Of a stretch of DNA of 35,473 nt, positions 1-35,473 are shown piece by piece. How positions within the stretch are numbered: position 1 is the stretch's first letter; the number at the start of each line of letters is the position of its first letter. Made by a program: the position numbers and the translations under genes. The notes below the pieces were generated by a model, which was not told the DNA's origin, ran no database searches, and saw nothing but the letters and a program-made list of their open reading frames with translations. Source of the stretch: Terriglobales bacterium (lineage in GTDB: Bacteria; Acidobacteriota; Terriglobia; Terriglobales; Acidobacteriaceae); NCBI GenBank assembly GCA_035764005.1, contig DASTZZ010000087.1, positions 1-35,473 of the forward strand, written 5' to 3'.

Positions 1-237
1 CTCGGGTTGCGTCCCCGCAGAGCCCTATCCTCCGCTCAGCTATGCGCAGAGTGGACTATCAACAACCAGCCGAGCAATAGGTTTGCATTGAACGGCCCTT
101 ACCCCCTTAATTCCGTGTCTCACTCCAAGGGTTCACTTCAGGGAGGGCAGATGATGCCCCTGCGGTAGTGAACAAAGTAGATGAGGAAGACAAATCCGTG
201 CGAGTACTGAAATCGCTTTTTCTGGGAAGATAGATAA
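1..237. other. Left-edge non-coding stretch
   Basis: No recognisable gene was found in the first 237 bases on either strand. A short open frame from base 1 ends at about 162 and resembles no family I know. The segment probably carries the promoter of the decarboxylase gene that begins at 238, but I could not pick out a convincing -35/-10 pair. A GGGAAGA ribosome-binding sequence lies just before the start. Confidence 0.4.
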
Positions 238-1689
238 ATGCCTCTTAGTAATCGCCGATCCAAGGCTGCTGCTGAACTGCTTCGACGCGATGGACAGGCG
301 GCTCTAGATTGGGTAGCCCAATATCTGGAGCATGCGCCGGAATTGCCAGTACTTTCACAGGCCAAGCCCGGCGATATTTTGAGGTCGCTTCCCCAACATG
401 CGCCGCAGCAGCCGGAGTCCTTCGACGCCATACTGAACGATCTGGACTCCAGCATCCTCCCCGGCATTACCCACTGGCAGTCGCCGAACTATTTTGCGTA
501 CTTCCCAGCAAACAGCTCGCCAGCCTCCGTAGCCGGTGATCTGCTCTCTTCCGGCCTTGGGGTCCAAGGGATGTTGTGGACCACTAGTCCTGCATGCACT
601 GAGCTAGAGATGCGAGTGCTCGATTGGCTGGTCGAAATGCTCGCTTTGCCTGAGCACTTTCTATCGACGCAAAGCGGCGGAGGCGTGATTCAGGATTCGG
701 CGTCGAGCGCCAATCTTTGTGCGGTTCTGGCTGGGCGTGAGCGCGCCACACAATTTAGATCGAACGAAGAGGGTTGCGATCAGCGGCTCAGGGCATATAC
801 ATCAAGTCAGGCGCATTCTTCGATCGAGAAAGCGGTCAAAGTTGCGGGTATAGGCAGGAGGAATCTACGCCTCATTGAGGTCGATGATCAATTTCGCATG
901 AAAGCTTCCCACCTGGCGCGAGCGGTCGAGCAGGACAAGCGCGAAGGGCGCATTCCATGCTTCGTAGGCGCGACCGTTGGCACTACGTCCACCATGTCCA
1001 TCGATCCGCTTTCGGAAATCGGGGCTATCTGTCGCGAACATGGTATCTGGCTGCACGTGGATGCTGCCATGGCCGGCACAGCCGCATTGTGCGATGAGCT
1101 GCGCTACATTCACAAGGGGCTCGAGTACGCGGACAGCTACTGCTTCGATTGCCATAAATGGATGCTCACGAACTTCGATTGCACGTGCTTCTATGTGCGC
1201 GACCGGAACGAACTCACAGATGCGCTCACGATCACTCCTGAGTACTTGCGCAACACAGCTTCGGCCAGCGGAACCGTGGTCGACTATCGCGACTGGCACA
1301 TTCCTCTGGGCCGCCGATTTCGTGCGTTGAAGTTGTGGTGTGTAATTCGCTCCTACGGCCTTGAAGGCTTGCGCGCGATGGTGCGCCGCCACGTGCAGCT
1401 TACGAACGAGTTAGCCTCCTGGCTGCGCTCGGATTCCCGATTTGAAATTGTCGCACCGGTCTCGCTCAACCTGGTCTGTTTCCGTTTGAAAGGACCGGAT
1501 TCGGCCAACGAGGCTCTGCTGCACAAGCTGAATGCCTCCGGTCGTCTCTTTCTCTCCCATACGAAGTTGAATGGCAAGTTCGTGCTGCGGTTCTGTATCG
1601 GGCAGAGCTATACGGATCAGGAAAATGTAGGAGCGGCGTGGCACGAGATCCAAAGACACGCGACGGAACCGGCGGTAGCTGCTGGATAA
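238..1689 (+). CDS. Pyridoxal-phosphate-dependent amino-acid decarboxylase (aromatic-L-amino-acid/tyrosine decarboxylase family)
   Basis: This is a group II PLP decarboxylase of 483 residues, a normal length for the family. These enzymes remove the alpha-carboxyl group from aromatic amino acids to give the amine. The fold-type-I signature is clear. An HSSIEKA segment carries His193, which stacks on the cofactor ring. HVDAAMAG carries Asp275, which pairs with the pyridine nitrogen. CHKWML carries Lys307, which forms the internal aldimine. The Asp-to-Lys spacing of 32 matches animal DOPA decarboxylase. The N-terminal part (SPNYFAYFPANSS, near residue 85) is also typical. The ATG at 238 has GGGAAGA upstream. 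There is no signal peptide, so it should be cytoplasmic. bshC follows 78 bp downstream on the same strand, with no obvious functional link. The substrate (Tyr, Trp, DOPA or other) cannot be read from the sequence. Confidence 0.93.
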   Translation: MPLSNRRSKAAAELLRRDGQAALDWVAQYLEHAPELPVLSQAKPGDILRSLPQHAPQQPESFDAILNDLDSSILPGITHWQSPNYFAYFPANSSPASVAGDLLSSGLGVQGMLWTTSPACTELEMRVLDWLVEMLALPEHFLSTQSGGGVIQDSASSANLCAVLAGRERATQFRSNEEGCDQRLRAYTSSQAHSSIEKAVKVAGIGRRNLRLIEVDDQFRMKASHLARAVEQDKREGRIPCFVGATVGTTSTMSIDPLSEIGAICREHGIWLHVDAAMAGTAALCDELRYIHKGLEYADSYCFDCHKWMLTNFDCTCFYVRDRNELTDALTITPEYLRNTASASGTVVDYRDWHIPLGRRFRALKLWCVIRSYGLEGLRAMVRRHVQLTNELASWLRSDSRFEIVAPVSLNLVCFRLKGPDSANEALLHKLNASGRLFLSHTKLNGKFVLRFCIGQSYTDQENVGAAWHEIQRHATEPAVAAG

Positions 1690-1767
1690 TCCTGAGCATT
1701 TCTGCATCTTTCCAGTGGTAGCTGAAATCAAAAGCTGACTGTGGTCACGTTATTCGCGAGGGCTTGA

Positions 1768-3375
1768 TTGGACACTCAGTGTCTCCCATTTCGTGATGTA
1801 CCCGGCGTCTCCCGGCTCTTCCTGGACTTTCTCTCCGGCAATCCGCAGCTTCGCCCTTTCTATCCCACTTCCACTTTTTCAATCGACGAGTTAGCTGATC
1901 GGGCGAAGATGGTCGAAATGCCTGGAGACCGTCGGCGAAAGATCGCCGATGTACTGAAGAGGCAGAACCAAGCCTGGAAGGCAGATTCTGCCGCGCTCGA
2001 CAGCATTGAAAAGCTTCGCAATGGCGCCTGCGCCGTTGTCAGCGGGCAGCAGGTCGGGCTGTTTCTGGGACCTGCATACACCATCTATAAGGCTGTAACC
2101 ATCATTCGTCTCGCGCGGGAACTTAACGGGCGTGGTGTCAACGCAGTTCCCATCTTTTGGCTCGCTTCAGAGGATCACGATCTTGCCGAAGTAAACCACG
2201 CAGTCATTCCCGACCCGCAGGGCGCGTTGCTGAGACTTGAAACTGCCTCGCATAGCGTGCCATTCGCTCCGGTTGGCGCGGTCGAGCTTGATGCCGATCT
2301 TCACTCAGCCCTTGAGCAGCTAAAAGCGATAACCGGGGAATCGGAGGCAGCCAGCTTCCTGGCGGACGCCTACGCACCCGGACAAACATTCTCCTCAGCG
2401 TTCGCGAAAGTGATGGAGCGACTCTTTTCGCGCCACGGCCTCATTCTTCTCGATCCGTCGGACGGCGAGGTACATCAGATCGCCTCACCACTGCTGCAGA
2501 AAGCAGCTAGCGAAACCGAGGCGCTTGTCTCCGCGCTGCTGGAGCGAACGAAGGAAATCGAAGCCGCGGGGCACGACGCACAGGTAAAAGTGACGTCTTC
2601 CTCCACGCTGCTGTTTTTTCTCAAGGATGGTGCGCGTGTTCCGATCCACAAGAAAAACGGCGGCTTCGGCTTCAACGGAGAGCATTGGTCCGCCGACGAT
2701 CTGCGCGGCCGCATCGAGCAAAATCCTGAATTGTTCACGCCGAACGTACTGCTGCGCCCTGTTCTTCAGGATTACCTGTTGCCAACGGCCACGTACATCG
2801 CGGGTCCTGCGGAGACCGCGTATTTCGCCCAGGTGCAGGTCGTGTATGAGCACCTGCTCGATCGGACAACCCCGGTTTGGCCGCGATTCTCGACCACGCT
2901 GGTGGAAGCGCGCCTCGCAAGCTGGATGCGCAAGTACGGGCTGCGACTTCGCGATGTGCTGCATCCGAAGGACGAGTTTATTTCCATGCTGTCGCGCCGC
3001 ACCATTCCAGCCGACATCAAGGACGATTTCGATCGCAGCCGCGAGCAGCTCGATCGCCTGCTCACGCCCTTGCTGCAGGCTCTGCAAAAACTTGATCCAA
3101 CGATAGCTTCTGCCGGAGAAGTTGCGGGCCAGAAGATGCGGTATCAACTTGATCAACTCGAATCACGCGCAGCCCGCGCGCACCTTCAGCGGGAACAGGT
3201 CCTCGACCGCCATGCCGGTCTGCTCAGTACGATGCTTTTCCCGGAACGGGAGCTACAGGAGCGCAAGATCGCCGGCATTTACTTTGTCGCTAAACACGGT
3301 GAGGGTCTCATCGATCAGCTCATCGAAGCCTACAAGCCGGAGTGTAGGGATCATCAGGTGATCGAGTTGAGCTAA
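1768..3375 (+). CDS. bshC: Bacillithiol biosynthesis cysteine-adding enzyme BshC
   Basis: BshC is assigned the last step of bacillithiol synthesis, joining cysteine to glucosaminyl-malate in the cytoplasm. At 535 residues the protein has the usual family length. The N-terminal Rossmann-like part contains the conserved VSGQQVGLFLGPAYTIYK segment near residues 90-107 and IFWLASEDHDLAEVNHA near 130-146. The C-terminal half contains a helical coiled-coil stretch (residues about 410-500) and ends with the usual ERKIAGIYFVAKHG region. The start is TTG at 1768, supported by GAGGG five bases upstream; the next in-frame ATG lies nearly 50 codons inside conserved sequence. bshA and bshB are not in the window, so the pathway would be scattered. 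The gene converges on pilR with only 37 bp between them. Confidence 0.93.
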   Translation: MDTQCLPFRDVPGVSRLFLDFLSGNPQLRPFYPTSTFSIDELADRAKMVEMPGDRRRKIADVLKRQNQAWKADSAALDSIEKLRNGACAVVSGQQVGLFLGPAYTIYKAVTIIRLARELNGRGVNAVPIFWLASEDHDLAEVNHAVIPDPQGALLRLETASHSVPFAPVGAVELDADLHSALEQLKAITGESEAASFLADAYAPGQTFSSAFAKVMERLFSRHGLILLDPSDGEVHQIASPLLQKAASETEALVSALLERTKEIEAAGHDAQVKVTSSSTLLFFLKDGARVPIHKKNGGFGFNGEHWSADDLRGRIEQNPELFTPNVLLRPVLQDYLLPTATYIAGPAETAYFAQVQVVYEHLLDRTTPVWPRFSTTLVEARLASWMRKYGLRLRDVLHPKDEFISMLSRRTIPADIKDDFDRSREQLDRLLTPLLQALQKLDPTIASAGEVAGQKMRYQLDQLESRAARAHLQREQVLDRHAGLLSTMLFPERELQERKIAGIYFVAKHGEGLIDQLIEAYKPECRDHQVIELS

Positions 3376-3412
3376 TTGTTACAACGAGTTCTCGTGCTTT
3401 TCAATGCGCGAC

Positions 3413-4790
<1,378 letters not shown>

Positions 4791-4798
<8 letters not shown>

Positions 4799-6464
4799 GC
4801 ACTCTCTCCGCCGCAGCTACTGCAGCAAGTACTCTTTTTTCGGCGATGCTCATTGCTCGCGGAGCTGCCTGTGCCTGCGGAAGCTCAACGACGATTTCCG
4901 CCCCTTCTTTGGCTCCAGGCAGCGCGTATACGCGTCCTTTATGTGCCTGCACAATCTGGTAGACCAACGCGAGTCCCAACCCGGTACCGCCTTCGAAGCT
5001 CGACTGAAAGGGTTCAAATATTTTTTCCGCCTGCTCGGGACGGATGCCTACTCCGCTGTCTTTAAAGGAGAGAACCCAGTTGCTGCCTCGTGCCCGTAGA
5101 GTCACCTTCAGCGTGCCGCCTTCGGGCATGGCGCGAAACGCGTTGTCGCACAGGTTCCAGAAGACTTGCTTCAACCGATCGGAATCGACCAGCGCTAACG
5201 CTTCGCGGCTCTCGAAGCTCCTTACGACGCGGTATGCGGCAGTTCCACGCGCCGGCCGGTTCTCGATCAAACGGAGTGTCTCTTCAATTAAGAGCAGGAG
5301 ATCATGTTGGACCAATTTGTAGCTCTTCTCGCGGGAATACATGAGGAAATCGGAGATGATGCTGTTGAGACGTTCCGACTCCCGTCGCACTATATCGACC
5401 AGCACTTGCTGTTCCTCGTTGAGAGTCGCCATTTTGGACAGCATCTGGACCGAACCTGCGATCGAAGACAAGGGATTGCGGATTTCGTGAGCAATACCGG
5501 ATGCAAGCCGCCCGATCGCGGCCAGACGTTCTCTTTGACGAATTTCGTTTTCCAGTCTGCGGACTTCGGTGAGATCGGCAAAGGTGTAAACGAAGCCAAT
5601 CACTACGCCATCGTGCATTGTCAGCGGCGTAATTGTTAAGCCAAAAACCTTCTCGCCTTCGGGTGTGCTGGCGCGTAGCTCGTCCTGAACCGGATAGGAA
5701 TCCGCGGGCGGAAGTGGATCGAGGAACAACGATGAAACGCTCGTGCCGAGGACATCGGCGTACTTCCGTTTCAGGAAGTTCAATCCAGGTTGGTTGATCA
5801 GTGTGATTTTTCCATCCAGGTCGGTCGTGATGAGTCCACCGCGCATGGAATGCAGGATGTTTTCCTGCATTGCCTGGAGATCCTGCAGTTCGTCGTTCTT
5901 GACGTGCAGCTCGACTCCAGCCTGACGCAGCTTGGTGCTCAGGCTGCTCGCCAAGTAGGCGATTGCCATGTAAGCAAAGAAGTTGATGCCGACAACAAAC
6001 TGCACCGATTTCAAATCGGGATTCGAAACTGAGAACGAGGGAATCAGCTGGTAGTAGGTAAGGTCGAGAATTGCTCCGAATGCAATGAATGAAAGCGCCG
6101 CGGTAAGGTATGCCCACCATCGCGGCAGCAGAGTACTCGCCACGATGATGACCAGCGGAAAAAGAAAATTGAACGAGGTGTCGATGCCGCCGGTGATGTA
6201 AATGAAGACTGCAGTGAGTCCCAGATCGCTGAGCACTTGAATGCGTCCCAGCAGCCTGAACTCTTTTCCAAACGAATCAAATGCAAGGAATAGGATGGCG
6301 ACGCAATACCAGAGGGAGATCGCAGCGATGAAAGAGCGTTCGGGAATATTGGTGTGAGTGAGCCGAATGACGCCGAGGCCGATCACAAGAAGGAAGGTGA
6401 TGATGATAATTCGCACCTTCACCAGCCAACTTAGCCAGGATCGTTCGTCAAAAGGACGGGACAT
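4791..6464 (-). CDS. pilS: Membrane sensor histidine kinase, PilS-like
   Basis: This is a kinase of about 557 residues. The N-terminal third (to about residue 180) is hydrophobic with roughly six membrane helices, as in PilS. A PAS domain follows (about 195-300). Next come a HisKA domain with GIAHEIRNPLSSIAG, whose His326 is the phosphorylation site, and a C-terminal ATPase domain with the N box NLCDNAFRAMPEGG, the G1 box DSGVGIRPE and the G2 box GGTGLGLALVYQ. It should phosphorylate the regulator encoded immediately after it; the genes overlap by 8 bp. I chose ATG at 6464, where the family-like sequence begins. A TTG at 6488 would add eight residues, but it sits inside an inverted repeat and lacks a good ribosome site. 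The signal sensed is unknown; in Pseudomonas, PilS responds to membrane pilin. Confidence 0.9.
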
Positions 6465-6481
6465 TCCATTCACTCTGCCTG

Positions 6482-6496
6482 TTCCCAAAATGGGAA
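6482..6496. repeat. Short perfect inverted repeat upstream of pilS
   Basis: TTCCCA and TGGGAA face each other across an AAA spacer, 18 bases upstream of the chosen pilS ATG. It overlaps the alternative TTG start. It could be a small operator or an mRNA hairpin affecting pilS translation, but at six base pairs per arm chance is not excluded. Confidence 0.4.
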
Positions 6497-6520
6497 GGAC
6501 TGAAAGTTGTCAAGGACGAC

Positions 6521-6548
6521 GAAGGAGCAGCATCACTGCTGCTCCTTC
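6521..6548 (-). terminator. Perfect 12-bp hairpin between pilC and pilS
   Basis: The arms 6521-6532 and 6537-6548 are perfectly complementary (GAAGGAGCAGCA and its reverse complement) around a TCAC loop. The hairpin begins 31 bp after the pilC stop codon in the direction of transcription. On the minus strand no T-run follows directly, so it may be an attenuating or mRNA-stabilising structure that sets different levels for pilBTC and pilSR rather than a full stop. Confidence 0.6.
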
Positions 6549-6578
6549 TTTGCACAGCCATGGAGCACATTCAGGTCG

Positions 6579-7787
6579 TTATCCCGAAAGCTTGGCGATC
6601 ATCGCAAACAGCGGCATGTACAACGAAATAACGATGCCGCCTACGCAAACGCCGAGGAAGGCGATCATGATCGGCTCCAGCAGCGTAAGCAGGTCTTTCG
6701 TCGCTGCATCAACTTCGTCCTCATAAAAGTCGGCGATCTTTTGCAGCATGTTATCCATCGCGCCAGTCGCTTCGCCGACTCCGATCATCTGCGTAACCAT
6801 GTTGGGGAACACGCCGCACTCCTTCAGTGGGTCAACGATCGTGCGGCCTTCTTCAATGGCTTTGCGGACTTTCATCAAAGCCTCTTCCAAAACGGCATTG
6901 CCGGAGGTGCGAGCGGTTATCGAAAGACCTTCCAGGATCGGAACACCGGACGTGATCAGCGTTCCCAATGTTCGCGTAAAACGTGCAACCGCAATCTTTC
7001 GCAGGAGGACACCGACAACCGGCATTTTGAGCAGGATGTTGTCGGTCATGTACCTGCCTTTGGCATCTTTTCGGATCTGCTTGATCGCGAATACCGCAGC
7101 GACGAGCCCGACGACCGCTACCCACCAGAAGTTCTGCACAAATTGGCTGAGCCCGATGACCATTCGCGTGGGCAGTGGGAGATCGACGCCGAGACCGGCA
7201 AATAACTTTTCAAAAATGGGAACGACGAATTTGAGCAGCGCACCAACAACCAGCACAGCAATGCTGATGACTGATACGGGATAAATCAATGCCGATTTGA
7301 CTGCGGATTTCAACTTCACAGCCTTTTCGACATAGGCGGCAAGGCGCTGAAGAATGAGGTCGAGAATACCGCCAGTTTCGCCGGCCTCCACCATATTGGT
7401 CGTGAGGTCGTCAAAAACTTTGGGATACTGGCGCATGGCATTGGCTAATGTCGCACCGCCTTCTACCGTGACTCGAACACCCGTGAGGCATTTCTGAAAC
7501 GCTGGGTTCTCCTGATTTGCAGCCAGGATCTCAAGACACTGGACGAGCGGCAGGCCGGCATCAATCATGACTGAGAACTGACGAAAGAAGATCGCGATGT
7601 CTTTCGTCGGAACCTTGCCCGAGCCGAGCGTTGGCAGGTTGAACTCTTTGCCTTTTTCTTTAATGACGACATTAGCGATGCGTTCCTTGCGCAACGCCGC
7701 TTGCAGAAGCTGTTTGTTGACGGCCTCTCGTTCTCCGGCTACTTTTGAGCCGCCGGAGTCGACTCCTGAAAACTTATAAATAGGCAT
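6579..7787 (-). CDS. pilC: Type IV pilus inner-membrane platform protein PilC (type II secretion F family)
   Basis: PilC is the polytopic inner-membrane protein on which the PilB and PilT motors act. The product has 402 residues, the normal size. It contains two T2SSF domains (about 68-190 and 270-395). Each carries the helical pattern of the family, such as FFRQFSVMIDAGLPLVQCLE near 67-86 and FTRTLGTLITSGVPILEGL near 270-288, and the GE.TG motif occurs twice (AGETGG and VGEATGAM). Membrane helices lie near 168-190, 215-235 and 372-396. The N terminus MPIYKFSGVDSGG is typical. The ATG at 7787 is preceded by GGGGAGAG. It is 44 bp downstream of pilT and almost certainly in the same transcript. 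Confidence 0.95.
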   Translation of the reverse strand: MPIYKFSGVDSGGSKVAGEREAVNKQLLQAALRKERIANVVIKEKGKEFNLPTLGSGKVPTKDIAIFFRQFSVMIDAGLPLVQCLEILAANQENPAFQKCLTGVRVTVEGGATLANAMRQYPKVFDDLTTNMVEAGETGGILDLILQRLAAYVEKAVKLKSAVKSALIYPVSVISIAVLVVGALLKFVVPIFEKLFAGLGVDLPLPTRMVIGLSQFVQNFWWVAVVGLVAAVFAIKQIRKDAKGRYMTDNILLKMPVVGVLLRKIAVARFTRTLGTLITSGVPILEGLSITARTSGNAVLEEALMKVRKAIEEGRTIVDPLKECGVFPNMVTQMIGVGEATGAMDNMLQKIADFYEDEVDAATKDLLTLLEPIMIAFLGVCVGGIVISLYMPLFAMIAKLSG

Positions 7788-7799
7788 CGTTCTCTCCCC

Positions 7800-7815
7800 T
7801 GCGGCGTGAGCCGCA
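7800..7815 (-). other. Hairpin in the pilT-pilC junction
   Basis: TGCGGC and GCCGCA pair across a GTGA loop in the 44-bp gap between pilT and pilC, just before the pilC ribosome site. It lacks a following T-run, so it is more likely an mRNA processing or stability element than a terminator. Confidence 0.4.
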
Positions 7816-7831
7816 ACTTACTGCGCAGCGT

Positions 7832-8941
7832 TTATTTCTTTCCCCCTGCGGGCATTGCCTTGGCCGCCGCAGCCTGGCCGCGGTTAATCATCTCCTGCAG
7901 CTCGTCCGGCATAGACGAGCGGATCAGCGCAGTTTCCAGCGAGATCTGCTTGCTGAAGTACAGGCTTGCCAGCGACTGGTTGAAGGTTTGCATTCCATAC
8001 TTGTCCTGTCCAGACTGCATCGCCGAGTAAATCTGATGGATCTTGTCCTCGCGGATCAGATTGCGCACGGCCGCGTTAGGTACGAGGATCTCCATGGCAC
8101 ATGCGCGTCCTTGACCGCCGATTTTCGGAAGCAGGGATTGGCAGAGCACGCCTTCGAGAACCAGAGAGAGCTGGGCGCGGATCTGAGACTGTTGATGCGA
8201 TGGGAAGACATCGATCACACGGTTAATCGTGGAGGCAGCTGAGTTGGTGTGCAAGGTGCCGAAAGTGAGGTGACCTGTTTCAGCGATACGTAGCGCAGAT
8301 TCAATGGTTTCCAGGTCACGCATTTCGCCGATCAGCACTACGTCCGGGTCTTCACGAAGTGCCGCGCGGAGAGCGTCGCTGAACGACTTGGTGTCCGAGT
8401 GCACCTCGCGTTGGTTCACCAGGCAGTTCTTGTTCTGATGGACGAATTCAATCGGATCCTCAATGGTGATGATGTGATCGTGGCGCTCGGTGTTGATCTT
8501 GTCGATCATTGCCGCCAACGTCGTCGATTTTCCCGAGCCCGTAGGACCCGTCACGAGAATCAATCCGCGCGGCTTATCACACAGCTTTGCGACCACCGGC
8601 GGGAGGTTCAATTGCTGGAATGATCGAATCTCAAATGGAATTACGCGGAAGACCGCGCCGGTGGCTCCGCGCTGATTAAACAGATTTCCGCGGAAACGAG
8701 CCAGTCCTTTCAATCCGAACGAAAAATCGAGCTCAAGATGCTCTTCAAACCGGTGCTTCTGCGCGTCTGTGAGCACGCTGTACGCAAGCTGCTTCGTCTC
8801 GGAAGGGGTCAGAAGCGGAAGATCCAGCGGCTGCAAATGGCCGTGCACTCGCACTTGCGGCGGGGAGTTGGTGGAGATGTGCAGGTCGCTCCCGCCCAGC
8901 TCCAGCATCTTTTTCAGCAAATCACTTAATGTAACGTTCAT
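7832..8941 (-). CDS. pilT: Type IV pilus retraction ATPase PilT
   Basis: PilT is the hexameric cytoplasmic ATPase that drives pilus retraction and hence twitching motility. The 369-residue product has the N-terminal PAS-like domain (1-100) and the C-terminal RecA-like ATPase. Walker A is GPTGSGKST at 132-140, the Asp box includes TIEDPIEFVH near 158-167, Walker B is VVLIGEMRD near 200-208, and the His box is GHLTFGTLHT at 222-231. AVRNLIRE at 290-297 is the AIRNLIRE-type motif characteristic of retraction ATPases and separates it from PilB. I chose ATG at 8941 because GAGGAACA precedes it and because MNVTLSDLLKK is the family N terminus; a TTG at 8962 would add seven residues. It lies 63 bp after pilB. 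Confidence 0.95.
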   Translation of the reverse strand: MNVTLSDLLKKMLELGGSDLHISTNSPPQVRVHGHLQPLDLPLLTPSETKQLAYSVLTDAQKHRFEEHLELDFSFGLKGLARFRGNLFNQRGATGAVFRVIPFEIRSFQQLNLPPVVAKLCDKPRGLILVTGPTGSGKSTTLAAMIDKINTERHDHIITIEDPIEFVHQNKNCLVNQREVHSDTKSFSDALRAALREDPDVVLIGEMRDLETIESALRIAETGHLTFGTLHTNSAASTINRVIDVFPSHQQSQIRAQLSLVLEGVLCQSLLPKIGGQGRACAMEILVPNAAVRNLIREDKIHQIYSAMQSGQDKYGMQTFNQSLASLYFSKQISLETALIRSSMPDELQEMINRGQAAAAKAMPAGGKK

Positions 8942-9004
8942 TGTTCCTCGATTCGGTTGCAATCATCCATGCGCGATCAAATCTCTCAAGCTTGGGAAGG
9001 GCAA

Positions 9005-10717
9005 TTAGTGCACCGTCTCACGCGCGACCTCTTCGAGCGTGGTCACACCATCCATGACTTTTCTCAATCCGCTGCGGCGAAGCGTGATCATTCCTCGCTC
9101 AATCGCCTTTTTCTTGAGTTCGACTGCTGAAGCTCCCACGAGAATCAGCTCGCGAATTTCATCGTCAATTTCCATCACTTCGTATAAACCGCAGCGGCCC
9201 TTATAGCCAGTGTTGTTGCACGTGCCGCAGCCTTTTCCCTTGGACACTTTTACCGTTTTGGATTCTTCAGGAGTAAAGCCGGCGTCGAGCAGGGCTTGGG
9301 GATTCATTTCCACATGCTCGGTGCAGTTGGAACAGATTCGTCGTATTAGTCGCTGCGCGACGATCAGGTGAACCGCAGTCGCGACCAGGAAGGGCTCGAT
9401 TCCCATGTTCATCAACCGGCTAATGGTTTCCGGGGCGCCGTTGGTGTGCAGCGTGGAAAGGACGAGGTGTCCGGTGAGAGCGGCCTTAATCGCAATTTCC
9501 GCAGTCTCGAAGTCACGAATCTCGCCGACCAGAATGGTGTTGGGATCTTGGCGCAGGAAGGCGCGCAGCGCCGCTGCGAAGTTCAGACCGATCGCCTCTT
9601 TCATCTGCACCTGGTTGACGCCGGCGAGCTGGAACTCGACTGGATCTTCTGCGGTCATGATGTTCGTATCGGGCTTGTTCAGCAGCGAGATCGCTGAGTA
9701 CAACGTGTTCGTTTTACCTGAACCGGTAGGGCCAGTGACGAGCACCATACCGTAGGGCTTCAGCACTGCGCGCTGAAATTTCTCCAGCGACTCCGGCTCG
9801 AATCCCAGTTTGGTCATGTCGAGACGAAGGTTTTCTTTGTCGAGTAGTCGCAGAACGATCTTCTCGCCCCACAGAGTCGGTAGGCAATTCACGCGGTAGT
9901 CAAGCTGCTTCTTGCGACCGTTGAGCTGCATCTTCAGCATGATGCGTCCGTCCTGCGGCAGACGCTTTTCGCTGATGTCCAGCTTCGACATGATCTTGAT
10001 ACGCGATGTGATCGCATCCTTCAGCTTCAGCGGAGGCTGCATGATGTTCTGCAGCACACCGTCGATGCGGAAGCGGACGCGGTACTCCTTCTCGTACGGC
10101 TCGATATGAATGTCGCTGGCGCCGCGCTTTACTGCGTCGGTCAGGATCAGGTTCACCAGCTTGACGATCGGAGCTTCTTCCGCGCTCTTCTCGAGATCCG
10201 ACGCATTCAGCTCTTCGGCGTCGGCCTGCAGTTCGACGTCGGCTTCTTCGCCCATAGAAGCCATGATGTCGTCGAGATTTTCCGACGGATCCGGCTCAGC
10301 GTAGGCTCGCTCAATGCGATCCATGATCGCGCTCTCCGACGCGACTACCGGCTCGATGTTGAAGCCGGTCATGAACTTGATATCGTCCATGGCAAACACG
10401 TTCGTAGGATCGACCATGGCGATCGTCAGCGAAGCGCCAACGCGGCTGAGCGGAAGAATCTGATGCTTGCGCGCGGTTTCCTGCGGAATGAGTTTGACTA
10501 CGTTGGGATCGATTTCGAAGAACTGAAGGTTGATTGCAGGAACGCCATATTGGCGGCTAAGAAAATTGGTGACTTCCTCGTCAGTGAGAAAACCAAGCGA
10601 TACCAAGACCGAACCAAGCCGTCCTCCGCCCTGCTTCTGCTTCTTCAGCGCCTGGGAGAGCTGGTCCTGCGTGATAATCTTTTCGCGAACTAAAAGATCA
10701 CCGAGCCTTTGCGACAT
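9005..10717 (-). CDS. pilB: Type IV pilus assembly ATPase PilB (GspE family)
   Basis: PilB is the cytoplasmic motor for pilus extension. The product has 570 residues. An N-terminal MshEN-type domain (about 1-145), related to c-di-GMP-binding domains of this family, is followed by an acidic linker and the GspE ATPase. Walker A is GPTGSGKTN at 329-337, the Asp box TAEDPVEF lies near 355-362, Walker B VGEIRD near 397-402, and the His box HLVLSTLHTNG near 417-427. Four cysteines (462, 465, 497, 500) form the zinc-binding loop typical of PilB/GspE. The ATG at 10717 has AGG close upstream and starts the MSQRLGDLL sequence expected of the family; a TTG at 10732 is the alternative. It is first in the pil block. 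Confidence 0.95.
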   Translation of the reverse strand: MSQRLGDLLVREKIITQDQLSQALKKQKQGGGRLGSVLVSLGFLTDEEVTNFLSRQYGVPAINLQFFEIDPNVVKLIPQETARKHQILPLSRVGASLTIAMVDPTNVFAMDDIKFMTGFNIEPVVASESAIMDRIERAYAEPDPSENLDDIMASMGEEADVELQADAEELNASDLEKSAEEAPIVKLVNLILTDAVKRGASDIHIEPYEKEYRVRFRIDGVLQNIMQPPLKLKDAITSRIKIMSKLDISEKRLPQDGRIMLKMQLNGRKKQLDYRVNCLPTLWGEKIVLRLLDKENLRLDMTKLGFEPESLEKFQRAVLKPYGMVLVTGPTGSGKTNTLYSAISLLNKPDTNIMTAEDPVEFQLAGVNQVQMKEAIGLNFAAALRAFLRQDPNTILVGEIRDFETAEIAIKAALTGHLVLSTLHTNGAPETISRLMNMGIEPFLVATAVHLIVAQRLIRRICSNCTEHVEMNPQALLDAGFTPEESKTVKVSKGKGCGTCNNTGYKGRCGLYEVMEIDDEIRELILVGASAVELKKKAIERGMITLRRSGLRKVMDGVTTLEEVARETVH

Positions 10718-10734
10718 ACCTGAGTGTTCCAATC

Positions 10735-10750
10735 GCCGGAATCATCCGGC
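10735..10750 (-). other. Small hairpin in the pilB leader
   Basis: GCCGG and CCGGC face each other across six bases, ending 18 bases before the pilB start codon. It is short and may be incidental, but it lies where it could affect ribosome access. Confidence 0.3.
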
Positions 10751-10860
10751 CGTAACTCTTGCTGATTCACTTGACCCAAAACAGTGGGTAAATTCGGCAG
10801 ATCACAGAATTCCGCCGCGCGGCAGACGAACTTCGCTTCTAGACACGTTCAGCAAATGCA

Positions 10861-10889
10861 GAATGTTCGAGGTGACATTTATTGTCAAT
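10861..10889 (-). promoter_or_regulatory. Candidate sigma-70-like promoter for the pil operon, with an overlapping palindrome
   Basis: Read on the minus strand, a perfect TTGACA (10889-10884) is followed after 17 bases by CATTCT (10866-10861), a weak -10. TGACA and TGTCA form an inverted repeat with a 5-base spacer over 10874-10888, overlapping the -35 element, so a regulator could bind there. The leader to pilB would be about 140 bases. Nothing else gene-like was seen between 10718 and 11056. The -10 match is poor, so this is tentative. Confidence 0.35.
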
Positions 10890-11056
10890 CCAGAAACACT
10901 GGAGAGGAGTGGAGGAAAACTACTTAGTTACCAAGGACATGCACGTTCGTGCCGTGGTAACGCGCGGAAGTAACAAGTCCCGGAATGGGAATAAAGCAGC
11001 TCCACTATATTTACAGACGGGGACGAGTTCGGATTTAGAAGTATCTCCGCAACCTC

Positions 11057-12376
11057 TTACTTCTTGCTTACCGCCGCTTCTGCAGGCTTCAGACTATTCA
11101 CAGCGTTCTGCAGATCCTCGACAGCTTTCGAGTCGAGCACATATAAGGTTAGGTCATTTTCGCGCTTAGCGACATAGCGATCGCCCGATTTGGCAATCTG
11201 CACCTTCTCCGATCGCTTGCCGTTGTTGGAGATGACATCAGCTTCCAGAATGGGATTTCCAAATCCGGAATCGGCAAACTTGATTGCCTGGAGATCGCGG
11301 AGTTTGTCGAGGACGGATTCGGCGGTGGAGAGATCGAGCTTCTTGCCATCGCCTGACCACCAATCCTCGCCACCTTTCGTGAGGAAGTAGGGTTTTGAGT
11401 CTTTGCGAATTGCGATCTTATCCGGGTCAGTGTAGCCGAAGTCGAAGAGCTTCTTGTTGCGGAAGTCGTCGAGCCTCTTGTTGAGGCCCTCACCTACATC
11501 GGTTGACACCTTGTACACGCCAGCTACGAGGCTCGATTTCGCGTAGTAGTCGTCCTTGTTCTTGCGGACCTGAAGCTGTTGATCTCCCGAATCGGTCGTA
11601 AGCGTCGCAGTTGCGACCGGCTTGCCCGATGCAAACGCCGAAGCAGCTTTCTTTTGGTCGTCGGACGTGAGGTCCATTTTTGCATCGCTCAGCTTGCGGA
11701 CGAGTTCATCGACGGCAAAGCTGTCGGCGCGTAGTGGCTTTGGTTTGAGAATCTGCCACTGATCCTTGTTGCGCCCGAACTCGAGTTGCTGGCCATTGGC
11801 GTTCAGATTAACTCGGCTGACCTTGTCGGGTTCCGCCGTCAGCAGACGCTTGTCCCGCAGGTCGTTGACGCTTTTATCGATGTTGCTCTTGGTATAGCTC
11901 GCGATGGTGAAGACGCGCGGGTCGTTTTCGAGCTTGGCATACGAGCCGCTTCCAGTCGGAGTGTCATCCCCGATCAGCAGCTTATGCGTATTGTCCTTTG
12001 CGCTCACATCGACTTCAAGCGCAGGCGACGTGAGTCCGAACTGGCTAACGTTGTCGGCGTTATTTTCGACGAGTCGATCTGAGCTCAGCGATGACAGGCT
12101 GGAAATCATGCCCGAAACGGCAGAGTCGTCGGCGCGCAGTTTGTCGGGTGACGTGATCTGCCATGTGCCATCCTGCTTCTGTACAACGAGGTCGGCTCCG
12201 TCTTTTTTTTTCAGCTCAACGCGGTTCACGTCCGAATCGTTGAGCGAAAGGATCTTCGGCGGAGTATCGACCGCCGCCTGCACGGTGTCGGCCGGCTTGT
12301 GATGGTTCGACCAGTACAGCACGCCGCCGAGGGCGGCGAGCACTGCTGCTGCAAAGAGTAGTCCGGGGTTCTTCAT
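11057..12376 (-). CDS. DUF4340 domain-containing protein, membrane-anchored
   Basis: This 439-residue protein has one N-terminal hydrophobic helix (about 5-23), which could anchor it or act as a signal sequence. The rest is a hydrophilic region resembling DUF4340. It shows internal repetition: phrases such as VNRVELKKKDGADLVVQKQDG, and later VSRVNLNANGQQLEFGRNKD, recur as beta-rich units. Genes of this type commonly sit next to GldG-like/ABC genes, as here. I expect it to be an extracytoplasmic accessory of that transporter, but its biochemical role is unknown. It is separated from the GldG-like gene by 340 bp holding a repeat element. The ATG at 12376 is the natural start; the gene ends 340 bp before pilB. 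Confidence 0.8.
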   Translation of the reverse strand: MKNPGLLFAAAVLAALGGVLYWSNHHKPADTVQAAVDTPPKILSLNDSDVNRVELKKKDGADLVVQKQDGTWQITSPDKLRADDSAVSGMISSLSSLSSDRLVENNADNVSQFGLTSPALEVDVSAKDNTHKLLIGDDTPTGSGSYAKLENDPRVFTIASYTKSNIDKSVNDLRDKRLLTAEPDKVSRVNLNANGQQLEFGRNKDQWQILKPKPLRADSFAVDELVRKLSDAKMDLTSDDQKKAASAFASGKPVATATLTTDSGDQQLQVRKNKDDYYAKSSLVAGVYKVSTDVGEGLNKRLDDFRNKKLFDFGYTDPDKIAIRKDSKPYFLTKGGEDWWSGDGKKLDLSTAESVLDKLRDLQAIKFADSGFGNPILEADVISNNGKRSEKVQIAKSGDRYVAKRENDLTLYVLDSKAVEDLQNAVNSLKPAEAAVSKK

Positions 12377-12443
12377 AAGCGCGAATTCAAATCCGCCTGG
12401 TTTCGACGTTAACAGTCACCATCAGCGTGACCCTCTAATCTAC

Positions 12444-12609
12444 TGTCATCCCTCGCTCCGCCGCATTGAGCTTTCCCTCTACGGAACTTTGCTTTTGCGG
12501 AGCGGGGGATCTGCTGTTGCACTGCGAAGATCCAAACAGCAGATCCCCCGCGCAGCGACAACAGATTTTGGAATTCCTCACGCACGTTGCGGCTGCGCGA
12601 GGGATGACA
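12444..12609. repeat. REP-like nested palindromic intergenic element
   Basis: Two sets of inverted repeats are nested. Outer arms 12444-12465 and 12588-12609 match at 20 of 22 positions, with the outermost 13 (TGTCATCCCTCGC) perfect. Inner arms 12502-12518 and 12535-12551 are perfect over 17 bases (GCGGGGGATCTGCTGTT), around a 16-base loop. Spurious translations across it have the arginine/serine-rich, QQIPRSA-like look often produced by dispersed bacterial intergenic repeats. It occupies the gap between the GldG-like gene and the DUF4340 gene. The remaining parts of 12377-12716 hold no gene I can support. Confidence 0.75.
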
Positions 12610-12716
12610 ATTCGTGGAGATTCGGAGTGCAATGGATGATTCCGAAATCTCCGTCGCTCGTACATCGCTACCAAAGGCCAATGCGAAGCCTCGAAGCCGC
12701 GAAGCGAACGGCGCGG

Positions 12717-14093
12717 CTACCTTCTCCTCCACCAGACGAACACGCCACCGATCACCATGACGAGCGGCATCAGGAACTGGCTGGTGTTGCGCACCCAGTG
12801 AAGCTGGGCGGTGGTCATCGTAATCCGGCGGTCTTCCCGATCCTTCGGACGAATCGAAATCAGATCCTCATCTGACGCGAGCCAGTTGATCGCATTCAGT
12901 GCCAGATCGCTGTTCCCGTTGAATGTGATAAATGAATTGCCGGCCCACATCGAGCTGCCGACCACGACGAATCGTCCTTGTGAATTCTCTTTGCCGGTAT
13001 TATAGGTCCCGGCAGCGGCTATGAGCAGCGGACCTTTCTTGTTGTTCGGATCGCTGGTTTTTACTTCCGGACTGCTCAGGTTGTTTGTCGCAAGACTCGT
13101 GTCCGAAGTGCTGAAGAGCTTCTCGACGGTCGTCTTGTCGCCGTTCTTGATGGTCAACGATCGTGACAGCGGGAACCCGGTCGCACTGCCCTTAAGTTCG
13201 CTGACGATTGGGTGTGAGTCATAGCTGGTGACGAGGGCAACCTGCGGACCAAGCCCAGCGAGCTGCCCGATCGGATTCAGATCGAGAATGAGATCCTTAT
13301 CTACCGTGATGCCCCAGCTCTGCAGAACATTCGTGAGCGCATCGTTCTCGGCGATCTCAGAACGTCCAACCTTCAGCGGTGGATCGAGCATTACCAGCGC
13401 GCGTCCGCCGTTCTCGACGTACTTTTTGATCGCATCGACTTCCGGTTGCTGATAGTCGCCGCTGGGGCCGCCAATCACGAGCACCGTGCAGTCGTTTGGA
13501 ACTTCAGCCTTTTCAAGCAGGCTGACCGATTTGGCGGTGTACTCGTCTTTGCCAAGTAGATCTTTGAAGCGCGAGTAGCCGTAGCGATCGCTGTTGTCGA
13601 TCTGGTGCTCGCCGCTACCAGTCACGAAGCATACTGTACGCGTGCTGCTCTTGAGATCGCGGATGAAGGCGCCGGTAATGCCCTCCTCTGTCATGCTCTT
13701 GGCCTCTTCCTTCTTTATCCCGATTTGGACCAGAGCGGTGCCGTAGTTCTTGATTGCGTCAGCTCGTGCGATCTCCGGCTTCTTGTCTGGATCGACGTAC
13801 TCAACGTGAATCTTCGGCGAGAGGTTCTGATACTGCTCAAGCAGATCCTTGGCGCTCTGGAAGCGCGTGGACTGGTCGAAGTAGGTGATGGTTGCGTCCT
13901 GCTTCAGACCTTTGACGATCTTCGCCGTCTGCTCGGACAGGCTATATCTCTTGTTAGCTGTGCCATCGTAAGTTTTGTTGTAGCGGTCGGCAAGCACGTT
14001 GGCGACCGCGACGATGGCAATGACGACGAGAATGTAAACCGTCGCATAAGCGACATATTTGGTTTGACGTGCTTTAAGAAGCGATGCGTTCAC
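12717..14093 (-). CDS. GldG-like auxiliary protein of an ABC-2 transporter
   Basis: The product has 458 residues. An N-terminal membrane helix (about 13-35) precedes a large extracytoplasmic region of the ABC_transp_aux/GldG type; the KRYSLSEQTAKIVKGLKQ segment and VYILVVIAIVAVANVLADRY are typical. A Rossmann-like part follows (CTVLVIGGPSGDYQQPEVDA, then YVENGGRALVMLDPP near 225-240). A second helix sits at the C terminus (about 432-452) followed by WWRRR. In Bacteroidetes GldG works with GldA and GldF; outside that phylum the related triads are of unknown substrate. The start is GTG at 14093, directly abutting the permease stop codon with zero spacing, so the two are translationally linked. 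I do not infer gliding from this. Confidence 0.85.
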   Translation of the reverse strand: MNASLLKARQTKYVAYATVYILVVIAIVAVANVLADRYNKTYDGTANKRYSLSEQTAKIVKGLKQDATITYFDQSTRFQSAKDLLEQYQNLSPKIHVEYVDPDKKPEIARADAIKNYGTALVQIGIKKEEAKSMTEEGITGAFIRDLKSSTRTVCFVTGSGEHQIDNSDRYGYSRFKDLLGKDEYTAKSVSLLEKAEVPNDCTVLVIGGPSGDYQQPEVDAIKKYVENGGRALVMLDPPLKVGRSEIAENDALTNVLQSWGITVDKDLILDLNPIGQLAGLGPQVALVTSYDSHPIVSELKGSATGFPLSRSLTIKNGDKTTVEKLFSTSDTSLATNNLSSPEVKTSDPNNKKGPLLIAAAGTYNTGKENSQGRFVVVGSSMWAGNSFITFNGNSDLALNAINWLASDEDLISIRPKDREDRRITMTTAQLHWVRNTSQFLMPLVMVIGGVFVWWRRR

Positions 14094-14858
14094 TTACGAC
14101 CTCCAGCGCAGCGATTCCATCGAGCGCGCAGTGAAGAACAAACCAATCAGGATGAGGGTGGCGTAGTAGACGGCATCTTTAAGCTCGAGCACGCCTCGCG
14201 CAAACGACTCAAAGTGCACCGTTACTGACATGTATGAAAGCACTTTGGCCCACGTTGCCGTTTCGTAACTCGTCCACTCGAAAACCCAGAACATCAGGCA
14301 AATAGCGAAGGTTGCTGCTCCGGCGATAATCTGATTCTTTGTGAGAGTCGAGATAAATGTACCAATGGCCAGAAGACATCCCGCCTGCAGCAGCAGGCCG
14401 AGATAGCCAATGAGCAGCGGCTTCCAATCCGGATTCCCATATCGGAACAGAAAGATGAAGCTTAATCCGGTGAAGAAGAGCATAGAAGCGTACAGCGTCA
14501 GTGCCGCTAGCCATTTCCCAAGAATCACGTCAACATCGCGAATTGGAGAAGTCGTGAGCAGCTCAATGGTTCCGTTGCGCTTTTCTTCCGCGAAAAGCCG
14601 CATAGTGATGATCGGAATGAAGAACAATCCAATCACGCTGGTGTTGCTCAAGAGCGGGCTGATAACCCATTCGTTTACGCTCATCGGAAACATCTCGCCG
14701 CGCATCTGCTGTTCCATCCCAGCAAACACGAACATCCCTAACCTGGTCCAGAAGAAGTAACCAAAAATTACGGCAAACATCGTGAGCAGCAGCCACGCGA
14801 TCGGCGATACGAAGTAGCTGCGCAGTTCTTTCTGAAAAATGATCCAGACGTTTCTCAT
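14094..14858 (-). CDS. ABC-2 type transporter permease (GldF-like)
   Basis: This 254-residue protein has about six membrane helices: near 18-38, 58-78, 105-130, 140-165, 170-195 and 225-245. The sequence RNVWIIFQKELRSYFVSPIA at the N terminus and the cytoplasmic loop FAEEKRNGTIELLTTSPI near 88-105 are typical of ABC-2 permeases in Gld-type and NosY-like transporters. It would form the channel with the ATPase encoded upstream; the ATG overlaps the ATPase stop by 4 bp (ATGA). The GldG-like gene follows directly. The substrate is unknown. Confidence 0.9.
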   Translation of the reverse strand: MRNVWIIFQKELRSYFVSPIAWLLLTMFAVIFGYFFWTRLGMFVFAGMEQQMRGEMFPMSVNEWVISPLLSNTSVIGLFFIPIITMRLFAEEKRNGTIELLTTSPIRDVDVILGKWLAALTLYASMLFFTGLSFIFLFRYGNPDWKPLLIGYLGLLLQAGCLLAIGTFISTLTKNQIIAGAATFAICLMFWVFEWTSYETATWAKVLSYMSVTVHFESFARGVLELKDAVYYATLILIGLFFTARSMESLRWRS

Positions 14859-15838
14859 GCCGTTTTCCCCTGGGCCACGCCTTTGGCCGCTTCAGATTCT
14901 TGTGCGGTGAGTTGCAGGAAGATCTCTTCCAGGCTTACGGCCGTAGGCCGCAGTTCGTTCAGATCCCAGCCCGACTCGACCACAGCCCGCGCCAGGTCGC
15001 CGCGAACGAATCCCTTCTGGCTCTCGACTTCCAAGCTCAGCCGGCTATCGCGAGTGTCCTTGAGCGACACACGGCTGACGCCGGAGACTCGCTCCAGACG
15101 CGAGCGAACGGTTGCAGAATCGAGATTGCCGTTGCGTCCGGCGATCTCCACCAGCATCGATTCGGCTCCGCGAGCGCGCGCCTGCAAGTTCTCGACCGAG
15201 TCGGTCGCCACCAGCTTGCCTTTGCTGATGATGATCACCTTCTCGCACGTCTGTTCCACTTCGGGGAGGATGTGCGTGCTGAGAATGATGGTGTGATCAC
15301 CGGCCAAGCTGCGGATCAGATCGCGGGTTTCGTTGATCTGCTTGGGATCGAGTCCTGCGGTCGGCTCGTCGAGGATCAGCACGTCGGGATTATGGATGAT
15401 CGCCTGCCCCAGTCCCACGCGCTGCCGATAGCCCTTCGAGAGCTTGCCGAGAAGCTTGTTACGCACGTCCGCGATCGAGCAACGCTCGCATGCGTAGTCA
15501 ACGCGCTTGGAAAGTTCCTCCCCTCTGAGGCCTTTCAGCTTGCCGACAAACCGCAGATATTCCACGGTCTCCATTTCAAGATACAGAGGCGGAGTTTCCG
15601 GCAGGTATCCGACGCGTTTCTTAACTTCGAGCGGCTGCTCGAGGATGTCGAAGCCGGCGACGGTGGCTGTCCCAAGGCTCGGCGGCAGGAAGCACGTGAG
15701 CATGCGCATTGTGGTGGTCTTGCCCGCGCCGTTGGGACCGAGAAAGCCGACGATCTCTCCTTTTTGCACTTCAAAGGAGATGTGATCGACGGCAAGATTG
15801 CGGCTATATTTTTTTGTTAAGTCCTGAACTTGGATCAT
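14855..15838 (-). CDS. ABC transporter ATP-binding protein (GldA-like)
   Basis: The 327-residue protein has all nucleotide-binding motifs: Walker A GPNGAGKTT at 34-42, the Q-loop region near 80, signature LSKGYRQR near 133-140, Walker B VLILDEP near 153-159 and the D-loop AGLDPKQ after it. The His of the H-loop is in ILSTHILPEVEQ. The C-terminal ~100 residues are the extra domain usual in this drug/lipid exporter-like subfamily. I place the start at ATG 15838, where MIQVQDLTKKYS fits the family. An upstream TTG at 15901 would add 21 unrelated residues without a ribosome site. It is the first gene of the triad. The antisense frames over this gene are shadows. Confidence 0.92.
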   Translation of the reverse strand: MIQVQDLTKKYSRNLAVDHISFEVQKGEIVGFLGPNGAGKTTTMRMLTCFLPPSLGTATVAGFDILEQPLEVKKRVGYLPETPPLYLEMETVEYLRFVGKLKGLRGEELSKRVDYACERCSIADVRNKLLGKLSKGYRQRVGLGQAIIHNPDVLILDEPTAGLDPKQINETRDLIRSLAGDHTIILSTHILPEVEQTCEKVIIISKGKLVATDSVENLQARARGAESMLVEIAGRNGNLDSATVRSRLERVSGVSRVSLKDTRDSRLSLEVESQKGFVRGDLARAVVESGWDLNELRPTAVSLEEIFLQLTAQESEAAKGVAQGKTA

Positions 15839-16262
15839 CGTGAGAATTTGCGACCGGCTTCGATTGAGGAGCGCCTGACTACTCGCCGTTGAAGCCGGCA
15901 AATTCGAAGAATTGAAATTCTGTGTACTACTTTAAAAACTTTCCGGCCAGAGCGCAACCAGCGCTGCTGGATTCAGCGTCATCTTGAAAGTTGCTATGCG
16001 AGACTTTGCCCCCCGGACGAAGAGGCGGCATGGCGCATCTGGGGGAATTCCTTTGTTCAGTATCACCATGCGTGTGCAAAAAAAGGCACAATGAGGGCGA
16101 GAATGCCGGCAGCAGCGGGCAAACGCGCGAACGTGAGAGCTTGCGCATGCGGATTTTAACCGAGTTCGACAATTCATCTTCGCTCCCGCAAAATAGTCAA
16201 TGTCCATAACTTCCGACCGGGTTTTGGCCTCCCGCACGTTCGTAAATAGCTAAACAGGAATC
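15839..16262. other. Divergent intergenic region between the ABC operon and the dehydratase gene
   Basis: These 424 bases separate two genes read away from each other and must carry promoters for both. I see A/T-rich tracts near 15917-15945 and an A-run at 16078-16084, but no convincing promoter pair, no long inverted repeat and no small gene with a ribosome site. Confidence 0.5.
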
Positions 16263-17219
16263 ATGATTTCCCTCGCCGACATCCGCGCCGCTCAGGAACG
16301 CATTCGTTCTTATGTTAAGCGAACAGCGACCGTTCGCAGTCGCACGCTGAGCGAGGTGCTTGGCGCGAGCGTCTATCTCAAGCTCGAGGTCTTTCAGACT
16401 ACGGGCGCATTTAAGGTTCGAGGCGCCTTCAATAAGATTCTGGTTGAACTCGATTCCGCGCGAAACAACGGCGTGGTGGCTGTGAGCGGCGGGAACCACG
16501 CACAGGCTGTGGCCTACGCAGGAAAATTGCTTGGATGTCGCACTGTGATTCTCATGCTGCACACGACTCCGCGTAATTATCTTGATGCCACTCGTGGATA
16601 CGGCGCGGAGGTCGTTCAATTCGACGATATTTCTCATGCATTCGCTAAAGCACGTGATTACGAGCGTGAAGGAATGCTGTTTGTGCATCCGTTTGACGAC
16701 CCGTTGGTCATGGCAGGCCAGGGAACACTTGGACTCGAGATTCTCGAAGATGTTCCTGAGCTGACCGACGTATTCGTCAGCATCGGAGGCGGTGGATTGA
16801 TGAGCGGCACAGCCGTCGCGATCCGATCACAGAAAAAAATTCGGCTTTGGGGAGTGGAGACCGAAGGCGCCGACGCAATGGCGCGCGCCCTTGATGCGGG
16901 TCAGCCGGTGGAGATTCGTCCGACATCGATTGCCAAGACACTCGGCGCGCCAGCGGTTTCCGAAACGACACTGGCCATTGCCAAAGAACATCTAGCCAGC
17001 ATCACTGTGGTTTCCGACAAAGAAGCCATGAATGCGCTCGCGCTCTTGCTGGAGCGCACGAAGGTCCTCACCGAGCCGGCGGCGTCGTGCACCCTGGCTG
17101 CCGCTGTCCGAATGAAGCAGCACTTTCGGCCCGAGCATCATGTTGCTCTGATTCTCTGCGGCGGCAATCTTGGCCTGAACGACCTCTGCGAGTATCATGC
17201 GAAATTCCTGAAAAGCTGA
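16263..17219 (+). CDS. Threonine/serine dehydratase-like PLP enzyme
   Basis: This is a fold-type-II PLP enzyme of 318 residues, short like TdcB and without the regulatory ACT domain of biosynthetic IlvA. The cofactor lysine is Lys51 in TTGAFKVRGAFNK (the family usually has GSFK, here Ala replaces Ser). SGGNHAQAVAYAG near 78-90 binds the substrate carboxylate, and IGGGGLMSG near 175-183 binds the cofactor phosphate. Such enzymes deaminate threonine to 2-oxobutanoate or serine to pyruvate; serine racemases and hydroxyectoine-pathway dehydratases look alike, so the exact substrate is open. ATG at 16263 is preceded by AGGA. The peptidase gene begins 16 bp after its stop, suggesting one transcript. 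Confidence 0.88.
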   Translation: MISLADIRAAQERIRSYVKRTATVRSRTLSEVLGASVYLKLEVFQTTGAFKVRGAFNKILVELDSARNNGVVAVSGGNHAQAVAYAGKLLGCRTVILMLHTTPRNYLDATRGYGAEVVQFDDISHAFAKARDYEREGMLFVHPFDDPLVMAGQGTLGLEILEDVPELTDVFVSIGGGGLMSGTAVAIRSQKKIRLWGVETEGADAMARALDAGQPVEIRPTSIAKTLGAPAVSETTLAIAKEHLASITVVSDKEAMNALALLLERTKVLTEPAASCTLAAAVRMKQHFRPEHHVALILCGGNLGLNDLCEYHAKFLKS

Positions 17220-17235
17220 TACTCGGAGATCACAT

Positions 17236-19416
17236 TTGAAAGCACTCAAAGTCTTTTTCCTTACCTCTGTCTTCATTTCCACGGCAGCATTTGGTCAGAG
17301 TTTCACGCTTGAGCAGGTGATGAGCTCGCCGTTTCCCACGCAGCTGACTGCGGCGAGTCACGCCAATGTCCTTGCCTGGGTGTTCAACAACAGAGGATCC
17401 GACAACGTGTGGATCGCCGCCGCGCCTGAATACGTCGGTCGCCAGGTCACGCATTACTCGGGCGATGACGGGCAGCGGATCGCTTCGCTGAAGCTGACGC
17501 CGGATGGCCGCACGGTCATCTACGCGCGCGGCTCGGAGTTAAACGACGCAGGACGCTCGGCGAATCCGTTGAGTCTTCCCGTACAACCGAAGCAGCAGGT
17601 GTGGACAGCCGCCGTCGAAAATGGCGAGCCGCGGCTACTGGGAGATATGGGTTGCGAGGAGGAAGGTTGCGAGGATATCCAGATTTCGCCAGATGGGCGC
17701 TACGCCGTATGGGAGACGAAGCACGAACTCTGGCTGGCTCCGGTGAATGCGCAAGGCGGCGTGACCGCAAAACAGCTCACAGATATCCGCGGTGAGCTCT
17801 CTTGGCCGCAGTGGTCGCCGGATGGAAAGCGCATTGCTTTTCGCGTAAATCGCCACTCGCATAGCCTCGTTGCCGTCGGCGATCTAAATCCCAATTTGGA
17901 TCGGGTTTTTTCCGGTGACTCCATGAACAAGACGGAAGCTGCCGGCGCGGCAAAAAAGGAGCAGGCGCCGTTGCTTTCTGATGTGCACTACATTGCGCCA
18001 AGCACCGAACGCGATCGCTTTCCGCGGTGGTCTCCGGATGGACGCGAGATTGTGTTCATTCGCGCGCCGGGAGAGGAGAACCATTTGCCACTGATTCCGG
18101 TGCGGCCGACGCCCTGGTCGCTGTGGGTTGCGGACACGAATACGTACACGGCGCATTCGATATGGCAGAGCGGGCAAGGTCCGCGGGATTCTCTGCCGCC
18201 GTTTGCCGGCGAGTCGCTGCAGTTTGCCGGAGACCGCATCGTCTTCGTCTCCGAGCAGACGAATCGCAATCACCTCTACTCGATTCCCATTTCGGGTGGG
18301 CAAGCCATTGAGCTCACGCCGGGCGATTTCGACGTGGAAGACGTTACTCCGAACGAGAACGGCCGCACGACGATTTACTTTTCATCGAACCAGAACGATG
18401 TTGATCGCCGGCATCTCTGGAAGGTCGAGGCCAAAGGCGGAGCGCCGCAGCAGGCAATCACGCACGGGGAGACCATCGAATGGTCACCGGTGCTGAGCTC
18501 CGATGGGCAGGTATTCTGCCTCGGCTCGAGCGCAACGACACCCGCGCTGGCTTACCGCGTTACCAATTCGGGAAGAGAGTTGCTGGCGAAAGACGTCCTG
18601 CCGAAGGACTTCCCTTCGGCTCAGCTTGTGGTTCCAAAGCAGGTGATCTTCAAGAGCAGTGATGGATACACGATCCATGGACAGCTCTTTGTCCCGCGCA
18701 ATCAAACCGGACGCGGCCCGGCGCTGATCTTCACCCATGGAGGACCGATGCGGCAGATGGTGCTCGGCTTCCATTACATGTACTACTACCACAACGCATA
18801 TGCCGAGAATGAGTACCTGGCGAGCCTCGGCTACACCGTGCTTTCGGTGAATTACCGCCTTGGAATCATGTACGGTCACGATTTCCGCCAGCCTCCGAAC
18901 AGCGTGTGGCGCGGCGCCTCGGAGTACAACGACGTGCTTGCAGGCGCGCATTATTTGGAGACTCTGCCCAACGTTGATTCGCAGCGCATCGGACTCTGGG
19001 GCGGTTCATACGGCGGATTTCTTACCGCAATGGGGTTGGCGCGCAATTCCGACATCTTCAAAGCGGGGGTGGATTTTCATGGCGTGCACGATTGGTCGAT
19101 GTTCCTATCGCACTGGGAAGATGATGCCAACGCCGCACCTGACTTGAAAGACGCGCAGAAGCTTGCGTGGGAGTCTTCACCTGACTCCGCGATCGATAAA
19201 TGGCGCTCGCCGGTGCTTCTCATCCAGGGAGATGATGACCGCAACGTTCCGTTCAATCAGACTGTGGACCTGGCCCAGCGGCTCAAAAAGCAAGGCGTCG
19301 AATATGAAGAGATCGTCTATCCCGACGAGATTCACGATCTGCTGCTTTGGCGCGATTGGGTAAATTCGTACAAAGCGGGCGCAACTTTTTTCGATCGAAA
19401 GTTAAAAGCCCACTAA
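17236..19416 (+). CDS. Exported S9 family peptidase (prolyl oligopeptidase/acylaminoacyl-peptidase type)
   Basis: The 726-residue protein begins with a signal peptide (about 1-20, ending TAAFGQS). Residues about 25-440 form a beta-propeller with TolB/WD40-like repeats (SPDGRYAVWE, WSPDGKRIAFRV, WSPDGREIVFIR). The C-terminal alpha/beta hydrolase holds the catalytic triad: Ser591 in GGSYGGF, Asp668 in GDDDRNVPF and His700 in PDEIHDLLLW. It should cleave peptides in the periplasm, the propeller limiting substrate size. The start is TTG at 17236 with GGAG eight bases upstream. It follows the dehydratase by 16 bp; a link through use of peptide-derived Ser/Thr is possible but only inferred. It ends in a region of palindromes before a converging gene. 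Confidence 0.92.
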   Translation: MKALKVFFLTSVFISTAAFGQSFTLEQVMSSPFPTQLTAASHANVLAWVFNNRGSDNVWIAAAPEYVGRQVTHYSGDDGQRIASLKLTPDGRTVIYARGSELNDAGRSANPLSLPVQPKQQVWTAAVENGEPRLLGDMGCEEEGCEDIQISPDGRYAVWETKHELWLAPVNAQGGVTAKQLTDIRGELSWPQWSPDGKRIAFRVNRHSHSLVAVGDLNPNLDRVFSGDSMNKTEAAGAAKKEQAPLLSDVHYIAPSTERDRFPRWSPDGREIVFIRAPGEENHLPLIPVRPTPWSLWVADTNTYTAHSIWQSGQGPRDSLPPFAGESLQFAGDRIVFVSEQTNRNHLYSIPISGGQAIELTPGDFDVEDVTPNENGRTTIYFSSNQNDVDRRHLWKVEAKGGAPQQAITHGETIEWSPVLSSDGQVFCLGSSATTPALAYRVTNSGRELLAKDVLPKDFPSAQLVVPKQVIFKSSDGYTIHGQLFVPRNQTGRGPALIFTHGGPMRQMVLGFHYMYYYHNAYAENEYLASLGYTVLSVNYRLGIMYGHDFRQPPNSVWRGASEYNDVLAGAHYLETLPNVDSQRIGLWGGSYGGFLTAMGLARNSDIFKAGVDFHGVHDWSMFLSHWEDDANAAPDLKDAQKLAWESSPDSAIDKWRSPVLLIQGDDDRNVPFNQTVDLAQRLKKQGVEYEEIVYPDEIHDLLLWRDWVNSYKAGATFFDRKLKAH

Positions 19417-19427
19417 ATCGAAGAAGA

Positions 19428-19521
19428 GCGAACACGAAGGTCACGATGGTCAAAACAAAAGGTCACGAAGAACAATCGCCCCGTGACCTCTTTCGTTTAC
19501 CTCCGTGACCTTCGTGTTCGC
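19428..19521. terminator. Nested GGTCACG palindromes between convergent genes (likely bidirectional terminator)
   Basis: Arms 19428-19445 and 19504-19521 are perfectly complementary over 18 bases (GCGAACACGAAGGTCACG). Inside them GGTCACG at 19461-19467 pairs with CGTGACC at 19482-19488. The element fills the 114-bp gap between the S9 peptidase and the sugar dehydrogenase genes, which converge here. The same core motif recurs at 21144-21170, so it also looks like a small dispersed repeat. Confidence 0.65.
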
Positions 19522-19530
19522 CTCTCGGGT

Positions 19531-20832
19531 TTACTTGCCCGTGTAGCTCACGCGCCAGATTGAGTTCGTTCCATCGTCGCTGACGAACAACGAGCCATCT
19601 TGTCCTACAGAGACACCCACAGGACGTCCCCAGACTTGGCCGTCTTTGGTCACGAAACCGGTGAGGAAATCTTCATATTCATCCTGCGCCCGCCCGGTTT
19701 GATGCATGGGAACACGCAACACTTCGTATCCGGCACGACGATGCTTGTTCCATGACCCGTGTTCGGCGGCGAAGATGTCGCCGCGATACTCAGGAGGGAA
19801 CTGCTTGCCTTCGTAGAAGAGCATTTCCAGCGATGCGATGTGCGGCTGCACCAGCACGTCAGGCACGATGACTTTGTCTTTCAACTCCGGATGCTTGCCT
19901 TTGTGTCGTGGATCTTGGTGTCCGCCGATGTAGTACCACGGCCAGCCATAGAATCCGCCTTCCTGCACGTGCGTGATGTAGTCGGGCGGGAGGTTATCGC
20001 CGATCTCATCGCGCTCGTTTACCGAGCACCAGAGCTCTCCCGTTTTGGGATGGATCGCTTCGCCAACACAATTGCGAATGCCCCAAGCATAAACGCGGAG
20101 GCCACTGCCATCGGGATTGAATTCGAGAACGTCGGCGCGATGGAACTCGACAGGATTGTTGTCGGTGTCGTCGACGTTAGAGTGCGAGCCGACGGAGACG
20201 AACATCTTCTTTCCGTCAGGCGAGAAGACGATGTCGCGCGTCCAGTGTCCGCCGCCGCGCAGATGCCCACCGCCGGGAAGATCGGCAATCTTCTGCTCCC
20301 GACCAGCCGCTTTCATATCGCCATTCTTATAGGGAAATCGAACGACGGAATCGGTGTTCCCGATGTACACCCACTGCGGACTCGGTCCGGGCGGATAGAA
20401 GTTGATGCCGAACGGTTTGCGCAGTCCCGTGGCAAACACTTCCGTCCGCTCCGGCTTGCCGTCTTTGCCGATGCCGCGAAACACTTTCACGTCACCTTCG
20501 TCGCTCTCGGCAACAAATAGATCGCCGTTCGGTGCGGTGCGCATGAGCCGTGGATTGTGCAGGCCAGTAGCGTAGAGATCGACGTTGAACCCTGCAGGCG
20601 CTTGCGGCCAGGCGTCTTTTGGACGCGGGATTAAATCAGGGCCGTTGTCGACTGACTTACTCGCGTACGGGTCTGGAAGGTCAGGGACCGTGATCTTGTG
20701 AACTACGCCCGGCGCTTGTTCACTGAAGTCGCTAAACGTGACCTGCTTCCCGTTTTGGGAGTAAAGCAAGAGAGTAGATAGCGCGAAGACTGCCATAAAG
20801 GCGATCGTCTTAAACAGAGTTCCTCTTTTCAT
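19531..20832 (-). CDS. Exported PQQ-dependent sugar (sorbosone-type) dehydrogenase
   Basis: This 433-residue protein resembles L-sorbosone dehydrogenases and soluble glucose dehydrogenases. It is expected to be a six-bladed propeller that binds PQQ and oxidises sugars or aldehydes in the periplasm. Conserved-looking pieces include GFNVDLYATGLHNPRLM near 75-91, GNTDSVVRFPYKNGD near 155, RDIVFSPDGKKMFVSVGSHSN near 195-215 and FAAEHGSWNKHRRAGYEV near 360-377. A signal sequence lies at the N terminus (hydrophobic about 8-24, ending near LYSQ). I chose ATG at 20832 because GGGGAAGGG precedes it; a TTG at 20853 would add seven residues. No PQQ synthesis genes are in the window. The sugar substrate is unknown. 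Confidence 0.85.
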   Translation of the reverse strand: MKRGTLFKTIAFMAVFALSTLLLYSQNGKQVTFSDFSEQAPGVVHKITVPDLPDPYASKSVDNGPDLIPRPKDAWPQAPAGFNVDLYATGLHNPRLMRTAPNGDLFVAESDEGDVKVFRGIGKDGKPERTEVFATGLRKPFGINFYPPGPSPQWVYIGNTDSVVRFPYKNGDMKAAGREQKIADLPGGGHLRGGGHWTRDIVFSPDGKKMFVSVGSHSNVDDTDNNPVEFHRADVLEFNPDGSGLRVYAWGIRNCVGEAIHPKTGELWCSVNERDEIGDNLPPDYITHVQEGGFYGWPWYYIGGHQDPRHKGKHPELKDKVIVPDVLVQPHIASLEMLFYEGKQFPPEYRGDIFAAEHGSWNKHRRAGYEVLRVPMHQTGRAQDEYEDFLTGFVTKDGQVWGRPVGVSVGQDGSLFVSDDGTNSIWRVSYTGK

Positions 20833-21203
20833 AATTGCCCTTCCCCGATTCAAATGCTACATGGTTTGAGGAACGCAGATGTGCATTAAGAGAAATAAAG
20901 GCTTGCAATAGAAAGAGTGAATTGCGGAGCACGCAAAGCAGAAGCGAGGAGACTTTGAAGAGGACGATGCTCGCTATAAACCCAGCCCGAAGCGGGAATG
21001 TTTCAGCCGAGGTCGTACGCCTTGGCGAACGAGCGGAAAAGGGACAACCGCTGAAAGGCCGACATACAATCGAACTTTGAAGTCTGCAAAATGTAGCCTA
21101 TCGAGTTCCGCCCTAGTGCCGCTTACTTCCGAAGAAACGATAAAGGTCACGAAGACGAACTCCGTGACCTCCGGTTTCTAAACTTCCTGTGCGCTCTTGC
21201 TTT
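20833..21203. other. Intergenic region upstream of the sugar dehydrogenase
   Basis: These 371 bases between two minus-strand genes carry the dehydrogenase promoter and, near the far end, a terminator-like hairpin (listed separately). I found no gene. A plus-strand open frame here (20835-21080) has no ribosome site or family resemblance. Confidence 0.5.
21144..21170 (-). terminator. GGTCACG hairpin after the lipoprotein gene
   Basis: AGGTCACG (21144-21151) and CGTGACCT (21163-21170) form an 8-bp stem with an 11-base loop, 33 bases past the lipoprotein stop. On the minus strand the stem is followed by TTTATCG, so it could end that transcript. The core is the same as in the 19428-19521 element. 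Confidence 0.5.
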
Positions 21204-22178
21204 TTAATCCGCCAGGCTCACCTTCATGTTATCCACATACACATGGTAAGGAGTGCTGTTGCCGTCCAAGTCGACTTGGAAGGCATTCGTCAGCTCAGGT
21301 CCGTTGCCAGTGAACAGTGCGTCGTGCACGATGTTTGCCGGATAGGTGACGCCATCCACGGTCAGCGAATCGTGGAATATCTGCGTTCCCTGAGCGTGAT
21401 AGATGGCAATGATGTGGTGCCAGCTGTCTGGAGCGAAGGGCTGGAATGCGATTGACGTTCCTTCCCAATGCTTGGTGGTGTAGTTAAACACCCGCCAGGT
21501 TTTCGAATCATAATCAGCCTGCCAAGCGTAATTGTAGGTGTAGCCGTTTGCATTCTGCTGGCATTCAAATTCGATACCCTGTGGCGCCGAGGCGTACTGA
21601 GCCGGGATGTAAAGATCGAACTCGTACCGCAAATAGCTCACCGGATTCGACACAGGATGTTGCTCGATGAAGTAGTAGCCGCCGGTGTACGCCGGGCCGC
21701 CTGTGATCCAAAAGTCAGTCGAGCTGCCACTCAGGCTAGGGGTCGAGATTCCCTGAGTAAGTCCGTAAGCCGGGGCGGTTCCACCGCCGCCGTCGTTGCC
21801 GCATCCGCCGCAAGTTTGCCATCCGCCTTGGTTTTGAATGTTGGACATGATGGTTGCTCCGGGCGGAGGTGCTGGGGCATCACCGTTGTTGGTGGGAGTC
21901 GGAGGAACTGGCGTAGGAATTGGAGCCGGGGTTCCAGAGCCCGAAGTGGAGGTGCTGGTCGAACCGGATGAGCTCGTCGAGCCAGTGCTAGAGCCACCCG
22001 CGACGGGAGTAGTAGACGAAGACGAGACTCCGGATGAGCTTCCGTTAGAGCCGGTCAATTGCGTAGTTGTAGTCCCAGGGGATTTGGTGAGGGCGTTCGT
22101 TCCTCCGCATCCGGTAACCCAAAATGCCGCCATATTGAGAGCTGCTATGGCGCAGATCCCTTTCAGATTCAATCGCAT
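21204..22178 (-). CDS. Lipoprotein with low-complexity linker and beta-sandwich-like domain
   Basis: The 324-residue product starts with a lipoprotein signal ending VTGC at Cys23, so the mature protein should be lipidated. Residues about 30-105 are a Ser/Thr/Gly- then Pro-rich linker. The remaining ~215 residues begin with IMSNIQNQGGWQTCGGCG and are rich in aromatic residues (FWITGGPAYTGGYYFIEQH, YEFDLYI, WHHIIAIYHAQG, YVDNMKVSL). They read like a concanavalin-type beta-sandwich; I recognise this as a type common in Acidobacteriota lipoproteins but not a named function. Carbohydrate binding is a guess. The ATG at 22178 has AAAGG upstream. No operon partner is obvious. Confidence 0.75.
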   Translation of the reverse strand: MRLNLKGICAIAALNMAAFWVTGCGGTNALTKSPGTTTTQLTGSNGSSSGVSSSSTTPVAGGSSTGSTSSSGSTSTSTSGSGTPAPIPTPVPPTPTNNGDAPAPPPGATIMSNIQNQGGWQTCGGCGNDGGGGTAPAYGLTQGISTPSLSGSSTDFWITGGPAYTGGYYFIEQHPVSNPVSYLRYEFDLYIPAQYASAPQGIEFECQQNANGYTYNYAWQADYDSKTWRVFNYTTKHWEGTSIAFQPFAPDSWHHIIAIYHAQGTQIFHDSLTVDGVTYPANIVHDALFTGNGPELTNAFQVDLDGNSTPYHVYVDNMKVSLAD

Positions 22179-22399
22179 TCATTAACCTTTCGGTCGGTGG
22201 GGGGCCGACTGTCAGGTCAAAGTACGGGGGCATCTACTCTGGTTATATCCGGTGAGAGTAGTAGATGGGCTAGAGAAAGGCCCTTAGAACAATCGGGGAA
22301 TTGTGGGTTAATGGCCTTAGCAGGCAGCCAGGAACTGCCATTTGGCAGGCCGTCGCCGACTACGGGTTTGCGACGGAAGCATGAGTAGCGCGGTCATTT

Positions 22400-22849
22400 T
22401 CATCGCCTCAGCAAATACATCAGCACTGCCCCAAGCGCCATCGAAAGCGCAATCACAAGCCACAACTTGTTGCTGCTCTCAAAACGAGGCTGGGCTGACG
22501 GTGTAACTGCAAGGTCGCCGACCGAAGAGGCCGTGGAGCGGGAAATGGGCGTGGCTGACGATTTAGTGGTTACGTTGACTCTGATCTGAGCTCCGCCGAG
22601 TTTTAATTCGGTGCTCCGCACTTTGTTAGGGTCGTGGAGCATTTCTCCAACCATCTCAGTCAGCTTATCGGAGTGAAGCATTTCGCCAACGAGCCCAGTG
22701 AATTTGTCATTCAGCTTCTGCTGAAGTTCTTCCCGCGTGGCTCCCTCGATGGTCTCAGCAGGTCCTTCCTCCGCTCGGGCAGTGAATCCACCCCCGGGCT
22801 TTGGCTCAATTCGGTATCGAAACTTCGTTATTGCGTCTTTGGTTTCCAT
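22400..22849 (-). CDS. Hypothetical C-terminally membrane-anchored protein
   Basis: This protein of about 149 residues has no family I can name. Residues about 8-45 look like a small beta-hairpin fold (FRYRIEPKPGGGFTARAEEG), followed by a helical stretch with two related phrases, LVGEMLHSDKL and MVGEMLHDPNK. A Ser/Thr/Pro-rich linker precedes a single C-terminal membrane helix (LWLVIALSMALGAVLMYLL) and RR, a tail-anchored layout with the bulk in the cytoplasm. I chose ATG at 22849 with GGGA just upstream; ATG 22858 or GTG 22867 are alternatives adding three or six residues. Confidence 0.65.
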   Translation of the reverse strand: METKDAITKFRYRIEPKPGGGFTARAEEGPAETIEGATREELQQKLNDKFTGLVGEMLHSDKLTEMVGEMLHDPNKVRSTELKLGGAQIRVNVTTKSSATPISRSTASSVGDLAVTPSAQPRFESSNKLWLVIALSMALGAVLMYLLRR

Positions 22850-23011
22850 ATTTCCCATCCGGTGCACTAGTTTGAGTGACGAGGCCGCAAGGCCGCGAGT
22901 TACGAAGGTGGAGGACCAAAGGGATCTTTTGAGGTCAATGGAAGCTCGGGTCTCTAAGCGGCTCAGCGGGTAGTTTCGTTAGTTCGCGACCTTCACGTAT
23001 CATCGCCTGCC

Positions 23012-23563
23012 ATGACCAAGCTAATTGCAGTGATTCTTCTGATTGCCTGTGCGGCGGTCACACAGCAAACTCATAATCAATACGAGCCGCCGAACACGCC
23101 GGGCGCCGGGCAGAAGCTGCTCGCGCAATTCGCGGGCGAGTGGGATGTCGTCAAAACCTTCTTCCCAGCTAATGGAAAGCCGATCATTACGAAGGGAACA
23201 TGCAAACAGTACATGATTCAGCAAGGCAAGTTTCTGCAGTCCGATTTCACGTTTTTCAACGCTGACGGAACGAAGAGCACAGGAACCGGAATCTCCGGCT
23301 TCGATTCAAAAACAAATCGGTTCACCACAGTCTGGTACGACTCGCGACAAACGACCATGTCTATTCGTCAGAGTGACGGCACGTTCGATGGTAAGAACAT
23401 CGTGTTGTGGGCTACAGCGCTCGATCCAGATGATCCGGGGCGCAAGACGGTCGCGCGTGCGCACCTTGAGGAAGATGGTCGTCTTCTTCTGCATCGTCAT
23501 TTCCTCATCGACGACAAAGGAAACGAGCGAATGATGATAGAGCTTCGCATGACGCGGAAGTAA
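23012..23563 (+). CDS. Exported DUF1579-type protein
   Basis: The 183-residue protein starts with a short signal sequence (about 1-17). The rest resembles DUF1579: FAGEWDVVKTFFP near 39-51, a beta-rich middle with GISGFDSKTNRFTTVWYDS near 92-110, and RHFLIDDKGNERMMIELRM near the end. The fold is expected to be a small beta-barrel; no enzymatic function is established. It stands alone, followed by 336 bp without a gene. Confidence 0.75.
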   Translation: MTKLIAVILLIACAAVTQQTHNQYEPPNTPGAGQKLLAQFAGEWDVVKTFFPANGKPIITKGTCKQYMIQQGKFLQSDFTFFNADGTKSTGTGISGFDSKTNRFTTVWYDSRQTTMSIRQSDGTFDGKNIVLWATALDPDDPGRKTVARAHLEEDGRLLLHRHFLIDDKGNERMMIELRMTRK

Positions 23564-23899
23564 TCTATAGACAACGAAACCTGCGGAGCCGTAGCGCCTG
23601 CGAACGAGGTCTCTCGCATCCGGTCCCAGCGTTTCCGACGATACATGGTCCCGCAACGGCAAACGTCTTCCATAGCAAGATGCAGCCGATTGCAACTCTC
23701 CTGCGATCCCCTCAAACGCCCGCAGTGAATTAACTCCATAAATCGTTCTATTGCCGTTCGTTACGTTTTGAACAACCTGGGGAATTGCGGTGTGCAGATT
23801 GCTACACCACAGAATGCTGTAGGGCCGTGCCACGTCTGCCGGTAATCCGCCCGTGGCACCGGTCACCGGCGTTCGATACTCCACTAAGTTCGGGGAACC
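23564..23899. other. Intergenic region upstream of the giant secreted protein
   Basis: These 336 bases must hold the promoter of the giant gene, but no clear -35/-10 pair stands out. A minus-strand open frame that crosses this region (23306-23884) overlaps the DUF1579 gene, has Arg-rich composition and no recognisable family, and I do not support it. GGGGA precedes the next start codon. Confidence 0.5.
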
Positions 23900-26800
23900 A
23901 TGCTCAAAAAGCTGTTGCTGATAATTTCGTTCATCGCTTTCTTAGCCGGTCAGGCGTTTAGTTCATGTACGGCACCGCAGAATGCGATTGAAGCTGAAAA
24001 TTGCAATCCCGGCTCAAACAACTGGATTGTGAACAGCATCGATTCAACGATTCAGGGTTTTGCGACTGATATCAGCTACAACGTTGGGCAGTCGGTAAAT
24101 TTCAAGATCAACACGAGCGCGAGCAACTATCAGATAACTATTTTCCGCATGGGGTACTACCAGGGAAGTGGTGCCCGGCAGATCGCGACCGTTACGCCTT
24201 CTGCGAAGCTGCCACAAAGCCAGCCGGCTTGCCTTACCGATTCGGCCACGGGCCTCGTGGATTGCGGAAACTGGGCAGTATCAGCCTCGTGGACGATTCC
24301 AAGCAATGCAGTATCTGGCATTTATTTCGCCGATATCGTTCGCGGTGATACCGGCGGAGCCAATCAAATTTTCTTCATTGTCCGCGACGATAGCAGTCAC
24401 TCGGACGTTTTGTTCCAAACATCGGACGAGAGCTGGGAGGCCTACAACGGCTACGGTGGGCACAGCTTTTATGGACCGACAACAGGTTTTGATCTGACTA
24501 ACCGCGGTTATAAAGTCAGCTACAACCGGCCATTTGCATGGATAGAGAATCAAACGCAGCCGTTCTATGCGGAATACCCGATGGTGCGCTGGCTTGAGGA
24601 AAATGGTTACAACGTTAGTTATTTCAGTAGTGTGGATGCTGCACGGAGCGGCGCGCTCATACAGAACCACAAGCTATATCTCTCCGTCGGACACGACGAA
24701 TACGTTTCGGGTCCGAAAAGGACAAGTGTAGAGGCTGCTCGCGATGCCGGCGTTAATCTTGCGTTCTTCAGCGGGAATGAGTTCTTTTGGAAGACGCGTT
24801 GGGAAAACAGTATCGATGGCACCGGCACTCCGTATCGGACCCTGGTCTGCTACAAGGAAACTCTTGGAGCAACTTCTAACCCTCCGGCCACTACTGCTGT
24901 TGACCCGCAAGACCCGCCAACTTGGACAGGCACCTGGCGGGATCCCGTCAAGAGCCCGCCAGCCGATGGCGGCCGACCGGAAAACGCCTTGACGGGTCAA
25001 CTATTCCGAGTCAATGGCCCGGGCAATGACAACACTAATCTGTCGATAAAAGTTCCCTCCGCAATGGGAAAGTTTCGCTTTTGGCGTAATACTCCCAATG
25101 TTGCGACGCAAGCTGCCGGAGCGACTTGGACTCTGCCCGGTGGCACTCTCGGTTATGAATGGGATGCTGAGGAGGATAACGGCGCGCGCCCGGCTGGCCT
25201 CTTCGACCTCTCAAGCGCAACCTACAACCTCACAACTGATTATCTGCAGGACGCCGGTGGACTCTACGGAACGGGAACGGCGACGCACAAGCTCTCACTT
25301 TATCGAGCTCCGAGCGGTGCACTGGTGTTTGGCGCCGGCACAGTGCAATGGTCTTTTGGCCTGGATTCTTCCAGCGGCGGGACCGCGGACGTAAACATGC
25401 AGCAGGCAACAGTCAATCTGTTTGCTGACATGGGCGTCCAGCCGGCGACCCTGCAGGCCGGATTACATCCTGCAACCCAATCGACTGACACTACGCCGCC
25501 TGTATCTACGATTACCGCTCCAGCGAACGGCACATCTGTTCAAGCTGGAACGACGATCGCCGTTACCGGAACCGCCAGCGACGTTGGAGGCTTGGTTGCC
25601 GGGGTCGAAATCTCGGTCGACAATGGAGCAACTTGGCATCCGGTGACCGGAACCACAAGTTGGTCTTATACGTGGGTTGCAAATACGGGAGGGACGTTCA
25701 CTCTTTTAAGCCGTGCGGTGGATGACAGCGCCAATTTGGAAACGCCGTCCGGCGGACCATCGGTAAATATCGTAGGTGTTGCTTCCGTAACTGCAAGTCC
25801 GAGCACTTTATCTGGAGGAGCTTCGTCGCAAGGAACCGTCACTCTAAGCGCCCCAGCCGGAACTGGTGGTACCAGCGTGACGCTAACATCGAGCGTACCA
25901 TCAGTTGCTGCAATACCTGGTTCAGTTGTAGTTCCAGCAGGAAGCACGACCGCGACTTTTCCCATCACAACAGTTCCTGTCGGTGTCTCCACAAGCGTTG
26001 TCATTTCTGCGAAATTCGCAAGCACTGCCACAACGACACTTACAGTTAACGCGGTCTTTCCACCTGCGCCGGGAGTTGTCGATATCGATGCGGTAGTCTC
26101 GGCGCATCAAGGGACCTCCTCTTCGACAATCACGAGCGGGGCGTTTTCTACCGCTGCGCCAAATGAGCTGGTGTTGGCGCTCATATCCAGCGATGCGCTT
26201 CAGCAAAACATCACGGTCTCGGGAATTACGGGAGGTGGTCTCAGTTGGACGATGGTCCAGCGCGCGAACGGCCAGAATGGCACAGCCGAAGTCTGGCGAG
26301 CGTTGGCGCCGAGCGTGTTGACGAAGGTTACTGCAACCGCGACCTTCTCGCAGTCGTCTCCCAGTGCTGATATCACAATCATGACGTTTGCTGGGGTAGA
26401 TACGAGCGGCACGAATGGCTCAGGCGCGATTGGTAATTCCGCCTCCGCGAGCGCTGCGAGCGGGGCGCCAACGGCTTCACTCACCACGACTCGAAACAAT
26501 TCCTGGGTAATTGGGGTAGGCGCGGATAATGCGAACGCGATTGCGAGGACTGTCGGTCCCAACCAAGTGTTGATCGATTCCTATCTCAGTCCCTTGGGAG
26601 ATACATTCTGGTCCCAGAGGCAGTCGGCCCTCGTGTCGAGTTCGGGCTCGACGGTCACGATCAATGACACAGCTCCGACTGGTGACAGTTATAACCTGGC
26701 CATCGTTGAAGTCAGGCCGCCGTTGGTCGGACAGTTCAGCATTTCAGGAAATCTATCCGCCAACGGTGCCGGCGCAACCGTCACGCTCAGCGGAGCAATG

Positions 26801-29800
26801 TCGCAGACAACCACCGCGGATGCTGCAGGGAACTATTCTTTTGTATCCCTTGTAAGTGGATCGTACACGGTCACGCCAAGCAAGGCTGGATTCGCCTTTA
26901 GCCCTGCCAGTCAATCAGCCACCATCACAAGTTCAAATATCTCGAACCTCAACTTCACGGCATCGCAAGCGGTCTCAATTTCTGGAACTATTAGTCCCGC
27001 AAGTGCTGGCAGCGGCGCTACCATAACACTTAGTGGGGCTGCCTCTGGCACTGTAACGGCCGACGCGTCGGGTAACTATTCGTTCAACACGACCGGAAAC
27101 GGAACCTATACCATCACACCCAGCAAGAATGGCTTTGACTTTACCCCGTCATCGCGGACCGTCACCGTGGCCGGCGCAAACATTAGCGGAGTGAACTTCA
27201 CGGCACAGGCAGTTATTACTACAAGCTTGGCAATTGATGTGAAGACCTCTAAGGACGGAACCACCGCAAGCTCCTCAATCAGCTCATCTGCGTTCTCTAC
27301 CAGTTCGCCAAATGAGCTGTTGCTGGCGTTCATTTCAACCGATTACCTCGGTGGCGCAAATACAACCGTCAGCGATGTGGCTGGGGGCGGACTAACCTGG
27401 AGTTTGGTCGCGAGGGCGAATACTGAGAGTGGGGACGCCGAAGTTTGGCGTGCTTTTACTCCTGCGCCGCTGACCAATACTACTGTTACAGCAACTTTGT
27501 CTCGAAGCGTTGTCAGCTCCATCACCATCATCACCTTCACGGGTGTTGATCTGACGGGTACGAATGGTTCCGGAGCTATTGGCGCAACTGCGAGTAAGGG
27601 TGCCACGAATGGTGCTCCGAGCCTCTCGGTGGTTACTACTCGCAACAATTCGTGGGTGTTCGGTGTAGGTAACGATTTCGACAACGCAATAGCGAGAACG
27701 CCGTCTTCAGGACAGACCGTTGTCCACCAGGATCTCACCTCGGCAGGTGATACCTATTGGGTGCAGATGCAGAACGCCACCACTCCTTTGAGTGGCACTA
27801 CAGTAGCAATTAGCGACAGTGCCCCAACGTCTGATCGGTGGAACTTAGCCGTTGTAGAGGTTCTCCCCTCACTTGGTCCGTACAGCATTTCCGGTACTTT
27901 AACTCCTGCGCTCAGTGGAGTTACCATCGCGCTTAGCGGATCTGTAAATGCGACCGCAATACCAGATGGATCCGGAAATTATACTTTTTCGGGACTTCCT
28001 AACGGGTCATACACAGTGACTCCTTCGAAAGCAGGATTTAACTTTAGCCCTGCCTCCCAGAACGTGATCGTTAATGGCGCAAGTGTAACCGCGATCAACT
28101 TCACGGCAACGGCACAGACCTTCAGCATTTCCGGCACTGTGTCTGCGATTGGCGCAAATGCAACCGTGGCTCTCGGTGGTTCGGGCACCGCATCAACCAC
28201 CGCAGACGCTTCCGGCAATTACTCCTTTACAGGGCTGTCAAACGGAACGTACACGGTTACTCCGTCGAAATCCGGAGTTGTATTCAATCCGACTAGCCAG
28301 AATGCGACAGTAAACGGTAGCAATGTTTCCGGACTGAACTTCACGGCGGCACAAACGTTCAGCATTTCCGGCAATCTGTCCACGACCGGCGCGAATGCCT
28401 CGGTGGCTCTCAGTGGTTCGGGCACGGCCTCTACGACAGCGGACGCTTCCGGCAACTACTCATTTACAGGATTGTTAAACGGAACGTACACGGTTACACC
28501 ATCCAAGTCTGGAGTGACATTCAATCCGACAAGTCAGAATGCGACGGTCAATGGCAGCAATGTTTCTGGGCTGAACTTCACAGCGGCACAAACCTTCGGT
28601 ATCTCCGGCAATCTGTCGGCGACTGGCGCGAATGCAACAGTCGCTCTCAGCGGTTCGGCAACTGGGTCTACGACGGCGGATGCCTCCGGGAACTACACAT
28701 TTACAGGATTGTTAAACGGAACATACACAGTTACTCCGTCGAAGTCCGGGGTGATATTTAATCCGACAAGCCAGAATGCGACGGTGAATGGCAGCAATGT
28801 TTCGGGAGTGAACTTCACCGCAACCGGACAAACATTCAGCATTTCCGGCAATCTGTCTGCAACCGGTGCGAACGCTACGGTGGCTCTCAGCGGTTCGGCA
28901 ACCAGCTCTACCACCGCGGATGCCTCCGGAAACTACACGTTTACCGGACTGACAAATGGAACGTACACAATTACACCGTCGAAGTCTGGAGTGATATTCA
29001 ATCCAACAAGTCAGAATGCGACGGTGAATGGTAGCAATGTTTCGGGAGTAAACTTTACCGCCACGGCGCAGACGTTCAGCATTTCCGGTAATCTGTCCAC
29101 GACCGGCGCGAATGCCTCGGTGGCTCTCACTGGTTCGGCCACCGCCTCTACGACAGCGGATGCGTCCGGGAACTACACGTTTACGGGACTCTCAAACGGA
29201 ACATACACGCTGACTCCGTCGAAGTCTGGAGCGACATTTAGTCCAACGAGCCAGAATGCGACGGTGAACGGTAGCAATGTTTCTGGAGTGAACTTCACGG
29301 CGGTATCGTCGATCGCGGGCTTGGCGATCGACGCCAACAGCTCCAAAGACGGAACCACGGCCAGCACCACAATCGCAACGCCAGCTTTTTCCACTGTTTC
29401 TGGCAATGAGCTCCTGCTGGCTTTCATTGCCACCGATTACCTGAGCGGCGCCAACACAACTGTTTCCAGCATTTCGGGCGGGGGACTTACATGGAATCTG
29501 GTGAAGCGCACGAATGTACAGAGCGGTGACGCGGAGATCTGGGCGGCGTTTGCTCCTTCAGCGCTGACAAATGTTACCGTAACTGCCACTGTGTCGCAGA
29601 AGGTGGTCTGTTCCATTACTGTCACGAGCTTTACCGGTGTGGACACCACCATCGGCACAACTCTTCCCAATGCCGTTGGAGCTACCGGAACTGCAAATGC
29701 CAGAACAGGAGCTCCTTCTGCTGCTCTGGTGACTACACGTAACAACTCTTGGGTGTTTGGCGTGGGTAATGATTACGACAATGCCGTCGCACGCAGCGCC

Positions 29801-29971
29801 GGCACAGGCCAGACGGTCGTGCATCAATTCCTGACTCCAACCGGTGACACATACTGGGTTCAGATGCAGAACGCGACTACGCCTCTGAGTGGCACTTCTG
29901 TAAGCATCAATGACGTCGCACCGACGGGTGATCGCTACAACCTCACTACAGTCGAGATACGTACTCCGTAG
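23900..29971 (+). CDS. Giant exported modular protein with N,N-dimethylformamidase-like domain and repeat modules
   Basis: The 2023-residue protein starts with a signal peptide (about 1-21). Residues about 35-520 resemble the C-terminal domain of the N,N-dimethylformamidase large subunit: FRMGYYQGSGARQ, DVLFQTSDESWEAYNGYGG, YLSVGHDEYVSGPKR and FFSGNEFFWKTRWE. That enzyme binds iron through two Tyr and a Glu; Tyr residues near 200-215 and the Glu of GNEFFWK are candidates. Ig-like stretches follow (about 529-722). The order is then A1 (723-942), R1-R2, A2 (about 1105-1326), R3-R8 (about 1327-1804) and A3 to the end. A modules share NELLLAFI.TDYL, GGGLTW and TTRNNSWVFGVGND; R modules share ISG..., TADASGNYSF and YTVTPSKSG. 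No membrane anchor, LPXTG or PEP-CTERM signal ends the protein, so it may be released or held by partners. The catalytic activity and ligand are unknown. Confidence 0.85.
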   Translation: MLKKLLLIISFIAFLAGQAFSSCTAPQNAIEAENCNPGSNNWIVNSIDSTIQGFATDISYNVGQSVNFKINTSASNYQITIFRMGYYQGSGARQIATVTPSAKLPQSQPACLTDSATGLVDCGNWAVSASWTIPSNAVSGIYFADIVRGDTGGANQIFFIVRDDSSHSDVLFQTSDESWEAYNGYGGHSFYGPTTGFDLTNRGYKVSYNRPFAWIENQTQPFYAEYPMVRWLEENGYNVSYFSSVDAARSGALIQNHKLYLSVGHDEYVSGPKRTSVEAARDAGVNLAFFSGNEFFWKTRWENSIDGTGTPYRTLVCYKETLGATSNPPATTAVDPQDPPTWTGTWRDPVKSPPADGGRPENALTGQLFRVNGPGNDNTNLSIKVPSAMGKFRFWRNTPNVATQAAGATWTLPGGTLGYEWDAEEDNGARPAGLFDLSSATYNLTTDYLQDAGGLYGTGTATHKLSLYRAPSGALVFGAGTVQWSFGLDSSSGGTADVNMQQATVNLFADMGVQPATLQAGLHPATQSTDTTPPVSTITAPANGTSVQAGTTIAVTGTASDVGGLVAGVEISVDNGATWHPVTGTTSWSYTWVANTGGTFTLLSRAVDDSANLETPSGGPSVNIVGVASVTASPSTLSGGASSQGTVTLSAPAGTGGTSVTLTSSVPSVAAIPGSVVVPAGSTTATFPITTVPVGVSTSVVISAKFASTATTTLTVNAVFPPAPGVVDIDAVVSAHQGTSSSTITSGAFSTAAPNELVLALISSDALQQNITVSGITGGGLSWTMVQRANGQNGTAEVWRALAPSVLTKVTATATFSQSSPSADITIMTFAGVDTSGTNGSGAIGNSASASAASGAPTASLTTTRNNSWVIGVGADNANAIARTVGPNQVLIDSYLSPLGDTFWSQRQSALVSSSGSTVTINDTAPTGDSYNLAIVEVRPPLVGQFSISGNLSANGAGATVTLSGAMSQTTTADAAGNYSFVSLVSGSYTVTPSKAGFAFSPASQSATITSSNISNLNFTASQAVSISGTISPASAGSGATITLSGAASGTVTADASGNYSFNTTGNGTYTITPSKNGFDFTPSSRTVTVAGANISGVNFTAQAVITTSLAIDVKTSKDGTTASSSISSSAFSTSSPNELLLAFISTDYLGGANTTVSDVAGGGLTWSLVARANTESGDAEVWRAFTPAPLTNTTVTATLSRSVVSSITIITFTGVDLTGTNGSGAIGATASKGATNGAPSLSVVTTRNNSWVFGVGNDFDNAIARTPSSGQTVVHQDLTSAGDTYWVQMQNATTPLSGTTVAISDSAPTSDRWNLAVVEVLPSLGPYSISGTLTPALSGVTIALSGSVNATAIPDGSGNYTFSGLPNGSYTVTPSKAGFNFSPASQNVIVNGASVTAINFTATAQTFSISGTVSAIGANATVALGGSGTASTTADASGNYSFTGLSNGTYTVTPSKSGVVFNPTSQNATVNGSNVSGLNFTAAQTFSISGNLSTTGANASVALSGSGTASTTADASGNYSFTGLLNGTYTVTPSKSGVTFNPTSQNATVNGSNVSGLNFTAAQTFGISGNLSATGANATVALSGSATGSTTADASGNYTFTGLLNGTYTVTPSKSGVIFNPTSQNATVNGSNVSGVNFTATGQTFSISGNLSATGANATVALSGSATSSTTADASGNYTFTGLTNGTYTITPSKSGVIFNPTSQNATVNGSNVSGVNFTATAQTFSISGNLSTTGANASVALTGSATASTTADASGNYTFTGLSNGTYTLTPSKSGATFSPTSQNATVNGSNVSGVNFTAVSSIAGLAIDANSSKDGTTASTTIATPAFSTVSGNELLLAFIATDYLSGANTTVSSISGGGLTWNLVKRTNVQSGDAEIWAAFAPSALTNVTVTATVSQKVVCSITVTSFTGVDTTIGTTLPNAVGATGTANARTGAPSAALVTTRNNSWVFGVGNDYDNAVARSAGTGQTVVHQFLTPTGDTYWVQMQNATTPLSGTSVSINDVAPTGDRYNLTTVEIRTP
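28118..29310 (+). repeat. Tandem near-identical 237-240 bp coding repeats
   Basis: Five consecutive units start at 28118, 28355, 28592, 28832 and 29072. All are in frame and encode R4-R8 of the giant protein. Units share long identical DNA runs (for example around GGCAGCAATGTTTC and TTCAGCATTTCCGG). More diverged copies precede them: R1 from 26732, R2 from 26969 and R3 from 27878. Unit lengths are multiples of three, so gain or loss of a unit keeps the frame. Confidence 0.9.
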
Positions 29972-29973
29972 GA

Positions 29974-29993
29974 TTGGCGAAATCCACCGCCAA
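29974..29993 (+). other. Weak hairpin after the giant gene
   Basis: TTGGCG and CGCCAA pair across eight bases directly after the stop codon. There is no T-run, so termination here is doubtful and read-through into the genes from 30200 is possible. Confidence 0.3.
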
Positions 29994-30199
29994 CCTATCG
30001 CTATCTCCGCTGAGTGGCAAAGGGTGTTGCCGTGTATGCAATATTTTGCACATTCAAAGGCGGAGCAAGCGAGGTAGTGCGGCGTAAGTGCCTTCGAATG
30101 AATGTGCTGCAGGTGGTCTCAAAACTGCAACCACATAAGCTGCCGACGCCCGTTCATCGTTACATGTTCTAGCCACTTGGAACAGATCCCGACAACAGA

Positions 30200-31498
30200 A
30201 TGGATTCGGAACAGCACAGCGGACATAAAGATAGACCTCGCGTGAAAACGGATAGCTCTCATCCCGAGTCAGCGCTCCCTGAGCAGTTCCGCGCTTATTT
30301 CGGCAGTGCTCCCGATTCTATTGACGGTTCAGTTTGGAGCGATGGACGCCTGGTGCAGATGTTCCAATCGATCGAAATGCTTCGGACGGAGCGATATGTT
30401 GCATCCGGCTGGACTGCTCCGCTCGCTAGACAGGTTTATTACTGGCTTCGACCGCTGCTCACGCGTCATTTCCGACAGTTCATTCATCGGCAAATCTTTC
30501 GTTCCAGAGTCAAGTCGAATGTCCCTGGGTGGCCAATTGATTGTTCCGTCGATCACTTATTCCGAGTAGTGATGGGATTAGTGATCGAGATAAGCGGCGA
30601 GGAGGAGGTTCCTTTCATTTGGTTTTGGCCGGAGGGGCACCCCGCAGCTGTAATGATGACGCACGATGTCGAAGGAAGCATCGGTGCTGCAGGCTGCAAA
30701 ATGCTCATGGACCTCGATGATTCTTTCCGCATCCCCGCCGCGTTTCAGCTCATACCGGAAGGTCCTTATGATCCGATTGCGGAACTGGTAAATGAAATTC
30801 GTGGCCGAGGTCATGAAGTGAACCTTCACGATCTGGACCATGATGGCCGTCTTTACGGAAATGCTGCACGGTTTGCCGAGCGGGCCAAAAAAATAAGGCA
30901 CTACGCCGAAGTTTATGGCACCAGAGGTTTTCGCGCCGGATCCATGCACCGCAATCAGGACTGGTTACCGGAATTGCAAGTTGAATATGACATGTCGGTT
31001 CCCACCGTGGCTCACATGGAGCCACAGGGTGGCGGATGCTGCAGTGTAATGCCTTACTTTGTAGGCAATGTTCTTGAGCTGCCGCTTACCACTATCCAGG
31101 ATTACGGATTGTTCAGCATCCTGAAACAATCATCAATCGAACTTTGGAGCAAGCAGATAGAAGCCATTTTGAAACAGAATGGACTCATTAGTTTTATTGT
31201 TCACCCGGATTATGTTATTGAAACGCCGCAGCAAGAGACTTATTCCGAACTTCTCGATTACCTTGCACAGCAGATAAATGCGCATGGCCTGTGGGCCGCT
31301 CGTCCGGGCGACATCAACGAATGGTGGCGCCAACGGCGGTGCATGCAGCTGGTGCGGACTGCTTCAGGGTGGGCAATAGAAGGTGAGGGCTCTGACAGAG
31401 CCCGGATCGCCTATGCCAGCATGAGCGGTGGAGAAGTTAGCTATCGATGGGATAAATCAACGGTTGAAGCTCGACGTTGTGACGAGCTTCTGGTGTGA
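30200..31498 (+). CDS. Polysaccharide-deacetylase-like (NodB-fold) protein
   Basis: The 432-residue protein has no signal peptide. An N-terminal helical region of about 145 residues has no assignment. The NodB-like domain starts with MMTHDVEG, where Asp156 would be the catalytic Asp of motif 1 (a DVE/DVD variant instead of TFDD). Motif 2 is GHEVNLHDLDHDG, in which His210 and His214 match the metal-binding H-x3-H. GFRAGSMHRNQDWL near 250 matches the conserved R..P/G region. LISFIVHPDYV near 330-340 carries the late-motif His. Such enzymes remove N- or O-acetyl groups from glycans using a metal ion. A short beta-rich tail ends the protein. It is 42 bp upstream of the acyltransferase gene, so both probably act on one surface glycan; whether the enzyme is active is not certain. 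Confidence 0.75.
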   Translation: MDSEQHSGHKDRPRVKTDSSHPESALPEQFRAYFGSAPDSIDGSVWSDGRLVQMFQSIEMLRTERYVASGWTAPLARQVYYWLRPLLTRHFRQFIHRQIFRSRVKSNVPGWPIDCSVDHLFRVVMGLVIEISGEEEVPFIWFWPEGHPAAVMMTHDVEGSIGAAGCKMLMDLDDSFRIPAAFQLIPEGPYDPIAELVNEIRGRGHEVNLHDLDHDGRLYGNAARFAERAKKIRHYAEVYGTRGFRAGSMHRNQDWLPELQVEYDMSVPTVAHMEPQGGGCCSVMPYFVGNVLELPLTTIQDYGLFSILKQSSIELWSKQIEAILKQNGLISFIVHPDYVIETPQQETYSELLDYLAQQINAHGLWAARPGDINEWWRQRRCMQLVRTASGWAIEGEGSDRARIAYASMSGGEVSYRWDKSTVEARRCDELLV

Positions 31499-31540
31499 GC
31501 GGGATTAGAAACACTCCTGTTTGCTGTAGGAAAGATTGGG

Positions 31541-32587
31541 ATGAAAGATATCGAAGTTATAGCCCCCTTGGGGGATCCCCGGTGGTCGGGGTTTGTCGAC
31601 CTCCATCCCAAGGCTTCTATCTTCCACACCAGGGAGTGGATCGCTGCGCTCAAAAACACATATGGCTATTCGCCTTTTGCGATTGCCAGGATTTCGCAAG
31701 GCGGCGAAATACGAGCAGCAATTCCTGTTTGTGCTGTCGAAAGCTGGCTGACAGGGAAACGATTGATATCTCTTCCGTTTGCGGATCACTGTGAACCGCT
31801 TGTTGACAGTTCCTCCGAGATGCTGAACCTCGTCGCTGCACTTGAAGTTATCGGTCGAGAAGGTAAGTACAACTACGTTGAACTCCGACCGCTCAATGAC
31901 TCATTTGAAGCAGAAGATAGTGGTCTGCATGTTTGTGAAAGTGCGTCTTTCTCTCACCACCTCGTCGATCTACGTCCGGACATCCAGGAACTGTTCGGAC
32001 ACCTTCATCCCAGCTGCGTGCGCCGCAAGATTCGCCGAGCCGAACAACAACGCCTTACTTATGAAAGCGGCCGCTCGGAGGGCATGGTGCAGCGTTTCTA
32101 TCGGTTGATGGTGATGACAAGAAGACGGCACAACCTGTTTCCGCAACCAATCGTTTGGTTTCAGAACTTAGCACGTGAGTTTGGGGAAAGATTCACGGTG
32201 CATTTGGCCCGCAAAAGTAACGATACAGTTGCAGGCATTATCACCATTCAGCACGGAGATAAGTTGGTGTACAAGTACGGAGCATCCGATGAGACACGGC
32301 ACGCTTTGGGTGGTATGCCGTTTCTTTTCTGGAATGCGATGTTGCAGGGAAAGTTTGCGGGCGCGACTGAGTTCGATCTGGGTCGCACAGATAACGAGAA
32401 CCGCAGCTTGGGCACATTTAAAGAGCGCCTTGGGGCCGAAAGTCGGCAACTAAAGTACTTTTGTGTCCCCCCAAATCTGAGACGCAACTCTCAGTTTCGC
32501 GTCCGAGGCTTTGTTCGGTTCTTTACACACTTACCGAGTCCGCTTTGTTGTGCCGCAGGAAAGCTTTTATACAAACACGCAGCTTAA
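31541..32587 (+). CDS. FemAB-like GNAT acyltransferase
   Basis: The 348-residue cytoplasmic protein matches the FemAB/GNAT (Acetyltransf_6-like) group associated with exopolysaccharide loci, including the PEP-CTERM/exosortase-linked subfamily. The N-terminal half contains FHTREWIAALKNTYGYSPF near 27-45. The middle has HPSCVRRKIRRAEQQ near 152-166, and the C-terminal half has AGIITIQHGDKLVYKYGASD near 225-245 and EFDLGRTDNENRSLGTFKE near 280-298, all family hallmarks. The likely reaction is transfer of an acyl or aminoacyl group to a polysaccharide or lipid-linked sugar. GGAAAG lies six bases before the ATG. The second giant gene starts 16 bp after its stop. No exosortase gene is present in the window. 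Confidence 0.85.
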   Translation: MKDIEVIAPLGDPRWSGFVDLHPKASIFHTREWIAALKNTYGYSPFAIARISQGGEIRAAIPVCAVESWLTGKRLISLPFADHCEPLVDSSSEMLNLVAALEVIGREGKYNYVELRPLNDSFEAEDSGLHVCESASFSHHLVDLRPDIQELFGHLHPSCVRRKIRRAEQQRLTYESGRSEGMVQRFYRLMVMTRRRHNLFPQPIVWFQNLAREFGERFTVHLARKSNDTVAGIITIQHGDKLVYKYGASDETRHALGGMPFLFWNAMLQGKFAGATEFDLGRTDNENRSLGTFKERLGAESRQLKYFCVPPNLRRNSQFRVRGFVRFFTHLPSPLCCAAGKLLYKHAA

Positions 32588-32603
32588 AGGCAGATAGTGA
32601 TCG

Positions 32604-35473
32604 ATGACTTTGATCAAATATAGAGCTCACACTTTTCGATGCTTCCTCACCATCGCAGCACTGACACTGCTCTCGATGTCAGCTTATGCCGCAATCCAGA
32701 TCGATGCGACCGTGAATGTCGATCGTTCTTCGGCATCGACCACGATCCAGTCACCGGCGTTTTCGACGGTAAGCGCAAACGAGCTCTTATTGGCCTTTGT
32801 AACAGGCGATTATCTCTCGGGAGCCAATACTCAAGTTTCGTCGATTTCGGGCGCAGGTTTAAATTGGCAACTGGTTGTCCGCACGAATACTCAATCGGGA
32901 ACATCAGAAATTTGGCGCGCCTTTTCGCAAAATCCACTCACGAATGCGACTGTCACGGCGACTCTCTCTCAGTCCGTCGTCTCGTCGATGACGGTAATGA
33001 GCTTTGCCGGCGTCGATACCTCAGGTTCTGCCGGATCGGGCGCAGTCGGAGCAATTGGCAGCGGCAACTCACGGTCCGGAGCGCCAACTGCATCCTTAAC
33101 AACAACAAGGGACGGATCATTGGTGTTGGGAGTCGCAAATGATTACGACAATGCGATAAGCCGAACTGTAGGTTCAGGTCAGAGTCTGATCCACCAATAT
33201 CTGACGCCCACTGGCGATACGTATTGGGCGCAGATGCAAACCGCTCCCATCCCGCTTGCTGGGACGGTCGTGAAGATCAACGATACGGCTCCGACGACAG
33301 ATCGATACAACCTCAGCATTGTTGAAGTGCTTGCTGCCGCGTCTGCTGGAAGCACCTACAGTATTTCTGGAGTAATCAGTCCCGCATCGACTTCCTCTGG
33401 TACTACTGTGACGTTGTCGCAGAACGGAGCGACGGTTACGTCGGCAGTAGTGGACAGCACAGGATCCTACGTTCTGAACAATTTGCAGAACGGCACGTAC
33501 ACGTTAACGCCCGCAAAAACCAATGTAGTGTTCACTCCAGCGAGTGAATCCGTGACGGTGAATGGGGCGAACGTCACCGCACCGGGTATTACAGCAACGG
33601 CTCAGACTTGGAGCGTTGCAGGCAATATCAGCCCCGCTGCTGCGGGGATCACGCTCTCATTGTCTGGAGCATCAACGGCCACAACTACTACAGATAGCTC
33701 TGGTAATTACACTTTCACTGGCCTGAACAATGGCAGTTATACGATTACTCCATCCCAAAGTGGATTGTCGTTCAACCCAGCTTCACAGCCCATCAGCGTC
33801 AATGGCGCGAACGTGAGCGGGGTTAACTTTACGAGTACGAGTGCAACGTGGAGTATTTCGGGAGGAACAACGCCTCCGCTTTCCGGCGCAACTATTGCGT
33901 TAAGTGGAGCCTCCGCGGCAAGCACCACAACGGCTGCCGATGGATCGTACAGCTTCTCCGGTTTGGGGAACGGCAGCTACACGATCACTCCTTCCTATCC
34001 GGGGACCACCTTTAGCCCAAGTTCGTTAATCGCGACGATCAACAACGCCAGTGTCACGGGAGAGAATTTCACCGATCAGCAGCAGAGCTCAGCACCCTTA
34101 GCAATGGATGCGAAGGCTTTCGGCGATACTTCATCTGCTAGCGCCACAGTCACTACAGGAGTCTTTTCGACAGCACAACCGAACGAGCTTCTCCTCGCTT
34201 TCGTGGCCACGGACTATCTTTCGGGGGCAAACACAACGGTCAGTGCCATTACTGGTGGCGGACTTACCTGGACGTTTGTCCGCCGTACCAATGTTCAGAG
34301 TGGAACAGCAGAGGTTTGGCGAGCATTTGCTGCGGCTCCATTATCCAATGTGACGGTGGCTGCGACCCTGTCACAAAAGGTCTACTCCTCGATTTCAGTT
34401 GTGAGTTTTATCGGAGTGGATGTTTCTGGATCAAACGGTTCAGGAGCGATTGGAGCGACTGCATCGGCCAACGCTACTTCCGGAGCGCCGAAAGTAACGC
34501 TGACAACGACTCGAAATGGATCTTGGATATTTGGGGTCGGCAACGACTTTGACAACGCGATTTCCAGAACCGCAGGTACTGCGCAGACAGTTTTGCATCA
34601 GGATCTGTCGGCGAGTGGTGATACTTATTGGGTTCAGATGCAGAATTCTCCTACTGCACTGAGCGGGACGTCGGTGACGCTCAACGACACGGCACCGACT
34701 TCAGATCGTTACAACTTAACTGCTGTAGAAGTGCTTCCGGCAGGTGGGAGCGGAATTTCGTCTCCGCCGTCCGTCAGCATGATAGCTCCGGCTCCTGCAG
34801 CCACAATTGCCGGCCTCGTCACGGTTGCGGCCAATGCGAGCAGCTCGACTTCGACGATTGCGAGCCTACAGTTCGTGCTCGATGGAGCGAATTTGGGAAG
34901 TCCTGTTACTGCTGCGCCATACTATGCGACTTGGGATACCACGAAGAGTACTTCAGGCACCCACACATTGAGCGCTATCGCGTTCGATGCAACAGGCTTG
35001 AGTGCAAGTTCGTCTGCGCTAACTATAACTGTGGATAACTCTGGCAATCCCGCGGTTGTCGGTAGCTGGTCCGCCCCTGCGAGCCTCAATGCGGTCGCAG
35101 TGAACTTGATTCTTCTTCCGAACAACAAGCTGCTTTATTACGATGATGGCGCCACTCCTGCCGTCTGGGATTATCAACAGAATGTGTTTACCGCTACTCC
35201 GACGAATCCCGATCTGTTCTGCTCGGGACACGCTTCACTAGCAGACGGAAGAATCCTGGTAGTCGGAGGCTATGGCGATGGCAGCGGAAACATCGGGATA
35301 GCTAATGCCGAGATCTTCGATGCGACGAACAACACATGGACCACAGTTCCTAGCATGAAGTACAAGCGTTGGTATCCCACGGCAACAACGCTGTCTGACG
35401 GAAGGATTTTGGTTACGGCGGGATGGCAGACCAGCGAGCACACCAACGCTGGCATACCGGAGATTTACAATCC
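32604..35473 (+). CDS. Second large exported modular protein with galactose-oxidase/kelch-type propeller (3' end off window)
   Basis: An uninterrupted frame runs from ATG 32604 to the right edge (956 complete codons), so the stop lies outside. A signal peptide (about 1-31, ending MSAYA) is followed by an A module (about 31-249), three R modules (about 251-334, 335-414, 415-494), a second A module (about 495-713) and an Ig-like module (about 714-815) with SVSMIAPAPAATIAGLVTV and SGTHTLSAIAFDATG. The last ~135 residues start a kelch propeller like galactose/glyoxal oxidase: NNKLLYYDD, FCSGHASLADGRILVVGG, MKYKRWYPTATTLSDGRIL. Copper-radical oxidases of that family oxidise alcohols to aldehydes; the catalytic Tyr and Cys lie beyond the edge. 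AAAGG lies upstream but with long spacing. It shares modules with the giant gene at 23900 and appears co-transcribed with the deacetylase and acyltransferase. Confidence 0.85.
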   Translation, partial: MTLIKYRAHTFRCFLTIAALTLLSMSAYAAIQIDATVNVDRSSASTTIQSPAFSTVSANELLLAFVTGDYLSGANTQVSSISGAGLNWQLVVRTNTQSGTSEIWRAFSQNPLTNATVTATLSQSVVSSMTVMSFAGVDTSGSAGSGAVGAIGSGNSRSGAPTASLTTTRDGSLVLGVANDYDNAISRTVGSGQSLIHQYLTPTGDTYWAQMQTAPIPLAGTVVKINDTAPTTDRYNLSIVEVLAAASAGSTYSISGVISPASTSSGTTVTLSQNGATVTSAVVDSTGSYVLNNLQNGTYTLTPAKTNVVFTPASESVTVNGANVTAPGITATAQTWSVAGNISPAAAGITLSLSGASTATTTTDSSGNYTFTGLNNGSYTITPSQSGLSFNPASQPISVNGANVSGVNFTSTSATWSISGGTTPPLSGATIALSGASAASTTTAADGSYSFSGLGNGSYTITPSYPGTTFSPSSLIATINNASVTGENFTDQQQSSAPLAMDAKAFGDTSSASATVTTGVFSTAQPNELLLAFVATDYLSGANTTVSAITGGGLTWTFVRRTNVQSGTAEVWRAFAAAPLSNVTVAATLSQKVYSSISVVSFIGVDVSGSNGSGAIGATASANATSGAPKVTLTTTRNGSWIFGVGNDFDNAISRTAGTAQTVLHQDLSASGDTYWVQMQNSPTALSGTSVTLNDTAPTSDRYNLTAVEVLPAGGSGISSPPSVSMIAPAPAATIAGLVTVAANASSSTSTIASLQFVLDGANLGSPVTAAPYYATWDTTKSTSGTHTLSAIAFDATGLSASSSALTITVDNSGNPAVVGSWSAPASLNAVAVNLILLPNNKLLYYDDGATPAVWDYQQNVFTATPTNPDLFCSGHASLADGRILVVGGYGDGSGNIGIANAEIFDATNNTWTTVPSMKYKRWYPTATTLSDGRILVTAGWQTSEHTNAGIPEIYN

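Follow-up and report, generated by a model that had tools for sequence, protein, structure and literature searches.

Four genes at the end of a Terriglobales contig raise the question of whether two giant proteins with shared repeat modules form one system with the two glycan-modification genes that lie between them, as an earlier note had proposed from the DNA. The stretch of 35,473 nt analysed here (the window) makes up contig C87, one of 131 in a 5.1-Mb assembly. The four genes follow one another on the + strand, where the note had placed them, in the order p1, NodB-like gene, FemAB-like gene and p4, separated by gaps of 228 nt (p1/NodB), 42 nt (NodB/FemAB) and 16 nt (FemAB/p4). Site counts within 29850-32700 are uninformative on operon ends (no sigma-70-like site vs 2.2 in shuffles, and three terminator-like sites vs 2.6), and none of the 18 upstream ORFs scanned in the window belongs to a glycan-synthesis family. 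The features are listed below; DMFA denotes the dimethylformamidase-type and GO the galactose-oxidase-type domain, and A and R the two kinds of repeat.

23900..29971, + strand: p1, probably exported, with the order DMFA, Big_7, A1, two R, A2, six R, A3; 2023 aa (ORF, Pfam, module alignment)
24134..25366, + strand: DMFA2_C (N,N-dimethylformamidase-type) domain of p1 (PF20254, 321.9 bits; same place by genome search)
26081..26719, + strand: A1 module of p1, residues 728-940 (module alignment)
27230..27868, + strand: A2 module of p1, residues 1111-1323 (module alignment)
27884..29317, + strand: six R units of p1 (module alignment; five are tandem 235-nt DNA copies at 28110-29298)
29324..29968, + strand: A3 module at the end of p1, residues 1809-2023 (module alignment)
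30200..31498, + strand: NodB-like CE4-fold deacetylase (motifs and fold)
31541..32587, + strand: FemAB-like GNAT-fold transferase (PF13480, PF02388, TIGR03019-like)
32604..35471, + strand: p4, probably exported, with the order A4, three R, A5, Big_7, GO start; 956 aa, open at the contig end (ORF, Pfam, NCBIfam, module alignment)
32697..33335, + strand: A4 module of p4, residues 32-243 (module alignment)
33360..34088, + strand: three R units of p4, end approximate (module alignment)
34101..34739, + strand: A5 module of p4, residues 500-712 (module alignment)
34995..35471, + strand: galactose-oxidase/GlxA-type domain, start only (Pfam, NCBIfam, alignment)

Two modular giants and their catalytic-type domains

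Both giants begin with a stretch that reads as signal-peptide-like, and these hydrophobic N-termini suggest that p1 and p4 are probably exported. The repeats that the note had described as common to them are borne out by alignment: the five A modules (three in p1, two in p4) are 53-68% identical in pairwise comparison, with alignment scores of 543.5-752.5 against a shuffle maximum of 78 (ten pairs, 100 shuffles each), and the eleven R units (eight in p1, three in p4) are ordinary CarboxypepD_reg/SdrD_B-type domains by Pfam. A3 reaches the stop codon of p1, whose C-terminus has no membrane stretch. That A modules were recently copied from one giant to the other was considered and rejected: each of the five has its nearest relative in another genome. 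At 28110-29298 the 235-nt R unit stands five times in tandem, four copies being 83-86% identical to the reference copy, a pattern pointing to recent amplification within p1. The same genome also holds a second DMFA giant that lacks A modules (L055 8179-12732, contig C116 of G000) and a separate galactose-oxidase-like protein (L053 1147-3120, contig C37).

The two giants carry different catalytic-type domains, again as the note had held. In p1, DMFA2_C (PF20254) covers residues 79-489 and far exceeds its Pfam cut-off of 27 bits. A profile of the DMFA family matches the N,N-dimethylformamidase of Paracoccus (6lvb, E 1.2e-05) and an N-acetyl-(R)-beta-phenylalanine acylase (8i5a, E 7.4e-13), which places p1 in the same domain family; 6lvb and 8i5a are small-molecule amidases, whereas p1 is a modular and probably exported giant. 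In the Paracoccus enzyme, according to the available excerpts of the structural study (PMC7686228), iron is bound by Y399, Y440 and E521, the H519A exchange abolishes activity, and N547 is suggested to stabilise the intermediate. The counterparts of H519, E521 and N547 (6lvb numbering, counted by hand along the alignment) are invariant in 15 of 15 DMFA domains, an alignment that omits the broken second DMFA stretch of L103. The Y399 counterpart is likewise an invariant Tyr in 15/15, but in a stretch where the alignment is very weak, and the alignment to 6lvb gave no position for Y440 or E657.

The catalytic-type domain of p4 is cut by the contig end. Kelch_1, Kelch_6 and Kelch_4 stand above their Pfam cut-offs, Glyoxal_oxid_N falls slightly below its own (35.9 vs 37.5 bits), and the GlxA model NF052501 gives 67.1 bits against 800 for the truncated domain. 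The full-length GO domain of a p4 relative, L036, has as its best match 4unm (E 7.8e-57), which we take to be GlxA. The copper site of galactose oxidase consists of a Cys, two Tyr and two His. The corresponding Cys, Tyr, Tyr-His and His are kept in all 13 aligned GO sequences that reach them, and the window copy shows the Cys and the first Tyr before the contig ends. The GO-like E-set domain (PF09118) has its sole match in the assembly in another protein; that of p4 would fall past the contig end. Matches of the GO query in L037 and L049 were dropped, as they were judged to be matches to the query's C-terminal repeats rather than oxidase domains. In Streptomyces, GlxA serves the producer's own glycan, as described in the portions available of two reports (PMC11022532, PMC4736821). 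Like GlxA, which acts there with the glucan synthase CslA, p4 appears to be a secreted GO-type kelch oxidase, its export being probable only. Unlike GlxA, p4 has its oxidase domain fused to A and R modules, and whereas the partner of GlxA is a cellulose-synthase-like enzyme, the neighbours of p4 are NodB, FemAB and the DMFA giant.

The NodB-FemAB pair and its kinship with exosortase-type loci

The two genes between the giants encode a NodB-like deacetylase and a FemAB-like transferase, as had been claimed. NodB has no Pfam match at E<=0.01; an AlphaFold2 model and structure comparison give it a CE4 fold, one that also matches ArnD and peptidoglycan deacetylases. Read against the classical CE4 metal/catalytic motif, the window copy has THDVE, HDLxH and HPDY-type motifs; in the second motif the first His is replaced by Gln in 4 of 14 aligned rows, and the motif is absent in L068. 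FemAB matches PF13480 (49.4 bits, cut-off 22) and PF02388 (25.6 bits, cut-off 24), and the best of its FemAB models is that of the PEP-CTERM systems, TIGR03019 (112.9 bits, cut-off 260.35 not reached); the peptidoglycan-type model NF047883 gives 43.7 bits, far under 500.

That the middle genes are a glycan-tailoring pair is supported by their distribution. Among 100 genomes of the family (matches counted at E<=1e-20), NodB occurs in 24 and FemAB in 29, of which 24 score at least 370 bits ('strong'); NodB and strong FemAB, 24 each, coincide in 20 genomes (Fisher p 1.7e-13). A class-wide sample holds NodB in 62 of 299 genomes, and 56 of its 68 NodB matches were analysed as loci, the omitted ones being those below 346 bits, three in genomes already covered and one contig-edge piece. 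Within the stretches analysed, strong FemAB is present in 35 of these 56 loci and an exosortase in 9. Pair loci carry glycosyltransferases, a flippase, asparagine synthase, sugar epimerases, a sugar transferase and a UDP-sugar dehydrogenase, families assigned through one representative per gene cluster. In this family NodB and FemAB form a genuine pair, probably one that tailors a glycan.

The note knew of no named system with this layout, which holds only in half. NCBIfam does name a NodB (TIGR03006), a FemAB (TIGR03019) and a PrsT (TIGR02917) for XrtA/PEP-CTERM systems, which resemble the pair loci in having deacetylase and FemAB side by side among glycan-synthesis genes; both window proteins nonetheless stay below the equivalog cut-offs (NodB 17.8 bits against 276.2 for TIGR03006). 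The likeness goes further at two relatives' loci, which have an exosortase, small proteins with a VPEPS tail and a PrsT-like protein. In L038 a GO giant, FemAB, NodB, an exosortase, a small protein with VPEPS tail and membrane stretch, and a PrsT-like protein run in one direction, and L078 has FemAB, NodB, an exosortase, a pair of such small proteins and one PrsT-like protein; the PrsT-like proteins score 250.5 and 280.5 bits against a cut-off of 312. In the relatives G027 and G093 an exosortase adjoins the NodB-FemAB pair. The exosortases of the relatives resemble XrtC, XrtW and XrtA, all below those cut-offs. Within the family sample exosortase scores fall into two classes, most at ~197-270 bits and others at ~100-177; the lower class, 25 genomes cut by eye after the scores were seen and with the weak matches of G050 and G066 omitted, goes with NodB and with FemAB (Fisher p 5e-5).

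In the window genome itself (G000, 97.5% complete) the exosortase family PF09721 has no match, nor has it any in G061, G040, G033 or G058. Membership of the PEP-CTERM system is not assigned, because the window genome gave no exosortase match. p1 ends in an A module and has no PEP-CTERM tail, and p4 is incomplete; exosortase sorting of p1 was considered and set aside on the missing tail and the missing exosortase match. Giants of the DMFA and GO kinds are not known from the XrtA/PEP-CTERM system. The kinship of the tailoring pair to the PEP-CTERM exopolysaccharide pair is plain, and the locus is best read as a variant of known exosortase-type exopolysaccharide (EPS) loci, though its genome has no exosortase match. 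Among the papers searched, none was found that joins exosortase, Acidobacteria and exopolysaccharide, dimethylformamidase with galactose oxidase, or exosortase with FemAB.

Distribution of the A module and association of the giants with the pair

The A module, of ~213 residues, has no convincing Pfam match and is spread over records titled as Acidobacteria/Terriglobia, Arthrobacter and its relatives, Geobacter-type bacteria, methanotrophs and a single Burkholderiales MAG. Its best Pfam E-value is 0.002, in 2 of 84 modules, and no family is found in more than three; the best PDB match has E 0.045 with a 5-row profile and 0.44 with the 84-row profile (an alignment without the short L118 module), and among the NCBIfam matches listed for the window A modules none reaches E<=0.01. 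When 84,980 species, each represented by one genome, were scanned, 41 loci came up; 26 are acidobacterial by title and the remaining 15 are titled otherwise: Arthrobacter, Paenarthrobacter, Sinomonas, Pedococcus, Specibacter, Geomonas, Geomesophilobacter, a Desulfuromonadales MAG, Methylomicrobium, Methylobacter and a Burkholderiales MAG. The module is present in 11 of the 100 family-sample genomes. Removal of identical modules reduced 59 A proteins to 52 distinct ones (L127 and L128 yielded none), of which 13 carry DMFA and 15 carry GO, 28 together; by Pfam, ten other A proteins include three with lysyl oxidase and two with GH16. The lysyl oxidase matches (PF01186, 26.0-34.4 bits, cut-off 20.4) lie on L093 419-3307, L124 8744-11521 and L126 8630-10582, from Methylomicrobium, Specibacter and Methylobacter records.

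The idea that A is only a sorting tail was rejected on its placement: of the 46 A proteins with both ends, 24 have a module no more than 10 residues from the C-end and 20 have one no more than 130 from the N-end; 5 have both and 7 neither. A second module, 'B', of ~205 residues with NVNGNEA..., EWSG and NGELIFGYTF stretches, was seen in A proteins of L034, L038, L041 and L050; its likeness to A is weak (hhalign probability 25, E 8e-4). In Arthrobacter terricola a PF01522 deacetylase with fn3 (L110 14979-16820; identified by Pfam on ten proteins of L110 and L112) lies 4.3 kb behind an A-GO-A gene. The idea that such a deacetylase regularly accompanies the A-GO-A gene of actinobacteria was discarded, since a homologue of the deacetylase part was not found in the other loci searched. 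Contig C33 of G056 holds an A protein of 2591 residues (L045 7266-15038), with a deacetylase-like stretch and DUF4082-like modules by eye, together with a FemAB gene.

Whether the giants go with the pair was examined by presence and by distance. Fisher tests of presence over the 100 family genomes (15 pairs, p uncorrected) associate A with DMFA (p 3e-7), DMFA with GO (p 0.005), A with FemAB (p 0.02), A with GO (p 0.03) and NodB with DMFA (p 0.05), and give p 0.09 for A with NodB; GO is not associated with NodB (p 0.12) or FemAB (p 0.25), nor A with the lower-scoring exosortase class (p 0.55). Twelve family genomes have NodB or FemAB plus DMFA, GO or A (G005 is excluded, its FemAB being a remnant), and in 7 of them the two kinds lie within 35 kb on the same contig, against 0.66 expected; without the window genome the count is 6/11, with 0.58 expected. 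Within 15 kb of the pair the counts are 4/12 (p 0.0002) and, again without the window genome, 3/11 (p 0.0024). Class-wide, NodB and DMFA occur together in 19 of 299 genomes and lie within 35 kb in 5 of the 19 (expected 0.48). Leaving out the window genome, they do so in 4/18 (expected 0.45, p 0.0008), species not being independent and three of these four near cases coming from one genus, and within 15 kb in 2/18 (p 0.015). The two samples overlap in a few genomes.

Seen from the other side, the stretches analysed around 56 class-wide NodB loci hold DMFA in two, A in one and GO in none. The earlier note had named as a check the co-occurrence of A-module proteins with NodB/FemAB pairs, and in the stretches examined both genes are near 5 of the 52 distinct A proteins and are not found together for the other 47, A modules occurring mostly in other contexts. 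The full four-gene layout was found on none of the other contigs examined. The genome of an isolate, Acidobacteriaceae bacterium KBS 83 (G040), does contain NodB, FemAB, DMFA and a GO gene bearing A modules. Partial layouts are DMFA-NodB-FemAB in L035; GO-FemAB-NodB in L038; a FemAB remnant followed by abutting DMFA and GO giants in L041; and NodB-FemAB-A protein in L102, whose tail, cut by the contig end, looks GH16-like by eye and has no GH16 listed by Pfam at E<=1e-6. In L107, titled Burkholderiales, 70 nt separate a DMFA giant from the GO protein with A modules that follows it. In L163 (G135) a DMFA giant, with DUF4082 and R units as spacers, is divergent from GT1, GT2, FemAB, NodB and a further GT2, beyond which come an O-antigen-ligase-type protein, another GT2 and a flippase; the neighbourhood is of Wzx/Wzy type. 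Proteins with ASH/HYDIN-type repeats recur near L034, L041, L049, L080, L081, L084 and L085 (two gene clusters, each scanned through a single representative). The association of the giants with the pair is real but occasional, found in a minority of loci. What the note had observed in the DNA is confirmed; its interpretation of the four genes as one system is partly supported, with the enrichment within 35 kb in two samples on its side and the minority of loci and unrepeated full layout against it.

Probable tailoring of a finished glycan and the alternatives

On balance we think it somewhat probable that this locus tailors exopolysaccharide, its exported enzymes working on the glycan once it is complete. 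In the cytoplasm, judging by the chemistry of the families, NodB would remove acetyl groups from amino sugars in a precursor of the glycan, and an aminoacyl or acyl group would be added by the FemAB-like enzyme. Outside the cell, if p1 and p4 behave as their relatives do, the iron-type amidohydrolase domain of p1 may remove acyl or formyl groups from glycan amides and the radical-copper oxidase domain of p4 may turn an alcohol into an aldehyde. The A and R modules would have no catalytic role and would serve as spacers and as parts for binding or anchoring, so that the two enzymes stay in one matrix. What the data show is the anatomy of the genes, their domain families, the conservation of active-site positions, the pairing of NodB with FemAB and, in relatives, the enrichment near such pairs and near genes for glycan synthesis; export, what the enzymes act on, the function of A and the sequence of reactions are inferred. 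The arrangement suggests that the giants finish, and possibly harden, the coat outside the cell.

The alternative to which we give the most weight, at a rather low but appreciable probability, is that p1 and p4 are secreted for foraging, as enzymes or adhesins directed at polymers from outside (of plants, fungi or other bacteria), adjoining the pair loosely through shared regulation or by chance. The GH16 enzymes that carry A modules, the many A modules away from the pair, the independence of GO from NodB and FemAB by presence, and the upstream ORFs devoid of glycan-synthesis families all agree with foraging. It is harder to square with the enrichment of giants near the pair in both samples, with the DMFA giant in the Wzx/Wzy-type neighbourhood of L163, and with a closest solved GO relative of GlxA type, which in the available parts of the Streptomyces reports works on the producer's own glycan. 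It is distinctly improbable that the substrate of NodB and FemAB is peptidoglycan or a lipid-linked glycan of the surface in place of EPS, with the giants acting there: FemAB is matched best by the model of the PEP-CTERM systems and many relatives sit among EPS-type glycosyltransferases and flippases, against which stand the faint likeness of FemAB to the peptidoglycan-type model and the match of the NodB fold to ArnD and peptidoglycan deacetylases. That the giants are simply repeat-rich surface proteins, adhesins or spacers with inactive enzyme domains, we hold to be very improbable indeed. Their many R and A units, the quick expansion of R copies and a p4 domain not visible whole would fit such a role, but the H519, E521 and N547 counterparts are invariant in all the DMFA domains, and all 13 GO sequences that reach the copper site retain its positions.

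The preferred reading, tailoring of the cell's own finished glycan, may be carried further to a self-curing EPS, an extension that we regard as unlikely in this full form. NodB inside and DMFA outside would free amines, the oxidase would make aldehydes, and A would dock both enzymes on the polymer; with amines and aldehydes on one matrix, imine cross-links would form. The occurrence of A on two kinds of copper oxidase, the galactose-oxidase and lysyl-oxidase types, fits a collagen-like enzymatic curing.

The locus ties giants of amidase type and oxidase type to a known kind of exopolysaccharide-tailoring pair. If these enzymes do act on the matrix of their own producer, bacteria could set or harden a biofilm enzymatically.
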